Shown piece after piece: positions 1 to 64,000 of a stretch of DNA of 64,000 bases. Position numbers and translations under genes: made by a program. Positions within the stretch are counted from its first letter, which is position 1; every line of letters begins with the position of its first letter. Below the pieces are notes generated by a model that saw only the letters and a program-made list of their open reading frames with translations, searched no databases and had not been told where the DNA came from. The stretch is from NCBI GenBank assembly GCA_030681615.1, contig JAUXSA010000145.1:1-64000 (forward strand), written 5' to 3'. Source of the DNA: Bacteroidota bacterium. GTDB lineage: Bacteria; Bacteroidota; Bacteroidia; B-17B0; Aurantibacillaceae.

Positions 1-300
1 CAGATTAACAATAATAGAGTTTTTGTAATTAAAACTTTTACCCGAAAAAACGAATAGTGCCAATACACATGCAAATACTGATAAATTACTGTTGCAATAA
101 AATACGGCAAAACCGCACAGATTGGTTACCGAAGCATAATACCACCAGGTCGACCTTTTAATGTTTTCAGGGTTAAAATAAGCTATTAAAGATGTTACTA
201 GTCCGGTAAATAATAAATAATTTATGCCGGTGGCTTGTTTGTAAAACAAAATACTAAAAATAATTGCCGAGGCAATCAGTAACCAATCGTTTCTTTTCAT
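1..300 (-). CDS. Membrane protein, N-terminal fragment (DUF4153/DUF4173-like)
   Basis: The reading frame starts at an ATG at 300 and stays open to the left edge, so only about 100 N-terminal residues are visible. The protein begins MKRNDWLLIASAIIFS and has at least three hydrophobic stretches separated by short polar loops. The N-terminus resembles the DUF4153/DUF4173 group of large multi-spanning proteins common in Bacteroidota, which I infer from general appearance rather than a diagnostic motif. It follows the upstream gene by one base, so it is the sixth visible gene of the operon that begins at 3584. The function is unknown. Confidence 0.6.
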   Translation of the reverse strand, partial: MKRNDWLLIASAIIFSILFYKQATGINYLLFTGLVTSLIAYFNPENIKRSTWWYYASVTNLCGFAVFYCNSNLSVFACVLALFVFSGKSFNYKNSIIVNL

Positions 301-301
301 T

Positions 302-1000
302 TTATTTTTTTTTAAGTGATATATACATTGAATAAGCAACAGGAAAAAGCATTAAGAAAAAACCGATAAAAAATAAAGGGTAATTAAATTCCGTTGGTAC
401 ATATGTATCAACTTCAGAGAATAAATTTTTATCAGATCCAATAGACCAACAATCGCCTTTAATAGAACAAAGGTAATCCCACATAAAAGAAACAATACAA
501 ACAACTGCACCCGAAATTAAAAGCCACCAGAACGGGCGACCTACTTTATAATTTGGTTGACCGTCTACCTTGTAAATTATAAATACCGAACCAACGATCA
601 TTAATAACGATAAAAGGCAAGGTGCCCACACCGGACCAACCCATGGCACAGGAATTAAAAATAAAATATCCCAGGTGTTTAAGGCTTGCGGCCAGCCCAA
701 ACAAACATATAAGAATACATAATAAAAAATATCCCAGATAGCGAAGGCCAATACAAAATAGGCGAAACGCTGCAGTTTAGTTTTGCCCGCCATAATACCG
801 CAACCAACAAGCATAATAATGGTAGCTATCTCGCGGAAGAATTCAACCTTGGCAACAAAAGGCGAGATCTGTTTTAAAGGAAATTCAAAACCACCTTTGT
901 AATATAATTCACGTAAGTAAATTACTACAGCGCTTTCCATAAAGCCCATGGCAATTGCGAATAAGCAAACCCAGGTAATTATTTTTTTTGTTGTATGCAT
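302..1000 (-). CDS. Multi-spanning membrane protein of unknown function
   Basis: A 232-residue protein with about six hydrophobic segments, spread from residue 8 to the C-terminus, and no soluble domain. Acidic or charged residues in the first part (MGFMESAVV, FFREIA) could line a membrane pocket, but I recognise no family motif. It ends with a short basic tail. It lies one base from the genes on either side, so it is almost certainly co-transcribed and co-translated with them. The context of membrane proteins and a winged-helix regulator suggests a shared membrane complex or stress response, which is inference only. Confidence 0.7.
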   Translation of the reverse strand: MHTTKKIITWVCLFAIAMGFMESAVVIYLRELYYKGGFEFPLKQISPFVAKVEFFREIATIIMLVGCGIMAGKTKLQRFAYFVLAFAIWDIFYYVFLYVCLGWPQALNTWDILFLIPVPWVGPVWAPCLLSLLMIVGSVFIIYKVDGQPNYKVGRPFWWLLISGAVVCIVSFMWDYLCSIKGDCWSIGSDKNLFSEVDTYVPTEFNYPLFFIGFFLMLFPVAYSMYISLKKK

Positions 1001-1001
1001 G

Positions 1002-1472
1002 TTACTTTATTTTATATTTTGACTTTTCTAATTGACCAATTTTTCTGAAAACGAAATACAAAGGGAAAAATCCTATTAAACCAAAAGCACAATCTATTAA
1101 TTGGTGAAAGAATGGAATTCCTCTTATTGGCCCACAAATAAAAGCTAAAAGAAACACAGCGGCACAGGCTGTCATAGCCACAATTAAATTAGCTTTATAC
1201 CTGACAGGATCAATATAAACAGGTACAAAAAATAAAGCAATAATAATATGTGCAAAAGCCAGCCAATCGGTACCATATAAAACTACATCTGGTGTTTGTT
1301 TCACTGCATTATAAACTGTTTCTATCCATTTCGCCAAAGCATCAGGAAAAGAATTTTTGTGTGCAATTAAAAACTCCATTTCTGTTCTTAATGGAAAAGC
1401 TGTTATGCCACTAAGTATAAGTAATACAACAAATACAGTTATAGCAATTCTTATTTTAGTTAGATCCTTCAT
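1002..1472 (-). CDS. Small membrane protein, about four membrane segments
   Basis: A 156-residue protein with hydrophobic segments near residues 8-27, 70-87, 95-113 and 122-142. The loop after the first segment carries an ETVYNAVKQTPDVVLYGTDW stretch and is probably exported. The start overlaps the end of the upstream gene by 17 bases, indicating translational coupling, and the next gene starts one base after its stop. No enzymatic motif is visible. It belongs to the membrane-protein operon spanning 1-3584; its function is unknown. Confidence 0.7.
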   Translation of the reverse strand: MKDLTKIRIAITVFVVLLILSGITAFPLRTEMEFLIAHKNSFPDALAKWIETVYNAVKQTPDVVLYGTDWLAFAHIIIALFFVPVYIDPVRYKANLIVAMTACAAVFLLAFICGPIRGIPFFHQLIDCAFGLIGFFPLYFVFRKIGQLEKSKYKIK

Positions 1473-2571
1473 AATTATTTTCTTTTAAATAAATATTCAG
1501 TTCTTGTTTTGGATAATATTGTTTGGCAATTCTATCCTCCGGTCTTTTATCGAATAGATACAACCAGGCTAAGAACAACCACTCTAAAGGTTTCATAAAC
1601 ATGTAAAGTACATTAGCAAATCGCTTATGCTTTGACCACTCATTAACAGGAATATTGCAGGCATCGTATGAACCTCTTATAACTTTGTGCATTTTTGGTA
1701 TATGTTCTTCTAACCAATTTTCAAAAGCATTGGCAACCAATAATTGCCTGTTTACTACAATACGTTCGTTTGCCCTTACACCAAAACGTGTAGGTTTTAC
1801 TAATTTTTTATTACCGTTTGCTGCAATAGAACATAAGTAATGACCGCCACCACAAGAACAATCCTGGTACTTTGATAATAAATAGCCACAGCTTTCGGTA
1901 AATTGGGTAATAACAGAATCTGGCTGTTGACCAACTAAAAATAAAGCCGCTTGTATAATTAATAATAGTGGCGCTATTAATACAGTTACAAAACCTAAAT
2001 GATTTTGATAAATAGAATTGTAAAACGCATTTATAATATTAGCAGCATTGGTATCTTGTTTCTCTAAATATTCTTTCAGGTATTTGTTTAAGCGGATGAT
2101 CTCTTTTAGCAAATAAAAGAAACACAGGAATGGCGAGATATATAATAAATTAAATCCCGGAAAAACTACAACAGCAGCCATTGATGTAAAATGCACACAA
2201 ATGGTAAAACAAAATAGTAGTCCGAGTACCATCATACTTGCAACTAATGTTATTAATATGGGTGAAAGTTGTTTCTTAAAATAACGTGATGCAGCGTACG
2301 CAAGCGCAAATAAGATCCAAAGTGTATAGGCAGTTGTAATACTCTCGGTTTGAAAAGGATGTTCTTCGCATTTATGATCGGTCATTATAATACCAATGCC
2401 GGGAAAAACATAAATGAATAAGATCTCTGCAATACGTTTAAATACTGTGCCAGCAGTTATTTTACTACCAACTGTTCTTGGTTTTACAAGATCCAGTACT
2501 GCAAAAACTACCAACACCAACGAAAGTATTACGAGTAGAGTTATTCCAATTACACCTAAAGCACTTTGCAT
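1456..2571 (-). CDS. Membrane protein resembling DUF6688
   Basis: A 371-residue protein with seven or so membrane segments in the N-terminal two thirds and a soluble C-terminal domain. That domain contains a CSCGGG cysteine/glycine cluster (about residue 238), then KPTRFGVR, NRQLLVANAFENW and a conserved-looking HK..RGSYD.C segment. This pattern, in which a conserved motif follows the last membrane helix, resembles the DUF6688 family found in many phyla; I recall it rather than having searched. It overlaps the next gene by 17 bases and follows the regulator by 24 bases. The cysteines might bind metal, but that is speculation. Confidence 0.65.
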   Translation of the reverse strand: MQSALGVIGITLLVILSLVLVVFAVLDLVKPRTVGSKITAGTVFKRIAEILFIYVFPGIGIIMTDHKCEEHPFQTESITTAYTLWILFALAYAASRYFKKQLSPILITLVASMMVLGLLFCFTICVHFTSMAAVVVFPGFNLLYISPFLCFFYLLKEIIRLNKYLKEYLEKQDTNAANIINAFYNSIYQNHLGFVTVLIAPLLLIIQAALFLVGQQPDSVITQFTESCGYLLSKYQDCSCGGGHYLCSIAANGNKKLVKPTRFGVRANERIVVNRQLLVANAFENWLEEHIPKMHKVIRGSYDACNIPVNEWSKHKRFANVLYMFMKPLEWLFLAWLYLFDKRPEDRIAKQYYPKQELNIYLKENNYEGSN

Positions 2572-2595
2572 TTCAAAGTAATTATTTAAATTTTT

Positions 2596-2898
2596 TTAAT
2601 CCAGTTTCTTAATTAATTTTTCAAGGGCATCTAAATGGTCTTCAAACGCTTTTACACCAATTTTTGTGGCGCTGTAAGTAGTTGAAGTTTTCTTACCAAT
2701 AAATTCTTTTTTAATATGTATAAACCCTTCTTTTTCTAAAGCGGCTGCATGACTTGCTAAATTGCCATCGGTAACCTGTAACAGATCTTTAAGAGAATTA
2801 AAATCTACTTTATCATTCACCATCAAAACGCTCATAATACCAAGCCTCACCCTACTCTCGAAGGCTTTGTGAAGTTTATGTATGTTGGGGTTGATCAT
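2596..2898 (-). CDS. Winged-helix transcriptional regulator (PF13601-like)
   Basis: A 100-residue protein with a single winged-helix DNA-binding domain over nearly its whole length. It starts MINPNIHKLHKAFESRVRL, followed by helices around residues 25-60 (DFNSLKDLLQVTDGNLASH as recognition region) and a basic wing (HIKKEFIGKKTSTTYSAT). This is the MarR/ArsR-like group often annotated as 'transcriptional regulator' next to membrane proteins in Bacteroidota. There are no metal-binding cysteines, so ArsR-type metal sensing is unlikely. It is the second gene of the operon and probably controls it, although no operator could be identified. Confidence 0.8.
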   Translation of the reverse strand: MINPNIHKLHKAFESRVRLGIMSVLMVNDKVDFNSLKDLLQVTDGNLASHAAALEKEGFIHIKKEFIGKKTSTTYSATKIGVKAFEDHLDALEKLIKKLD

Positions 2899-2945
2899 TT
2901 TATTTCAATCGTTAGATTTTAGTCTTAAGTCGTTAGTCCTGTTAC

Positions 2946-3584
2946 TTATTTTCTATCATATTTAAACCACATGATTGTGCCATAAATAATGTGTAGTACC
3001 CCAAATCCAAAGGCCCAAAATAATATTAACCAATAGTTAAGAAAAAAGCAGGAAAGGATTCCTAATACAAGCTGCATACAGCCCAGGTAGCGAATTTCGT
3101 GTAAGGTGTATTTACTGCCGTTAACTAAAGCCAGTCCGTAAAAGATCAACATTGCGGGTCCTACTAAAACAATAAAACTACCACCGTGAAACAACATAGC
3201 AATGCAAAACAAACCTCCGGCAGCCAACGGTATGAACATATTAATTAATAATTTCCATGCTGTGTGATCGAATAACTTGTAGCCCGACCGTTTTGCTTTA
3301 CGCGCCGAAAGTATGTAAGCAGTAATTAAAGACATACCCAAAACCAGCCCACATATAATAATACACATGATAAGCATCTCGCGGTAACCTTTTTCAGAAT
3401 AACCATTCACGTTCTCTGTTAAAACATAATGAAGAATAATTTTATGTCCGGCAAAAGCGCCAATTAAAGCATATATACCCGCAAAAATTCCTGAAAGACC
3501 GCTTAACGACAAAAAGCGGTTAGATTGTTTCATTAACTGCCTAATATCTTTTAGGGCTTCCAGATGTTCCTTTTGATTTTCCAT
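2946..3584 (-). CDS. Integral membrane protein, first gene of regulator operon
   Basis: A 212-residue protein with a polar N-terminus (MENQKEHLEALKDIRQLMKQ) and about five membrane segments between residues 25 and 205. This architecture, a short amphipathic N-terminus followed by membrane helices, often sits directly before a PF13601 winged-helix regulator in Bacteroidota, as here with a 47-base gap. A -7 element (TAACTTTG on the minus strand, 3604-3611) lies 20 bases before the ATG, which makes this the operon's first gene. It may sense a membrane signal for the regulator, but no ligand motif is visible. Confidence 0.7.
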   Translation of the reverse strand: MENQKEHLEALKDIRQLMKQSNRFLSLSGLSGIFAGIYALIGAFAGHKIILHYVLTENVNGYSEKGYREMLIMCIIICGLVLGMSLITAYILSARKAKRSGYKLFDHTAWKLLINMFIPLAAGGLFCIAMLFHGGSFIVLVGPAMLIFYGLALVNGSKYTLHEIRYLGCMQLVLGILSCFFLNYWLILFWAFGFGVLHIIYGTIMWFKYDRK

Positions 3585-3603
3585 GTTAAAGCACTTTGAG
3601 GTA

Positions 3604-3611
3604 CAAAGTTA
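3604..3611 (-). promoter_or_regulatory. Bacteroidota -7 element for the 3584-to-1 operon
   Basis: The minus strand reads TAACTTTG, a full match to the Bacteroidota -7 consensus TAnnTTTG. Transcription would begin near 3598, giving a leader of about 14 bases before the ATG at 3584. No convincing -33 TTTG was found. Confidence 0.55.
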
Positions 3612-3668
3612 AATATAAAATTGATACCTCCAAATAGTTTTTGAAAATTTTAACAATAAGATTGATTT

Positions 3669-3748
3669 CTACGAAATACGAATTGGTACGAATCTACGAA
3701 TCGCAACAAATACCTGATTCGTAAATTCGTAAAGATTCGCATTCGTAG
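3669..3748. repeat. Long imperfect palindrome (ATTCGTA type)
   Basis: The arm at 3669-3702 (containing TACGAATCTACGAATC) is nearly the reverse complement of the arm at 3716-3748 (containing GATTCGTAAATTCGTA), with a loop of about 13 bases and five or so mismatches. It lies between divergent genes, so it is not an ordinary terminator. The surrounding 3612-3850 stretch holds nothing else that I recognise. Confidence 0.6.
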
Positions 3749-3850
3749 TAGTGTCCATGAGTTCCTAATATCCCCTTGTTAATATAAAATAGCCCTTGCC
3801 CCCCTTTCCCTTTCAAATGAAACCTATTTTTAAGTAAAATTCATATAAGC

Positions 3851-5029
3851 ATGAGCGATATTGCCCATTTTTTTAGTCCGGTTGATACTAGTAACATTTT
3901 AAACAACTATAATTTAAAAGAGACCCAAATGGGTAACCTCTTTACTATTTACCGTGAGCAGGATAATTTTCCGGATCTTGAAGAAATTGATATTGCATTA
4001 ATTGGTGTTTGCGAAGACAGGAATTCTGAAAATAACGAAGGCAGCAAACTGGCGCCGGATGCCGTACGCGAATTTTTATACAAACTTTACGATACAGGTT
4101 TTTCTTCTAAAGTTGCCGATCTTGGAAATATAAATGCAGGGCACACTACCGAAGATACTTTTTTTGCATTAAGAAGCACAGTAGATAATTTGATCCGTAA
4201 GAACATTATCCCCGTTATTATTGGTGGCTCACAGGATCTGACTTACGCGCAGTTCCTGGGCTATAAAGACCTCGAGCAAACCATTAATGTTACAGCTATC
4301 GACAGTATGTTCGATCTTGGAAATCCAGATGAAGACATTACTAACAATTCTTATTTAGGGAAAATAATTTTACATCAGCCTAATTACCTTTTTAATTACA
4401 GCAACATTGGCTATCAAACTTATTTGGTAGATCAGAATAGTTTGCAAATGATGAACCGTTTGTATTTTGATGTTTACCGTTTAGGACAGATCCGCGATAA
4501 GATAGAAGATGCCGAACCTATTATTCGTCAGTCGGACATGGTTACATTTGATATTTCGTCAATAAAACATTCTGATGCGCCTGCAAATCCAAATGCTTCG
4601 CCAAATGGTTTTTATGCAGAAGAAGCTTGCCAGATAATGCGCTACGCTGGTATGAACGACAAATTATCATCTGTTGGCATTTATGAAATAAATCCAAAGC
4701 TGGATGAGAATGGAAAAACTGCGCATCTTGCTGCGCAAATGATCTGGTGTTTCTTTGATGGATTTTATAACCGTAAAAATGATTTTCCTAGTCGCACCAA
4801 TCCAGATTATATCCGCTTTCACGTAGTGTTGCAGGACGATAAATATGAGATAAATTTTTACAAGAGTAAAAAAAGCGACCGCTGGTGGATGGAAATTCCG
4901 TACCCACCTCACAAAGACCTCAAATTTGAGCGTCATACGCTGATCCCTTGTAGTTATAAAGATTACGAACTGGCCATCAGTAATGAAATTCCCGACAGGT
5001 GGTGGCAAACCTACCAGAAGTTAAGCTAA
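3851..5029 (+). CDS. Arginase-fold (ureohydrolase-like) protein with degenerate metal site
   Basis: A 392-residue protein that follows the arginase/formimidoylglutamase fold: EDRNSENNEGSKLAPDAVR near residue 55, IIGGSQDLTYA at 123-133, AIDSMFDLG at 149-157 and MVTFDISSIKHSDAP at 230-244. In active ureohydrolases these regions supply two manganese ions through GGxH, DAHxD and SxDxDxxDP. Here the histidines are replaced by Gln128 and Met153, and one aspartate by Ser236, while Asp151, Asp155 and Asp234 remain. Homologues I recall in other Bacteroidota look similar, so the loss appears family-wide. It is probably not a working formimidoylglutamase. It is a single gene, followed by a repeat. Confidence 0.75.
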   Translation: MSDIAHFFSPVDTSNILNNYNLKETQMGNLFTIYREQDNFPDLEEIDIALIGVCEDRNSENNEGSKLAPDAVREFLYKLYDTGFSSKVADLGNINAGHTTEDTFFALRSTVDNLIRKNIIPVIIGGSQDLTYAQFLGYKDLEQTINVTAIDSMFDLGNPDEDITNNSYLGKIILHQPNYLFNYSNIGYQTYLVDQNSLQMMNRLYFDVYRLGQIRDKIEDAEPIIRQSDMVTFDISSIKHSDAPANPNASPNGFYAEEACQIMRYAGMNDKLSSVGIYEINPKLDENGKTAHLAAQMIWCFFDGFYNRKNDFPSRTNPDYIRFHVVLQDDKYEINFYKSKKSDRWWMEIPYPPHKDLKFERHTLIPCSYKDYELAISNEIPDRWWQTYQKLS

Positions 5030-5038
5030 CATGATTGA

Positions 5039-5147
5039 ACACAGACGACACTAATTTAACAGATCCGTCCATATTTTTTTATTTTATACACTCTTTTATA
5101 ACCTGGTTATATTATCAGTATAGATTAGTAAAATCCGTGTTCCATCA
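5039..5147. repeat. Degenerate palindromic repeat (CAGA..ACAC / AATCCGTGTTCCATC type)
   Basis: The left part (ACACAGACGACACTAATTT, 5040-5058) and right part (AAAATCCGTGTTCCATC, 5131-5147) resemble the two ends of the clearer element at 30674-30769 and the one at 34766-34860. The arms are too diverged here to pair fully. It fills the gap between the arginase-fold gene and the histidine kinase. Confidence 0.45.
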
Positions 5148-5216
5148 ACTTCATTAATGTTAAATAGATTTGTTTCTATAAAAGATTATTTTATCTTTAA
5201 TTAAGATTTTAAATTC

Positions 5217-6371
5217 ATGGTTGAAGAACAAGAAATTAATCTTTTAGAAGAGTTAAATAGTTTATCAAAAATTCATTTCTTAAAACCAAATGATATTGAT
5301 GCTATTATGGAAGACTTTGCAAAACGTATTTTGCATTGTTTAAGAATGGAAAGAATGAATGTGTGGCTTTTTAACCATGATCATTCTGCTTTAGTTTCAA
5401 TTGGAGAATTTGATACCCGCACAAAAAAATTTTTAAAGAATAGTATATTATTAGAAAAGGATTACCCTACCTATTTTAAAGCACTTGTGGCAAACGAGAT
5501 CATTATTGCCGAGGATATTCGCACACATTCATACACAAAAGAGTTTAGTAAGGATTATGCTCCGCAACACGATATTTATACTTTACTCGACATTCCTTTA
5601 AGAATATCGGGCGAGTTGATTGGTGTAATGTGTTATGAAAAAACCGGTAATCAAAAACAATTTACAAAAGAAGAAGTTAAGTTCTGTTTAAGTGTATCTT
5701 TTGTAATGGCATCAAATTTAGAAAGTCGTAAAAGACGTGCCGTACAAGAAAAACTAGAAAAAACGCTTCGCGAAAAAGATCTTTTATTAAAAGAGATCAA
5801 TCATCGTGTAAAAAATAATTTCTCTATTCTGATCAGTTTAATGCGTTTAAGAAAAGCACGTGTTACAAATGAAGAATCAAAAGCCTTATTGGAAGAATAT
5901 GAACAACGCATATTCTCGATGCTTAAGATCCACGATATGCTTGAGAAAAGTAACGAGTTCTCTCAAATAAATCTTTCAGAATACATTAAAGCATTGGTTA
6001 TAGAATTTCGGGTAACTTACCCGCAGATCAATCATAATTTTAAAGTAGATGTGCGTTACATTGCCTTTTTAATTTCTACAAAAAAAGCTATTCACCTTGG
6101 GTTGATCATTTCTGAGATCCTTCTTAATTCAATAAAATATGCTTCTGCAGGATCAAAGGATTATGAAGTTTTAATTAGTCTGAAACAAGATAAGGAACAT
6201 GAAATAGAATTAAAGATAGGTGATAATGGTCCGGGTTTTGATTTTAAAGATCTTGGCTATAAACAAACGCTTGGGCTAGAATTAATAAAAGATCTAGCCA
6301 ACTCTATAGATATTAAAGCACAATTTCCTTCTAAAAATAACAGTTATTATACTTTCAATTTTAAGATCTGA
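5217..6371 (+). CDS. Soluble GAF-domain sensor histidine kinase (HisKA_2 type)
   Basis: A 384-residue cytoplasmic kinase without a membrane segment or signal peptide. Residues 25-170 look like a GAF sensor domain. A HisKA_2 dimerisation/phosphoacceptor region follows, with His196 in EINHRVKNN. The HATPase part has an N-box (ISEILLNSIKYA, Asn304) and a G-box (DNGPGF, 336-341), ending with a GLELIKDLA segment. It would autophosphorylate on His196 and pass phosphate to an unlinked response regulator, since none is adjacent. The GAF ligand is unknown. A near-consensus -7 element (TATCTTTA, 5192-5199) precedes the ATG. Confidence 0.9.
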   Translation: MVEEQEINLLEELNSLSKIHFLKPNDIDAIMEDFAKRILHCLRMERMNVWLFNHDHSALVSIGEFDTRTKKFLKNSILLEKDYPTYFKALVANEIIIAEDIRTHSYTKEFSKDYAPQHDIYTLLDIPLRISGELIGVMCYEKTGNQKQFTKEEVKFCLSVSFVMASNLESRKRRAVQEKLEKTLREKDLLLKEINHRVKNNFSILISLMRLRKARVTNEESKALLEEYEQRIFSMLKIHDMLEKSNEFSQINLSEYIKALVIEFRVTYPQINHNFKVDVRYIAFLISTKKAIHLGLIISEILLNSIKYASAGSKDYEVLISLKQDKEHEIELKIGDNGPGFDFKDLGYKQTLGLELIKDLANSIDIKAQFPSKNNSYYTFNFKI

Positions 6372-6383
6372 TAAAAATGAAAT

Positions 6384-6416
6384 AAAAAAAGCGGATCAAA
6401 TTGATCCGCTTTTTTG
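6384..6416. terminator. Bidirectional Rho-independent terminator
   Basis: GCGGATC (6391-6397) and GATCCGC (6403-6409) form a hairpin flanked by A-rich sequence on the left and T-rich sequence on the right. It can therefore end transcription of the histidine kinase (plus) and of the permease (minus), which converge here. Confidence 0.85.
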
Positions 6417-6437
6417 TTTTAAACTAATTCGTTTAGC

Positions 6438-7934
6438 TTATAAAAAGTCGACTTCTTTGTCTTTACTCTTTTCTAAATTACTGTTTCGTTTACTATATAG
6501 AAAATAAACAATAATTCCTAAAGTACCCCAGATCAAAAATGCCACCCAGGTTTCAGGCCTTACAAACATCATTAAGAATATATTGAACGATACCCCTAAA
6601 GTTCCAACTAAATAAAGCGCCGGTGTTTTGTAAGGACGGTCCAGTTCAGGCTTTTTGTAACGTAACATCATAACAGCCACACATACCATTGCAAAGGCTA
6701 ATAAAGTTCCCATACTACACATTTCAGAGATCTTGCCAATTGGCGTTACAGCAGCTATAATAGAAACAATAGCCCCAACTAAAATAGTACTTCTATATGG
6801 TGTTTTAAATTTCGGATGTAATGCACCAAACATACCTTTTGGCAATAATCCGTCTTTTGCCATGCCTAAGAAGATACGCGTTTGTCCTAACATCATTACT
6901 AACATTACAGAAGTTAAACCGGCTGTAGCGGCAATAGTAATAAAGAACACCGCCCAGTTTAAACCTATGCCCGAGAAGGCAGATGCAACAGGAGCAGCTT
7001 TATCTAACTGATCATATTTTACCATGCCGGTTAAAACCAGTGAAACTAAAATATATAAAACAGTACAAATTACAAGCGAAGCAACAATTGCAAATGGCAC
7101 ATCTTTTTTAGGATTAATAGCCTCACCTGCTTGTGTAGATACAGCGTCAAAACCTATATAAGCAAAAAACACAATGGTAGCAGCTGTTAATACACCGCCA
7201 AAACCAAAAGTAAATTTACCGGTTGCTGCACCCGCATCATCAAGCACCGGAACTTTTTCAGGAATAAAAGGCGTCCAGTTCTCCGTCTTAATATAAAATG
7301 CACCAACAATTATTACAAACAATACAACAGCAATTTTTATTACTACAATAATGTTATTTGTGCTTGCTGCTTCTTTAATACCTTTAACTAAAACTGCTGT
7401 TACCACCCAGGTAATTAAAAATGCGGGTAAATTAAATGCAAAACCCGGTGCTGCCATTCCTAACTCTGCACATTTTTCAGCAGCAGTGGTCATATCATTA
7501 CATAACCAAATAGGAAAATCAATTCCAAATAAGTGTAATAGTTTTACAAAATAACCGCTCCATGCAACCGCAACGGTTGTGGCACCCATCATATATTCTA
7601 AAATTAAATTCCATCCTATGAACCAGGCAAATAATTCACCAACAGTGCCGTAAGCATACGAATAAGCTGAGCCCTCTACAGGAAGAACAGAAGCAAATTC
7701 GGCATAACATAAAGAGGCAAATAAACAACCAATACCCGCAATTACAAACGATAGGGCTAAAGCGGGGCCGGCAAAATCATGAGCAGCGATACCGGTTAAA
7801 GTAAATATACCGCCGCCAATAATAGCTCCAATTCCTAAGGATGTTAAGCCCCATCTTGTTAAAACACGTTTTAAATCGCTTTTTTTCATCTCAGCCTCAA
7901 AAGCTGATATGGGTTTTACTCTCCAAACTGACAT
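6438..7934 (-). CDS. APC-superfamily amino acid permease
   Basis: A 498-residue transporter with about 12-13 membrane segments. The first helix has the APC signature GIGAIIGGGIFTLTG (residues about 35-49), which forms the unwound substrate-binding segment, followed by FASLCYAEFAS and EGSAYSYAYG in helices 2 and 3. This pattern matches the cationic amino acid transporter (CAT-like) branch, which moves amino acids by proton symport or exchange; substrate choice cannot be read from the sequence. It is transcribed alone, converging on the histidine kinase. A candidate -7 element lies about 70 bases upstream (8003-8010). Confidence 0.88.
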   Translation of the reverse strand: MSVWRVKPISAFEAEMKKSDLKRVLTRWGLTSLGIGAIIGGGIFTLTGIAAHDFAGPALALSFVIAGIGCLFASLCYAEFASVLPVEGSAYSYAYGTVGELFAWFIGWNLILEYMMGATTVAVAWSGYFVKLLHLFGIDFPIWLCNDMTTAAEKCAELGMAAPGFAFNLPAFLITWVVTAVLVKGIKEAASTNNIIVVIKIAVVLFVIIVGAFYIKTENWTPFIPEKVPVLDDAGAATGKFTFGFGGVLTAATIVFFAYIGFDAVSTQAGEAINPKKDVPFAIVASLVICTVLYILVSLVLTGMVKYDQLDKAAPVASAFSGIGLNWAVFFITIAATAGLTSVMLVMMLGQTRIFLGMAKDGLLPKGMFGALHPKFKTPYRSTILVGAIVSIIAAVTPIGKISEMCSMGTLLAFAMVCVAVMMLRYKKPELDRPYKTPALYLVGTLGVSFNIFLMMFVRPETWVAFLIWGTLGIIVYFLYSKRNSNLEKSKDKEVDFL

Positions 7935-8002
7935 ATAAATGTATTAAAGGTTAAATTTCTACAATTAGCCAAATTAACTAATTTCTGTTTAAATATACAA
8001 AA

Positions 8003-8010
8003 CAAATATA
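8003..8010 (-). promoter_or_regulatory. Candidate -7 element for the permease
   Basis: The minus strand reads TATATTTG, matching TAnnTTTG. It would start a transcript with a leader of roughly 60 bases before the ATG at 7934. It lies just outside the palindromic repeat at 8019-8113. Confidence 0.45.
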
Positions 8011-8018
8011 AGACTATC

Positions 8019-8113
8019 CGTCATTGCGAGGGTTTTTCACCCGAAGCAATCTAAAACACAGAAGAATTAACCTTTGGTTGAGATCGCCTCGCCGTATCCT
8101 CCTCGCGATGACG
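8019..8113. repeat. Long imperfect palindrome (CGTCATTGCGAGG type)
   Basis: CGTCATTGCGAGG (8019-8031) and CCTCGCGATGACG (8101-8113) pair with one mismatch. Inside them GAAGCAATCT (8043-8052) and AGATCGCCTC (8081-8090) pair at 8 of 10 positions, so the transcript could fold into one long hairpin. The sequence resembles dispersed repeats known from many bacterial genomes. It lies between divergent transcription units. Confidence 0.65.
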
Positions 8114-8175
8114 AGTTTTTTTAATCATTTAACAAAAAATGAAAGCCCCAAAGCAGTTCTTTGACATTTTCTTGT

Positions 8176-8183
8176 TAACTTTG
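8176..8183 (+). promoter_or_regulatory. -7 element of the metal locus
   Basis: TAACTTTG matches TAnnTTTG. Initiation 5-7 bases downstream would fall near 8189, only about 8 bases before the first codon expected for the HYC_CC_PP-like protein. The mRNA would be leaderless or almost so. Confidence 0.55.
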
Positions 8184-8196
8184 ATATATCAACTCC

Positions 8197-8595
8197 CTTA
8201 AAAAATATTTATTCGGCTTAATTGTAACAGCCTATGTTATTTCGGCTGTTGGCATTCCAATTTATTTACATTATTGTGGTGGCGAACTTGAAAAAATAAA
8301 TTACGTTGTTAAAGGTACCAGTTGCTGTGGCGGAGAGGAAGACCATTCAATACCTGAAGATGACGATTGCTGCAAGGACGAGAATGTGGTACTTAAAAGT
8401 AACCCCGACTTTACACTTAAACAATTTAACAATTATGATGTTGTAAAGAATTTTTGCGATATTTTTTATGTAGCCCTTCCTTTTGCGGGCCATACTTACA
8501 TGGCTCCTACCCGTTCTAATTTTGCTTCTTTAAAATCACCTCCGCCAAAGCTTCAAACTACTTTGGTCATTTCTACTTCTGTACTCAGAATTTAA
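8197..8595 (+). CDS. HYC_CC_PP-type small protein, no canonical start codon
   Basis: The frame from 8185 to the stop at 8593-8595 encodes a hydrophobic N-terminus (KKYLFGLIVTAYVISAVGIPI), then LHYCGGEL, CCGGEED, DDDCCKDEN and a late SPPP. That order (HYC, paired cysteines, prolines) matches the small HYC_CC_PP proteins that Bacteroidota carry beside HMA proteins and metal-type TonB receptors. An in-frame TGA at 8182 closes the frame upstream, and no ATG, GTG or TTG occurs before a GTG at 8386, which would remove the conserved half. The start given (CTT at 8197, before the two lysines) is a guess. Either a rare start codon is used, or the ATG has been lost or misread. Confidence 0.6.
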   Translation, partial: LKKYLFGLIVTAYVISAVGIPIYLHYCGGELEKINYVVKGTSCCGGEEDHSIPEDDDCCKDENVVLKSNPDFTLKQFNNYDVVKNFCDIFYVALPFAGHTYMAPTRSNFASLKSPPPKLQTTLVISTSVLRI

Positions 8596-8660
8596 TGGTT
8601 AACCGGTATCTACCCGGCAATTTTTTATTACAAAAATTATTAACCATTAAAAAAAATAAA

Positions 8661-9014
8661 ATGAGAACTATTATATTATTTATAGCATTATTTATAACAT
8701 TAACATCAAACGCACAGGATAAAAGCGTTGTAAAAACCTCTACTATTTCGGTAAAAGGTAATTGCGAAGAATGTAAAAAACGTATTGAGAACGCCGCCGA
8801 TATTAAAGGCGTGAAACTGGCCGTGTGGGATGAAGTTACACAGGCTCTTACTGTAACTTACAAAACAGATAAAGTTTCAATAGAACAAATTGAAAAAGCT
8901 ATTGCCGCCAGCGGACATGATGTTGGCGCAGTTAAGGGCAATGATGCGAAGTACAACAATCTTCCTGATTGCTGTAAATACCGTGATAAAAAATGTGAGC
9001 TTCCTAAAAAGTAA
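8661..9014 (+). CDS. Exported heavy-metal-associated (HMA) domain protein
   Basis: A 117-residue protein with a signal peptide (residues 1-19, MRTIILFIALFITLTSNAQ) and an HMA ferredoxin-like domain at about 25-95. The metal-binding CxxC is Cys35 and Cys38 in GNCEECKKRIE. A short tail follows with LPDCCKYR (Cys104, Cys105) and Cys112, which may add ligands. A longer frame reaches back to 8595, but the ATG at 8661 gives a clean signal peptide and is preferred. Such proteins bind copper or a similar soft metal in the periplasm. It stands 3 bases before the TonB receptor gene and probably hands metal to or from it. Confidence 0.85.
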   Translation: MRTIILFIALFITLTSNAQDKSVVKTSTISVKGNCEECKKRIENAADIKGVKLAVWDEVTQALTVTYKTDKVSIEQIEKAIAASGHDVGAVKGNDAKYNNLPDCCKYRDKKCELPKK

Positions 9015-9017
9015 AAC

Positions 9018-11261
9018 ATGAAGATCAGGTATTTACTTGCTTTATTTAGCATAGTAAATATACTATGCGTTAAAGCGCAAGTTAAAGGCAAGGTGGTTGA
9101 GATCTCTCAAAAGAAGGATACCACAGTTGTGCCAGGCGTTACATTGGTATGGGATAAAACTTCCATTGCCACCACTACAGATAAGAACGGAAATTTTAAA
9201 TTAAATACTTCTCCGCAAACCGATCGCCTTATTATTAATGCTATTGGTTACAAGAGCGATACCGTTAGCGTAACCGATACAAGTAAATATCTATTACTTG
9301 TATTAAAGAATGGCGTTGATCTGCAGGAAGTACAAGTTGTGTATTACACAAACGGTACCGAAATTTCTTATTTGAATCCTATTAAAACAGAGATATTAAA
9401 TGAGCGCTCGCTCATGAAAGCGGCCTGTTGTAATTTGTCGGAAAGTTTTGAGACCAACCCAAGTATTGACGTGAATTTTGCAGATGCCGTTAGCGGAACA
9501 AAACAAATTCAAATGTTGGGGCTCTCGGGACAATATGCGCAAATTACAAAAGAGAACATGCCTTACATGCGCGGCCTTGCCGGAAATTACGGGCTCACTT
9601 TTATACCCGGCACATGGATCCAATCTATACAATTAAGTAAAGGTGCAGGCTCTGTGATAAATGGTTACGAAAGTTTTACCGGACAGATAAATACAGAACT
9701 TCAAAACCCCGAGCATTCTGATAAAGTAAATTTTAATGCTTATGGTAACGAGAACGGAAGAAATGAATACAATTTAAATTTAGCGCATCGCGTTAATCAA
9801 AAATTTGCAGTAGGGCTTTTAAATCATGTAAGTTACAATCCATTGGTGCAGGATTTTAATGGCGATGGGTTTGCAGATATACCAACCGGTAAGCAATATA
9901 ATTTTATGAATAAATACGCTTACAATAATGGTAAAAGTTTTGAAGCGCAGTTTGGTGGGTCGTATTTAAAAGATACTCGCAATGGTGGACAATTTAAACA
10001 GACGATCAAAAATTATAACGATACGGTGCCGTTATACAAAATTGGTATTGATAATGAAAGATGGGAAGTGTATAGTAAAACAGGTTTTGTATTTAGGAAA
10101 AAACCCGCTACCAGTATGGGTTTACAGCTTTCATATTTAAACCACGATCAGGTTAATTTTTATGGCAATAATAATTACACAGGCTTGCAAAAAACATTTT
10201 ATGCCAACTACATTTTCCAGGGAATAATTAGAACAACCGACAATACTTATAAGATTGGTGCCAGTTTTTTAAATGATGCTGTAAATGAAACATTTGAATT
10301 GTATAAATACAAACGCCTTGACCAGGTTGCAGGAACATTTTTAGAATTTGCACACAACCGTGGCGAAAAATTTAATGTCATTGCCGGCATTCGTGCAGAT
10401 TACCATAATTATTACGGTTTGTTCTTTACCCCGCGTTTACATTTGCGTTATGCATTTACACAAAATTCGGTACTTCGTTTTAGTGGTGGCAGGGCTTTGC
10501 GCACTGCTAATATTTTTTCGGACAATTCTTATTTAATGGCCTCATCAAGAGAATGGATCGTACAAAGTTCTGATCTTAGCATGCCTTATGGTTTAAAACC
10601 AGAAGTAGGTTATAATTACGGTTTGAACTATACACAAAAGTTTAAAGTCAATTACCGTGATGCTTATATTACTTTGGATGTGTATCGTACTGATTTTAAA
10701 GATCAGGTAGTGGTTGATGTGGATAATAACACGCAACAAGTGTTGATCTATAATTTAGATGGCCCCTCCTACTCTAACACCATGCAGTTTGAATTTAATA
10801 TGGAACCAAAAAAACGTTTCTTTATTAAAACTGCTTACCGTTATGTAGATACAAAAATGGAATTTAAACAGGGTTTAATGCAAAAAGCTATGGTATCAAA
10901 ACACCGTGCCTTTATTAACTTTAGTTACGAAACAAAGAACAGTCACTGGCAATTTGATGCTACTGGGCAATACAACGGCGCTAAACGTTTACCTTCTACA
11001 ACAACTAATCCTACAGATCTTCAGCGCGGAGAATACTCTCCTGAATTTTATAATGTATTAGGACAGATAACTTATTTAACCAAAATATCAAAAGCAGATT
11101 TTAATATTTATTTAGGAGTAGAAAATGCGTTGAACTATAAACAAACAAATCCAATAGTTTCAAGCGATCTGCCCTTTAATAAATATTTTGATGCTAGTAT
11201 GGTTTGGGGACCTATTTATGGAAGAATGTTGTATTTGGGATTGAGGTTGAAGATAAAGTAA
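9018..11261 (+). CDS. TonB-dependent outer-membrane receptor, metal-associated type
   Basis: A 747-residue receptor with a signal peptide (1-21), a carboxypeptidase-like regulatory domain at about 22-100 (GVTLVWDKTSIATTTDKNGNF), a plug domain at about 115-230 and a C-terminal beta-barrel ending in aromatic/hydrophobic alternation (MLYLGLRLKIK). The plug begins with a cysteine pair (KAACCNLSESFETNPS), typical of receptors found beside HMA and HYC_CC_PP proteins. It would import a metal complex using TonB energy; copper is my best guess but is not shown by the sequence. It is the last gene of the 8197-11261 unit and is followed by a palindromic repeat. Confidence 0.88.
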   Translation: MKIRYLLALFSIVNILCVKAQVKGKVVEISQKKDTTVVPGVTLVWDKTSIATTTDKNGNFKLNTSPQTDRLIINAIGYKSDTVSVTDTSKYLLLVLKNGVDLQEVQVVYYTNGTEISYLNPIKTEILNERSLMKAACCNLSESFETNPSIDVNFADAVSGTKQIQMLGLSGQYAQITKENMPYMRGLAGNYGLTFIPGTWIQSIQLSKGAGSVINGYESFTGQINTELQNPEHSDKVNFNAYGNENGRNEYNLNLAHRVNQKFAVGLLNHVSYNPLVQDFNGDGFADIPTGKQYNFMNKYAYNNGKSFEAQFGGSYLKDTRNGGQFKQTIKNYNDTVPLYKIGIDNERWEVYSKTGFVFRKKPATSMGLQLSYLNHDQVNFYGNNNYTGLQKTFYANYIFQGIIRTTDNTYKIGASFLNDAVNETFELYKYKRLDQVAGTFLEFAHNRGEKFNVIAGIRADYHNYYGLFFTPRLHLRYAFTQNSVLRFSGGRALRTANIFSDNSYLMASSREWIVQSSDLSMPYGLKPEVGYNYGLNYTQKFKVNYRDAYITLDVYRTDFKDQVVVDVDNNTQQVLIYNLDGPSYSNTMQFEFNMEPKKRFFIKTAYRYVDTKMEFKQGLMQKAMVSKHRAFINFSYETKNSHWQFDATGQYNGAKRLPSTTTNPTDLQRGEYSPEFYNVLGQITYLTKISKADFNIYLGVENALNYKQTNPIVSSDLPFNKYFDASMVWGPIYGRMLYLGLRLKIK

Positions 11262-11264
11262 AGA

Positions 11265-11382
11265 ACAAATTGTCCTCCTTTGGAGGAGGTGTCCGAAGGA
11301 CGGAGGAGGATAGTAAATGTTTTTAAATTATTTATTTCCTCTCCCACCCTCCGGTCACCCTCTCCAGAGAGGGACATTTTGT
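11265..11382. repeat. Long imperfect palindrome (GTCCTCCTTTGGAGGAGG type)
   Basis: The left arm (ACAAATTGTCCTCC, then GTGTCCGAAGGACGGAGG) and the right arm (CCTCCGGTCACCC, then AGGGACATTTTGT) are imperfect reverse complements around an A/T-rich centre (11312-11335). Half-copies of the same type appear at about 29087-29123 and 35383-35421. It lies between convergent genes and may serve as a terminator for both. Confidence 0.6.
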
Positions 11383-11400
11383 GCCTAATTGGTTTTATTA

Positions 11401-12081
11401 TCAATCCGTTTTATGCTGCAAATTTTTATTCACTTCATAAACTTCTTCCTGTTCTAACTTCAATACACGATAAATTAAAATACTGATGGCTGCCGCAAAA
11501 AAGCACCATACAGAAATTAAATAGGCTTCAAACATTATTTTTGTTGCTAACAACGAGATAACCAGTAAAAATGCGATTGATTTTATTCCTCTTGCTGATG
11601 AAATAAAACTTGGAGCAAGAATAGCTATAACGTACATGATGCTGCTTACTATCATCTGCCCCTGAGTTGATCCAATAACATACGAAATATGGTGATCTTC
11701 AATTTGAGAGTAAACCAAATTAAAGATCATTCGGTATGCTAAAATGGATGATCCTATTACACCAGCAACAACTGGGATCCATAAGAGTTTTTGTCGTCGT
11801 TTGCTTCGTTCCATTAAAAGTATGGCGGCGGGGATCCAAATTGGCCACAAGAACTGCGCGAAAAAAAGAAAGAAATAGGTTGCAGGTGTTTGCCAGGCTT
11901 CGTAACCTGCATAAGATAATGATAGCCATAACAAACCTTCACTTACCTGCTGTATGGCAAATACAAAAGGAATACTTGCATACATTAATTGTGATCGTGT
12001 ACTAACTTTTCGTAAAGTTAAAATACCCATGCCACCTAAAACCGCTGCTGCGCCAAAACTTGCTCCTGCTGAAAAACACAT
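11401..12081 (-). CDS. DUF6629 family membrane protein
   Basis: A 226-residue protein with about seven membrane helices, beginning MCFSAGASFGAAA. The MCFSA.ASF start is the hallmark of the DUF6629 family, which has no known function. Conserved-looking acidic and aromatic residues (FAIQQVSEGLLWLSL) lie in the second helix, and a charged loop (SQIEDHHISY) is near the middle. It is a single-gene unit with a -7 element (12096-12103) 15 bases before the ATG, so the leader is about 9 bases. Confidence 0.8.
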   Translation of the reverse strand: MCFSAGASFGAAAVLGGMGILTLRKVSTRSQLMYASIPFVFAIQQVSEGLLWLSLSYAGYEAWQTPATYFFLFFAQFLWPIWIPAAILLMERSKRRQKLLWIPVVAGVIGSSILAYRMIFNLVYSQIEDHHISYVIGSTQGQMIVSSIMYVIAILAPSFISSARGIKSIAFLLVISLLATKIMFEAYLISVWCFFAAAISILIYRVLKLEQEEVYEVNKNLQHKTD

Positions 12082-12095
12082 AATATTAGTTTCTA

Positions 12096-12103
12096 CAAAT
12101 ATA
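12096..12103 (-). promoter_or_regulatory. -7 element for the DUF6629 gene
   Basis: The minus strand reads TATATTTG (consensus TAnnTTTG), 14 bases from the ATG at 12081. Confidence 0.55.
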
Positions 12104-12182
12104 CTCTTTCAAATTTGATGCCAATAGACCTCAAATTGGGAAACAGAGAAATTTTAAACACATAGAAACATAGGAAAAAAAA

Positions 12183-13136
12183 TTATAACGGACGTGTATT
12201 CAATAGTATCAGGGCAATAGGCGCTGCAAAGATCAGGATATAGAATAATACGATCAAAATACGCTTAAATACATTCAGATCCGACTTTAAATTAACCTGC
12301 AACACTGCCGTTGTATGCTGAACCAATAAAGGCTCTGCAATGGTGTACTCGTATTTCCCAGGTTGTATGCTGGCATATTTTTTTGGGAAAGACATGATCA
12401 GGCAATCACGGATCAACCAATAATCTTTATCCGGCAAATTCTCATAATCGGTATGGTAATTAATTTTTTCCTGGCGTAAATAATCACGTATTTTTTGATG
12501 CTTACTTTCGTTGTAGATCTCTAGTCCTATTAATACGGGAACAACCATCATGATCAAACTATTAGCATAAAGAAAGAGCGCTAACAAACAAACAATAGAA
12601 ATAATACCAAACACTAATCTAATAACATGATTTTCTTTAAAGAATAATGTCTCTATTAAACGACCACCATCTAAAGGATAAAAAGGTAAACAGTTTAAAA
12701 GATTGATGATTAAAAACGTATTTGCCAACAATCTTAAAGTTTCGTTTTGAATATCTATGTTCAGCCAAAATAAAATGCTTCCAATAATAATACCCGGTAC
12801 CGGGCCAGCTAAAATTATTAAACTTAATTGCGCTTGTGAAACCTGTTGTTTTTTTCCTGTTGTAAAAGCGCCTAATAGCGGAACTATAAATATTTTTACA
12901 TTACTGTAATTAAATAATTTCATAAAGGCAAAATGCCCCATTTCATGAATGATAATTACTAATAAAATTGCTGCAATGTATGCGAGGTTTTGGCCAAATA
13001 AAAAATAGAACATTAACCCGTAAACAAATAAACTTATTAATGAGCGCACCAAAGCATTCTGACTTTTTTGAGCCACAACAGGTTTAGGAGGAAAACCACC
13101 TGAACTGCTTTGTTCTGTATTAAAAAAATCGTCCAC
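12183..13136 (-). CDS. Site-2 protease family zinc metalloprotease (M50)
   Basis: A 317-residue membrane protein with the M50 zinc site: HEMGH at residues 64-68 (zinc ligands His64 and His68, catalytic Glu65) and the third ligand Asp156 in PFYPLDGGRL. Both lie in membrane helices, as in intramembrane proteases of the S2P family. A soluble region (about 195-280) and a final helix follow; no PDZ domain is visible. The start is a GTG whose G is shared with the TAG stop of ctaA, so translation is coupled to heme A synthase. The substrate is unknown; release of a membrane-held regulator is the usual role in the family. Confidence 0.85.
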   Translation of the reverse strand: MDDFFNTEQSSSGGFPPKPVVAQKSQNALVRSLISLFVYGLMFYFLFGQNLAYIAAILLVIIIHEMGHFAFMKLFNYSNVKIFIVPLLGAFTTGKKQQVSQAQLSLIILAGPVPGIIIGSILFWLNIDIQNETLRLLANTFLIINLLNCLPFYPLDGGRLIETLFFKENHVIRLVFGIISIVCLLALFLYANSLIMMVVPVLIGLEIYNESKHQKIRDYLRQEKINYHTDYENLPDKDYWLIRDCLIMSFPKKYASIQPGKYEYTIAEPLLVQHTTAVLQVNLKSDLNVFKRILIVLFYILIFAAPIALILLNTRPL

Positions 13137-14203
13137 TAGCTTGTTGCTTTTTTATTAAATAAATGAAAGAGCAAATATATGCAACTTAAAAACAAAAAGA
13201 AGGCTCCTGTTTGATGCAAAGCACCCATAACTACCGGAACCTGGTATAATAAAGTTAAAATACCCAAAATAAACTGTATAGTAACGCCATACACCAACAA
13301 AGTAATACCTGTATTCTGTTGCCTGGTTAATTGTAATTTGTTTGACCTGTACCAGATAAAACAAATTAATGCCACAATAATAAATGCTGTTGTGCGGTGT
13401 ACAAATTGTATACCACTGGCATTCTCAAACATGTTCTCAAAAAAAGAATCTTTCATGGTTACTTGGTCGGGCATCCATTCGTCACCCATTTTTGGCCAGG
13501 TATTAAAAATATGTCCCGGACGAATATGAGAATCATTTCCTTCAACAAAACCGGCGGTGAAAGCACCAAAAATAATTTGAAAAATAAGTATGCAGAAAAA
13601 AACAACAGTTGCTGTTTTTAATTTTTTCCCTTCAGATACCTCAACATTTTCTTTTGGATATATTAACCTCAACGCAAACCAAAATGTAAAGGCAAATAAT
13701 GTAAAGGCACTCATTAAATGCGTTGCGAGCCTGTAATGACTAACAGCAGGCTTATCACGCAAACCACTGTAAACCATCCACCAGCCAATAACGGCCTGCA
13801 TGGCTCCCATAATAAACAACAGGATAAGACCAGGCACCATATTCTTTTTTATTTTCTTTTTTATTAAAAAATAAACAAAACCAATGGCAAAAATATACAT
13901 CATCGTATTGCCAATTGTTCTGTGAATATATTCCCACCAAAAGATGGGTTTAAATTCCTGCAAGGTCATGTTGTAATTTATTTTTTCAAACTCGGGGCTT
14001 TGCTGATATTTCGCGAAACGCTCCTGCCACATTTGTTCATTTACCGGTGGTATAGAGCCCATAAAATTCCAGTCTGTAATAGAAAGGCCTGAGTGTGTTA
14101 AGCGCGTTAAACAACCCACTACCACCATTATGTAAATTAAAAAACAACCAGTCAATAACCAGTAAATAATTTGTTTGTGTGGTGAAGTTGAAATTGGGTT
14201 CAT
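13136..14203 (-). CDS. ctaA: Heme A synthase (COX15/CtaA)
   Basis: A 355-residue eight-helix membrane enzyme that oxidises the C8 methyl of heme O to the formyl of heme A for aa3-type cytochrome oxidases. Family motifs are clear: GCLTRLTHSGLSITDW (30-45), EYIHRTIGN (91-99, heme ligand region His94), SHYRLATHL (155-163), QFVHRTTAF (266-274, His269) and ALHQTGA (328-334, His330). The length and lack of an extracellular cysteine pair fit the COX15-like branch rather than the Bacillus-type branch. A -7 element sits at 14214-14221, so the mRNA leader is only about 5 bases. It overlaps the M50 gene by one base. Confidence 0.95.
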   Translation of the reverse strand: MNPISTSPHKQIIYWLLTGCFLIYIMVVVGCLTRLTHSGLSITDWNFMGSIPPVNEQMWQERFAKYQQSPEFEKINYNMTLQEFKPIFWWEYIHRTIGNTMMYIFAIGFVYFLIKKKIKKNMVPGLILLFIMGAMQAVIGWWMVYSGLRDKPAVSHYRLATHLMSAFTLFAFTFWFALRLIYPKENVEVSEGKKLKTATVVFFCILIFQIIFGAFTAGFVEGNDSHIRPGHIFNTWPKMGDEWMPDQVTMKDSFFENMFENASGIQFVHRTTAFIIVALICFIWYRSNKLQLTRQQNTGITLLVYGVTIQFILGILTLLYQVPVVMGALHQTGAFFLFLSCIYLLFHLFNKKATS

Positions 14204-14213
14204 TAATTGCCTG

Positions 14214-14221
14214 CAAATTTA
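14214..14221 (-). promoter_or_regulatory. -7 element for ctaA
   Basis: The minus strand reads TAAATTTG, matching TAnnTTTG, 10 bases before the ATG at 14203. Transcription would begin almost at the start codon. Confidence 0.6.
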
Positions 14222-14277
14222 CAGCGAAAAGAGATAGGCTGCAAGCGCTATTTTGGTGACATTAGAATGACAATATA

Positions 14278-15756
14278 TCAATTCTCATATGCCCCAATAG
14301 TTACACTGGAAGTATTGCGTGGCATAGCATTCAGGTCAAAAGGAAATTTTAAAACATCAGTAGTGCATTTTGGGTGTGTAAATCCTTTTATTTGCGCTTC
14401 GTTAGTTGCCTGGAAATTGTAATTCTTATAATCGTTAAAAGCTAAATTACCGGTACCAATTTTATTATTTATAAAATGTGCGCCATCCGAAACATCTATG
14501 GTTGTTTTTAACCAACAATTACTAAAAATATGTTTTGGCTGAAAACCAACATCTGAATAATCAAGATCTAAACTTATTTCGTTTGACAAAAGACCGTCTA
14601 CTATACAATTGCCGAAGTAAGCAGAGTCTAAAGGCAATACCTGGCTATCAGTATGGTTATTGATATTAATGGTAGGTTTATCACGCGAATTTTCTTTCTC
14701 CCAAAAGTTAGCAAAGGTGCAATGTAAAAAGGTGTACTTACCTCCCAGTACTAAATTCACAGAATGTTCCTGGCAATTACTAATTACATTATTGCCTGCA
14801 TACACATTATAACCCAAACCATAAAAGCCCCACAAGCTCATGTTCTGAATTTTTGTGTTGGTTATTTTTAAACGGCGTGGCTCATTAAAATTATTGCCAA
14901 ACAATTCTGCCTGCACACCTACGTAACCGTTTTTAATGATGGCATAATTTATCTCATTATTAACGCTTCCTTCGTTTATCCAGATCCTGTCCCACTGCCC
15001 CGGTTCATCTGCATATTCCTTTTCGCGTCGCGCGCCTGTAAAAATAACCTCGTTACCTTTTTGTCCTAATACTTTTAATTCACCATACCTGAATACCCAA
15101 AGCCCGGCTTTGTAATTCATGTAAATACGCGCGCCTGCCTGTATAATTAATTTTTGAGTTGAGTCAACAACCAAATAACCTGTAATAACGTGCGGCTTAT
15201 CATTAAAAAACACAACTGTGGCATTATCCGATTCACTCACTCTTGAATAAGGAAAGTAACTGCCGTCGCTAAATTTAATTGCATCTGTAGGTTTATAATA
15301 GTAGGCGTCTTGTCCCCAGGCTTCCAGATAAACGTTTTGCTCATTGCCGTTCACATTAAAACGAATAGCATCGTTAATAATTAAAGGCGAGTTGGCATTG
15401 TTAGGGTTAACGTTTACCTGTACAAAAACATACATGCTATCGTTTGCTGCAATTTCAATATCTTCAAAAGAAGTGCCTTTGCTGCCGTCGACGTTGATAA
15501 TAAAGGAAGAAGAACTGCCTCCTAATAATTGTATCGAAGAAATTTTAATTCGTTGGTTATTTTTGTTTCGGATACGAAAGTTTCTTGTTGAAGAACCGAT
15601 CGTAGTAAAAACGGTATCAAATAAAATGGAATCTTGTGAGAATTGAAGTTTTGCACCTGAATCGGTAATTAATTTATCTTTTTTGCACGACGAAAAGTCG
15701 AACATTATAAAAGATAATACTGCAATTATAAAGGTTATTTTAATTAAGGTTTTCAC
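14278..15756 (-). CDS. Surface lipoprotein with parallel beta-helix
   Basis: A protein of about 492 residues beginning MKTLIKITFIIAVLSFIMFD with a lipobox ending in SSC followed by KKD, so it is probably an outer-membrane lipoprotein. An N-terminal beta-sandwich region (DSILFDTVFTTIGSSTRNF) resembles ASPM/SPD-2/hydin-like immunoglobulin modules. The rest has right-handed beta-helix features (repeated ITNTKIQNMS, NVISNCQEH, FGNCIVDG turns). I chose the GTG at 15756: a longer TTG start at 15765 lies inside the -7 element (15763-15770). This would make the mRNA essentially leaderless. The function, possibly glycan binding or adhesion, is unproven. Confidence 0.75.
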   Translation of the reverse strand: MKTLIKITFIIAVLSFIMFDFSSCKKDKLITDSGAKLQFSQDSILFDTVFTTIGSSTRNFRIRNKNNQRIKISSIQLLGGSSSSFIINVDGSKGTSFEDIEIAANDSMYVFVQVNVNPNNANSPLIINDAIRFNVNGNEQNVYLEAWGQDAYYYKPTDAIKFSDGSYFPYSRVSESDNATVVFFNDKPHVITGYLVVDSTQKLIIQAGARIYMNYKAGLWVFRYGELKVLGQKGNEVIFTGARREKEYADEPGQWDRIWINEGSVNNEINYAIIKNGYVGVQAELFGNNFNEPRRLKITNTKIQNMSLWGFYGLGYNVYAGNNVISNCQEHSVNLVLGGKYTFLHCTFANFWEKENSRDKPTININNHTDSQVLPLDSAYFGNCIVDGLLSNEISLDLDYSDVGFQPKHIFSNCWLKTTIDVSDGAHFINNKIGTGNLAFNDYKNYNFQATNEAQIKGFTHPKCTTDVLKFPFDLNAMPRNTSSVTIGAYEN

Positions 15757-15762
15757 GTCTTG

Positions 15763-15770
15763 CAAATATA
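15763..15770 (-). promoter_or_regulatory. -7 element deciding the GTG start of the beta-helix lipoprotein
   Basis: The minus strand reads TATATTTG. With initiation about 6 bases downstream, the transcript would begin at or within a base or two of the GTG at 15756. Confidence 0.6.
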
Positions 15771-15894
15771 AACGTAATTATTAGCAAAATAGTATGCTAG
15801 TAGTCTTTTTTGTTAATTCGGAGGATAGCGTATCCCTGTATCTATCAAGGGTGTATTTGCAACTAATATCAATTCCTGAACCTTTATTCCTGTC

Positions 15895-16342
15895 GTCACT
15901 TTTTGCTTGATGACGGCAATGCAAAGCATTGAGCGAGACTGTGTGTTAGCAACCAAAAAACTTCTTTTACAACGCACATGCTGGCTCAAACAGCCACTGG
16001 CAGTTTGCCCTATTCCCACAAGCCGACGTATTTGAATGGCAAAGATTTTTTACGCAAAATCTTATGAGGCCGACTCACTTGGTGTGCTTACGCGTAAAGA
16101 TTTACGATGTAGCTTTGCGGTTAGGTGTTTGAGTTTTCGATCTTGATCTTTTGCAGAGATAGCTAGCGCGCTAAGCTAGGCGATTGGTTGATTAGGCGCA
16201 CAGAAAGTGAGCTTAGCGAGGCAGCGGTTTTGCTTTCGCTGTTCTACGTCGCGAAAGCAAAAATCTCCTTCAAAAGATCAAATGCGTTTTGGTTACTTTT
16301 GCGCGTCAAAAGTGACAAAAAAAATATCAAGCAAAAAGTGAC
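15895..16342. repeat. Non-coding element with 16-bp perfect terminal inverted repeats
   Basis: GTCACTTTTTGCTTGA (15895-15910) and TCAAGCAAAAAGTGAC (16327-16342) are exact inverted copies 448 bases apart end to end. The interior has higher GC than its surroundings, nested short inverted repeats (for example AGCTAGCGCGCTAAGCT near 16160) and only short open frames. The frame at 15813-16019 contains GQTASG and LVANTQS phrases that I recall as recurrent spurious translations in Bacteroidota, which suggests a dispersed element. No transposase is present. It occupies most of the 594-base gap 15757-16349. Confidence 0.6.
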
Positions 16343-16349
16343 ACAAGAC

Positions 16350-18782
16350 TTATTTTGTAACAACGATCTTTTGGTTAATGCTTTTATCATTAACCTTACC
16401 TGTAATAAAATAAATCCCATTAGCTAAATGCGTAACAGAAATACTTCTGTTATTAGAAGGATTTAATGTTATATTTTTTATCATTTGTCCCAATTCATTT
16501 ACCAACGTTAACTTAAGATCAAAAGCAGAACTTACGGTAAACTCGCCGTTATTTGGATTTGGATAGATCTTCAAAAGATCATCACTTATTGTAGCGCCAT
16601 CAATTCCTGTGCATGGTGAGACACTTTGTGTAACTGTAAATGTGTCGCTGCAACCATTTGTTGTACCTGTAACAGTATAAAAAGTATTAGTTGTTGGAGA
16701 AACAACAATAGATATATTAGTTGATGATGTGTTCCATGAATATGTATTTGCACCAGTTGCAGTTAATGTGGCGTTCTGTCCAACACAAATTAAACTACTA
16801 CTTGTTGTTGCAATAACTGTTGGAGCTGTTATTATTGTGTAGACTGCGCTTGCAAAAGTACCACCGCACAAACTTGTAGCACCATAATTTAAAGTAAAAG
16901 TAGGAAAGGAAAGATCGCCCGCAGATGGTGTATACGAAGCATTTGGCGCTGAGTTTGATGGAAAGAATGCACCCGTGCCGCTGCTACTCCACGTTCCGCT
17001 TGTGGCATTTGTTAAGGTTGATGATAAGGCTATAGCGTTGGTATTGTTATTACAAATAGTTGTAGCGGGTGTAATGGTCATTTGGGGCAAAGGCGTTAAA
17101 GTAACAATTATAGAATCTTTTGTTGGTCCGCAATCTCCAGTAGAAGTTAAATAAAATTTAATTCCCGAAAGAAGTTGATCAGCCGGTGATAAATTATAAC
17201 TGGTTGCAATTGTATTTAATGTAGACGTGTATGTACCAAACGTCCCTGTGCCGTTAGCTGTTGTCCAAGTTCCGGTATTGGTAACACCGGAAACAGTACC
17301 ACTAAGTGAAACAGCAGTTGTGCTTGAACAAACGGAAAAATCGTTTGCTGCAGCAACATTAGTTGGCTTACGAAATACTGTCGTGTAGTGAAAAAAAGTA
17401 CCACTTGTAGCACCGCCATTACATATACTCAAACCAAAATCGCCTACATTGTTTGCGATCGTATAAGAGCCTATTGGCAAAGCTGCGGGACTCAAGTTTA
17501 TTTTAGCACCATAATACGGGCCTCCTATTAAAGTAGCTGTGCCCGGAACAAGTGTGAAAGCAGCAGCAGGAACTAAGGTGGGAGAACCATTTAACGTAAA
17601 GGTGTTTTGCGAACCGCTCTTACAATAAACATTTAAGTTAAATGACATACCGTTATTACGGGTAATGTGCGTTAACCCGGATCCTGAACAGCCTAAAGGC
17701 GGCACCAGATCTTCAGACATTTCGCAGCCCATACCACTCGCATGCATTACATAAACATCTTTTGATGCAATTAAAGATGTAACGTTCTGAATTGACTTAT
17801 AAAAATATGTATCACCCGTATTTATTACTGTAGTGGTAACAATACCATCATCAAAAGTTAAAGATGTATTGTTGTTTGTTGCAACAACATACACGCCATC
17901 AGTTTCTCCTACAAACATATCTCCTTTTATAATAACATATTCTGTTCCAAGGACATTTACCGGCACGATCTGGTCACCCATCAGATCCGAACAACCTCCT
18001 GTAGTAGCCTTGGCTGCATCATCGGTAACAGTTATAGAAATTGGTTTATCTGCAGTAACACGGCTGCCTGAAAGATTATTTACCAAAACAGTAGTTGTTT
18101 GGGAGGCATTTTCAACAGTGTAAGCGCTTCCCGGATTTGGCAAGAAAATGGTATAAGTAATATTGGCCAAATGTCCTATTATATTACACTTTGGTGTGAT
18201 AGACACAGTTGTGTTTGCTTTTGTTGCAACAATGTTAATTTGTTGTTTTGGCTGAACAATTCCGGGAGGAGTATTCGCAAGGTTAGTCAAGGTCTGGTTA
18301 TTTCCCTTCTGTTGGAAAGGACAATAAAAATCCAAACCTGCTCCGATACTTGATCCTTTTAAAGAAAAAGTTTCTGGATTATTACCCGTTGTAACAACAT
18401 CAAAAACCGCACTAACATCATTTGTAGAAGAAATATACAAACCGTAAGGCAATACAACATCAGATGGCTTTACTTCAAGAGAATCATAACCTCCATTAGT
18501 TGTAGATGTTACTGCGTCTCTCCAAAAAGTATAACTAAAGGCAGTATACGGCCCTAAAACAAAAGTAGTATCATACTTATTAGGAGCTATTGCAGCGGGT
18601 TGTCTTACCCTTATGGTTGTTGAAGTGGCTCCGTAAGTATAAATATGTAATTTATAAGGATTTCTATTTGCAGCATCCGGAGAAACGAAAGGGGCCGCAA
18701 ACCAAAAAGATGTATCTACTTGTGCCGTAAAATTTTGAAAAGATAAAAAAGCAAATAAAAACAGGGTGATAATTTTTTTCAT
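16350..18782 (-). CDS. T9SS cargo protein with IgGFc-binding-like N-domain
   Basis: An 810-residue secreted protein. A signal peptide (1-20, ending FTAQ) is followed by an IgGFc-binding N-terminal-like region (about 25-460: FWFAAPFVSP, TTTIRVRQPA, SDLMGDQIVPV, VMHASGMGCEMSEDLVPPLGCSG). Next come about three immunoglobulin/PKD-like Bacteroidota repeats (470-730: VCSSTTAVSLSGTVSG, TWSSSGTGAFFPSN, CVGQNATLTATGA). The C-terminus (about 740-810) is a T9SS type A sorting domain: IYPNPNNGEFTV and LANGIYFITG, ending KIVVTK. It would be exported and attached to the cell surface or released. An adhesive role is inferred. A -7 element lies at 18802-18809. Confidence 0.88.
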   Translation of the reverse strand: MKKIITLFLFAFLSFQNFTAQVDTSFWFAAPFVSPDAANRNPYKLHIYTYGATSTTIRVRQPAAIAPNKYDTTFVLGPYTAFSYTFWRDAVTSTTNGGYDSLEVKPSDVVLPYGLYISSTNDVSAVFDVVTTGNNPETFSLKGSSIGAGLDFYCPFQQKGNNQTLTNLANTPPGIVQPKQQINIVATKANTTVSITPKCNIIGHLANITYTIFLPNPGSAYTVENASQTTTVLVNNLSGSRVTADKPISITVTDDAAKATTGGCSDLMGDQIVPVNVLGTEYVIIKGDMFVGETDGVYVVATNNNTSLTFDDGIVTTTVINTGDTYFYKSIQNVTSLIASKDVYVMHASGMGCEMSEDLVPPLGCSGSGLTHITRNNGMSFNLNVYCKSGSQNTFTLNGSPTLVPAAAFTLVPGTATLIGGPYYGAKINLSPAALPIGSYTIANNVGDFGLSICNGGATSGTFFHYTTVFRKPTNVAAANDFSVCSSTTAVSLSGTVSGVTNTGTWTTANGTGTFGTYTSTLNTIATSYNLSPADQLLSGIKFYLTSTGDCGPTKDSIIVTLTPLPQMTITPATTICNNNTNAIALSSTLTNATSGTWSSSGTGAFFPSNSAPNASYTPSAGDLSFPTFTLNYGATSLCGGTFASAVYTIITAPTVIATTSSSLICVGQNATLTATGANTYSWNTSSTNISIVVSPTTNTFYTVTGTTNGCSDTFTVTQSVSPCTGIDGATISDDLLKIYPNPNNGEFTVSSAFDLKLTLVNELGQMIKNITLNPSNNRSISVTHLANGIYFITGKVNDKSINQKIVVTK

Positions 18783-18801
18783 TTTATAAAAATTAGAATG
18801 C

Positions 18802-18809
18802 CAAAAATA
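18802..18809 (-). promoter_or_regulatory. -7 element for the T9SS cargo gene
   Basis: The minus strand reads TATTTTTG, matching TAnnTTTG, 19 bases before the ATG at 18782. Confidence 0.5.
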
Positions 18810-18895
18810 CGTAAAAACAAGGCTTTTATAACCGGAAGCAAAGATTTGTAGGAAATAATAAAAACTATTGAAAATTTACAAATTCGGTTTCCTAA

Positions 18896-20221
<1,326 letters not shown>

Positions 20222-20230
20222 CTATTGGCA

Positions 20231-20338
20231 CTGTCACTTCGAGTAATCCGAAGCGTTAGCGGAGGATATATCGAGAAGAATTTTCGGAAAAATCAGTTCT
20301 CGATACGATTTTTTTCAAAAAATCACTCGAACTGACAG
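20231..20338. repeat. Long imperfect palindrome (CTGTCACTTCGAGT type)
   Basis: CTGTCACTTCGAGT (20231-20244) pairs with ACTCGAACTGACAG (20325-20338) with one mismatch. An inner pair TATCGAGAA / TTCTCGATA surrounds the centre. The whole can fold into one long hairpin downstream of eno and before the citrate synthase promoter, so it may end eno transcription. The sequence type is widespread in Bacteroidota intergenic DNA. Confidence 0.65.
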
Positions 20339-20370
20339 AGACGAAAAAATAAATTTAAAATAACGTAAAA

Positions 20371-20378
20371 TAACTTTG
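20371..20378 (+). promoter_or_regulatory. -7 element for citrate synthase
   Basis: TAACTTTG matches TAnnTTTG. The leader to the ATG at 20427 would be about 43 bases. No -33 TTTG was found at the expected distance. Confidence 0.5.
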
Positions 20379-20426
20379 TTTATATAAGATCAGATTGTAA
20401 ATTTATAACCATAAAAGATTATCCCA

Positions 20427-21764
20427 ATGGATCCGTTGAAAGAAAAATTTAAAGTTAAAGCCACTGCTTTAGCTGCCGACATTAAAGACATCGTTAAAAA
20501 CCATGGTGATGTTAAATTAGGAGAGATCACTGTAGCGCAAGTATACCAAGGTATGCGCGGTATGGTGGGCATGGTTACAGAAACCTCACGTTTAGATCCC
20601 GAAGAAGGCATTCGCTTCAGAGGCTACACTATACCTGAGTTACGCGCTAAATTGCCAAAAGCAGTTGGTGGTACAGAACCATTACCTGAAGGAATATTTT
20701 ACTTAATGTTGGTTGGCGAATTGCCAACTCAGGAAGATGTTACTTTTATTACTACAGAGTGGACAAAACGTAACAACGTTCCAAAACATGTATTTGATGT
20801 AATTGAACAACTTCCCCCTGATACGCATCCTATGACCCAATTTGTAATTGGTGTTATGGCTATGCAAACAGAATCTGTTTTTGCAAAAGCTTATGCAAAA
20901 GGCATGAGCAAAAAAGATTATTGGGATTATGCATACGAAGACAGCATGAATTTAATTGCGCGTTTACCGCGTATTGCAGCATACATCTATCGTCGTAAAT
21001 ACAAAGGCGGTATTCATATTGAACCGGATCATAAATTAGATTGGGCAGCCAACTTTGCTCACATGTTAGGTTACGAAGCGTTTGACATGAAACGTTTAAT
21101 GCGTTTATATTTAACCATACACGTTGATCATGAAGGTGGAAACGTTTCTGCACATACAACACATTTAGTTGGTTCTGCATTAAGCGATCCGTATTTAGCA
21201 TTTGCTGCAGGTATGAATGGTCTTGCCGGGCCCTTACACGGCTTAGCTAACCAGGAAGTATTGAACTGGATAATGGAATTAAAAGAAACTTTAGGCGGTG
21301 GTTTACCAACTAAAGAACAAATTGCAGAGTACATTCAAAAAACGTTGACAGAAGGAAAAGTAGTTCCGGGTTACGGACATGCTGTGTTACGTAAAACAGA
21401 TCCACGCTTTACTGCACAACAGGATTTTTACAAAACATATATTAAGCATGATGATATTTGCGAAATAGTGCAAATGGTTTACGAAGTTGCTCCTCCTATT
21501 TTAGAAAGCACTGGGAAAATTAAAAATCCTTGGCCAAATGTAGATGCTCACTCAGGTGCCCTATTAGTGCATTATGGTATGTACGAATTTGATTTTTATA
21601 CTGTATTGTTTGGTGTAAGCCGCTCTCTTGGTGTATTAGCAAGTTTGATCTGGGATAGAGCTACAAATTCTCCTATTGAAAGACCAGGTTCTTTAACTAC
21701 AGAAAACATTAAAGCAAAAATTAAAGCTGCACAGGCTGCTCAAAAAGCCGCAGAAACTAAATAA
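20427..21764 (+). CDS. gltA: Citrate synthase, eukaryotic (mitochondrial) type
   Basis: A 445-residue citrate synthase condensing oxaloacetate and acetyl-CoA at the entry of the TCA cycle. Active-site histidines are visible in GLAGPLHGLANQE and PGYGHAVLRKTDPRF, and the catalytic aspartate region in NVDAHSGALL. Length and motifs (GGNVSAHTTHLVGSALSDPYL, DWAANFAHMLG) match the long mitochondrial-like group found in Bacteroidota rather than the NADH-inhibited hexameric type of enterobacteria. The tail is rich in Lys and Ala. It has its own promoter element (20371-20378) and a terminator (21789-21816). Confidence 0.96.
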   Translation: MDPLKEKFKVKATALAADIKDIVKNHGDVKLGEITVAQVYQGMRGMVGMVTETSRLDPEEGIRFRGYTIPELRAKLPKAVGGTEPLPEGIFYLMLVGELPTQEDVTFITTEWTKRNNVPKHVFDVIEQLPPDTHPMTQFVIGVMAMQTESVFAKAYAKGMSKKDYWDYAYEDSMNLIARLPRIAAYIYRRKYKGGIHIEPDHKLDWAANFAHMLGYEAFDMKRLMRLYLTIHVDHEGGNVSAHTTHLVGSALSDPYLAFAAGMNGLAGPLHGLANQEVLNWIMELKETLGGGLPTKEQIAEYIQKTLTEGKVVPGYGHAVLRKTDPRFTAQQDFYKTYIKHDDICEIVQMVYEVAPPILESTGKIKNPWPNVDAHSGALLVHYGMYEFDFYTVLFGVSRSLGVLASLIWDRATNSPIERPGSLTTENIKAKIKAAQAAQKAAETK

Positions 21765-21788
21765 AATTAATTATACTCAATTTTTAAA

Positions 21789-21816
21789 AGCCGGTTCATT
21801 TGACCCGGCTTTTTTG
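21789..21816 (+). terminator. Rho-independent terminator after citrate synthase
   Basis: AGCCGGTTCA (21789-21798) pairs with TGACCCGGCT (21801-21810), allowing one G-T pair, and is followed by a run of T residues. The tight centre would open to form the loop. It begins 24 bases after the citrate synthase stop codon. Confidence 0.88.
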
Positions 21817-21873
21817 TTGGCTTCCGTTAACGAAATGCTCATTTTATTACAAAAAACTTAAACATAAATTTAT

Positions 21874-21881
21874 TATATTTG
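21874..21881 (+). promoter_or_regulatory. -7 element for the 21900 lipoprotein gene
   Basis: TATATTTG matches TAnnTTTG. It overlaps a possible TTG start at 21879, which is therefore excluded; the ATG at 21900 lies about 12 bases after the likely transcription start. Confidence 0.55.
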
Positions 21882-21899
21882 GTTAATACCCTTAAATTA

Positions 21900-22352
21900 A
21901 TGAAGACTAAAAAAAATTTATTACCAGCTTGTATTCTATTGCTTTTAGTAGTGTTTGTACTCGCCTGCAAAAAACCAAAAAGCGGAAATTATACTTACGA
22001 AGAAAGTGGAAAAAAATCAACGCATCTTAAAGAAGGTGGAGGTACTTACACTATAACTACAAAAGATGGATTCAGTAATACCGCCGACGCAAGAATTAAA
22101 AACAAATCCAACTCAACTTTATATATAGATAATGTTGCCTGGGATATTAACGGCGATTCGGTAACCAACAGAAATAGTAGCACAACAATTACCAATTCAA
22201 CTTCGAGTATTAAAAGCTCTTATAGTTACATGGGTTTAATAAGCGGCAAAAAATCTATTGAAGGTACATTTATAAGGGTACAAACGTATTACAGCTTTAC
22301 CAATATCCGTGTTGATAGTGCTAGCGGAACTTTTAAGTATCAGAAGAAGTAA
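21900..22352 (+). CDS. Small lipoprotein of unknown function
   Basis: A protein of about 150 residues with a lipoprotein signal (MKTKKNLLPACILLLLVVF, then VLAC followed by KKPKSG). The mature part is polar and rich in Thr, Ser and Asn, with alternating beta-type pattern (TYTITTKDGFSNTADARIKN, STLYIDNVAWDINGDS). It resembles many small outer-membrane lipoproteins of Bacteroidota, but no domain is recognisable. It is a single gene with its own promoter; the cassette-like region begins directly after it. Confidence 0.7.
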   Translation: MKTKKNLLPACILLLLVVFVLACKKPKSGNYTYEESGKKSTHLKEGGGTYTITTKDGFSNTADARIKNKSNSTLYIDNVAWDINGDSVTNRNSSTTITNSTSSIKSSYSYMGLISGKKSIEGTFIRVQTYYSFTNIRVDSASGTFKYQKK

Positions 22353-22419
22353 TTCACATCTGAAACTTCGGTTATCTGTTAGTTATGGGTAATTAAGACA
22401 GACAATCGAAATAAAAAAA

Positions 22420-23175
22420 ATGACTCTTCGTACAATAACCTCTGACCAATTTTCTCAAAATCCAGACATCTGGGGACGCGAACTCGCAGAAAAAATTGAA
22501 ATAGAGGCCTTTTTATTCAGCGACCATTACGGCTCTTTGCATGAGCGAGAAATAGATTTGCCGAGCGAAGACTTATTTGCAGGCATTCCTCGTGTCGACA
22601 ACAGGACTCCAGCGAAAAGAAAAGAAATTATTCTAGACGCATTAATAAACAACGCTTTTCTTTCTATGTTTCGTGACGTCGTTGTGTACATTGACAAGGT
22701 ACTTTCACTCTATATTTGGTCGAAGCAAACGCAAGACGCGCCAATCGCTTTCGAAGACATTCTAGACATCGAACATTTTCTTGAAAATCAACCTAACGAG
22801 GAATATAAAAAATGGACTCGCTCAAAATTGACCTTTCCTGACAAAATACTTTTCCTCAAGACATTGAACAAAAGATCTTCCAGTAGGCTAACTGCGTATA
22901 ACGATATTAGAGTTTCATTTGAGCACCACGGAGGAATTGCAAAAAAAGATATCACTTTACCATTAAGTAAATTTGAAATTAGTGATGTTGCGCCTGACGG
23001 CCTAAATCATGTGAATATTAATATGACAATTAATGACGACCAGCATTTCAAAAAAGACAGTAGGATTAAACTTTATCCGCAGGACATCGCAATTATTAGT
23101 CACGACATCCGCGGTTGGATAATTAAGGACATACTGCTTGCAATTGATGAGCTAGACAAAGATGAAAAACCTTAA
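22420..23175 (+). CDS. Unknown soluble protein in cassette-like unit
   Basis: A 251-residue soluble protein with no signal peptide or membrane helix. It begins MTLRTITSDQFSQNPDIWGREL, has a mostly helical N-terminal half (ILDALINNAFLSMFRDVVVYIDKVL) and an acidic C-terminus. I recognise no family. Codon choice (frequent GAC, CGT, TCG) differs from the neighbouring AT-ending genes, hinting at transfer. It starts about 40 bases after a GTTAG core (22378-22382) and is followed directly by a long attC-like hairpin, so it looks like the payload of a mobile cassette. Confidence 0.65.
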   Translation: MTLRTITSDQFSQNPDIWGRELAEKIEIEAFLFSDHYGSLHEREIDLPSEDLFAGIPRVDNRTPAKRKEIILDALINNAFLSMFRDVVVYIDKVLSLYIWSKQTQDAPIAFEDILDIEHFLENQPNEEYKKWTRSKLTFPDKILFLKTLNKRSSSRLTAYNDIRVSFEHHGGIAKKDITLPLSKFEISDVAPDGLNHVNINMTINDDQHFKKDSRIKLYPQDIAIISHDIRGWIIKDILLAIDELDKDEKP

Positions 23176-23370
23176 CTACCCATAACAGCAAGCCATAGCG
23201 CAATGCGGGCGGACGTGCAAGGCTTTTGCAAATTTAAGGTCGCTTCGCGAATTGACATTTTCATTTTGCAAAAGTCTAAAAAACACATATCTTTAAACAA
23301 ACGTTTCGGCAGACAGTGTTTCATAAGACGCACTGCGCAAGCTTGCCAAACGTTAGCAGCCATTGTAAGA
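23176..23370 (+). repeat. attC-like long hairpin separating two cassette ORFs
   Basis: The outer arms GCAAGC..AGCGCAATGCG (23188-23207) and CGCACTGCGCAAGCTTGC (23329-23346) are imperfect inverted copies. An inner pair CTTTTGCAAA (23223-23232) and TTTGCAAAAG (23266-23275) continues the stem. The left end carries CCATAACAG and the right end AACGTTAGCAGCC (23350-23362), in positions comparable to the RYYYAAC and GTTRRRY core sites of integron attC sites, though neither fits that consensus fully. The length, near 190 bases, would be at the long end for attC. Confidence 0.5.
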
Positions 23371-23462
23371 AAAAACTGAAAATATTAACTGTTGACTATT
23401 ATTAAAAAACAACCATACTTTAAGACAATAAAATATTCTTGATTTCGTTGACTAGTTAAAAA

Positions 23463-23819
23463 ATGAAAACAATTCAGATTAACTTCTTTATATATCTAGC
23501 CTTTCTACTTGTCTCAATTTTCCTGACCGTTTTTTTAGGGTATATCGACGAAGGTAACTCACAAAATTATCATTCGTTTTTTAACTATATACTTACCGAC
23601 GCTTTTAGTGACATTGTAAATGATCCGGGTTGCCTTGGTTGGACAATATTATTTTTTATTTCAATTAGTTTGACTTTTTTTTTAACTAAATTTATTCCAG
23701 TAGTAAAGGATGAGACAATAACGAGAATAGCATTTACTCTACCAGTATTTCCGGTGACATTATGCTTAGTATTTCTTCTAATAGGTGGGGTATTCATGTT
23801 CTTTACTAAAATTGGCTAG
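23463..23819 (+). CDS. Small membrane protein in second cassette-like unit
   Basis: A 118-residue protein with three hydrophobic segments near residues 7-27, 60-77 and 92-114. It has no recognised family. It lies between the attC-like hairpin and a second, shorter copy of the cassette-end sequence (23848-23880), in the same orientation as the 22420 ORF. That position, rather than its sequence, suggests a cassette payload. The Phe- and Ile-rich composition is ordinary for a membrane protein. Confidence 0.55.
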   Translation: MKTIQINFFIYLAFLLVSIFLTVFLGYIDEGNSQNYHSFFNYILTDAFSDIVNDPGCLGWTILFFISISLTFFLTKFIPVVKDETITRIAFTLPVFPVTLCLVFLLIGGVFMFFTKIG

Positions 23820-23847
23820 CGGTGACAAATATTGTGAGGAAAGAAAC

Positions 23848-23880
23848 TACCACTAACAGTAAGCATGCGTAACAAAGTAG
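23848..23880 (+). repeat. Partial second cassette-end sequence
   Basis: CTACCACTAACAGTAAGC (23848-23865) matches CTACCCATAACAGCAAGC (23176-23193) at 15 of 18 positions and stands at the same place relative to the preceding ORF. The remaining right arm and GTTAG core are missing; the sequence runs into the 3' end of uvrA within 10 bases. Confidence 0.5.
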
Positions 23881-23887
23881 GGTAGCG

Positions 23888-26758
23888 CTAACCCTTCAAT
23901 TCCTTCTTTAAAAACGGCGCGGTGTAACTGCGCTTTTCTTTTATAAGATCTTCGGGTGTGCCTGTAAATAAGATCTCTCCTCCACCCTTTCCACCTTCGG
24001 GACCAAGATCAATAATATGATCGGCAACCTTAATAATATCCATATTATGTTCTATCACTAAAACAGTGTTACCATTATTTACCAAACGGTAAAGCACTTC
24101 TAATAAAATACGGATGTCTTCAAAATGCAAACCTGTAGTTGGTTCATCCAAAATATAAAATGTGTTTCCTGTGTCGCGTTTGCTTAATTCGGTTGCCAGC
24201 TTTACACGTTGTGCTTCCCCGCCGCTTAAGGTGGTTGCTTGTTGTCCGAGTGTTATATAACCCAAACCAACATCCTGCAACGTTTTTATCTGGCGAAAAA
24301 TATTCGGTACCATTTCAAAGAATTCACAGGCCTGATCAATGGTCATGTTTAATACATCACTTATTGACTTGCCTTTGAATCTTATCTCTAACGTTTCGCG
24401 GTTGTAACGTTTACCGTTGCAAACATCGCAAACAACATAAACATCAGGTAAAAAATTCATTTCAATGGTCTTTACACCTGCTCCACCGCAAGTTTCGCAA
24501 CGCCCACCTTTTACGTTAAAAGAAAAACGTCCGGGTTTATAACCTCTTATTTTTGCTTCAGGTAATTCTGCAAATAAATTTCTTATGTCTGAGAACACAG
24601 CGGTATAGGTTGCCGGGTTACTGCGTGGTGTGCGGCCAATAGGCGATTGATCTATCTCAATTACTTTATCTACATTATCTAAACCAGTAATACTTTTATA
24701 AGCCAAAGGTTTTTTTTCTGAATTATAAAAATGCGCTGATAATAACGGATAAAGTGTTTCGTTTATTAAACTGCTTTTGCCGCTGCCACTAACACCTGTT
24801 ACACAAATAAATTTACCTAAAGGAAAATCGACTGAAACATTTTTTAAATTATGACCAGTACAACCTTTTAAAGATATTTTTTTACCATTGCCTTTACGAC
24901 GTTCTTTTGGTGTTTCAATTTTTAATTTACCGGTAATGTATTGCGCAGTAACCGTATTGAACTTCAACATGTCTTTCGGATGAGCGGCTGCAATTACTCT
25001 GCCACCGTGCACGCCGGCACCGGGACCAATATCTATCACATAATCGCTTTCCATCATCATATCCTTATCGTGTTCAACAACAAGAACAGAATTACCAACA
25101 TCGCGTAAATTTTTAAGCGCGGTAATTAAACGCACATTATCGCGTTGATGTAAACCAATGCTGGGCTCATCTAAAATATATAACACACCTACTAATTGAG
25201 AACCAATTTGAGTAGCTAAACGAATACGTTGTGCCTCGCCACCACTAAGGGTTTTAGAAGAACGATTCAATGTCACATAATCCAAACCAACTTCCATTAA
25301 GAACTGGATACGGGAACGGATCTCTTTTAAAACTTCAATAGCGATAGTATTTTGATTCTTGCTTAATTTTTTTTCTACATCCTTAAACCAGGCTTGTAAA
25401 ATAGAAATATCCATTTCGGATAATTCTGAAATATTTTTATCAGCAATTTTAAAATACAACGATTCTTTTTTTAAGCGTGTACCGTGGCAGGTTGGACAAT
25501 CTTTTTTATTAGTGAAACCCTGCGCCCAACGTAACATTCCCGGACTCGGATCATCCTCTGCCTGGCGGGTTATAAAAGTAGCAATGCCTTCAAAATTGGT
25601 ATTATAGGTTCCGCCTTCGGTAGTTACTTTAAATAATTCGTCGCTACCATATAATAAAACATTTACAGCTTCTTCACTTAAATCTTCAAAAGGAGTATCT
25701 AAATTAAATTCGTGTACAGCCCCAATTGCTTCTATTTGTTTAAAGATCCATCCTCCGCCACTTTTTTGCGGACCAATGGGTGCTACTGCTCCTTTAGCGA
25801 TAGAGAGTTTTGGATTAGAAACAATTTTTGAAATATCTATTTCTGAAACTTCGCCAAGGCCGTTGCATTGCGGACAAGCACCGTAAGGAGAATTGAATGA
25901 AAATAAATTTGGTGCAGGTTCGTCATAACTAATGCCGCTTGTAGGGCACATTAATGAGCGACTAAAAAATCTTGGTTTGGCAGAATTAGTTGCAGCAGTT
26001 TTTTTCTTTGCTTTAGTTTCTTCTTCATGTTCAATTACCATCAATACACCTTTACCATGTTTCATGGCAGTTTGTAAGGATGAGTTTAAACGTGTACGAA
26101 TATCTTTTGTTATTTCAAGACGATCGATCACAATTTCAATATCATGGATCTTGTAACGATCTACCTGCATTTTTGGTGTGATGTCAAGGATCTGGCCATC
26201 AATACGCACTTTATTAAATCCACGTTTGCGGATATCCTCGAACAACTCGCGGTAATGGCCTTTACGCGCGCGAATGATGGGTGCCAGTAAATTTATTTTT
26301 TTGCCTTTGTATTCAGCCTCTATCAGGTCCATTATCTGGTCGTCGCTATAACGCACCATTTTTTCGCCGGTAACATACGAGTATGCTTGACCTGCACGGG
26401 CAAACAACAAACGCATAAAATCGTAGATCTCTGTAATAGTGCCAACCGTTGAGCGTGGGTTTTTGTTTACAGTTTTTTGTTCGATGGAAATAACAGGACT
26501 TAAACCTGAGATCTTGTCTACATCCGGCCTTTCGAGGTTACCGAGAAACTGGCGGGCGTAAGAAGAAAAACTTTCAATATAACGGCGTTGTCCTTCTGCA
26601 TAAATAGTATCAAATGCTAAAGACGATTTACCACTACCGCTTAAACCGGTAATAACAACTAATTTATTTCGTGGAATAGTAAGCGAAATATCTTTTAAGT
26701 TATGAGAGCGTGCGCCAATAACTTCAATTATTTCCTCATCAACAATATCTGCTTTCAT
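23888..26758 (-). CDS. uvrA: Excinuclease ABC subunit A
   Basis: A 956-residue UvrA, the damage-recognition ATPase of nucleotide excision repair. It has two ABC ATPase modules: Walker A GLSGSGKSSLAFDT near residue 38 and GVSGSGKSSLINET near 660, with signature motifs SGGEAQRIRLA and SGGEAQRVKLA and Walker B ILDEPSIGLH and ILDEPTTGLH. The second zinc module CETCGGAG...CDVCNGK is complete. The first has CPTS in place of CPxC, leaving three of four cysteines, which I recall as common in Bacteroidota. It is transcribed as a single gene, with the cassette-like region at its 3' end. Confidence 0.97.
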   Translation of the reverse strand: MKADIVDEEIIEVIGARSHNLKDISLTIPRNKLVVITGLSGSGKSSLAFDTIYAEGQRRYIESFSSYARQFLGNLERPDVDKISGLSPVISIEQKTVNKNPRSTVGTITEIYDFMRLLFARAGQAYSYVTGEKMVRYSDDQIMDLIEAEYKGKKINLLAPIIRARKGHYRELFEDIRKRGFNKVRIDGQILDITPKMQVDRYKIHDIEIVIDRLEITKDIRTRLNSSLQTAMKHGKGVLMVIEHEEETKAKKKTAATNSAKPRFFSRSLMCPTSGISYDEPAPNLFSFNSPYGACPQCNGLGEVSEIDISKIVSNPKLSIAKGAVAPIGPQKSGGGWIFKQIEAIGAVHEFNLDTPFEDLSEEAVNVLLYGSDELFKVTTEGGTYNTNFEGIATFITRQAEDDPSPGMLRWAQGFTNKKDCPTCHGTRLKKESLYFKIADKNISELSEMDISILQAWFKDVEKKLSKNQNTIAIEVLKEIRSRIQFLMEVGLDYVTLNRSSKTLSGGEAQRIRLATQIGSQLVGVLYILDEPSIGLHQRDNVRLITALKNLRDVGNSVLVVEHDKDMMMESDYVIDIGPGAGVHGGRVIAAAHPKDMLKFNTVTAQYITGKLKIETPKERRKGNGKKISLKGCTGHNLKNVSVDFPLGKFICVTGVSGSGKSSLINETLYPLLSAHFYNSEKKPLAYKSITGLDNVDKVIEIDQSPIGRTPRSNPATYTAVFSDIRNLFAELPEAKIRGYKPGRFSFNVKGGRCETCGGAGVKTIEMNFLPDVYVVCDVCNGKRYNRETLEIRFKGKSISDVLNMTIDQACEFFEMVPNIFRQIKTLQDVGLGYITLGQQATTLSGGEAQRVKLATELSKRDTGNTFYILDEPTTGLHFEDIRILLEVLYRLVNNGNTVLVIEHNMDIIKVADHIIDLGPEGGKGGGEILFTGTPEDLIKEKRSYTAPFLKKELKG

Positions 26759-26809
26759 AAGTAATTAGAACAATCAATTTAACCAATGGTTTAAAGGAAA
26801 CAAAAACTT

Positions 26810-27112
26810 TTAAGAATGTAAAATTAGTTTAACAACAAAATTTACAATTACTATTGCGAGGGTTGAAGCAAAAAAAATGACAATAAATTTTGCTCCATTT
26901 GTAAATGAAAAAATTAAATGGCAAATAGCGTAAATAACCGTAAAAAGAAATGGCAATAAACTAGGATTTAAGCTCAAACTCTCCTTTAGATCGCCACGCA
27001 ATAATGCTATAAAAGCCCTCTGCATGCCACAACCCGGACATTCAACACCTAATAAACTCTTTACAGAACAGGTAAATAAATTTTGTTCTAAAAAATTTAT
27101 GATCGTTTCCAA
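26810..27112 (-). CDS. DUF2752 membrane protein
   Basis: A 100-residue protein with the DUF2752 signature VECPGCGMQRAFIALLRGD at about 23-41, containing a CxxC pair, followed by two or three membrane helices. The family has no assigned function; the CPGCG motif could bind metal or be redox-active. The start follows the stop of the upstream CCC-motif gene by one base, a pairing that recurs in Bacteroidota. The two are probably co-transcribed. Confidence 0.82.
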   Translation of the reverse strand: METIINFLEQNLFTCSVKSLLGVECPGCGMQRAFIALLRGDLKESLSLNPSLLPFLFTVIYAICHLIFSFTNGAKFIVIFFASTLAIVIVNFVVKLILHS

Positions 27113-27113
27113 T

Positions 27114-27524
27114 TTACCAGTGAAAACCTCCTAAGGCCATACTCCCAGCTAATGCTATGATCAAAATTAACACAAGAATTCCAAGACCAACTAAACAAAG
27201 GCTGATGATCGAACAAATTTTTCCGGCTTTTAAATTTTTGTAAGAAGCCAAGGAATATTTCGAAGGGTTATTGCGATACTCTCTTTCGCCGCCCGAGGCT
27301 AAAACAAGTGAAATAATAGCCATAATAATAGCAGGGATACCATAACACCAAAAGAAACAAATAGAAAGTATACCTAATACCAAAACGCCTACACTGTTTG
27401 GAATATTTTGCGTTCCGTTTGAAAAGTTAGGATCTATATTTGTATTATACGTTTTTGGTTGTTGCGTTTCGAATTTCGGAATTTCGTCATTCGGATCTAA
27501 ATTATTTATTTCAGGAGGATTCAT
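27114..27524 (-). CDS. CCC-motif type membrane protein
   Basis: A 136-residue protein with a polar, Pro/Asn-rich N-terminus (about 40 residues) and two membrane regions. The first is VGVLVLGILSICFFWCYGIPAI and the second follows NLKAGKICSIISLCL. This arrangement (PNS.GVLVLGILSI, then a cysteine-rich turn, then a YKNLKAGKIC segment) matches the family NCBI names 'CCC motif membrane protein'; here the cysteines are only partly kept (CFFWC). It resembles DUF4190 topology. It is operonic with the DUF2752 gene. The function is unknown. Confidence 0.72.
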   Translation of the reverse strand: MNPPEINNLDPNDEIPKFETQQPKTYNTNIDPNFSNGTQNIPNSVGVLVLGILSICFFWCYGIPAIIMAIISLVLASGGEREYRNNPSKYSLASYKNLKAGKICSIISLCLVGLGILVLILIIALAGSMALGGFHW

Positions 27525-27655
27525 ATTTTTATATCTTAATTCTTAAAATTAAAAATAAAATCCATCATAATTTTTTTTAATGGGTGGATTCAATACGTTT
27601 AAAATTAACACACTGAATTACAGTTAATTACAGTTTAATTCGGTTCTTGAAAATG

Positions 27656-28504
27656 TCAATACAAAAAGCCCATTTTCCCCTCCTGGTAATCGCGCATGGC
27701 TTCCATTATCTCGGTTTGAGAGGTCATAACAAAAGGACCGTGCGTTACCAAAGGCTCGTTAATTGGATCGCCTGCCATTAATAATAATTTAGCGTCAGAA
27801 CTTGCATTCAATTTTATTTCTGCTTCTTCGTGTTCAAATGCAATTAAACTATGTTGTTTGGCGGTAACGTTATCATTCACTTTTAATTCGCCCTCTAAAA
27901 CATAAAAGGCAACATTGTTTGAAACAGGAAATGAAAATGTTTGTTCACTTCCACTTTTCATGCGTAACATGGCAGTAAATACATCCGACTTTGCAGGACC
28001 TTTTTTATCCATATATTTTCCGGAAACCAATCTTAACTCCACACCTTCTTTTTCGATCAGCACAATTTCATCTTTAGTTATTGGTTGATACGTTGGCTCC
28101 AGCATTTTTTGTGCTTTGGGTGTATTTATCCAAAGCTGTATGCCTTGTGACCTTCCGCCTCTTTCAATAAATTCCTTATCCGCTTTTTCGCTGTGAATTA
28201 AACCGCGACCGGCGTTTATCCATTGCACTTCATTATCACCAATTACTTTTTTATTGCCTAAAGAATCTTCATGCTCAATTGATCCTTCAAACATAAAAGT
28301 AATAGGACTAAAACCCCTGTGTGGATGCGGCGGCACATTAAAATTATTTTCGTGCGGTTTATATGTATTATCAAAGTGATGTAATAAAATAAACGGGCTA
28401 ACCTGTTGCATCCCTTGTAACGGAAACGCCTGGCGTAATTTTATAGGCCCCATCATGGTTTCGGGGGCTATATGAATAGATTGAATTTTTCTAAACGTGC
28501 TCAT
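27656..28504 (-). CDS. Pirin family protein
   Basis: A 282-residue bicupin of the pirin family. The N-terminal cupin carries the metal-binding pattern PPHPHRGFSPITFMFEG and the later GLIHSEKADKE, together supplying the His/His/His/Glu set. The C-terminal cupin (from about 175) contains VAFYVLEGELKVN. Some pirins are quercetin dioxygenases and others act as redox sensors. It overlaps the upstream FMN reductase gene by 14 bases and belongs to a pirin/reductase/YceI cluster, which suggests a role in quinone or oxidative stress handling. That role is inference. Confidence 0.9.
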   Translation of the reverse strand: MSTFRKIQSIHIAPETMMGPIKLRQAFPLQGMQQVSPFILLHHFDNTYKPHENNFNVPPHPHRGFSPITFMFEGSIEHEDSLGNKKVIGDNEVQWINAGRGLIHSEKADKEFIERGGRSQGIQLWINTPKAQKMLEPTYQPITKDEIVLIEKEGVELRLVSGKYMDKKGPAKSDVFTAMLRMKSGSEQTFSFPVSNNVAFYVLEGELKVNDNVTAKQHSLIAFEHEEAEIKLNASSDAKLLLMAGDPINEPLVTHGPFVMTSQTEIMEAMRDYQEGKMGFLY

Positions 28505-29021
28505 TTTGTATCTCTTTTATTAATTGTAATAATTTATTGTTTAGTTCCTGATTCACAATTTTATCATCTTTAAAATTCTCGTTGAACATAGGTAACGAAA
28601 AAATTGCTTTTATATTGGCATCAAATCTTTCGAAATTTTTAACTGCAATCTCTAAAACACTTGCGCCACCTCTTGCTCCAGGTGATGCAGCCATTAACAA
28701 CATTGGTTTCTTTTGAAATACTTTAGGGTTTATCCGCGAAGCCCAATCCATACAATTTTTAAATGCTGCAGAATAATTTCCGTTATTTTCTGCTAATGAA
28801 ATAACTAAAAGGTCTGCCCCTCCAATTTTATTTAAAAAATCCTGCGCTAATTTTGGTTGACCCAATACTTTTTCGCGATCTACACTAAACAAGGGCAATT
28901 CGAGATCGTTAAGATCCAATACTTCCACTTCAGAATTTTTAAATTGTTTCGCCGCATAGGTAGCTAACTTTTTATTTATAGATGTAGAACTGTTGCTTCC
29001 GCCAAAGGCTATTATTTTCAT
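28491..29021 (-). CDS. NADPH-dependent FMN reductase family protein
   Basis: A 176-residue flavodoxin-fold protein with the FMN phosphate loop GGSNSSTSINKKLATYAA at residues 7-24, a DLNDLELPLFS segment and PMLLMAASPGARGGASVL near the flavin ring. This matches the chromate/azo/quinone reductase group (PF03358), which reduces quinones or flavins with NAD(P)H in the cytoplasm. Its stop overlaps the start of the pirin gene, so the two are translationally coupled. The electron acceptor is not known. Confidence 0.88.
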   Translation of the reverse strand: MKIIAFGGSNSSTSINKKLATYAAKQFKNSEVEVLDLNDLELPLFSVDREKVLGQPKLAQDFLNKIGGADLLVISLAENNGNYSAAFKNCMDWASRINPKVFQKKPMLLMAASPGARGGASVLEIAVKNFERFDANIKAIFSLPMFNENFKDDKIVNQELNNKLLQLIKEIQNEHV

Positions 29022-29127
29022 ATGTTTAAATTTAAATAAATATTGGGCTTAAATTAATTTTGTGAATCTCATTTTTTGCTCAATCGCAAAAAATCCCCCA
29101 ACTCCTTCTCCAAGGGGGAATTTTAGA

Positions 29128-29661
29128 TCAGGCTTGTTTTACTAACTGTATCTCTGCATGAAGTTTCAGATCTTCTCCAACCAATAATCCACCAGCTTCT
29201 GTTGCTGCGTTCCAGGTCAATCCAAAATCTTTACGATTAATTTTCCCTTCAATAGTAAAGCCTGCTTTAATATTACCGTATGGGTCTTTTGCAATACCAC
29301 CAAACTCTGCTTTTAATTTCACAGGTTTTGTTACATCGCGAATTGTTAAGTTTCCATCCACCGAAAATTCATCACCTGAAACTTTATTCATTTTCGTGGC
29401 TTCAAATTTTATGTGTGGGTATTTTTCTGCATCAAAAAAATCGCCTGACTTTAAATGCCCGTCACGTTGCTCGTTGTTCGTGTTAATAGAATTTACGTCG
29501 GCATTAAAAGAAACTTTTGATTGTGCAAAATCATCGCCATTTGTTTCTGCAGTAACATTAAAGGTTTTTAACTGTCCTGTTACATTAGAGATCATCATGT
29601 GTTTTATTTTGAAGCTTACTTCGCTGTGTGTTGGGTCTAAAGACCATTTTGTAGTACTCAT
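29128..29661 (-). CDS. YceI family protein
   Basis: A 177-residue YceI-type lipocalin-like barrel. Family features are WSLDPTHSEVSFKIKHMMISNVTG at the start, QRDGHLKSGDFFDAEKYPHIKFE in the centre, and NRKDFGLTWN near the end. YceI proteins bind isoprenoid quinones or other long lipids. There is no signal peptide here, so this copy is probably cytoplasmic, unlike E. coli YceI. It lies between two pirin genes in the minus-strand redox cluster. The gap to the next gene (29022-29127) contains a half-copy of the CCCCCAACTCCTTC-type repeat. Confidence 0.9.
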   Translation of the reverse strand: MSTTKWSLDPTHSEVSFKIKHMMISNVTGQLKTFNVTAETNGDDFAQSKVSFNADVNSINTNNEQRDGHLKSGDFFDAEKYPHIKFEATKMNKVSGDEFSVDGNLTIRDVTKPVKLKAEFGGIAKDPYGNIKAGFTIEGKINRKDFGLTWNAATEAGGLLVGEDLKLHAEIQLVKQA

Positions 29662-29695
29662 AATTTTATTTTTTTTAGTATTAGTTTATTTTTAA

Positions 29696-30568
29696 TTAAG
29701 CATTCATTGGTACTTCCATAATAAGGAACTCCGCATCTGCTTTAGCATTCAATGTTATTTTATCTACATTCCAGATACCAAAACCATCGCGGGTATTTAA
29801 TAACTGGCCGTTCACTTCAAGATCGCCGTTTAAATTAAAAATGTAAATACCGTTTCCTTTTGCTTTTAAGGCATATTCTTTAGAAATTCCTTTATCAAAT
29901 TTCCCTAAATGAAACCAGGCATTTTGATGGATCCAAACTCCTGCATCATCTGCATTAGGTGATAAGATCTGTTGCAATTTATTATGGCGATCTTCTTCTT
30001 TAATTGTTATTTGATCATAACGTGGTGTTACATTTTTTTTGTTAGGAAAAACCCAGATCTGTAAAAATTTTACGGTTTTATCTTTATTCTTATTGTATTC
30101 GCTGTGTTGAATACCTGTTCCGGCACTCATTACCTGTATATCTCCGTTTTTGATAACTGCTACATTGCCCATACTGTCTTTATGTTCAAGATCACCTTCT
30201 AAAGGAATAGAAATGATCTCCATGTTATCGTGTGGATGTGTTCCAAAACCCATTCCACCACTAACGGTATCATCGTTCAACACGCGTAATACACCAAAGT
30301 GCATACGTTCCGGATTATAATAATTAGCAAAACTAAACGTGTGTTTGCTGTGTAACCAACCGTGATCAGCATCGCCACGGGTATTGGCTTTGTGTAAAAT
30401 TGTATTTTCCATAATGTTTGAGTTTGTATTTGGGATATGATTAAACCCTAATATTTCCAGTTCTTTTAATTCGTCAATATCATTCTTAATAATACTACCG
30501 AATGAGTTTGCGGCCACAAACATCCCTGTGCCAAGCAAGCCTTTTTTTAAGAAATCTTTTCTGTCCAT
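29696..30568 (-). CDS. Pirin family protein with Tat-like leader
   Basis: A 290-residue pirin with GTHPHDNMEIISIP and GIQHSEYNKN providing the cupin metal ligands; it is closest in pattern to the YhaK-like pirins. The first 27 residues (MDRKDFLKKGLLGTGMFVAANS) resemble a twin-arginine leader, although the motif reads DRKDFLKKG with a single Arg-Lys. The real pirin domain may instead start at an internal Met near residue 52 (MENTILHKANTRG), in which case the leader comes from a fusion. A -7 element (TACCTTTG) at 30591-30598 supports the upstream start. It heads the redox cluster. Confidence 0.85.
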   Translation of the reverse strand: MDRKDFLKKGLLGTGMFVAANSFGSIIKNDIDELKELEILGFNHIPNTNSNIMENTILHKANTRGDADHGWLHSKHTFSFANYYNPERMHFGVLRVLNDDTVSGGMGFGTHPHDNMEIISIPLEGDLEHKDSMGNVAVIKNGDIQVMSAGTGIQHSEYNKNKDKTVKFLQIWVFPNKKNVTPRYDQITIKEEDRHNKLQQILSPNADDAGVWIHQNAWFHLGKFDKGISKEYALKAKGNGIYIFNLNGDLEVNGQLLNTRDGFGIWNVDKITLNAKADAEFLIMEVPMNA

Positions 30569-30590
30569 AGTATTTCGTTTAATTCTATAT

Positions 30591-30598
30591 CAAAGGTA
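30591..30598 (-). promoter_or_regulatory. -7 element for the redox cluster
   Basis: The minus strand reads TACCTTTG, matching TAnnTTTG, about 22 bases before the ATG at 30568. It probably drives the genes from 30568 down to 27656. Confidence 0.5.
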
Positions 30599-30673
30599 CA
30601 AACAGAACAAAGAAAAGTTCTTAATCTAGGTTAAGAAATGAAGAAATCTGTGTGGGATGGAACCCAGTTAAAG

Positions 30674-30769
30674 TGATGGAACGCAGATGATACGGATTTA
30701 ACGGGTCTTCACGGAACCTAATTCTTTATCTGTGTAAACCAGTATGATCCGTCAGATCCGTGTTCCATC
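30674..30769. repeat. Palindromic repeat (GATGGAAC..CGGAT type)
   Basis: GATGGAACGCAGATGATACGG (from 30674) and the right arm CAGATCCGTGTTCCATC (30753-30769) are imperfect inverted copies. Elements of the same type occur at 5039-5147 and 34766-34860. It lies just after the Crp-type regulator gene and before the redox cluster promoter. Confidence 0.6.
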
Positions 30770-30772
30770 GCC

Positions 30773-31357
30773 TTAATGAGCCTTAAGATATTTTGCTTTC
30801 AGCTTACTCAGAAACTCAGGCGTAACGCCAATATAAGCGGCCACTTGTTTTTGTGGGATAGTATTAATAATAGCAGGATATGTAGTGCAAAATTTAAGAT
30901 AACGTTCCTGCGCTGTTAAACTTAAGTTATCCATTAACCTTTGCTGATAAGCCACCAAAGACTTTTCAATGATAATGCGAAAAAACCGTTCAAACTTTGG
31001 CACCTTTTCATATAATTTTTCCTGATCTGTTTTTAAAAGCATGAGCACTTCTGTATCTACCATAGCCTCTACATTAAGGTTACCGGGTTTCTGACTTAAC
31101 AAACTATACATATCGCCCACCCACCATTCCTGCGGTGCAAAAGATAAAATATGTTCAACCCCATTTTTATCTACAGTAAAAGCGCGAAGGCAGCCCATAG
31201 TAACAAAGCTCGAATACTTACAGATCTCGCCGGAGCGCAATAAAAATTGTTTGGCCTTTATTTTTTTAAATTCTAATAAAGAACTAAAATACTCCTTTTC
31301 TGATGCTGTTAACGAAATGTGTTTAGCTACATTCTTTAAAATCAGTGAATGATCCAT
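30773..31357 (-). CDS. Crp/Fnr family transcriptional regulator
   Basis: A 194-residue regulator with a cyclic-nucleotide-binding-type barrel (about 10-115) and a C-terminal helix-turn-helix (PQKQVAAYIGVTPEFLSKL, about 168-186). There is no cysteine cluster for an Fe-S centre, and the barrel lacks an obvious cAMP phosphate loop (RSGEICKYSSF aligns there), so the ligand is unknown. Its ATG overlaps the TAA of the upstream DUF922 gene by one base. Regulators of this type often control the pirin/YceI genes found downstream in Bacteroidota, but a repeat separates them here. Confidence 0.88.
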   Translation of the reverse strand: MDHSLILKNVAKHISLTASEKEYFSSLLEFKKIKAKQFLLRSGEICKYSSFVTMGCLRAFTVDKNGVEHILSFAPQEWWVGDMYSLLSQKPGNLNVEAMVDTEVLMLLKTDQEKLYEKVPKFERFFRIIIEKSLVAYQQRLMDNLSLTAQERYLKFCTTYPAIINTIPQKQVAAYIGVTPEFLSKLKAKYLKAH

Positions 31358-31917
31358 TATTTACCTGTTTTAACCGGAGCTTGTTTAAAACCATCTAATT
31401 CTGTTAACTCAGCTTTTACATTATCGTACCAGCGGGTTATGGCAATTTCGTAAGTGCCATTTTTTGACTCCTTTTTAAATTGCTTTACACGGTCGTTCAA
31501 CCCAATTTTAGCGCCCATATATTTTTCATTAAAAGATACAGGGTATGGGTCAAGATCAGCTTCTTTAATCGATTTACGAAGTTTCCGACTATACAGCTCT
31601 CCCATATCAAATAATACCTGGAAATATTTTAAGAACATCTCTGTATCTGCTTTTGGTTTTACCCACGAATTACGCCAATCAAAAACCGTAACTACATAAG
31701 TAGATGTGCCTGCAAAACGTGAACCTTTTTTTTCGCTTGCAAGAATAGCAATAACTGCATCTCCTGAAAGGGCAACAGAATCAACAACATCTCCTTTAAA
31801 ATCGTTCCAGGTGAGTGGTTTAGCATCAGACCAGTGAAGCGTATCGTTAGAGGTTACCTGTGCAAACGCATGAAAAGCGCCAACAAATAGCGCTAATAGA
31901 ATGGAGATCTTTTTCAT
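31357..31917 (-). CDS. Exported DUF922-like protein lacking the HEQxH metal motif
   Basis: A 186-residue protein with a signal peptide (1-19, ending AFAQ) and the DUF922 opening motif LTWNDFKGD at 35-43. In the family a helix LxHEQxHFDL.E.Y.R.LRK carries the putative zinc-protease motif. Here it reads FLKYFQVLFDMGELYSRKLRK (95-115), so His, Glu and the second His are Tyr98, Phe99 and Leu102. The scaffold is otherwise kept, which suggests a non-catalytic periplasmic relative. It is the first gene of a two-gene unit with the Crp-type regulator. Confidence 0.72.
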   Translation of the reverse strand: MKKISILLALFVGAFHAFAQVTSNDTLHWSDAKPLTWNDFKGDVVDSVALSGDAVIAILASEKKGSRFAGTSTYVVTVFDWRNSWVKPKADTEMFLKYFQVLFDMGELYSRKLRKSIKEADLDPYPVSFNEKYMGAKIGLNDRVKQFKKESKNGTYEIAITRWYDNVKAELTELDGFKQAPVKTGK

Positions 31918-31989
31918 AATGAATTAATTAAACTAAAGATAAGAAAATATTTATTATTTAATGATAATTTTACAAACTAATACTTTTTT

Positions 31990-32589
31990 TTGGAACGTTA
32001 CTTTATTATATACAAACCTTACAAAATGATCTCGCAGTTCATTAGTCCTTATAAACAACGGCTGCTTGGCGACCTTGCCTACGATTTCCCCGAAGGAACA
32101 AATGCTGTGGGCCGTTTGGATGATGACAGCGAAGGCTTACTGATATTAACCACAGATAAAACATTGACCAAACGTTTATTACATCCCGACAGGAAACACA
32201 AACGTAATTATATTGTGCAGGCAGAGAAAAAAATAAACGAAGAAGCCCTGCAAAAATTGAGGGACGGTGTAGAGATAATGGTAAAACGCAAAGGGTTATA
32301 TACCACACAACCCTGCGAAGTGAATTTAATAGAGAAACCAAAAAATTTACCGTTTAGAGAACATACCTTTAGAGAAGAGCTACCACAATCGTGGCTGGAA
32401 TTTGTGTTGATGGAAGGCAAGAACCGACAGATACGAAAAATGTGTTCAGCCGTTAGGCACGATTGCAAACGTTTGATACGTACAAAAATTGAGAATCTTT
32501 CTCTAGGCGAAATGCAACCGGGAGAAGTAAAAGAAATGGAACAGAAAGAGTTGTTTGAGTTGTTATTGCTTAACGATAATTTTCTTTGA
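31990..32589 (+). CDS. Pseudouridine synthase, RsuA/RluE type
   Basis: A 199-residue enzyme of the RsuA/RluB/E/F family that isomerises a uridine in rRNA. The catalytic motif AVGRLDDDSEGLLILTTDK contains Asp44. Other family segments are HKRNYIV, LMEGKNRQIRKM and VRHDCKRLIR. There is no S4 domain, and the short length with a MERYFIIYKPYKMISQF opening fits RluE (23S rRNA U2457) best. The start is a TTG at 31990; the next ATG would cut into the conserved YKPY region. Its 3' end overlaps the convergent T9SS gene by 27 bases. Confidence 0.9.
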   Translation: MERYFIIYKPYKMISQFISPYKQRLLGDLAYDFPEGTNAVGRLDDDSEGLLILTTDKTLTKRLLHPDRKHKRNYIVQAEKKINEEALQKLRDGVEIMVKRKGLYTTQPCEVNLIEKPKNLPFREHTFREELPQSWLEFVLMEGKNRQIRKMCSAVRHDCKRLIRTKIENLSLGEMQPGEVKEMEQKELFELLLLNDNFL

Positions 32590-34464
32590 TGTAATTCCGT
32601 TCATAGAGATCATCTGAATAAAATAAATTCCGTTCAACTTATTACTTAGATCGATCTGATAGCTATCTGATCCGGTTTTTTCTCCGGCAACTTTAGTTTG
32701 AAAAACTATTTGCCCTAATACATCTGTAATTATTACATCGCTATTTTGTTCGGCCCCATCAATAATAAATATTCCGGAGCCTGGGTTTGGACTAATAGCA
32801 AATTCCTTAACATCCCTGCAATTTACAGCAACTAAATTAAGATGCTCCGTTTGCCCGTTAAAGTCGGTTTGTTTAAGGCGATAATAAGATGTTCTTTCCG
32901 AAGGTTCCTCATCAACAAACGCATAATAATTGGTTTTGCTGCTATTTCCTGCACCGGTAATTACTCCTACAGGTTTATAATTAATTCCATCGGTTGTTCG
33001 CTCCACTGTAAAGTAATTATTGTTTTTTTGCGAGGCCGTTGCCCAGGTTAAATTTACTTTACCACTATTACAGTTTGCATCAAACGAAAGTAATTCTACC
33101 GGCAAAATACAAGGCGGAGCATTGTATGTTACCCTTAAATTAGACGAGGTTCCATTTATAATTTTATAGTTGGTAGAAGGTTCATTGTTAAGCTGGAAAG
33201 CTACCTCAAACCAATTGACCGGTAACTGTGATTGTAATAAAGTATTTGCGGTTGCCCCCAAATTGTAATATCCATAAATACCTGTACCATTAATAGTGAA
33301 AGAGTTATAAAATCCATTTCCAAAGTCGTTATATGCAGCCGGGTTAATAGCGCCATACGGACCAGCAGCGCCGGTAACATCATTAATAAGAACTAACTCT
33401 GGAGTTGCCGCAACAACTGTTGCTACATTAACCTGCACTTCAACACTGGTAATGCATGAAGCATCCGGAATACTTGTAGTGTTAAACAGTATCCATGCTC
33501 TGTGCGTTAAGTTTGCACAACACACGCCAAGAAATACAAAGCCCGGATTATCGACAAAATTATTAGGCGATTGCCATCCGCCATTTACACCAGCCAGTGT
33601 AACCGTTGGATCGATAGAAACAGGATATTTGGTATTTACATCTTTTAACCACGCTACAGGTACAAGTGTTGTAATAGCCCAACTATCATTTTTATGTTCT
33701 ATTAAATATTTACCTTCTACAGGGTTTGCACCGTCTGACTGTGAACCATACTTATCAAAAAACATTGGTGCTGGAATAGTAAGAACATGGCGGCCTGTAG
33801 AGTCTGATATCAGTAAAGCTGAAGAAGTTAATGCGTTAACGGTTTTATCGAGCGTTGTAATTTTCCATCCTTTTGGAAGTTCTACTATTTCCTGGAAACC
33901 AAAATAACCGGAAGATACATTGGTTAATAAAGCCGGTGGCGCGTTTAAAACAACATTATTTTTTATAGCGCCGTTCAATATGGTAAACTCATCAGAAATG
34001 CCCTTGTAGATACCGGAATAATTTATGCTGTTATTAATAACATTTGCAATTGAAGTGTTTGAAGAGTCAACTATAACCTTAAGATCACCGCTGGTATTTA
34101 CTGTTACTAATTTTTTCTCAGAATGAATAAAGAGTTCATCAGTTGAATTTACAACTAATTTTATTTTATCAGAACTGCTAATACTGTTTGGAAAATAGGA
34201 TCGTATAACATTACTTTCATTTTGATGGATGCCCATGCTTGAAATAATATTTGTATTTATTTCTTCCCACCCATTGTTTTTTTTATAATGAACCGGTGAT
34301 GATGATAAAATAGCTTCGTGCTCTCCGTTTGCTTTTATAAAAACTTTTGAAAACATTCCCCGCTCGCTCCTAAGCTCAACACTTGCCAAACTGTTTTGAG
34401 CAGCTGTGGTAAATGCGCACAAAATAAAAACCATAAAAAAAGAAAAATACTTTTTTATAATCAT
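32563..34464 (-). CDS. T9SS cargo protein, DNRLRE-like
   Basis: A 633-residue secreted protein. A signal peptide (1-22) precedes a region with HYKKNNGWEEINT and later WLKDVNTKYPVSIDPTV, phrases typical of DNRLRE/Rhs-associated surface proteins. A carbohydrate-binding-like beta-sandwich follows (about 300-450: NFVDNPGFVFLGV, HRAWILFNTTSIPDASCI). Then comes the Bacteroidota linker LPVELLSFDANCNSGKVNL with a fibronectin-like domain. The last 75 residues are a T9SS type A sorting domain (ISPNPGSGIFIIDG, LNGIYFIQM, KIIVKQ). It would be exported to the surface. The function is unknown. Confidence 0.85.
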   Translation of the reverse strand: MIIKKYFSFFMVFILCAFTTAAQNSLASVELRSERGMFSKVFIKANGEHEAILSSSPVHYKKNNGWEEINTNIISSMGIHQNESNVIRSYFPNSISSSDKIKLVVNSTDELFIHSEKKLVTVNTSGDLKVIVDSSNTSIANVINNSINYSGIYKGISDEFTILNGAIKNNVVLNAPPALLTNVSSGYFGFQEIVELPKGWKITTLDKTVNALTSSALLISDSTGRHVLTIPAPMFFDKYGSQSDGANPVEGKYLIEHKNDSWAITTLVPVAWLKDVNTKYPVSIDPTVTLAGVNGGWQSPNNFVDNPGFVFLGVCCANLTHRAWILFNTTSIPDASCITSVEVQVNVATVVAATPELVLINDVTGAAGPYGAINPAAYNDFGNGFYNSFTINGTGIYGYYNLGATANTLLQSQLPVNWFEVAFQLNNEPSTNYKIINGTSSNLRVTYNAPPCILPVELLSFDANCNSGKVNLTWATASQKNNNYFTVERTTDGINYKPVGVITGAGNSSKTNYYAFVDEEPSERTSYYRLKQTDFNGQTEHLNLVAVNCRDVKEFAISPNPGSGIFIIDGAEQNSDVIITDVLGQIVFQTKVAGEKTGSDSYQIDLSNKLNGIYFIQMISMNGITSKKIIVKQ

Positions 34465-34765
34465 AACACGATTTTAAAAATTTTAACTAAAGTTCCGGGA
34501 GGCGTTTAAAAGATCTTTTATTTTGATTTAATTGACCTTTGTCTTTCAAAAATACATTAATATTTTTCAAAAACCTAACAGCTACTAAGACACTTATTTA
34601 ATACGATTTAGAAATCAAATTAGCGCGATAAACACACAAGGGATAAAGTGATTTTGAGTCCCGTCCAGTCCGCAATTTAAATATACGATTTTATCTCATT
34701 ATTTTAGTTTTTTCCGCTTTTTCTGAATGCCAAACTTCGGTGTACCGAAGGGTGATCGAACCCTA

Positions 34766-34860
34766 ATAGAACGCTGATGACACTGATTGTTATGATCAAA
34801 TATGATCTTTTTATTTAGAATCATAGAACATCATACGGATCTGCGTTATCAGCGTTCTAT
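34766..34860. repeat. Palindromic repeat with perfect 13-bp ends
   Basis: ATAGAACGCTGAT (34766-34778) and ATCAGCGTTCTAT (34848-34860) are exact inverted copies; inner bases pair partly (CACTGATTG against CGGATCTGCG). It belongs to the same loose family as 5039-5147 and 30674-30769. The rest of the 508-base gap 34465-34972 is A/T-rich and holds nothing else that I can identify. Confidence 0.6.
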
Positions 34861-34972
34861 AAAACGTAGATTAGTTTCCACAGCAAACGTGAAAATCATA
34901 AAAGTATCTTGCATAGATAACTGGCATAACAATTGAAATATGTAATGTATGAACCAATTAAAAAATAAAAAA

Positions 34973-35197
34973 ATGAGATCTCTATTATTAATTTTTGCAG
35001 TAGCATCAGTAGGACTAACCTCATGCAGAAAAGATTATGTTTGCGAATGCGTTAAAACCAGCCCAAATGGCACAAGCTCAGAAACAAACAATACAGGTAA
35101 AATGAAATTAGATGAAGCCCGCGCAAAATGCAATGATGGTGATAAATCTGAAACTGTGCTTGGACAAACGTACACTACGGATTGTAGTTTGAAATAA
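34973..35197 (+). CDS. Small cysteine-containing lipoprotein
   Basis: A 74-residue lipoprotein starting MRSLLLIFAVASVGLTSC with the lipobox cysteine at residue 18, then RKDYVCECVKTSPNG. The mature part is about 56 residues with four further cysteines (CECV, AKCNDG, TDCSLK), which could form disulfides. Similar tiny lipoproteins with the KDYVCEC opening are frequent in Bacteroidota and are of unknown function. A longer frame from 34949 exists, but the ATG at 34973 gives a standard signal. It is a single gene, flanked by repeats on both sides. Confidence 0.65.
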   Translation: MRSLLLIFAVASVGLTSCRKDYVCECVKTSPNGTSSETNNTGKMKLDEARAKCNDGDKSETVLGQTYTTDCSLK

Positions 35198-35208
35198 ACA
35201 ATACATTT

Positions 35209-35365
35209 TTAACCACATAGACACATAGAAAAGAGGTAAAGCAAAGCGCCGAGTAGGTTCACATAATTTTCTTCGCATGCGAAGAAAATACTATGTTTAA
35301 CTAAATAGGTTTTTGGAAAATCCTTTTCCATAGACAATGATTCAACTATGTGCCTATGTGGTTAA
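35209..35365. repeat. Long inverted repeat with a 24-bp perfect palindrome at its centre
   Basis: TTAACCACATAGACACATAG (35209-35228) and CTATGTGCCTATGTGGTTAA (35346-35365) pair with one mismatch. In the middle, 35266-35289 is a perfect 24-base palindrome centred on GCATGC and flanked by TTCTTC/GAAGAA. A fragment of the same end sequence (ACACATAGAAACATAGG) occurs at about 12159-12175. Just outside, 35383-35421 is a half-copy of the CCCACCCTTCGGGCACCCC-type repeat. Confidence 0.65.
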
Positions 35366-35434
35366 TTTTTTGTTGCAAATCCTCCCCCACCCTTCGGGCA
35401 CCCCCTCAAGAAGGGGATAATTGGCTTACGCTTT

Positions 35435-35944
35435 CTATAGTGTTGGGCGAAATACTTTAAACTTGCCTTTGGTCATGTCTGCAAATTTAAAAGGGCTTAG
35501 ACCAACTTTTTTACCGGAGCGGCCTGTGTTTTGATCGGCTAATACAAAATTTTCTTTACCATTTACTTCATAAATTATAGCGGTGTGATGCTGCATTTTT
35601 TCCATGTATATTTTTGTTCCGATCTGATATTGCAAGGTCACGCCTTCAAATTGCATAATATCGCCCGGATAAACACAATCTTTTTTATAATTCACTTCGG
35701 TGCCAAATTTATAATTACCATCCCATTTAGCACCAACAGAATTAAGGGCTTCCGCCGCTACATCCCAACACTCGCCCTTGCCTACTTTTTTCCCGATCTT
35801 CGTTTTTACAAAATCTATTATTTTTTTATTTAAAACCGGTGTACTGTCGCAACTAACTATTTTTTTTGGAATTGTGTTTGTGTAGTTGAATGGTTTGAAG
35901 ATAAAACCAAACATGACTAGTGCTATAATTATTGTTGTTCTCAT
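35435..35944 (-). CDS. Secreted protein with NlpC/CHAP-like fold features
   Basis: A 169-residue protein with an N-terminal signal/hydrophobic segment (1-18). The motif GKKVGKGECWDVAAEAL (about 51-67) resembles the nucleophile helix of papain-like CHAP or NlpC/P60 domains, with the cysteine in GECWD. VYPGDIMQFEG follows as the usual strand, and HHTAIIYEV supplies the candidate catalytic histidine, then ADQNTG. A peptidoglycan or peptide hydrolase is possible, but the family is not certain. It stands 4 bases after the M24 peptidase gene, so the two are probably co-transcribed. Confidence 0.65.
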   Translation of the reverse strand: MRTTIIIALVMFGFIFKPFNYTNTIPKKIVSCDSTPVLNKKIIDFVKTKIGKKVGKGECWDVAAEALNSVGAKWDGNYKFGTEVNYKKDCVYPGDIMQFEGVTLQYQIGTKIYMEKMQHHTAIIYEVNGKENFVLADQNTGRSGKKVGLSPFKFADMTKGKFKVFRPTL

Positions 35945-35948
35945 TTTC

Positions 35949-36626
35949 TTAATTTAAAAATTGTTCAAAAAAACCACCTATCTCTTTTTTAGTATCTACA
36001 AAATGAATTTCGTAGATCCAGAAACGCTCGTTGCCATGTTTATCTTTTGCACTCATCAACATATCATTATCGGGATGAATATAATTAATTGTTTCGTCAC
36101 CAATAATTTTTTCATGCGGAAAATTGCCGATCAAATGTCCGCAATGTATGTTGCCGTAATGCCAACCATATTTTTCGGCAATGGATTTTGTATGGGCATA
36201 AAATGCCGCACCGGTAAGTGTTTCTTTGTTTTGTAAATAAAAGTCACGCCCTTCCTGCCAGGCCAACTCTACATCTTTCTGCAGTTTTAATTTAGCACTG
36301 TCGTTCCCTATTACATAGGTCTTTCCTATATCGGCCTCCCAGTTCTCGAACACGGGACCAAAATCAAAAAACAAAATATCATCATTTTGTAAAATAAGAT
36401 CAGGGGGATTTTCTTTATAAGGACAAAGTGTATTTTTTCCAGCCCTTACAATACGTTTGTGCCAGTATTTTTTTATGCCGAATAATTCAAAAGCCAAAGT
36501 AAAGACCTCTGTGTTTAAAGTATGCTCTGATTTTCCGGCCACGATCAAACCCTTTCCTTTTATAGTTTCAAACAAAGTCAAGGCTTTTTCTTCCGCCTCA
36601 ATTAATTTAGTTTTTACAGAACTCAT
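35949..36626 (-). CDS. M24 family metallopeptidase (Xaa-Pro peptidase-like)
   Basis: A protein of about 225 residues with the pita-bread fold of methionine aminopeptidase/prolidase enzymes. Likely metal ligands are visible: Asp in FFDFGPVF, Asp in WEADIGKT, His in GHLIGNFPH, Glu in YEIHFVD and Glu in FFEQFL. The N-terminal creatinase domain is absent, so this is a short single-domain form. I start it at 36626 (MSSVKT), where ATG overlaps the TGA of the acetyltransferase gene; a longer start at 36638 would overlap more. It is coupled to its neighbours on both sides. Confidence 0.82.
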   Translation of the reverse strand: MSSVKTKLIEAEEKALTLFETIKGKGLIVAGKSEHTLNTEVFTLAFELFGIKKYWHKRIVRAGKNTLCPYKENPPDLILQNDDILFFDFGPVFENWEADIGKTYVIGNDSAKLKLQKDVELAWQEGRDFYLQNKETLTGAAFYAHTKSIAEKYGWHYGNIHCGHLIGNFPHEKIIGDETINYIHPDNDMLMSAKDKHGNERFWIYEIHFVDTKKEIGGFFEQFLN

Positions 36627-37237
36627 TTTACTTCGCATTGTTTTTTTAGGTTTTCCTTCACGCTATCAAACCATTCGTTTTTTAAAATACTTAATACAAT
36701 GCTATCGCGTCTTGTTACACCATCACCGTTATACATGCTGCTGCGCAAAACACCTTCAACCGTGCAGCCAATGGCTTTCATAGCGGCAATGCTTCTTGCG
36801 TTACTGTTATCTGCCCTAAACTCTACCCTTTCCATTTCCATAGTTTCAAAAGCATATTGCAATAATAAAAATTTACAATGTTTATTTAATCCGGTGCCTT
36901 GAAAATTTTTGCCATACCAGGTGTAACCTAATTGCAAAGTTTTATGCAACAATTGAATATCATAAAAACGTGTGCTGCCGGCGTAAGAATTTTGTTTTTT
37001 GTCAAACACAATAAAAGGGTATTCTTTTTTTGAAGCACGGCCTTCCATGGCAATGTTTAAATACTTCTTTAGGTTCTCTTCGCCACCGGCTTGCACTAAG
37101 GAGTATTTCCAGATCTCGGGTTCGTTTAAAGAAAAACCAAGCAGGTTATTAAAATCAGTTTTTTCGAGTGGCCGAAGGAATACCCTATCGTTCTCTAAAA
37201 TTATAGTTTGGTTAAGATCAGATTTTGCCATATACAT
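36623..37237 (-). CDS. GNAT family N-acetyltransferase (RimJ/RimL-like)
   Basis: A 204-residue acetyltransferase of the GNAT_3 group. It shows the N-terminal RVFLRPLEKTDFNNLL, the central STRFYDIQLLHKTLQLGYTWYG and the acetyl-CoA loop region GKNFQGTGLNKHCK, followed by RVEFRADNSNARSIAAMKAIGC. This set is typical of RimJ/RimL-type protein or small-molecule acetyltransferases; the acceptor is unknown. It is the first gene of a unit with the M24 peptidase and the NlpC/CHAP-like gene, joined to the former by an ATGA overlap. Confidence 0.9.
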   Translation of the reverse strand: MYMAKSDLNQTIILENDRVFLRPLEKTDFNNLLGFSLNEPEIWKYSLVQAGGEENLKKYLNIAMEGRASKKEYPFIVFDKKQNSYAGSTRFYDIQLLHKTLQLGYTWYGKNFQGTGLNKHCKFLLLQYAFETMEMERVEFRADNSNARSIAAMKAIGCTVEGVLRSSMYNGDGVTRRDSIVLSILKNEWFDSVKENLKKQCEVK

Positions 37238-37339
37238 AAAGGTACAAATGTTTAAGAATTAGCGCATTTCCATTTCTTAAAAAAACAAAATTTTGTTCTT
37301 TATTATGTAATTCAACTATTTTGCCGGGAGTTACAGCTT

Positions 37340-37798
37340 TTACTTTAAAAGGCCGTATTGATTAAAATGGTGTGCAAAATGTTTGTTATGCAAAGTCAAC
37401 CACTCCTTATGATCGAGGTCGCCCATGCGGGGTTGTGTATGCTTAATGTTGGGGTTTTGAGTATAATAATTTTTAAAGTGATCTATCTCTTTATGTAATT
37501 CGCTAATAGCAGTTTTAAGATCGGCAAACTGCAGTGCGGGTGGTTCGTCACTTAAAATAGGATTTTTTATTCCCTGTGTTAATTCGGCAGTGCTGCGTAT
37601 GACGCGGTCTTTTATTTTTTCCGCTTCCTCCACAGTAGAATAAAATTTTGAGTTGATACGGCCGGTAGAAATTTTTACAGCCATTGCTAAATGCTCAACA
37701 ATATGTTGTGGCGACATTTTACCCCAAAGCGGTTTAGCGTTTGGTTCTAATTTATTTAAAATATTATTTAACTCGTTGGTGTTATGTATATCTATCAT
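37340..37798 (-). CDS. DUF1569 (DinB-like) family protein
   Basis: A 152-residue soluble protein with the DUF1569 pattern: NAKPLWGKMSPQHIVEHLAMAV at about 20-41 (candidate metal histidines) and KEWLTLHNKHFAHHFNQYGLL at the C-terminus. These match the four-helix DinB/YfiT fold, where three histidines bind a metal. Members are linked to thiol transfer or hydration chemistry, but this one has no assigned substrate. It appears to be a single gene with no nearby partner. Confidence 0.78.
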   Translation of the reverse strand: MIDIHNTNELNNILNKLEPNAKPLWGKMSPQHIVEHLAMAVKISTGRINSKFYSTVEEAEKIKDRVIRSTAELTQGIKNPILSDEPPALQFADLKTAISELHKEIDHFKNYYTQNPNIKHTQPRMGDLDHKEWLTLHNKHFAHHFNQYGLLK

Positions 37799-37843
37799 AA
37801 AATAAAAGTACAGTATTTTATTTAGTCAGGATAAGGAACAAAG

Positions 37844-38497
37844 TTAAAACCTAACCGTTAAATGAAGTTTTGCAACCGGGTTAAGCTGACCTTGAATGTA
37901 ATGTGATCTTTTTGCCTCGCCATATAATAAATGTGCAGTGGTATAATTTACACTGCCATAAAAAATGTTATAACCAACTTCGGGCAACATAAAAATATCT
38001 TCAAAGAGTTTTAATTTTAATCCAAACCCAATAAGCCCATCTATACCATCTGTTGAAGAAGAAAAAGAATTATTCAACCCGGCTAAACCCCCATACACAT
38101 AACCAGCCGAATAAATGTTACGGTAAGAAAGATCGGTGAATGTATATAGAACATCTTTACTTTTTATTAAACTGTATTGAACACCTACTCCAATACGAAA
38201 GTCTTTATTGATAGATTCGCCACTGGTACAATCAAAGCACCCTGCGGGGGCATAATACTTAAAATAACTTTCGTTATAACTAATGGTAGATCTAAAAGCG
38301 AATCGTTTTTTGTTGTATTTAAAAAACAACCCGTTGCTATATTCAATAGCGGGTTTATCTACAAATGAGTGATAGGTACTGCTTAAAGAATTAATGGTAA
38401 TTAAAGTAGGGCCCAGTTCAAAACGTTTTTCTTTCTCCTGCCCTATTACAAGGTTAAAAAGAAATGTAAAAAGAAGAATGTTTATGCCGGCTTTCAT
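37844..38497 (-). CDS. Outer-membrane beta-barrel protein
   Basis: A 217-residue protein with a signal peptide (1-19) and a regular pattern of short amphipathic strands ending LHLTVRF, typical of an eight-stranded outer-membrane barrel (PorT or OMP_b-brl-like). A cysteine pair, AGCFDC, sits in an extracellular-loop position near residue 83. The function is unknown. It follows the TonB receptor gene by about 100 bases on the same strand, so it may share the transcript. Confidence 0.75.
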   Translation of the reverse strand: MKAGINILLFTFLFNLVIGQEKEKRFELGPTLITINSLSSTYHSFVDKPAIEYSNGLFFKYNKKRFAFRSTISYNESYFKYYAPAGCFDCTSGESINKDFRIGVGVQYSLIKSKDVLYTFTDLSYRNIYSAGYVYGGLAGLNNSFSSSTDGIDGLIGFGLKLKLFEDIFMLPEVGYNIFYGSVNYTTAHLLYGEAKRSHYIQGQLNPVAKLHLTVRF

Positions 38498-38598
38498 TAC
38501 CTCAATTTTAAAGATAACGAAAACACGACTTAAATATTGTATAGGAATTTACCGGGCCCAGCAAGTTTTAAGAGTTCTACAGGTGTCCGATAAATTTT

Positions 38599-41040
38599 TC
38601 ACATTTTGTATCGTAAACTAATAATAAAATTTCTGCCGGGGGCGCTAATACCCGACGCAAAAGGTCGGTAAAGCTTGTCAGCAATATTTTCAACCCCTCC
38701 ATTAATAGCAAAATACTTATTTATAAAATAAGTGACTTTAAAATTTAAAGTGTACCAGGCCGGGACATACGGTTTTTTATCGGAAGTACGGGCGTAAATA
38801 TATGGTTCTAACCTTTCAGACAATGGCAGATCATCGTATGTCATTTTACCATTATACATTACATAAAGATCTGCTTTTATTTTTTTTGCGGCATACATTA
38901 AATGCGTATTTCCAAACAAAGGCGTTGCATGCGACAGTGGATAATATTTTGAACTATCCTGATTGTTCTCTTTACCTACCTGTAATGTTATATTATTACG
39001 AATAGATATGCCATGTCCAAAATAGAACTCAACTCCATTTTGGACTCCATACACAATGGCATTGTTGGCATTTTGTAAGGCAAATACACGGCTATTTACC
39101 CCGTTATAAATTATACTGTCGTTACCATTATAAGTAAATGGTCGTCTAACCAACGCATTGGTAAGATAAGTGTAATAAAGGGCGGCATCTACTTTTAAGA
39201 AGTTCCCAAAAACCGCGGCGGTGCCTACCTCGGCATTGTAGGCGTACTCAGGTTTTAAATCCGGATTTGGCACAACCACATTACCCGGTTGCGAATCAAA
39301 TACTTTACCAATGTCGTCAATATTAGGTGCCCTAAATCCTGTAGAAGCATTAGAATATATTTGCCATTTTTTGGATGGAGCATACACAAAACCTAAACTA
39401 CCATTTAAAGCGCCGCTATTAATATTAGCCTCTGTAATTGGATAAACAAACAAAGTAGTATCAAACAAAGCTTTTATTTTGTAAAAGGTGTATCGTAAAC
39501 CACCATTCACAATAAATTTATCCTTTATTTTTTGTTTGAGGTTAATGTATGCACCCGTTGTTTGCCAGGTAGAGCCGTCAGGGTAACGTGGGTTTAATTT
39601 TTGATCTGCGCCTGTGTAAATATTAATACGATTTGACTTTGAATCAACCTTATTAAACACAAATTCGCTGCCATAAAAAATATGGGTATTTTCACCAATT
39701 TTTTTATCAAGATCTAAATTGGCAGAATATGCGTCCAGTTTTTCGTATTGGTGCCTTAACCTTGCATTGCCGCTTGTTGCACTTCCCGAAGCGTTGAAAC
39801 GCCTATCATGTCGGCTTTCTTCAAAATGCTGATAGGCTACAATTAAGCGTATATTATTGTAGAGCAAATTATTTGCATTGTGTTTTAATGCCAGTCTCTG
39901 CATTTGCCAAATTTGGGGACCATAATACCATTCAGAAAAATCAAGAGTTTTATCTGAATTGGCATCCGTTATTAAACGATCATAGCGAGGAGCATTACCA
40001 CTTTCTGAATGATGAAAAGCATAATCCACCATAAAATTTTTAGTTGGTGCGTATGCTACTTTTTGCATAAAATTAATTTGACTGTATTTGGAATTTACCT
40101 GAAGCGAAGGATTTGGATTAACAACCTGAGTATCTTTATCTTGTTTTACTACCTGGTAAAAAGGCCTCTGGTAAACAGAGTCGCCACCTTGTGTTCCCGC
40201 CATTAGATCATCATATTTCGCGTAAGTAAAAGAAGTTGCAAAGGCAATTTTTTTGAATCCAATATTAAGATCCATGTGTCCGGTATTTTCCTGATTGGCG
40301 GTTGAATAACGCGCAAGTGCATTTGCTTTTATAAACACTTTATTACTATCAGAGAATCGTGCGGTTTTTGTATGGAAATCCATAACACCACCAATGGCAT
40401 CGCTACCATACATCACGGCGCCCGGGCCAAATAAAACCTCAACACTTTCCATAGCATTAGCATCTAATGAAATAACGTTTTGCACATTGCCTGAACGAAA
40501 AATAGCATTATTCATTCTAACCCCATCAATTACAAGCATAACCCTGTTAGTTCCAAACCCTCTAAGCATGGGAGAGCCGCCGGCCTGCTGGCTTTTTTGA
40601 ATATACACACTGCTACCGGCTCCAAGCAGATCGGCTGTGGTTTGTGGATTTTGCAAATCCATATCTTTCATTTTCAGTTTTTCAATTCTAAAGGCGTTTT
40701 CCTTTTCTTCCTCTTCCCATCGATTGGCGGTAATTGAAATTTCTGAAAGTGAAACAGGATTTTCGATCAATTCAATAATATATTTATTGGTTTCAATGTC
40801 TTTAAATGAAATTGTTAGAGGCAAATATCCTAAAGCGTTTACAAAAATACTATCAGCGTCTTTAAAGCCTTGTATTTGTATCTGACCACGTTGATTAGTT
40901 ATTGCAGAAAAAATGGGTTCTTTGGTATATATTATTTGACCCGGCAAGGGTTCGCGGGTAGTTTTATCGATCAATAAAATAGTTTGAGCCATTGCACTAT
41001 AAGATAACCACAGCAATGGCAATAGTAAAAACTTCTTCAT
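38599..41040 (-). CDS. TonB-dependent receptor, heme/hemoglobin type
   Basis: An 813-residue receptor with a signal peptide (1-18), a carboxypeptidase-like domain (about 20-100), a plug from about 125 (TADLLGAGSSVYIQKSQQAGGSPMLRGFGTNR split across the plug motif) and a barrel ending FIISLRYKM. The segment GNAPRYDRL with DFSEWYYGPQ in a barrel loop, and the overall plug pattern, resemble the hemoglobin/heme receptors (HmuR-like). The heme assignment is inferred from these loops. The small gene at 41116-41640 precedes it on the same strand by 75 bases. Confidence 0.85.
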   Translation of the reverse strand: MKKFLLLPLLWLSYSAMAQTILLIDKTTREPLPGQIIYTKEPIFSAITNQRGQIQIQGFKDADSIFVNALGYLPLTISFKDIETNKYIIELIENPVSLSEISITANRWEEEEKENAFRIEKLKMKDMDLQNPQTTADLLGAGSSVYIQKSQQAGGSPMLRGFGTNRVMLVIDGVRMNNAIFRSGNVQNVISLDANAMESVEVLFGPGAVMYGSDAIGGVMDFHTKTARFSDSNKVFIKANALARYSTANQENTGHMDLNIGFKKIAFATSFTYAKYDDLMAGTQGGDSVYQRPFYQVVKQDKDTQVVNPNPSLQVNSKYSQINFMQKVAYAPTKNFMVDYAFHHSESGNAPRYDRLITDANSDKTLDFSEWYYGPQIWQMQRLALKHNANNLLYNNIRLIVAYQHFEESRHDRRFNASGSATSGNARLRHQYEKLDAYSANLDLDKKIGENTHIFYGSEFVFNKVDSKSNRINIYTGADQKLNPRYPDGSTWQTTGAYINLKQKIKDKFIVNGGLRYTFYKIKALFDTTLFVYPITEANINSGALNGSLGFVYAPSKKWQIYSNASTGFRAPNIDDIGKVFDSQPGNVVVPNPDLKPEYAYNAEVGTAAVFGNFLKVDAALYYTYLTNALVRRPFTYNGNDSIIYNGVNSRVFALQNANNAIVYGVQNGVEFYFGHGISIRNNITLQVGKENNQDSSKYYPLSHATPLFGNTHLMYAAKKIKADLYVMYNGKMTYDDLPLSERLEPYIYARTSDKKPYVPAWYTLNFKVTYFINKYFAINGGVENIADKLYRPFASGISAPGRNFIISLRYKM

Positions 41041-41115
41041 TTAATAAAGCTTAAATTTTATGAATAAAAAAATACAAGGTTTCTTGTAAATAAGAAACGG
41101 ATAGAAATTATATTC

Positions 41116-41640
41116 TTAAAACCTTGGTGGCTTTATTTGTTTTAAATAGAATTTAAAATCTTCGAAAAGGAGATCTGAGACATTTAACTGACCACTTAAC
41201 TCAACTTTAATTAACCCTAACGAATTGTTATTTTCAAGATAAGTAAGGTTTAAAAGCAATTTAATAAGATCGGCAAAATCTTTATGAATGCCTTTGTTAG
41301 CGCAAAAGAAATTCTTAAAGAGTGTATTCTCAGCTTTATCTTCAATAAGGGATACTAGTGCTTTACCATTAGTTTTTTTAACAGCAATTACCTCATGATA
41401 AACACCATCAATAACCAGTTCTTTATTGTTCTCTTTCCAGTCAAATCCCTGCTTATCAATAAAAAGATCGCCTTCGGCCAATTGAACGACAAACACCTCG
41501 CTTTTACTTTCTTTAATTAACTGATCCCTGAAATTATGCTTTTGAACTTTGATGTAGGAAATGAAAAATAAAAAGCGAAAAGTAATTACACCAATGATCA
41601 ATAATATAACAAAAGGAGATAATTTTTTCGCCAATTTCAT
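41116..41640 (-). CDS. Membrane-anchored protein of unknown function
   Basis: A 174-residue protein with one N-terminal membrane segment (about 9-31) and a probably periplasmic remainder. The body has mixed beta and helical segments (SEVFVVQLAEGDLFIDKQGFDWK, LVIDGVYHEVIAVKK). I recognise no domain. Small anchored proteins of this shape often precede TonB receptor genes in Bacteroidota and may be accessory factors. The 75-base gap and shared strand with the heme-type receptor support a joint transcript. Confidence 0.62.
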   Translation of the reverse strand: MKLAKKLSPFVILLIIGVITFRFLFFISYIKVQKHNFRDQLIKESKSEVFVVQLAEGDLFIDKQGFDWKENNKELVIDGVYHEVIAVKKTNGKALVSLIEDKAENTLFKNFFCANKGIHKDFADLIKLLLNLTYLENNNSLGLIKVELSGQLNVSDLLFEDFKFYLKQIKPPRF

Positions 41641-41670
41641 CTACAGTAAAACTACTCTTTTTTTTGAATA

Positions 41671-41708
41671 AAAAAAATCCCTTCTGCAACACAAAGCAGA
41701 AGGGATTT
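41671..41708 (-). terminator. Rho-independent terminator after the PKD lipoprotein
   Basis: AAATCCCTTCTGC (41675-41687) and GCAGAAGGGATTT (41696-41708) form a perfect 13-bp stem with an 8-base loop. On the minus strand the stem is followed by a run of T residues (A run at 41669-41677). It ends the sigma-factor operon that runs from 44916 to 41807. Confidence 0.9.
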
Positions 41709-41806
41709 ACTTTTTAAACACAGAACTAACACAGAACTATAGAACAGCAAAATTGTTTAACTTCTATTAAATACGTTGGTTAAGAACAAATGGTTGGGTA
41801 ATATTT

Positions 41807-42922
41807 TTAATTTTTATAAGTTATAGCAATAACGGCCTCTCCATCCTTAATTTCGAGCGAGTTAGCCCCATTATAAACGGTACAATTGAATTTTATCCTG
41901 ACCTTCTTAAAAGGTTGGTTACTATCTTCAGCCTGGTAATTCTCTACCGAAACGATCTTAAAATGATTGTTTTTTGATTGGTTTACCTGGCCTAAAGTAT
42001 AAACATTTCCTTTTGGGTCGTTAACAAGTATGCTTACCGTACAAAGGGCATTAGGATTTGATACCGGCGTAAAGTAGGCGTTAAAATTAGGATCGCTTAC
42101 TCCGCTGTTAAAGGCAGGGATGGTATAATACGATTCACAGGTATCGTTGTTTGCATCTATAACCGTAAGTTTTACAGGATAAATATCAGGAACCGGATAT
42201 TCATGTGTTGGTGAAGATTCAGAAGAATTATAACCGTCTCCAAAATCCCACGAATAACTAAAAGGTGCTACACCAGTGATATTTGTTGTAGAGAATTTAT
42301 AGTTAAATGCACTGAAAGGATTGATCCTGTAAGCATTTACATTTGTTTGAACCGGGTTACCTATTCTATAAACATTTGTGTGGGTAATGTTATTGAATGT
42401 AGGACTGCTTACAGATAAAGATGCGCTATAAGTTTTATTTGCTTTAAACGTTTTACTGCAGGTTGAAGTATTCCAGCTATCGCCATCACTAAACAACCAA
42501 TTATAGGTTGGTGAAGTTGTTGATTGACGAGGGACAAAGTTACCGATATAATAAAGAGGCTCAAGAGAAGCATCATTATATTGATAAGTAGTAAACATCA
42601 ATGTGCTGTCGATATTCATAGCACCGTCAGGTGATGTTTTATAGTCGTTAAACATAACCGTTAATCCAAACCCACAATTATCAGAGCAATTTTTTTGTTT
42701 TAATTCACCTTTAAAAACATATACATCGTTGGAGTCTTTGTAATAGGACGACTTCATGTAATACGCATTTACACCTGCTTCTATATCAACAGGGAAACCG
42801 CCGATATCGCACTTAAAATAAAAAACCGGTCCCGGCTCTTCATCTTTAGGAGGAAGGGATTTTTTATTACATGAGTTAAAGAACAACCCAATAAGTATCA
42901 GAACGAGTACATGTGTTTTCAT
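41807..42922 (-). CDS. PKD-domain lipoprotein in sigma-factor operon
   Basis: A 371-residue lipoprotein (MKTHVLVLILIGLFFNSC followed by NKKS). The central part (about 200-270) is a PKD domain with the signature SYSWDFGDGYNSSESSPTHEY and YPVKLTVID. The flanking regions are beta-rich and unassigned. PKD domains mediate protein or glycan contacts on the cell surface. It starts 3 bases after the stop of the barrel-bearing gene, so it belongs to the ECF sigma operon and is a candidate partner of that barrel. Confidence 0.82.
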   Translation of the reverse strand: MKTHVLVLILIGLFFNSCNKKSLPPKDEEPGPVFYFKCDIGGFPVDIEAGVNAYYMKSSYYKDSNDVYVFKGELKQKNCSDNCGFGLTVMFNDYKTSPDGAMNIDSTLMFTTYQYNDASLEPLYYIGNFVPRQSTTSPTYNWLFSDGDSWNTSTCSKTFKANKTYSASLSVSSPTFNNITHTNVYRIGNPVQTNVNAYRINPFSAFNYKFSTTNITGVAPFSYSWDFGDGYNSSESSPTHEYPVPDIYPVKLTVIDANNDTCESYYTIPAFNSGVSDPNFNAYFTPVSNPNALCTVSILVNDPKGNVYTLGQVNQSKNNHFKIVSVENYQAEDSNQPFKKVRIKFNCTVYNGANSLEIKDGEAVIAITYKN

Positions 42923-42925
42923 ATA

Positions 42926-44356
42926 TTATTTTTCAAATAAAGTATATTGTAACCCTACTCTTAAACCCACTGGTTTTTGTGAGTAGTTGTTTGAGCTTGT
43001 ATTTTTAAAGATATCACGCACACCATACATAACCTCTGTGTTTAAGAACAATCGTTTATTTAATTGCGCTTTGTAAAATGCAGAAACTAAAACGTTGTTT
43101 AACCTAACACCTTCGTAAATACCTGAACTGTTTGAGGTCATTTCGTTTGATTTGATATTATCTGTTAATCGATATGTTTCAACAACATTTTTTGAAGAGA
43201 ATAAAAAGCTTGGGCTAACTGATGCACCAATTTGGTGAGCAGAATTGACAGCATAATATATTTTAACCGGAACAGAGAAATAGAAAAGAGATTTTGTTGT
43301 AATAACCGTGTTAGAAGAAGTTGAACCTAAACCATAAACAGATTTAGAACTTTCGTAAAAAGATTGTTTAATGTTACCAACATTATAGAATTGTGAGCCT
43401 GCGCTAAAACCGATCTTTTTATTTAAGAATTTACCGTAGTTAACACCTGCGTACCAGTTTAAACCTCTACCATCTTTTCCATCTTTAGAATCCCATCCTA
43501 GTAAGAAAGCACCACCTGCTTCTGCATTTAAGAAGCTCAAACGCTTTTTACCTTTACGGCGATAATCTTCATCGTACCAGCTTGGTATTTTAAGAGCACC
43601 AAGTTTTACATTACGGTTTGAGTAAACAATATTTAATTTTGAATCTATTCTATCAAGTGCATTGTGTTCTAACAGAACGTTACCATCATACATTGTTTTA
43701 TTTCTAAAACCATCAGCCATACCATTTGCATCTGCATTTTTTAAACTGCCATCTTCGTTAAGAGCAGCAATACCCTTTTTACCTAAGCCTTTTGATCCAG
43801 AAGAATATTTAGATCCTTTTTTACCTTTAGAAACGGTTGAGTTATTTTCTTTTTGAGATGATGCTATATTTTCTGAATTAGAATTGTTGGTAGAAACATT
43901 ATCGGAAACATTTGCATTGTTTGAATTTACCGCTAAAATATTATTAATATCGTTAGAGCTGCTTCCTGTGTAATTTGCCAAACCTACAGTTTGGTTATTG
44001 CTGTTATTTGAAGCTAATAAATTATTATCAGAATTATAGTTGTTATTTTTAGTTGCATTTGTGCCTTGAGCTTGCGCAGATGAGCCGTCGTTATTATTTG
44101 ATCCTGTATTACCAGAAGCCAGTTGTCCTTTGATACCAGAAGGGCCCTGTATCTTGTATACCGCAATACTTGCAGATGTGATACCAAGGAACAACAGGCC
44201 TAAAAATAAGAATTTACCCCAACCGCGGCTGGTGGCAAGTCTTCTTTCAGCATCTAATTGCATACTCAGCTTGTTCCAATTTTGCTCATCAAATGGAAAC
44301 TCCGCTTCATCAACTTTTTTTCTGATGATCTTATCAAACTTTTGTTCTGGGTTCAT
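42926..44356 (-). CDS. Single-span protein: cytoplasmic anti-sigma-like N-terminus, Asn/Ser-rich linker, outer-membrane barrel
   Basis: A 476-residue protein. Residues 1-45 are charged and probably cytoplasmic (MNPEQKFDKIIRKKVDEAEF). One membrane helix lies at about 48-68. A linker rich in Asn and Ser follows (about 75-190), long enough to cross the periplasm. The last 220 residues look like an outer-membrane beta-barrel (RLSFLNAEAGGAFLLGWDSK, GLRVGLQYTLFEK). There is no signal peptide cleavage site. The gene is 8 bases downstream of an ECF sigma factor, so the N-terminus may be an anti-sigma domain. This would join sensing at the outer membrane to transcription, which is inference. Confidence 0.7.
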   Translation of the reverse strand: MNPEQKFDKIIRKKVDEAEFPFDEQNWNKLSMQLDAERRLATSRGWGKFLFLGLLFLGITSASIAVYKIQGPSGIKGQLASGNTGSNNNDGSSAQAQGTNATKNNNYNSDNNLLASNNSNNQTVGLANYTGSSSNDINNILAVNSNNANVSDNVSTNNSNSENIASSQKENNSTVSKGKKGSKYSSGSKGLGKKGIAALNEDGSLKNADANGMADGFRNKTMYDGNVLLEHNALDRIDSKLNIVYSNRNVKLGALKIPSWYDEDYRRKGKKRLSFLNAEAGGAFLLGWDSKDGKDGRGLNWYAGVNYGKFLNKKIGFSAGSQFYNVGNIKQSFYESSKSVYGLGSTSSNTVITTKSLFYFSVPVKIYYAVNSAHQIGASVSPSFLFSSKNVVETYRLTDNIKSNEMTSNSSGIYEGVRLNNVLVSAFYKAQLNKRLFLNTEVMYGVRDIFKNTSSNNYSQKPVGLRVGLQYTLFEK

Positions 44357-44364
44357 GTTTTCTT

Positions 44365-44916
44365 TTATACTCTAATTAATATATTTTTTCCTATTTGTTC
44401 TTTTAATTTTTCTCTTGCTGCGTTTAAATGCCACTTAGAAGTTCCTTCGCTAATGCCAAGCATTTCGCCAACCTCTTTGTGCGAATAACCGTCAATAACA
44501 TACAAGTTAAACACTTGCTTTGTTGCCTGCGGTAATTTATTTATCTCGTCGTAAATTTGTTTACAGCTAATATTGCTTAGTGCATCGTTCACATCTGCGT
44601 AATCAGATGAATCGTAATATTCATCAACATAACTAACGCGTTCTTTTTCGCGTTTTTGTTTTCTGTACTCATCAATTAAAGTGTTCACCATAATTCGTCG
44701 GATCCAAACTTTAAATGGAATTTCAGTTTTGTATGTACCTATATTTCTTAAAATTTTAAGGAACCCCATATTTAAAATTTCTGAGGCCGTATCTTTATCC
44801 TTGTTGTAACGCATACAAATACTCATCAGGTAACTGTAGGATACTTTGTATAGTTCATACTCCGCCCTGCGATCCTGCTTTACGCACATTGCAATAAGTT
44901 CCGGAGTAATGTTCAT
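44365..44916 (-). CDS. ECF-type RNA polymerase sigma factor
   Basis: A protein of about 183 residues with sigma-70 region 2 (SYLMSICMRYNKDKDTASEILNMGF, about 25-50, then FKVWIRRIMVNTLIDEYRKQKR) and region 4 with helix-turn-helix (YVIDGYSHKEVGEMLGISEGTSKWHL, about 145-170). The acidic stretch between them (DEYYDSSDYADV) is typical of ECF factors in Bacteroidota. I start it at the ATG at 44916 (MNITPELI); the frame continues to 44973, but the extra residues do not resemble the family. It leads the operon 44916-41807. Confidence 0.92.
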   Translation of the reverse strand: MNITPELIAMCVKQDRRAEYELYKVSYSYLMSICMRYNKDKDTASEILNMGFLKILRNIGTYKTEIPFKVWIRRIMVNTLIDEYRKQKREKERVSYVDEYYDSSDYADVNDALSNISCKQIYDEINKLPQATKQVFNLYVIDGYSHKEVGEMLGISEGTSKWHLNAAREKLKEQIGKNILIRV

Positions 44917-45030
44917 AGATGGTATTTCTCTATATATTATACGTTTAAAGTTAAGCAAAAGTTGGGTTAGCACCCTAATGTAAGATGTTAAAAATCAGTT
45001 AAATAGGGTGAATCGTAGGTATAAATGAGT

Positions 45031-45068
45031 GAAAAGAAAATCCCAAAGGCTTAAATAACCTCTGGGAT
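45031..45068 (-). terminator. Rho-independent terminator after accD
   Basis: ATCCCAAAGG (45040-45049) pairs with CCTCTGGGAT (45059-45068) at 9 of 10 positions. On the minus strand it is followed by TTTTCTTTTC. It lies 26 bases after the accD stop codon. Confidence 0.82.
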
Positions 45069-45093
45069 CCAAATAAAATGAAGAAAATTTATT

Positions 45094-45939
45094 CTAACTC
45101 TTAAACATTTTCAATAACGCGGCCAACTTTTCTTTTAGCTCAGTGCGCGGAATAATTTTATCAAGAAATCCATGTTCTAAAACGAATTCTGCAGTTTGAA
45201 ATCCTTTTGGAAGATCTTTACCAATTGTTTCTTTTACAACGCGCGGACCCGCAAAACCAATTAAAGAACCGGGCTCCGCAATATTAAGATCGCCCAACAT
45301 AGCATAACTTGCAGTAACACCACCCGTTGTAGGGTCTGTTAATAAAGAGATGTAAGGTATGCCGGCTTTATCCAGCTGACTTAATTTTGCCGATGTTTTT
45401 GCCATTTGCATTAAAGAAAATGCAGCTTCCATCATACGCGCGCCACCACTTTTTGAAATGATAAGTAAAGGTGTTTTTGTTTTAAGACAATGATCGATGG
45501 AGCGTGCAATTTTTTCGCCCACAACGCTTCCCATACTGCCGCCTATAAAAGAAAAATCCATGCAACATATAACAAGATCGTAACCATTAACCTTGCCATA
45601 TGCGCTTCTTAAAGCGTCCCTTAAACCTGTTTTCTTAATGGTATCGGTTAATCTGTCGGTATATTTTTTAGTATCGGTAAAGTCAAGCGGGTCGCCGCTT
45701 ACAAGGTTTTCATTGAGTTCGGTAAATTGGTTGTCGTCGAAAATAACCTCAAAATATTCTTTGCTGCCAATACGCTCATGATGTGCGCACTCTATACACA
45801 CATATTTATTACCGGCATGTTCCTGGGCTGTATTTATTTTTTTGCACGAAGGGCACTTGTACCATAATCCTTCAGGAGTTTCCTTCTTCTCTTTTGTAGA
45901 AGTTGTAATACCTGATTTTAATCTTTTAAACCAACCCAT
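45094..45939 (-). CDS. accD: Acetyl-CoA carboxylase carboxyltransferase subunit beta
   Basis: A 281-residue AccD with the N-terminal four-cysteine zinc ribbon (Cys29, Cys32, Cys48, Cys51) and the carboxyltransferase domain. Motifs include [38 protein letters not shown] and [19 protein letters not shown], and the later [19 protein letters not shown]. With AccA it transfers the carboxyl group from biotin to acetyl-CoA, making malonyl-CoA for fatty acid synthesis. accA is not in the window. It is downstream of the aldolase gene on the same strand (71-base gap) and ends at a terminator. Confidence 0.97.
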
Positions 45940-46010
45940 TTTTTATTTAAGATTTTAGCTTTGAAGATTTAAGAAATCTAAAATCTGACTTCTTAAATCT
46001 TAAATTTATT

Positions 46011-47066
46011 TTAAGCAATAGTTATAGATTTATCCAAATACACATCCTGCACGGCATTTAATAACTGAATACCATCTGCAATTGGTTTTTGAAATGCTTT
46101 TCTTCCACTGATCAACCCTTGCCCACCTGCTCTTTTATTAACTACAGCAGTTGTTACAGCCTCTGAAAGATCGCTGGCACCTTTACTTTCGCCGCCGCTA
46201 TTAATTAAGCCCATACGGCCCATGTAACAATTGGCAACCTGGTAACGACAAAGATCTATCGGGTGTTCGGTTGTTAATTCAGAATATACTTTTGGATGTG
46301 TTTTACCAAAGTTAACGGCATTGTAACCGCCATTTTTATCGGATAATTTTTGTTTGATGATATCGGCCTGAATAGTTACCCCTAAATGATTTGCCTGTGA
46401 TGAAAGATCGGTTGCAGTATGATAATCAACACCATCTTTTTTGAATGCATTGTTACGGGTATAACACCATAAAATAGTTGCCATTCCTAACTCATGCGCT
46501 CTTTCAAAAGCCTGCGCCACTTCTACGATCTGGCGTGATGACTCAGGTGATCCAAAATAAATTGTTGCTCCTACTGCTACTGCTCCCATGTTCCATGCTT
46601 CTTCTACAGAACCAAACATGATCTGATCGAATTTGTTGGGATAGGTTAAAAATTCGTTATGATTAATTTTTACAATAAAAGGTATTTTATGAGCGTATTT
46701 CCTGGAAACCGACGCTAATACACCAAAAGTGGACGCTACAGCATTGCAACCACCGTCTATAGCTAGTTTCACGATATTTTCGCTATCGAAATAAATTGGG
46801 TTTGGTGCAAAACTGGCACCGGCACTGTGTTCTATTCCCTGATCAACGGGCAAAATGCTCATATAGCCTGTACCTGCAAGTCTTCCATGATTATATAATT
46901 GGTTTAAACTTCTTAATACTTGCGGGTTGCGGTTTGACGGAGAGAACATACGGTCTACAAAATCATTACCCGGTAAATGAAGGTGTTCTTTAGAAATAGT
47001 TTTACAGGTATGGTTTAAAAGATCGTTGGCATTGCTGCCTAATAATTCTACTATTTTGGTTGTCAT
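46011..47066 (-). CDS. fbaB: Class I fructose-bisphosphate aldolase (DhnA/FbaB type)
   Basis: A 351-residue aldolase of the DhnA-like (archaeal/bacterial) class I family, which cleaves fructose 1,6-bisphosphate through a Schiff base. The probable Schiff-base lysine is Lys238 in [10 protein letters not shown]. Other conserved parts are [20 protein letters not shown] (71-90), PFIVKINH (129-136) and [12 protein letters not shown] near the C-terminus (phosphate binding). It is preceded by a -7 element at 47088-47095. The 45940-46010 gap to accD is A/T-rich and contains partially inverted AAGATTTTAG/CTAAAATCT copies. Confidence 0.93.
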
Positions 47067-47087
47067 GAAACTTAAAATTTAAGGTAG

Positions 47088-47095
47088 CAAATATA
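47088..47095 (-). promoter_or_regulatory. -7 element for the aldolase/accD unit
   Basis: The minus strand reads TATATTTG (TAnnTTTG), 21 bases before the ATG at 47066. Confidence 0.55.
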
Positions 47096-47196
47096 CAGAA
47101 AGTAGTTGAGTTTTTTATAAAAAAAGGAGGAGTACTGCTGTAATGGAATCCCAAAATTATTTGTTTTTTTACTAAAAAAATTGGCTCGTCATATAA

Positions 47197-47222
47197 CAAA
47201 AAAACCCCGCCAACCGGCAGGG
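47197..47222 (-). terminator. Rho-independent terminator after the SiaC-like gene
   Basis: On the minus strand CCCTGCC and GGCGGGG form a 7-bp stem (one G-T pair) with loop GGTT, followed by a run of seven or more T residues. It lies 24 bases after the stop of the SiaC-like gene and closes that transcript. Confidence 0.85.
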
Positions 47223-47245
47223 TAATATATTTAGAAAATAAAATA

Positions 47246-47626
47246 TTATTCGTTAACCATTACCATTTTAAATGGCACGTTAATGATGGCCTGATAATCT
47301 TCACCAGCTTCTAACATATCTTCATCATCTTCTTCGTAATGCCAGTTAATAGTAACAGCGCTACCACCTTTATTAATACCTTCTAACTTCTTAAACACAT
47401 CTAAGATGCATTTTGAAGATGATGTATTAAAATACTCCAACTGCACATTAACAGTTGTAGCAGTTTTTGCAGCGCTAGAATATTTATCCAGTGCATCCAC
47501 TAAAGGTTTGTAAAATTCAATAGAATTCTCAGGAATTGAACGTCCTTTGATCTCTAAAATTCCACCATTTAAGTCAAAACTGATACTTGGTGTTTTTGGT
47601 GTGCCTTCGATAGCGTATTTGTCCAT
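47246..47626 (-). CDS. SiaC-like regulatory phosphoprotein (DUF1987)
   Basis: A 126-residue protein of the SiaC/DUF1987 family. The segment VQLEYFNTSSSKCILDVFKKL (61-81, read in two halves) contains Thr68, at the residue number reported as the phosphosite in Pseudomonas aeruginosa SiaC. The C-terminus is acidic in the middle (HYEEDDEDMLEAGEDYQ). In Pseudomonas, unphosphorylated SiaC activates the diguanylate cyclase SiaD; SiaB phosphorylates it and SiaA dephosphorylates it. Here a SiaB-like gene lies 11 bases upstream and a PP2C phosphatase slightly further. No cyclase is present, so the output is unknown. Confidence 0.88.
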   Translation of the reverse strand: MDKYAIEGTPKTPSISFDLNGGILEIKGRSIPENSIEFYKPLVDALDKYSSAAKTATTVNVQLEYFNTSSSKCILDVFKKLEGINKGGSAVTINWHYEEDDEDMLEAGEDYQAIINVPFKMVMVNE

Positions 47627-47637
47627 AATTGTATTTT

Positions 47638-48210
47638 TTAATTTTGTTGTGATACTTTTATATTGAGTGTAAAGAAAGAAACTTTATTGTCAATTTCCAA
47701 AAAATCGTACTCTAATTTTTCACCAGTTTTTCTGGCTATGTCAATCATTCCTAATCCTCCTCCGCCTTTTAACGACATTTCGCCGTTGTTAAGAACCTTT
47801 TTATAATACTCCTTCAGTTCTTCTTTGGATAATGAATTCACTTCATCCAGACGGCTCTTAAGACCGTTTATATTCTCATTAAGTATATAGTTGCCGGTAA
47901 ATATAGAATATTTTCCTTCAAGTTTACCTATCATAAAAATAGCTGAACGGTTATTATCTCCGGTAAAATTAGAAGAATCATCTAAATGGTGGTATAAATT
48001 CTGTAAACATTCTACCAAAACATTATAAACCTTCTTTTTCATTTTAGGTTCTTCCTGCATGTTCTCCATCTTATTCTCCATTATCTGAAGAATAGAAGTT
48101 AGAAGGTCTGATGTAATTTCTCCTTTAAATGAAAGCAAAATATTATTTCGCTCCATTTTATCATATATATCAAATACATCTACCATTTTTCGGTCTGTCA
48201 GCATTTCCAT
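47638..48210 (-). CDS. SiaB-like kinase (DUF6272)
   Basis: A 190-residue soluble protein of the SiaB/DUF6272 type. A degenerate GHKL ATPase is visible: NVLVECLQNLYHH (about 64-76) corresponds to the N-box and LKGGGGLGMIDIARKTG (about 148-164) to the G-box and lid. In Pseudomonas, SiaB phosphorylates SiaC on a threonine. Its stop is 11 bases before the SiaC-like start and its own start is 5 bases after the lipoprotein gene, indicating one transcript. Confidence 0.87.
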   Translation of the reverse strand: MEMLTDRKMVDVFDIYDKMERNNILLSFKGEITSDLLTSILQIMENKMENMQEEPKMKKKVYNVLVECLQNLYHHLDDSSNFTGDNNRSAIFMIGKLEGKYSIFTGNYILNENINGLKSRLDEVNSLSKEELKEYYKKVLNNGEMSLKGGGGLGMIDIARKTGEKLEYDFLEIDNKVSFFTLNIKVSQQN

Positions 48211-48215
48211 TTAGT

Positions 48216-49121
48216 TTATTTCAATTTAAATGCTACTGTGCTTCCGTTCACGGTAAATGTGGCATCATCATCACAGGTACCATTTCCAAAATCCACGGTC
48301 CTTGTTTTGAAACCTTCCGGAGTAAGCTCTAAAATTCCCTTATCAATATACTGGCAATTTTTGTGTTTAATGAGTGGAGATGCTTGTGGTATATTAACTT
48401 CAAAAGCTTTGCCTACACGGTTAACACCGTTTGCAGTACCAAATACCTCAACAAAAGGATCAGTTCCAACAGGATTACCTTTTGCATAGTTGGTGAAGGT
48501 TCTGTCAAAACGGTATTTGATGGTCCAGTTTGGACTTGAACAAACACCGTTAATTAATTTAATATTAAATGATGAACTGATGGCTGTAGTAGCTGTAGTA
48601 GTAACAACCATACTATCGCAAGAATACGTAATACCTGAAGCTTTGTGATTAACAAGTTTCAATATCATTTGGCTGCCAACTAATTTTAATGGGCCAGTTA
48701 TTCTGATGATCCATTTACCTGTTCTTATTTTTCCATCTGTAAATGCAGAAGGACAAGCAGCCGGTAAAAGATTCAATTCATAAATAGGAGCAGATACGTA
48801 TTTATTATTAACCAAGTTTGTATCAGCTATTGGATAAGTAGTATTACCAGCATTATAACTTGAGGTTCTGTTTAACCAATGTAATGTATCACAAGGGTTA
48901 GGCATTGATAACTTTCCATTATTTGCACCTGTACCTTTAGTATTGATCGCGTGCCCGTTTGTTGCCGGAACGATGGACATATATTCCTGATCTGCCACAG
49001 CATTATCAACAGAAGATTGTGTTTCATTATCCACCTCAACCGTTTCTTTTTTATGACATCCTACAAAAAATAAAGTTGTAACACAGCTTAATACTAAAAC
49101 TATTTTATATACTTTTTTCAT
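48216..49121 (-). CDS. Lipoprotein of unknown function within the Sia-like operon
   Basis: A protein of about 301 residues with a lipoprotein signal (MKKVYKIVLVLSCVTTLF, then FVGC followed by HKKE). An acidic linker (EVDNETQSSVDNAVADQEY) leads to a beta-rich body with DGKIRTGKWIIRITGPL and a C-terminal DFGNGTCDDDATFTVNG motif. Six or so cysteines in the mature part could form disulfides. I recognise no family. The start at 49121 fits the -7 element at 49142-49149; a TTG at 49127 is possible. It is followed by the SiaB-like gene after 5 bases, which is unusual company for a lipoprotein. Confidence 0.72.
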   Translation of the reverse strand: MKKVYKIVLVLSCVTTLFFVGCHKKETVEVDNETQSSVDNAVADQEYMSIVPATNGHAINTKGTGANNGKLSMPNPCDTLHWLNRTSSYNAGNTTYPIADTNLVNNKYVSAPIYELNLLPAACPSAFTDGKIRTGKWIIRITGPLKLVGSQMILKLVNHKASGITYSCDSMVVTTTATTAISSSFNIKLINGVCSSPNWTIKYRFDRTFTNYAKGNPVGTDPFVEVFGTANGVNRVGKAFEVNIPQASPLIKHKNCQYIDKGILELTPEGFKTRTVDFGNGTCDDDATFTVNGSTVAFKLK

Positions 49122-49141
49122 GTTCAAAATTTAAAGTTAGA

Positions 49142-49149
49142 CAAATATA
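49142..49149 (-). promoter_or_regulatory. Internal -7 element before the lipoprotein-SiaB-SiaC genes
   Basis: The minus strand reads TATATTTG (TAnnTTTG), 20 bases before the ATG at 49121. It lies in the 58-base gap after the phosphatase gene, so the three downstream genes may be expressed separately from it. Confidence 0.55.
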
Positions 49150-49179
49150 ATAAATTATTTTAAATCCCAAATTCTTATG

Positions 49180-52100
49180 TTAAATTCCTATTCCTACCAC
49201 TAAAACATCGTCTACCTGCTCGTGATTTTGTCTCCATTCATTAAAACTTAACATTAACTCTTTCTTTTGGTCATCGGGTGAATGCAAATGTATTGTGCAT
49301 AAAAGGTCGTGAAAGCGTTTTACCATATATTTTTTACCTCTGTCGCCACCAAACTGGTCTGCATAACCATCTGATGTTAAATAGGCCATGGCAGGGTTCT
49401 TTAACTTAATTATTTGCGTTGTAAACACCCTGTTTATATCTAACTGCGCACCACCTACCGGGAATTTATTACCGTCAAACTTCAGGAACTCGCCTGTAGA
49501 ATCAACTGTAATTAAAGGCCTATTGGCGCCTGCCCACTTTATTTCTTTAGTTGTATCGTTAATCGTAATTAAAGAAACATCCATACCATCGTTGGTATTA
49601 ATTTCGTTCTGCCCCTGCCTTAAGGCTTCCTGCACACCTTTATGCAAATTGTTTAAAATATCTGCAGGATCTGTAATACCTTTCTCTGAAACGATCTGGT
49701 GCAATAGATTGTGGCCGATCATACTCATAAAAGCTCCCGGAACCCCGTGACCTGTACAATCAACAACTGCTAAAATTTTTATGCCGTTTTTTTCGGCAAA
49801 CCAATAAAAATCACCACTCACAATATCTTTTGGTTGGTAAAGAATAAATGCCCTGTTCAGCTTTTTAAAGATCTGGTCTTTAGATGGCAAAATAGCTTCC
49901 TGTATACGTTTTGCATAAGTGATACTACTCGTAATATCATTGTTCTTTTCTTCAAGTTCACGGGTCCTTTCGGCCACTTTATTTTCGAGGATCTTATTCT
50001 CTTTTTTAATGGCCCTGGTTCTGTATTGTGTAAATGCGTAAATGCCACCACCTGCAAAAATTATCAGTAAAAAATAAAAGAGTTTTGTTTTCCAGAAAGG
50101 AGGTACTACTTCTATAGTAATTTCATAAGGGTTTTCGTTCCAAACACCATCGTTGTTGGTTGCTTTTACTAAAAATTTATACTCGCCCCCTGGTAATTCT
50201 GTATAAGAAACATAACGTACATTAGTTGGTTCCGACCAATCATTATCATACCCTTCTAATTTGTATTTAAATTTATTCTTAGAAGGATCGGTATAATCCA
50301 AAGCCGCTAACTCAAACTGGAAATAATTTTCGCGCCAGCTTAGTTTTAAATATTTTTTATAGGCTATAAAAGAATCTACCGCAACATCTTTTCCACCCCT
50401 GTTATAACCAATTATAAAAGAGCTTGGCGCATGTAAATTATCTTTTATCTGAGTTGGCCTGAATACATTATAACCCTTTGAACCGCCAAAATACATGTTT
50501 CCGGAAGGGGAAGAAAATGCTGCACCAATATTGTATTCGGTATTTAGCAAACCATCTTTAATACCATAACTTTTAAATACAACCTCACTTTCTTTTACTA
50601 AGGGATCAAATTTAATGATCCCGTAATTAGAGCTCATCCAAAAATTATTTACGCTATCTTTTATTAGTGAATACAGGTAGGTATTTGGCAATCCGTCTTT
50701 TTCGTAAAAATTATAAAAGGTTTTGTTTGGTAATAATTTACTTAAACCTGCTGATGTTGCTGCCCAGATATTCCCGTTCTTATCTTCGTTAACTCCAAAC
50801 ACAATGTTGGTTGCAATATTTTCGGGCTTACCTTCATTTTTATAAACCGCTTCAATACTTATTTTATCTCCTAATGGAAATTTTTTAAGTTTAATTAAAC
50901 CACCATCGTATGTTCCCAACCAGGCACCACCTTTAGAATCGGAGAACATGGTGTTAATATTTAAATTGGGTAAACCTTCTTTTACACCATAATGTACTGT
51001 TTCAAATGTTTTTAAATTAACCCTAAAAAGTCCGTCACCAAAGGTTCCCACCAACAAATTACCTCGTCCGTCGGCTTTTAAACAAATCACCGTTCCTCCA
51101 AATTTACTGCTTAAAAAAGTTTTTGCCTTGTTGGTTGCCTTGTCAAACCTTATTAAACCAAGACCCCATGTACCTATCCAAAAAACATTTTCGTTTTCCT
51201 GAAAGATACATAAAGCAGTATTATCCCCTAAAATTTCTGAGCGGTCGGTTATTTCTTTGTTCTTATTAATAAAAACCAAAACATTTTCACCACCAATTAC
51301 TCTTTCCCCGGTTCTTGTTTCGAGAAACGAATAAAGGTTTTGGTATTGATGTAATTTATCATCTTCAAAATCAGGAAATTTAATTGATCTTGAAAAACAC
51401 ACATTTACGCCACCCAATTGCGATCCAAGCCATGCATTGCCCTGGCTATCTAAAAAAACCGTTTTAATAAGGTTGTCGTTTATTCTAAATGGATTTGAAC
51501 TCTCTTTGTTTTCGTTATTTATTATTTTACTGTTTAAAAGATTATAAACTATAAAACCATAACTGGTTGCAGCATATAATCTATTGCCATTTATAACAAA
51601 ATAGTTAATGAAATTAAGATTATTATTAGGCAAATTCGTGAAAAGGACCCTGTCCTCGATATCAAAATTATCAAGCGATATTTTAAAGATCCCGAAACCA
51701 TTTGTGCCCACATAAAGCATGCCGGCATACTCCTGCAGGCAATTGATTGATTCAAGCTCAACCACGTTAACATTAAGATGATCGGGTTTAACAAAATTGA
51801 TCCTTTCTAATTTATTATGGCTGTACAACCATAAACCTTTTTCTTTTGTGCCAATAAAAAATTTACCGTTAATCTCTTTAATGCAATTAACTATTACTGG
51901 ACCATCAATTGGAAAGATTATTTTTTTGAAATTTTTCGAAGAAATATTAACCGAAAATAAACCTTCATCGCTCCCTAAAATTATATTATCGTTATTTAAA
52001 ACAGCAATGGCATTGATCTTAACATTGGTGCCTTTTAAATTATTTAACCTGGTAAATTTTAAAGTTATGGGATTAAAAAAATTAATGCCATCGCGCGTTC

Positions 52101-52404
52101 CCACAATTATAAGATCAGATTGTAGTTGTTTTAAACAGGTAATTTCAGAACTTGAGAGTGATTGTAAAGTAGTTGGATCATTCTTAAAAATTGTAAAACC
52201 GTAACCATCATATTTGTTAAGTCCGTCCTGCGTGCCAAACCACATAAATCCCCTGTCATCCTGCATAATGGATGTCACATAATTGGTACTTAAACCCTCT
52301 TCGTTTGTAATGTGTTTAAAGCGTAATTGCTGAGAATACGAATTACCTGCAACAATAAGGGCTAATACAGAAAATATATATTTTAAGAGCTTCAAAATAA
52401 ACAA
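49180..52404 (-). CDS. Propeller-coupled PP2C (SpoIIE-type) phosphatase, SiaA-like output
   Basis: A protein of about 1,070 residues. A signal peptide is followed by periplasmic two-component-regulator propeller repeats (about 28-680; GFMWFGTQDGLNKYDG, GNIWAATSAGLSKL) and a Y_Y_Y domain (to about 760). A membrane helix lies at about 773-792 and a coiled coil at 797-830. The SpoIIE/PP2C phosphatase domain follows, with metal aspartates Asp865 (SGDFYW), Asp882 (VVDCTGHGVPGAF), Asp942, Asp1012 and Asp1065. It should dephosphorylate the SiaC-like protein when the propeller senses a ligand. The start is TTG at 52404 or, with a tidier signal peptide, TTG at 52395. Confidence 0.88.
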   Translation of the reverse strand: MFILKLLKYIFSVLALIVAGNSYSQQLRFKHITNEEGLSTNYVTSIMQDDRGFMWFGTQDGLNKYDGYGFTIFKNDPTTLQSLSSSEITCLKQLQSDLIIVGTRDGINFFNPITLKFTRLNNLKGTNVKINAIAVLNNDNIILGSDEGLFSVNISSKNFKKIIFPIDGPVIVNCIKEINGKFFIGTKEKGLWLYSHNKLERINFVKPDHLNVNVVELESINCLQEYAGMLYVGTNGFGIFKISLDNFDIEDRVLFTNLPNNNLNFINYFVINGNRLYAATSYGFIVYNLLNSKIINNENKESSNPFRINDNLIKTVFLDSQGNAWLGSQLGGVNVCFSRSIKFPDFEDDKLHQYQNLYSFLETRTGERVIGGENVLVFINKNKEITDRSEILGDNTALCIFQENENVFWIGTWGLGLIRFDKATNKAKTFLSSKFGGTVICLKADGRGNLLVGTFGDGLFRVNLKTFETVHYGVKEGLPNLNINTMFSDSKGGAWLGTYDGGLIKLKKFPLGDKISIEAVYKNEGKPENIATNIVFGVNEDKNGNIWAATSAGLSKLLPNKTFYNFYEKDGLPNTYLYSLIKDSVNNFWMSSNYGIIKFDPLVKESEVVFKSYGIKDGLLNTEYNIGAAFSSPSGNMYFGGSKGYNVFRPTQIKDNLHAPSSFIIGYNRGGKDVAVDSFIAYKKYLKLSWRENYFQFELAALDYTDPSKNKFKYKLEGYDNDWSEPTNVRYVSYTELPGGEYKFLVKATNNDGVWNENPYEITIEVVPPFWKTKLFYFLLIIFAGGGIYAFTQYRTRAIKKENKILENKVAERTRELEEKNNDITSSITYAKRIQEAILPSKDQIFKKLNRAFILYQPKDIVSGDFYWFAEKNGIKILAVVDCTGHGVPGAFMSMIGHNLLHQIVSEKGITDPADILNNLHKGVQEALRQGQNEINTNDGMDVSLITINDTTKEIKWAGANRPLITVDSTGEFLKFDGNKFPVGGAQLDINRVFTTQIIKLKNPAMAYLTSDGYADQFGGDRGKKYMVKRFHDLLCTIHLHSPDDQKKELMLSFNEWRQNHEQVDDVLVVGIGI

Positions 52405-52453
52405 CTAATATAATTATAATTTATACATTCCAACAAGTATATTTACAAACAAA

Positions 52454-54298
52454 ATGTGCGGTATAGCGGGTATATTATATTTTGACAATAAAACGTCAAA
52501 AAAGTTTAACAACAATCAAAAAATATTAGATCTGTTAAAACATCGCGGACCCGATAACCAGTCATTCAAAGAATTTACAAATTGCACACTTTTTCATTCG
52601 CGCCTCGAAATTTTAGATACCAGTGGCGCTAGTAACCAGCCTTTTTTAGATAACGAAAATAAAAACTGCCTGGTATTTAACGGCGAGATATTTAATTATA
52701 AAGAATTTCAGAAAGCGCAAAACAATTTAAAGACCACCGGCGATGTAGAGGTGCTTTTTAACCTTGTTAGAGCTGAAAAAGAGAACTGTTTAAATAAACT
52801 GAACGGTTTTTTCGCATTCGCATTTTATAATAACGAAGCAAACGAATTATTAGTTGCAAGAGACCGACTTGGAATAAAACCTCTTTACTTTTATAAAGAT
52901 GAAGAAAAATTTGCCTTTGCCTCAGAACTTAAGCCCTTACTGGAGTTAGCCGGCAAACAGGAATTAAATTTAAACCAGGTAAATACTTATTTCCGGTTAA
53001 ATTATTGCGCAGGGAACGAAACCATTTTTAAAAATATTTACAGGTTATTGCCCGGGCAATTAATAAGCGTTAAAAATATAACAGCCGCTATAAAAAATTG
53101 GTATGTTGCGCCAAAAAAAGCAGGAAACACTTTACCGGAACTTTTGGAAGATGCTGTAAAACTGAGACTACACGCCGACGTGCCGGTTGGTACTTTTTTA
53201 AGTGGCGGGATAGATTCTTCTATTATTTCGGCGCTTGCAAAAAAGAACAAGTCAGATCTTCATACATTCAGTATTGGCTTTACAGAAGAGGATTATTTTG
53301 ACGAAACAAATTATGCCGAGCTGGTTGCTAAGCATATCAATTCTAATCACCACACTTTTAAATTATCAGAGAACGATTTTTTAAACAACATACACGATTT
53401 TTTAAATTGTGTTGATGAGCCTTTTGCAGATTCTTCTGCCTTTAATTTTTATATGCTTTCGAAACTCACAAAACAACATGTAAAGGTTGCGCTAAGCGGT
53501 GATGGCGCTGATGAGTTATTTAAAGGCTACAATAAACACAAGGCTTTGTTGATGAGCAACAGCAATTTAAATAAATTTATTGCAGGTTCAAGTTCACCTT
53601 TACTGGCGCTTAATAAAAGTTCGAGACAAGGCACTATTGCCAATAAAACAAGGCAATTAAAAAAATTCAACCAACTTGTAAAGTTAGATCCTATTGAGAA
53701 ACAAAAATTTTTAGCTTCCATTTCTACCCAAACTGAAATTGATAAATTATTAAAGCAAAAACCAAATACAATTTATTTTGATTCGCTATTTAAAACAAAC
53801 GCTACCTACTCTAATTTTGAGTTGGAAGATGTGTTTGATCTGCAAACGGTTTTAACAGATGATATGCTTGTAAAAGCCGACAGGTTTAGTATGCAGCATG
53901 GTATTGAGATAAGGAATCCCTTTTTAGATTATCGTGTTGTTGAATTTGCGCTGAATTTAACCAACAAAGAAAAAATTACTAAAAGCGCACAAAAAATAAT
54001 CCTTAAAAAAAGTTTCGGCAATTTATTACCGGAAGAGATCTTTAAAAGAAATAAAAAAGGTTTTGAATTGCCTTTGCATAAATGGCTGAGCGGAGAATAT
54101 TGCTCTGAATTTGAAAGTAAATTACTGAACAAAGAAAAAATTGACGCGGAAGGAATATTAAATTATAATTACATTCACAACCTTAAAGAACAGTTTCATT
54201 CTAATAGTCCGGGCGATAGTGCCGCCAAACTATGGGCCGTTATTGTGTTTGAGAGCTGGTTAAATAATTTTAAAGAATATATAAAAGCAAATGCCTAA
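52454..54298 (+). CDS. asnB: Asparagine synthetase (glutamine-hydrolysing)
   Basis: A 614-residue AsnB. The N-terminal class II glutaminase begins MCGIAGILYF with catalytic Cys2, followed by KHRGPDNQSF and NGEIFNY. The synthetase domain has the PP-loop FLSGGIDSSIISAL and SGDGADELFKGYNKH. It makes asparagine, or amidates a sugar or peptide as do AsnB paralogues in polysaccharide clusters. Coupling by an 8-base overlap to a glycosyltransferase suggests a surface-glycan role. A near-consensus -7 element (TATATTTA, 52438-52445) precedes the ATG by 8 bases; the divergent phosphatase gene is 49 bases away. Confidence 0.93.
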   Translation: MCGIAGILYFDNKTSKKFNNNQKILDLLKHRGPDNQSFKEFTNCTLFHSRLEILDTSGASNQPFLDNENKNCLVFNGEIFNYKEFQKAQNNLKTTGDVEVLFNLVRAEKENCLNKLNGFFAFAFYNNEANELLVARDRLGIKPLYFYKDEEKFAFASELKPLLELAGKQELNLNQVNTYFRLNYCAGNETIFKNIYRLLPGQLISVKNITAAIKNWYVAPKKAGNTLPELLEDAVKLRLHADVPVGTFLSGGIDSSIISALAKKNKSDLHTFSIGFTEEDYFDETNYAELVAKHINSNHHTFKLSENDFLNNIHDFLNCVDEPFADSSAFNFYMLSKLTKQHVKVALSGDGADELFKGYNKHKALLMSNSNLNKFIAGSSSPLLALNKSSRQGTIANKTRQLKKFNQLVKLDPIEKQKFLASISTQTEIDKLLKQKPNTIYFDSLFKTNATYSNFELEDVFDLQTVLTDDMLVKADRFSMQHGIEIRNPFLDYRVVEFALNLTNKEKITKSAQKIILKKSFGNLLPEEIFKRNKKGFELPLHKWLSGEYCSEFESKLLNKEKIDAEGILNYNYIHNLKEQFHSNSPGDSAAKLWAVIVFESWLNNFKEYIKANA

Positions 54299-55481
54299 AG
54301 TACTGCGTATCATAAACCGTTTTAATTTAGGTGGAATAACTTACAACGTTTCTTACTTAAGTAAATATTTACCGGCAGAATACGAAACGCTTTTAATAGG
54401 TGGACCGGAAGAAGAAGGCGAAGAAAGTTCATTGTTCATTCCAGAATCTTTAGGATTAAAACCAATTATTGTTCATGAACTTAAACGCAGCATTAATCCG
54501 TTTAACGATTATTACGCCTACAAAAAAATAAAACAAATAATTAAAGAATTTAAACCCGACATTGTTCACACGCATGCCAGTAAAGCCGGTGCCATTGGAC
54601 GTTTAGCTGCCTTTAGCTGTAAAGTACCTGTTGTTGTTCATACTTTTCACGGACATGTTTTTAAAGGTTATTTTTCAGGATTTAAAACAAGCATCTTTAA
54701 AAATATTGAACGGTATTTGTCAAAAAAAAGCAGTGCTATTGTTGCCATTAGTGCGATCCAGAAAAAAGAACTTACAAAAGAATACGAAGTATGTGATGCG
54801 GAAAAGACCCATGTTATAAAACTTGGTTTTGATCTCAAAAGATTTACAGAGAACAAGGAAGAAAAACGAAAAAATTTTCGTGAAAAATATTTGTTACATG
54901 AAAATGAATTAGCCATTGGTATTATTGGCCGCCTTGCCCCAATAAAGAACCATTCTTTATTTATCGAAGCAATTGAACATGTTGTTAAAAACTCTAATAA
55001 AAAAATAAAAGCGTTTATTATTGGAGATGGAGAAACTAAAAATGAGCTTATAAATTATATCAAAAACAAAGGACTCTCCTGCTCTACAGAACCGAATGCA
55101 AACAGTCTTTTTACATTCACAAGCTGGATAAAAGAAATTGATATTGCATTAGCCGGACTTGATCTTGTTTGTTTAACCTCGAAAAACGAGGGCACACCTG
55201 TTAGTTTAATAGAAGCGCAGGCCGGTGGAAAATATATTATTACTACTAATGTGGGCGGAATTAAGGATATCCTTAATCCCAACTGTGGCGCACTTTCTGA
55301 AGCCAACGATGCAGAAACTTACAAAAAGAATTTACTGAATGCTGTTACTAATTTTTCTGAAGTTTCTAAGAATGCTAACTCTGCCAGCAAAGAAGTAATT
55401 AATGAGTTTAGTTATACGAGGTTGTGTAAGGAAATGGATGTGTTGTACAGGTCGCTATTATCTAACCACAAAGGTCACTAA
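54291..55481 (+). CDS. GT4-type glycosyltransferase
   Basis: A 396-residue GT-B glycosyltransferase. The N-terminal domain contains VLRIINRFNLGGITYNV and DIVHTHASKAGAIGRLAA. The C-terminal nucleotide-sugar domain contains IGIIGRLAPIKNHSLFIEA and CLTSKNEGTPVSLIEAQAGG with the acidic EX7E-like pair. It acts in the cytoplasm at the membrane, adding a sugar to a lipid-linked or polymer acceptor. Its start overlaps asnB by 8 bases. The last residues (NHKGH) are encoded by the left arm of the repeat at 55463-55547, so the tail was probably changed by repeat insertion. Confidence 0.9.
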   Translation: MPKVLRIINRFNLGGITYNVSYLSKYLPAEYETLLIGGPEEEGEESSLFIPESLGLKPIIVHELKRSINPFNDYYAYKKIKQIIKEFKPDIVHTHASKAGAIGRLAAFSCKVPVVVHTFHGHVFKGYFSGFKTSIFKNIERYLSKKSSAIVAISAIQKKELTKEYEVCDAEKTHVIKLGFDLKRFTENKEEKRKNFREKYLLHENELAIGIIGRLAPIKNHSLFIEAIEHVVKNSNKKIKAFIIGDGETKNELINYIKNKGLSCSTEPNANSLFTFTSWIKEIDIALAGLDLVCLTSKNEGTPVSLIEAQAGGKYIITTNVGGIKDILNPNCGALSEANDAETYKKNLLNAVTNFSEVSKNANSASKEVINEFSYTRLCKEMDVLYRSLLSNHKGH

Positions 55482-55547
55482 GAAGGCACAACGTGCGCTA
55501 AGAATTTCTTTGTGTGCTTTGAGAAAAACGTTGTGTTCTTTGCGGTT
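55463..55547. repeat. Palindromic repeat (TAACCACAAAG / CTTTGCGGTTA type)
   Basis: TAACCACAAAG (55463-55473) pairs with CTTTGCGGTTA (55537-55547 region) with one mismatch, and weaker pairing continues inward (GGCACAACG with CGTTGTGTTC). It begins inside the last codons of the glycosyltransferase gene and ends just before prfC, so it may terminate both convergent transcripts. Confidence 0.6.
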
Positions 55548-55555
55548 AAAAAATT

Positions 55556-57136
55556 CTAGAACTCGCTCTTCAAATGAAATTTAACATCAGGGAATTTTTC
55601 CTGCGCCATTTGTAATAACCAGGGACTCTCTGCTAAAAACACAGGCCTGCCTTCTTTGTCCAAAGCAATGTGTGCATTCCTGTCCTGCATAAACGCATCC
55701 AATTTCTTTTTATCATCGGCGCTTATCCATAATGCTTTGTATAAATTTATCTGGTCAAAACTGGCACTGGCGTTATACTCGGCTTTTAAACGATGTTGTA
55801 TTACTTCAAACTGTAAAGCCCCAACTGTACCAATAACTTTTCTGCCATCTACTTTACGTGTAAATAGCTGCGCTACACCTTCATCTGTTAATTGCTCTAA
55901 ACCTTTTTGCAATTGTTTGGTCTTCATTGGATCTGTATTGGTAACATACCTGAATAATTCAGGAGAAAAACTTGGAATACCTTTGAACTGGAAATTCGCA
56001 CCTTCAGTTAATGTATCTCCAATTTTAAAATTACCTGCATCATACAAACCCACTACATCGCCGGGAAAGGCTTCGTCAATAACCGATTTTTGTTGCGCCA
56101 TAAAAGCGGTAGGATTACTAAAACGTAATTCTTTATTATCGCGCACATGATGATAATATTTATTTCGTTCAAAAGTTCCTGAACAGATCCTTAAAAAAGC
56201 AATTCTATCACGGTGCTTTGGATCTAAATTAGCATGGATCTTAAAAACAAAGCCTGAGAATTTTTTGTCGTCGGGTTTTACAATGCCATTATCGGTATCG
56301 CGCGCTTTTGGCCCTGGTGCTATTTCAACAAAACAATCCAATAGTTCGTGAATACCAAAATTATTTACCGCGCTTCCAAAAAACACAGGACTAAGTATCC
56401 CATCCAAATATTTTTGAGTATCTAATGTATCGTACACGCCATCTATCAGATCAACATCCGTGCGCAATTGTTCTGCAAAATCAACACCAACACGCTTATC
56501 AATTTCTTTATCGTTAATGTCTTTAATTTTTAATCTTTCCTCAACTGTTGTTTTACTATCGCCGGTAAAAAGATTTAAAGATCTTTCGGTTAAATTATAA
56601 ACACCTTTAAACGATTTACCAATACCAATTGGCCAGGTTAAAGGGCGTACTTTTATTTTTAGTTCTTTTTCTATTTCATCTAAAAGATCGAAGGGATTTT
56701 GTCCTTCACGATCCATTTTATTAATAAAAACTATTACCGGGGTATTGCGCATACGGCAAACCTCTAATAGCTTGCGGGTTTGAGGCTCCACACCTTTAAC
56801 ACAATCAATAACCATTATAACACTATCCACGGCACTTAGTGTACGATAGGTGTCTTCCGCAAAATCTTCGTGGCCGGGTGTATCTAAAATATTTACTTTA
56901 TAATTTTTGTAATCAAAAGCCATAACCGAGGTAGATACCGAGATACCACGCTGTTTCTCAATTTCCATAAAATCGGAAGTGGTAGATTTTTTGATCTTGT
57001 TAGACTTTACGGCGCCAGCAGTTTGTATGGCACCTCCAAATAACAACAGTTTTTCTGTTAAAGTAGTTTTCCCGGCATCGGGATGAGCAATGATGGCAAA
57101 AGTGCGGCGTCTGTTTATTTCCTCTGTAAAGGTCAT
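55556..57136 (-). CDS. prfC: Peptide chain release factor 3
   Basis: A 526-residue translational GTPase. The G1 motif is [15 protein letters not shown], switch [14 protein letters not shown] and NKMD the base-specificity motif. The ITSSDFME-like switch I is replaced by [19 protein letters not shown]. The EF-G-like domains II and III follow. RF3 recycles RF1/RF2 from the ribosome after termination. The length and sequence match the family closely. A -7 element (57155-57162) lies 18 bases before the ATG. Confidence 0.97.
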
Positions 57137-57154
57137 TTGTAATTAATGAGGGCG

Positions 57155-57162
57155 CAAATATA
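57155..57162 (-). promoter_or_regulatory. -7 element for prfC
   Basis: The minus strand reads TATATTTG (TAnnTTTG), 18 bases before the ATG at 57136. Confidence 0.55.
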
Positions 57163-57292
57163 AAAATTTAAGTGTTAAGGCTTTTAAAAAGAAATCACCA
57201 ACTAAAACGATTTTCGGGGCTTATTAACCCATATGCGTTTAAAAGTCTTGTTTCATTTAAACTTTTGGATAAGTGTGTGTAAATTATAATTA

Positions 57293-57300
57293 TATCTTTG
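57293..57300 (+). promoter_or_regulatory. -7 element for the PorE-like gene
   Basis: TATCTTTG matches TAnnTTTG, 19 bases before the ATG at 57320. A TTTG at 57264-57267 is 25 bases further upstream, longer than the usual -33 spacing. Confidence 0.5.
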
Positions 57301-57319
57301 TTTCTTATTAAATTTGAAC

Positions 57320-59947
57320 ATGAGAAAAATATTTACCCTAGTTTTAATTAGTTCAACCTTATTTGTTAATTCACAAATAAAATCAGGGGGATCTTACAAA
57401 GAATATTTCCAGGAAGGCTCATATCTTCTTTTAGAAGATAATTTTAGCCAGGCACAGGAAAATTTTGAGGCAGCCTATGCCATAGATTCAACCAACGCTA
57501 ACGTAAATTACATGTTGGGTATTTGTTACCTGCACTCAGCTCTGCAAAAACCAAAAGCAGAATATTTTCTTGCTAAAGCAGTTACAAACGTTTCGCGTAC
57601 CTACAAAACTGATGATGCCAGCGAAAAAGCCGCTGCGCCTTTAGCTCATCTATTCTACGGCGAGGCATTACATATCAATTATAAATTTGATGAAGCTATT
57701 GCACAATATGACGAATTTAAAAAATTTGTTAGTGCAAAAGATAAAGAATGGATGAAATTAGTGGTAAGGCATAAAGAAACTGCCACTTATGCAAAAGAAC
57801 TGGTTGCTATTCCCATGAATGTTCAGATCACCAATTTAGGAGATAGCATAAACAGCCAATATCCTGATTACAGCCCCGTTTTAAGTGCAGATGAGCGCAC
57901 CTTGATCTTTACAACCCGTCGCCCAAACACTACTGGTGGTTTTAAAGAAGTTAATGGTTTGTATAATGAAGATGTTGTTGTTTGTTATAAGGATGATAAT
58001 GGCAAATGGACCACACCAACATCAATTTCCTCAAATATTAATACCAGTGCTATGGAAGCGGTTATTAATCTTAGTCCCGATGGACAAACATTAATAATTT
58101 ACAAAGATGGTGGCGAAGGCATGGCCGGGAATATTTATTATAGTAATTATGATGGTAAAGACTGGACAACTTTAAAAGAATTTGGATCAGATGTAAATAG
58201 TAAATACCAGGAATCGCATGCTTGTTTGAGTGCTGACGGAAATGTTTTATTTTTTGTATCAGACAGACCGGGTGGTATGGGTGGAAAAGACATTTACCGT
58301 TGTATCAGACTACCCAACGGTATCTGGAGCAAGGCCTTAAACATGGGTCCAACGATCAATACCGAGTATGATGAAGACGGTGCTTTTATTCACCCTGACG
58401 GTGTTACGTTCTTCTTTTCATCTAACGGTCACAAAACAATGGGTGGTTACGATATTTTCTTTGCTAGTTTAAACAGCGAGAATAAATTCTCTGAAGTAAC
58501 AAACCTTGGATTCCCAATTAATACAACGGATGATGATGTATTCTTTGTAACATCGCCCGATGGCAAAAGAAGTTATTTATCATCTGCAAAAGATGGCGGT
58601 TTCGGAGAGAAAGATATTTATATGGTTTCTATTCCAGGTGCTAAAGAAAAGCCACTTGCTTTATTTAAAGGACAGATCGTTCCTGCAGAAGGAGAGAAAT
58701 TACCAGAGGACATTATTATTATTGTAAAGGATAAACAAACCGGTGAAATTGTTGGTTCTTACCGACCAAAATTAATTAACGGAACTTTCTCAACCATTTT
58801 ACCTCCGGGTAAAGAATACAATTTTTCTTACCAGGCTCCTGCAGGAGAAGAATTTTATAATGAAGATGTATTTGTTACCGGCGATTTAAGTTACCAGGAA
58901 ATTGCAAGGGAAGTTAATCTAGAGCCAGTAAAATTATTAGGCAAGATCTCTGCAAAGAAAAAAGGAATTACTTTAATGCCACTTGTATTAGATAATCCAA
59001 AAAGCAAAAAACCTGTTGCAGGAGCTAAGTTAACGTTACAGGAAAAAGGCAGCGACCCTAAGACCATTGAAGCCAATGCACAAGGCAAATTTGACGGTAT
59101 TAATTTAAAGCCAGAACAAAAATATACTCTTTTTGCTGAAGTGAATGGTAAAAAATCCGCTGTGGCCGAGATTAACACTGTTGGTATAAAATCTGGAAAA
59201 GTAGTTAACCAGGTACTTTATGTAGATGGCGGCAAAGTAGAAACAGTTACTGCTGCAAAAGAAGTAACAATGGATCTTGTTGTAAAAAACGCAAAGAACA
59301 AAAAACCAATTGCAAATGCAGAAGTTACTTTAACAGATGCTGATGGCGAAAAAATTAATGTAACTACAAATGAAAAAGGCGTTGCGAAGATCCCTTTAAT
59401 TGCTGCTACAAAATATAAAGTAATAGCAATTAGCGATGCTTCAACATCTGAAGAAATTACCATTACAACACCAGGAGCAAAATCTAAAAAGCCATTTAAT
59501 AAAACCATTTTAATTAGCCTGGCTTCAACAGTTGCAACCAATAACACCAACAATAATACAAGTACAAACGCAACGTCTGATCTTCCTCCAAGCGAGTACG
59601 AATTTTTCTTTACCTATAACAAAAAGAAAATTAATGATGCAGATGCTGCCTGGACCAATTTTATTGATAAGATCGTAGAGTTAAGCAAGCAAAAAGTAGT
59701 AATGGTACAAATTAGTTCAAGCGCATCGCGTGTACCTTGCAGAGGTGGTAACAAGCGTTTAGCATCCGCACGTGCTAAAAAACTATCTACAAGCATTAAA
59801 GAGGCAGTTGCAGCAAAAGGCGGCGACATTTCTAAAGTTAAATTTACCCGCAAAGCAAAAGTGGGCGGGCCTAAATACCGTGGCGACTTTAACATAGGCC
59901 GTAAAAAATACGAGAAATTCCAATATGTAAAGGCCAAGGCCAGTTAA
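57320..59947 (+). CDS. PorE-like envelope protein (TPR, PD40 propeller, carboxypeptidase-like domains, OmpA-like end)
   Basis: A protein of about 875 residues. A signal peptide (1-18) is followed by TPR-type repeats (30-155) and five PD40 propeller blades (about 175-450: YSPVLSADERTLIFTTRR, ACLSADGNVLFFVSDRPGG, GAFIHPDGVTFFFSSNG). Beta-sandwich domains of carboxypeptidase-regulatory or Cna-B type (460-745) and a low-complexity Asn/Thr linker lead to a C-terminal OmpA-like domain with FFFTYNKKKI, VQISSSASRVP and NKRLASARAKK. This order matches PorE (PG1058) of the T9SS, which anchors to peptidoglycan, but the OmpA domain is divergent. The start at 57320 was chosen over a TTG at 57314. Confidence 0.82.
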   Translation: MRKIFTLVLISSTLFVNSQIKSGGSYKEYFQEGSYLLLEDNFSQAQENFEAAYAIDSTNANVNYMLGICYLHSALQKPKAEYFLAKAVTNVSRTYKTDDASEKAAAPLAHLFYGEALHINYKFDEAIAQYDEFKKFVSAKDKEWMKLVVRHKETATYAKELVAIPMNVQITNLGDSINSQYPDYSPVLSADERTLIFTTRRPNTTGGFKEVNGLYNEDVVVCYKDDNGKWTTPTSISSNINTSAMEAVINLSPDGQTLIIYKDGGEGMAGNIYYSNYDGKDWTTLKEFGSDVNSKYQESHACLSADGNVLFFVSDRPGGMGGKDIYRCIRLPNGIWSKALNMGPTINTEYDEDGAFIHPDGVTFFFSSNGHKTMGGYDIFFASLNSENKFSEVTNLGFPINTTDDDVFFVTSPDGKRSYLSSAKDGGFGEKDIYMVSIPGAKEKPLALFKGQIVPAEGEKLPEDIIIIVKDKQTGEIVGSYRPKLINGTFSTILPPGKEYNFSYQAPAGEEFYNEDVFVTGDLSYQEIAREVNLEPVKLLGKISAKKKGITLMPLVLDNPKSKKPVAGAKLTLQEKGSDPKTIEANAQGKFDGINLKPEQKYTLFAEVNGKKSAVAEINTVGIKSGKVVNQVLYVDGGKVETVTAAKEVTMDLVVKNAKNKKPIANAEVTLTDADGEKINVTTNEKGVAKIPLIAATKYKVIAISDASTSEEITITTPGAKSKKPFNKTILISLASTVATNNTNNNTSTNATSDLPPSEYEFFFTYNKKKINDADAAWTNFIDKIVELSKQKVVMVQISSSASRVPCRGGNKRLASARAKKLSTSIKEAVAAKGGDISKVKFTRKAKVGGPKYRGDFNIGRKKYEKFQYVKAKAS

Positions 59948-59967
59948 GCCAATAATATTTAAATAAA

Positions 59968-59995
59968 ACACCGACAATTAAAGTCGGTGTTTTTG
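59968..59995 (+). terminator. Rho-independent terminator after the PorE-like gene
   Basis: ACACCGAC (59968-59975) and GTCGGTGT (59983-59990) form a perfect 8-bp stem with a 7-base loop, followed by TTTTG and further T residues. Confidence 0.9.
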
Positions 59996-60002
59996 TTTTT
60001 AG

Positions 60003-60010
60003 TAACTTTG
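60003..60010 (+). promoter_or_regulatory. -7 element for the methyltransferase, giving a leaderless mRNA
   Basis: TAACTTTG (TAnnTTTG) ends 4 bases before the ATG at 60015. With initiation 5-7 bases downstream, the transcript would start at or beside the A of the ATG. Confidence 0.6.
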
Positions 60011-60014
60011 CCTC

Positions 60015-60746
60015 ATGAATACTGCTGAGTGGTTTAAAGATTGGTTCAATTCGCCTTACTACCATTTATTATATAATAACCGGAATGAGAATGAGGCAGG
60101 ATTTTTTATAGACAATCTTTGCTCACATTTACATTTAGCGCCTGATGCCAAAGTATGGGACCTTGCCTGTGGAAAAGGCCGTCATTCTATCGCTTTAAAT
60201 AAAAAGGGATTGAGTGTAGTTGGTACCGATCTTTCGCGAAATAGTATCAAGGAAGCATCAAAATATAGTAATGAGACACTTGATTTTTATGTACACGATA
60301 TGCGCGATCCTTTCAGAATAAATTATTTTGATGCTGTATTTAATTTGTTTACCAGCTTTGGTTATTTTGAGAATTTTAACGATAATTTTTTGGTGTTTAA
60401 AAACGTAGCCAAAGCTTTAAAACCAAACGGCATTTTTGTACTTGATTTTTTTAATTCACAAAAAATAATTGATTCCTTTAAATCCAGTTATACTGAACAA
60501 AGAGGCGATATTACTTTTAACATCGAAAAAAAAATAATTGATAAAGCCATTATTAAACATATTGAATTTAGCGACAACAATAAAGATTATTATTTCGAAG
60601 AATCGGTTTCCTTGTTAAAAAAAGAGGATTTTGAAGCCTTTGCAAATGCGGCAGGCTTAAAAATTGAAGGTATATTTGGTAATTATAAATTAGAGTCTTT
60701 TGATCAAAAAACGTCAGACCATTTAATTATATTATTTAAAAAATAA
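60015..60746 (+). CDS. Class I SAM-dependent methyltransferase
   Basis: A 243-residue Rossmann-fold methyltransferase. Motif I is AKVWDLACGKGRHSIAL (about 40-56), motif II the acidic GTDLSRNSI, and motif IV FDAVFNLFTSFGYF, as in the Methyltransf_25/11 group with a longer insert before the C-terminal strands. The substrate is unknown. It begins a plus-strand unit with the ZIP transporter and priA: gaps are 3 bases and a one-base overlap. The mRNA is predicted to be leaderless. Confidence 0.87.
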   Translation: MNTAEWFKDWFNSPYYHLLYNNRNENEAGFFIDNLCSHLHLAPDAKVWDLACGKGRHSIALNKKGLSVVGTDLSRNSIKEASKYSNETLDFYVHDMRDPFRINYFDAVFNLFTSFGYFENFNDNFLVFKNVAKALKPNGIFVLDFFNSQKIIDSFKSSYTEQRGDITFNIEKKIIDKAIIKHIEFSDNNKDYYFEESVSLLKKEDFEAFANAAGLKIEGIFGNYKLESFDQKTSDHLIILFKK

Positions 60747-60749
60747 GAT

Positions 60750-61481
60750 TTGAATCCATTACTCTCTATAATTTGTTTAATTGCCCCTATTCTATTGGCG
60801 GGTGGCATTGCTTTACAGATAAAGATCAACCAGGTAAATTTAAGATTGTTGCTGGCCTTTAGCGCCGCTTATTTATTTGCTTTATCCATCATTCACTTAT
60901 TACCAGAAGCCTTTGAGTTTGGAAATGTAAAACAAATGGGATTGTTTATTGTGCTTGGTTTTTGCATACAGTTATTAATAGATACGTTTAGTACCGGTAT
61001 CGAGCATGGCCACGTGCATTTACACAGCAGCGAATGCAAGAACCATTTACCTAAAGGAATAATCATTGGTTTGTTACTGCACTCTTATTTAGAAGGTCTG
61101 CCAATTTATAATTTAAATGCCGACAACACCTCTACCATTAACAATCAGTTAATTTTAGGATTGGCGCTACACAATATTCCAATCACCATTGCCTTTGTTT
61201 CATTATTAAAAGAACATGAATCAAAGAACTCAAAAAAATGGTTATTGCTCCTATTATTCTCGCTTATGACACCCTTAGGTTATTTAAGCAGCTACGTTTT
61301 GCAAACATTTGGATTAAATAATTACCAGGCATATAGTCAAATTGCTTTTGCGGTGGTTATTGGAATATTTTTACACATTTCTACAGCCATTTTATTTGAA
61401 ACAAGCGAACATCATAAATACAACAAAACAAAAGTACTGATGATGGCCGGAGGAATAATCTTAGCTTATTTGATCAGTTAA
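60750..61481 (+). CDS. ZIP family divalent metal transporter
   Basis: A 243-residue protein with about eight membrane helices. ZIP features include HLLPEAFEF in helix 2, a histidine-rich loop IEHGHVHLHSSECKNH (about 88-103), and the binuclear metal centre helices HSYLEGLPIYN and ALHNIPITIAF. It probably imports or exports zinc or iron. The start is a TTG at 60750, three bases after the methyltransferase stop; no ATG exists near the N-terminal helix. Its TAA overlaps the priA ATG by one base. Confidence 0.88.
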   Translation: MNPLLSIICLIAPILLAGGIALQIKINQVNLRLLLAFSAAYLFALSIIHLLPEAFEFGNVKQMGLFIVLGFCIQLLIDTFSTGIEHGHVHLHSSECKNHLPKGIIIGLLLHSYLEGLPIYNLNADNTSTINNQLILGLALHNIPITIAFVSLLKEHESKNSKKWLLLLLFSLMTPLGYLSSYVLQTFGLNNYQAYSQIAFAVVIGIFLHISTAILFETSEHHKYNKTKVLMMAGGIILAYLIS

Positions 61482-64000
61482 TGCAAAACGAAACCCTCTT
61501 TGCAGATGTTATTGTTCCTTTAGGTGTGCCAAATAAATACACTTACAGGGTTCCTAAAGAATTAAATACATCTACAAAAATTGGTAAAAGGGTTTTAATT
61601 CAGTTTGGTAAAACAAAAATTTACACAGGCATTATTTATAAGATCCACACTGTTGCGCCAACACAATACCAGGCAAAATATATTGACACTATTTTAGATG
61701 ATCATCCCATCGTAAATGAAACGCAATTAAAATTCTGGGACTGGATAGCTTTTTATTACTGCGCCAATCCCGGCGATGTAATGAATGCCGCTTTGCCGTC
61801 GGGACTAAAACTTAGTAGCACCTCGCACATACAAATAAACCCTGAGTTTAATTTTGAAGAAATTGAACATGCTTATTTTTCGGAGAAAGAACATTTACTG
61901 ATAGACACTTTGCATGCGAGTCCAAACTTAAGTTTTGACGACGTAGCAAAATTATTAAAACAAAAATCTGCACAAGGGATCATTAATGCATTGATCAAAA
62001 AAAATGCAATTATCGTTTACGAAGATGTAAAAGATAAATACAAACCAAAACTACAATCCTTTATCCGCTTAAACGAAAACTATAAAAGTGATGCTGTTTT
62101 AAGGGAAACTTTAGATCAACTCGAAAAGAAAGCATTTAAACAAGCAGAAGCTCTACTTTGCTTTTTACAATTACAAAAAAATAAAGAGAGCAGTCTAAAT
62201 GGTTGGATAAAGAAATCTGAATTGCTTAAAAAGGTTGAAGCCGCTGCTATTACAGCCCTGGTAAAAAAAGATGTTTTTACCGAAGAACAATTTGAAGTTG
62301 GAAGATTATTATTCGAAAAAAGTAATTCTGTCATAAAAGCTTTAAGCAAACAACAACAAACTGCTTACGAAAAAACAAAAGCAGGTTTTAAAGAAAATAA
62401 GCCGGTGCTTTTACACGGTGTTACCGGAAGTGGAAAAACAGAGATCTATATTCAACTTATAAAAGATACTTTAAAAGAAGACAAACAGGTGCTGTTCTTA
62501 ATTCCTGAAATTGCTTTAACTACACAATTAATTACACGTTTACGTGCCGTGTTTGGAGAGATTGTTGGCGTTTACCATTCGAGGTTTAGCGAGAATGAGC
62601 GCGTGGAGATATGGAATAACATATTGCTAGGATCAAAAGATAAAGGACTCAGGACGCAAGACCAATCTGTCGAGGAACAAGAAACTTCAAACCAGAAACA
62701 ATATAAGATCATATTAGGCGCACGTTCTTGTTTATTTTTACCTTTTAATAATTTAGGTTTAGTTATTGTTGATGAAGAACACGACAGCTCTTTTAAGCAA
62801 CACGATCCTTCTCCACGTTACCACGCAAGGGATAGTGCATTATATTTAGCAACATTACACAAAGCATCTGTACTATTAGGAAGCGCTACACCTTCGGTAG
62901 AGAGTTATTATAATTGCGAACAATCAAAATACTCTTTGGTTGAATTAAATAATCAATACGTAGAAAGTGGCGGCACCAATATTGAAGTTTGCGACATCAA
63001 TTTTTTTGAGAAGTCGAATCAAATGAAAGCTTGTTTAACCCCTCCTTTATTTAAAGCTATTGAAAATGCTCTCGGTAAAAAACAACAGGTAATTTTATTC
63101 CAGAACCGTAGGGGATTTGCTCCGTATACAGAGTGTAAACAATGTGGTCACGTACCGCACTGCGTGCAATGCGATGTATCATTGATCTATCATAAACACC
63201 AACAAAAATTGGTTTGTCATTATTGCGGTTATTCTATTGCCCCACCAAAAACCTGCTCTGCCTGCGGAAGCAATAACCTTATTTATAAAGGAATGGGTAC
63301 CGAAAAAATTGAGGAGGATATTGAAGTGCTGTTTCCAAAAGCAAAAATTGCACGTATGGACCTTGACAGCACCCGTAGCAAATATGCCTACAAACAAATA
63401 ATTGATGATTTTGAAAGCGGCAATATTGATATTCTTATTGGCACGCAAATGGTAACCAAAGGACTTGATTTTAATAATGTAAACGTAGTTGGTGTTTTAA
63501 ATGCCGACTCTATTTTAAATTTTCCCGATTTCCGGTCTTTTGAAAAAGCTTTTCAGTTAATTACACAGGTGAAAGGCCGCGCTGGCAGAAGCTCTGACAA
63601 GGGCAAAGTATTTATTCAAACAACACAACCGCAACATCATGTTATCAATTATATCTCTGAAAATAAAATAAAGAATTTTTTAGCCGATACTTTAGCAGAA
63701 AGACAACAATATAATTATCCACCCTTCTCGCGTTTATTCGAAATAAATATCGTCTCTAAAGATGTGAACGAAGTAAATCATTTAGCCAATGAGTTATTTA
63801 TGTTATTAAAGCCAACCTTTAACGAAAATTTATTAGGACCGGAATTTCCTTTGATATCAAGGATCAAGAACCAATATTACAAACGCATTTTAATTAAAAC
63901 TTCTAAAAAAGAAACTGCGCTTTCAACAAGACAGATTATTTACACTGCTTTAAATAATTTACAGGATAATTTTAAGGATTGGCGCTACAAAGTAGCTATT
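61481..64000 (+). CDS. priA: Primosomal protein N' (PriA helicase), C-terminus beyond window
   Basis: The frame opens at an ATG at 61481 and is still open at the right edge (840 codons). The N-terminal DNA-binding domain (ADVIVPLGVPNKYTYRVP) is followed by the helicase core: Walker A GVTGSGKTEIYI, VDEEHDSSFKQ (motif II) and ASVLLGSATPSVES. The zinc-binding module CKQCGHVPHCVQC...CHYC...CSAC and motifs V-VI (IGTQMVTKGLDF, QVKGRAGRS) follow. It restarts stalled replication forks. An insert of about 22 residues lies between IWNNILLGSK and YKIILGARS (DNA 62632-62700). Confidence 0.96.
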   Translation, partial: MQNETLFADVIVPLGVPNKYTYRVPKELNTSTKIGKRVLIQFGKTKIYTGIIYKIHTVAPTQYQAKYIDTILDDHPIVNETQLKFWDWIAFYYCANPGDVMNAALPSGLKLSSTSHIQINPEFNFEEIEHAYFSEKEHLLIDTLHASPNLSFDDVAKLLKQKSAQGIINALIKKNAIIVYEDVKDKYKPKLQSFIRLNENYKSDAVLRETLDQLEKKAFKQAEALLCFLQLQKNKESSLNGWIKKSELLKKVEAAAITALVKKDVFTEEQFEVGRLLFEKSNSVIKALSKQQQTAYEKTKAGFKENKPVLLHGVTGSGKTEIYIQLIKDTLKEDKQVLFLIPEIALTTQLITRLRAVFGEIVGVYHSRFSENERVEIWNNILLGSKDKGLRTQDQSVEEQETSNQKQYKIILGARSCLFLPFNNLGLVIVDEEHDSSFKQHDPSPRYHARDSALYLATLHKASVLLGSATPSVESYYNCEQSKYSLVELNNQYVESGGTNIEVCDINFFEKSNQMKACLTPPLFKAIENALGKKQQVILFQNRRGFAPYTECKQCGHVPHCVQCDVSLIYHKHQQKLVCHYCGYSIAPPKTCSACGSNNLIYKGMGTEKIEEDIEVLFPKAKIARMDLDSTRSKYAYKQIIDDFESGNIDILIGTQMVTKGLDFNNVNVVGVLNADSILNFPDFRSFEKAFQLITQVKGRAGRSSDKGKVFIQTTQPQHHVINYISENKIKNFLADTLAERQQYNYPPFSRLFEINIVSKDVNEVNHLANELFMLLKPTFNENLLGPEFPLISRIKNQYYKRILIKTSKKETALSTRQIIYTALNNLQDNFKDWRYKVAI

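Follow-up and report, generated by a model that had tools for sequence, protein, structure and literature searches.

The window, by which we mean the whole stretch of 64,000 nucleotides that was analysed, carries a gene of the HYC_CC_PP family that has none of the usual start codons at its expected beginning, preceded by recognisable promoter elements and followed on the same strand by two further genes:

8128..8134, + strand: TTTAACA element (TTTAACR), a putative promoter element or regulator site upstream of the -7 box, present in 38 of 51 loci
8176..8183, + strand: predicted -7 promoter element TAACTTTG, 6/6 match to TAnnTTTG
8188..8190, + strand: probable ATC start codon, its A being the predicted transcription start (ATC 16, ATT 6, ATA 4, TTG 1 in 27 homologues)
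8188..8595, + strand: HYC_CC_PP family protein gene, 135 aa, supported by its NF047658 match and its dN/dS
8661..9014, + strand: gene for an HMA (MerP/CopZ-like) metal-binding protein, with an ATG start and Pfam PF00403 above cut-off
9018..11261, + strand: TonB-dependent receptor gene, with PF00593, PF13715 and PF07715 above cut-off

The predicted protein scores 43.9 bits against the NCBIfam model HYC_CC_PP (NF047658), whose curated cut-off is 28, and shows the features of that family, namely the HYC motif, the paired cysteines, the prolines and a hydrophobic N-terminus that, judged by eye, is signal-like; a Pfam search assigned it to no Pfam family. In an alignment of 25 sequences (22 of the 27 closest homologues and three others) H28, Y29, C30, the pair C46 C47 and the pair C61 C62 are invariant. 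The preliminary description of this DNA had called attention to the missing start, and the sequence confirms it: an in-frame TGA occupies 8182-8184, the frame is open from 8185 to 8595 (136 codons), and the first in-frame ATG, GTG or TTG (hereafter NTG) is the GTG at 8386, codon 68 of the frame. Translation from this GTG would leave 69 amino acids and would remove both the N-terminal hydrophobic segment and the HYC motif, as had been correctly anticipated. Among the 55 non-overlapping open reading frames of at least 95 aa in the window, this is the only one in which the first NTG lies beyond codon 32, and the homology of the related proteins extends from codon 1 (8188). From codon 5 onward, dN/dS is 0.11-0.20 between the window genome (G000) and G019, G006 and G025, and 0.13 and 0.14 in other pairs, with 0.27 and 0.48 in two very close pairs; these values therefore indicate that the gene is under purifying selection. 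The reading as a pseudogene, which the preliminary description had tied to frameshifts or stops in relatives, is rejected.

Homologues were sought in 150 related genomes, many of them in fragmented assemblies; 85 gave matches, and 106 of the 108 listed matches were analysed, leaving out a fragment that begins at query residue 42 (G074:C131) and a match with an internal stop (G031). Among the 27 closest homologues (E <= 1.1e-26, a cut that was chosen after the codons had been seen), codon 1 is ATC in 16, ATT in six, ATA in four and TTG in one (G035), and in none of them is it ATG. The same-site comparison in close strains that the preliminary description had proposed consequently gives ATC, ATT or ATA (ATH) in 26 of 27, the first two bases being kept in all but G035. 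The stretch from 33 to 19 codons before the HYC-type motif lacks an NTG in 21 of these 27 vs none of the other 79, all of which have an NTG in the start region. The 26 ATH genes belong to two genera of one family (20 to genus g1, six to genus g8); in g1, with matches at E <= 1e-15 in 25 of 40 genomes, the cases without ATH are G035 (TTG), G020, G026 and G027 (ATG) and G028 (GTG). Orthologues in the sister genus g6 have TTG mostly, with ATG or GTG in a few, and of 30 loci fetched from across the class all 28 that could be parsed have an NTG near the expected N-terminus. Members of NF047658 elsewhere thus differ in having an NTG in the start region, ATH being confined, within the genomes searched, to the g1/g8 branch. 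In a protein tree that takes in the sequence from codon 5 onward and has long branches, 26 of its 50 inner branches being drawn open, the ATH codons interchange at least eight times without passing through ATG, and the switch between ATH and NTG requires five changes, many forks being poorly supported.

The position of the start can be narrowed further. Counting the codon directly before codon 1 as codon 0, a stop is found at codon -1 in 10 of the 27 (and, in one of these ten, G034, as TAG at codon 0), so that in those ten genomes the start is not upstream. An in-frame NTG is present upstream in four of the 27: TTGs in G035, a TTG inside the promoter box in G001, a TTG in G022 and an ATG in G009. 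In 26 of 27 the second base of codon 4 (8197) is T; the codon is otherwise variable, nearly any hydrophobic codon being accepted there. The upstream stops and the coding constraint at codon 4 together place the start within codons 1-4, and the sequences indicate that codon 1, the ATC at 8188, and not 8197, is most likely the start. The preliminary description had considered a non-NTG start on a leaderless mRNA at either ATC 8188 or CTT 8197; the first of these options receives strong support from the comparison and the second does not.

The promoter evidence points to the same codon. The -7 element that had been described as perfect, TAACTTTG at 8176-8183, does match all six specified positions of the consensus TAnnTTTG. 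In 18 of the 26 ATH homologues a box matching at least 5/6 positions ends exactly 4 nt before codon 1, and such boxes occur in these loci at a background of 783 in 83,688 positions (0.9% per position); loci that depart slightly from this pattern are G001 (box at gap 3), G004 (gap 5) and G009 (a 4/6 box at gap 4). In Flavobacterium psychrophilum the -7 box maps to positions -12 to -5 (PMC9723704), and in F. johnsoniae 4-5 nt between the box and the start site are reported (PMC6847099). With these spacings a gap of 4 nt would put position +1 on the A of the AUH, or one base later, and the F. psychrophilum spacing predicts the RNA 5' end at 8188. The boxes are further supported as real promoters by the TTTAACR element, which occurs in 38 of 51 loci and has a best-scoring -7 box 37-38 or 48-49 nt downstream in 38 of 38, although boxes are tied in eight of the 38 and the loci are related and so not independent. 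The two spacings differ by about one helical turn, and the distance in the window is 48 nt. The element may be a regulator or UP-type site. In five ATH homologues (G017, G018, G022, with a 4/6 match only, G046 and G052) the best box lies 15-18 nt upstream, which predicts leaders of about 11-14 nt, so that AUH is not strictly tied to the leaderless state.

The arrangement is not limited to the HYC gene. A survey of about 1.59 Mb from four relatives, which with the window makes about 1.65 Mb and is a small part of each genome, comprised 1,459 open reading frames, 1,014 of them having a homologue in a second genome. A perfect box at gap 4 stands before ATG 19 times (2.8 expected from codon frequency), before GTG six times (0.7 expected), before TTG never, and before ATC six times (1.3 expected); of the six ATC sites three belong to HYC itself and one is directly followed by an ATG codon. 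ATT (5 observed, 4.7 expected) and ATA (4 observed, 3.2 expected) are not enriched behind perfect gap-4 boxes in this survey. When orthologue pairs were surveyed, eight sites had ATH in both species (five in HYC, one in miaA and two in a gene with an ATG a few codons on), and at 22 sites of the same geometry both species had other codons, 19 of the 22 having an NTG within six codons downstream.

Two further genes recur with this geometry. The DUF7033 gene, which has a match in 39 of 40 genomes, begins by our reading of the sequences with ATH, mostly ATC AAT, in 27 of the best 30 loci (L341-L370); in 24 of these 30 the ATH lies at gap 4 from a TAATTTAG-type box, one of the 24 (G002) having an ATG directly before its ATT, and in 25 of the 30 the frame is free of NTG all the way between the upstream stop and codon 12. 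For miaA (IPP transferase), with a match in 37 of 40 genomes, the codon at gap 4 in the best 30 loci (L311-L340) is ATH in ten, GTT in two, TTG in one and AAA in one, and nine of the 30 lack an in-frame NTG up to codon 14; of the ten ATH loci, an in-frame TTG occurs at codon -11 in those of G000, G019 and G034, and an ATG at codon 3 in that of G003. In many other species miaA has an ordinary NTG start. The start region of miaA varies between species (ATC, ATT, GTT ATT, TTG, GTG, ATG), and in G006 and G029 the predicted 5' end carries GTT. The window genome's own copies carry ATC in DUF7033 (L343) and ATT in miaA (L316). A gene for a Fer4_19/CDGSH protein has ATG in G006 and ATC in G007, both after TAATTTTG-N4. 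Other leaderless-type genes keep ATG across species, for example that of the MTSFDNPA protein in 4/4 surveyed genomes, and for this reason the use of AUH seems specific to particular genes and not a matter of neutral drift of the third base. The conservation of the ATH start, and its presence in other genes of the genus, lie beyond what the preliminary description had in view.

The infC gene of the window genome (L145, 2133-1498, - strand) lacks an NTG among its first codons and presents an ATC after GCGGAGGCATCT, with a GGAGG-type Shine-Dalgarno (SD) sequence, and AUC initiation is therefore probably used in this genome. Bacteroidota are poor in SD sequences, and such a sequence at infC is unusual there. 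As to the initiator tRNA, whose loop can presumably be recognised by three G-C pairs around CTCATAA, an altered form was also considered: initiator-type CAU loops are found in eight of ten genus genomes, ARAGORN called tRNA-Met(CAT) in six of the seven initiator-type loci tested, and a match with a GAT loop in G030 was not called as a tRNA. The loop was not found in the assemblies of G000 and G018, which may reflect an assembly gap; the search of G000, in which 150 of 324 candidates were scored, yielded 25 tRNAs, a coverage that cannot show absence.

Against this background, the alternative that fares best is that ATH matters as a weak start only and that the leaderless state is incidental. 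The five ATH homologues with predicted leaders of 11-14 nt and the ATC of infC with its SD sequence are in keeping with such a proposal, but the 4-nt gap in 18 of 26 ATH homologues, repeated in DUF7033 (24/30) and miaA (10/30), would then be left aside, and we regard it as rather unlikely. Much less credit can be given to an internal start yielding a shorter protein, either in the region of codon 12, which is ATG in five g8 genomes, or at GTG 8386, the first NTG in the window's frame: codon 12 encodes I, V, L, M, A, C or F in the 27, K-K-Y is found almost invariably at codons 5-7, codon 4 is itself under coding constraint, and the GTG would sacrifice the N-terminal segment and HYC. It is harder still to accept that translation begins upstream, in a different frame running from ATG 8139 to the stop TAA 8199, and shifts by +1 into the HYC frame. 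By reading of the sequences, the window and G019 do have a 20-codon open reading frame ending beside an A run, but in the same reading G006 has the ATG and lacks the stop there, the reading frame ends prematurely in G034, G007 and G062, is missing from G037 and is a different one in G025, and the -7 box inside it would start the RNA after its ATG. Finally, although the assembly is in 199 contigs and one substitution turns ATG into ATC, the proposal that a sequencing error or mutation has removed an ATG at 8197 or nearby can practically be dismissed, because ATH recurs in 26 genomes whose proteins are as little as about 40% identical and purifying selection acts on the gene (dN/dS 0.11-0.20), while ATG, which at 8197 would have made the gene ordinary, is never found at codon 4 (0/27).

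We thus favour, with a probability of roughly 0.85, an intact HYC gene whose leaderless mRNA is translated from the AUC at 8188, a weak start. Codon identity, position and promoter spacing are conserved. RNA polymerase would use the TAACTTTG box and begin transcription on the A of this AUC, giving a leaderless mRNA of the form 5'-AUCAACUCC..., on which the initiator tRNA (anticodon CAU) would pair with AUC with a mismatch at the third base, the first residue presumably being fMet. With AUH instead of AUG, initiation would be weak and probably sensitive to IF3; in E. coli, IF3 is described as disfavouring both non-AUG starts and leaderless mRNAs (PMC2268962), from which we infer that leaderless AUH genes should be doubly sensitive.

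The consequence may be that the weak start caps or regulates the amount of a cysteine-rich, probably exported HYC protein relative to the HMA protein and the TonB receptor encoded downstream. In 25 of 26 ATH loci the genes follow one another as HYC, HMA protein, TonB receptor, the remaining locus ending at a contig edge, and this conserved order suggests a role of the HYC protein in the handling of metal, perhaps copper. As a broader and tentative extension, against which the odds lie, ribosomes of this lineage might initiate on leaderless mRNAs by means of 5'-AU alone, with any third base, the 5'-AUH genes (HYC, DUF7033, miaA, CDGSH) forming a weak-start class. Were this the case, AUH leaderless genes could respond together to the levels of IF3 or of 70S ribosomes, and other leaderless genes would retain AUG for strong expression.

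Weak AUH starts are known from other bacteria. The infC and pcnB genes of E. coli start with AUU (PMC4245954), and infC of Staphylococcus aureus starts with AUA, such starts being described as holding expression low in a manner modulated by IF3 (PMC13009471); the same source presents the AUU of cvfC1 and the AUA of ccpN as conserved non-canonical starts. The outputs it gives are about 10% of that of an AUG reporter in poor medium and, for ccpN, up to 30% of AUG output in rich medium. It is by analogy with these S. aureus genes that we suppose the HYC start to be held weak. The HYC gene resembles them in its conserved AUU, AUC or AUA (26/27). It differs in that S. aureus infC is described with an extended SD motif, and cvfC1 and ccpN with an extended SD in a 5' leader, in another phylum and other gene families (PMC13009471), whereas the predicted HYC mRNA has neither leader nor SD, no GGAGG-like sequence being present in the 60 nt upstream of ATC 8188 in the window.

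From leaderless bacterial mRNAs the HYC gene would take the 5' end at or beside the start codon, with the difference that the usual 5'-terminal AUG gives way to AUC in the window's gene and, in 26 of the 27 closest homologues, to AUH. Leaderless mRNAs make up 5.5% of those with mapped transcription start sites in F. psychrophilum (PMC9723704). Leaderless translation in E. coli is reported to need AUG (PMC5622118), and some tabulated leaderless genes begin with GTG (PMC3160421). How unusual repeated AUH use is can be gathered from an analysis that, as given in PMC5622118, found one change from AUG to AUU in 61,358 ancestral AUG starts. In the open-access literature we found no report of conserved leaderless AUH starts, no report of the trait in Bacteroidota and no publication on HYC_CC_PP. 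The conserved combination of AUH and a leaderless mRNA looks new, since the AUH starts described in these sources carry a strong SD and the leaderless mRNAs of E. coli are said there to need AUG. Two weak features would thus be combined and conserved across a genus and several genes, in a setting where the AUG rule is directly testable. A practical corollary is that gene finders restricted to NTG would truncate or miss proteins with AUH starts throughout the lineage.

Two minor observations concern other weak starts. Among the 79 outer homologues of HYC_CC_PP (L029-L110), 46 show GTG or TTG as the furthest-upstream NTG of the expected start region and 43 contain an ATG at some point within it, as if weak starts were favoured across the family. 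A pseudouridine synthase gene of G019 (L203, 3456-4109, - strand) and its G006 orthologue have CTG where G007 has TTG, their first in-frame NTG being an ATG inside the conserved region.
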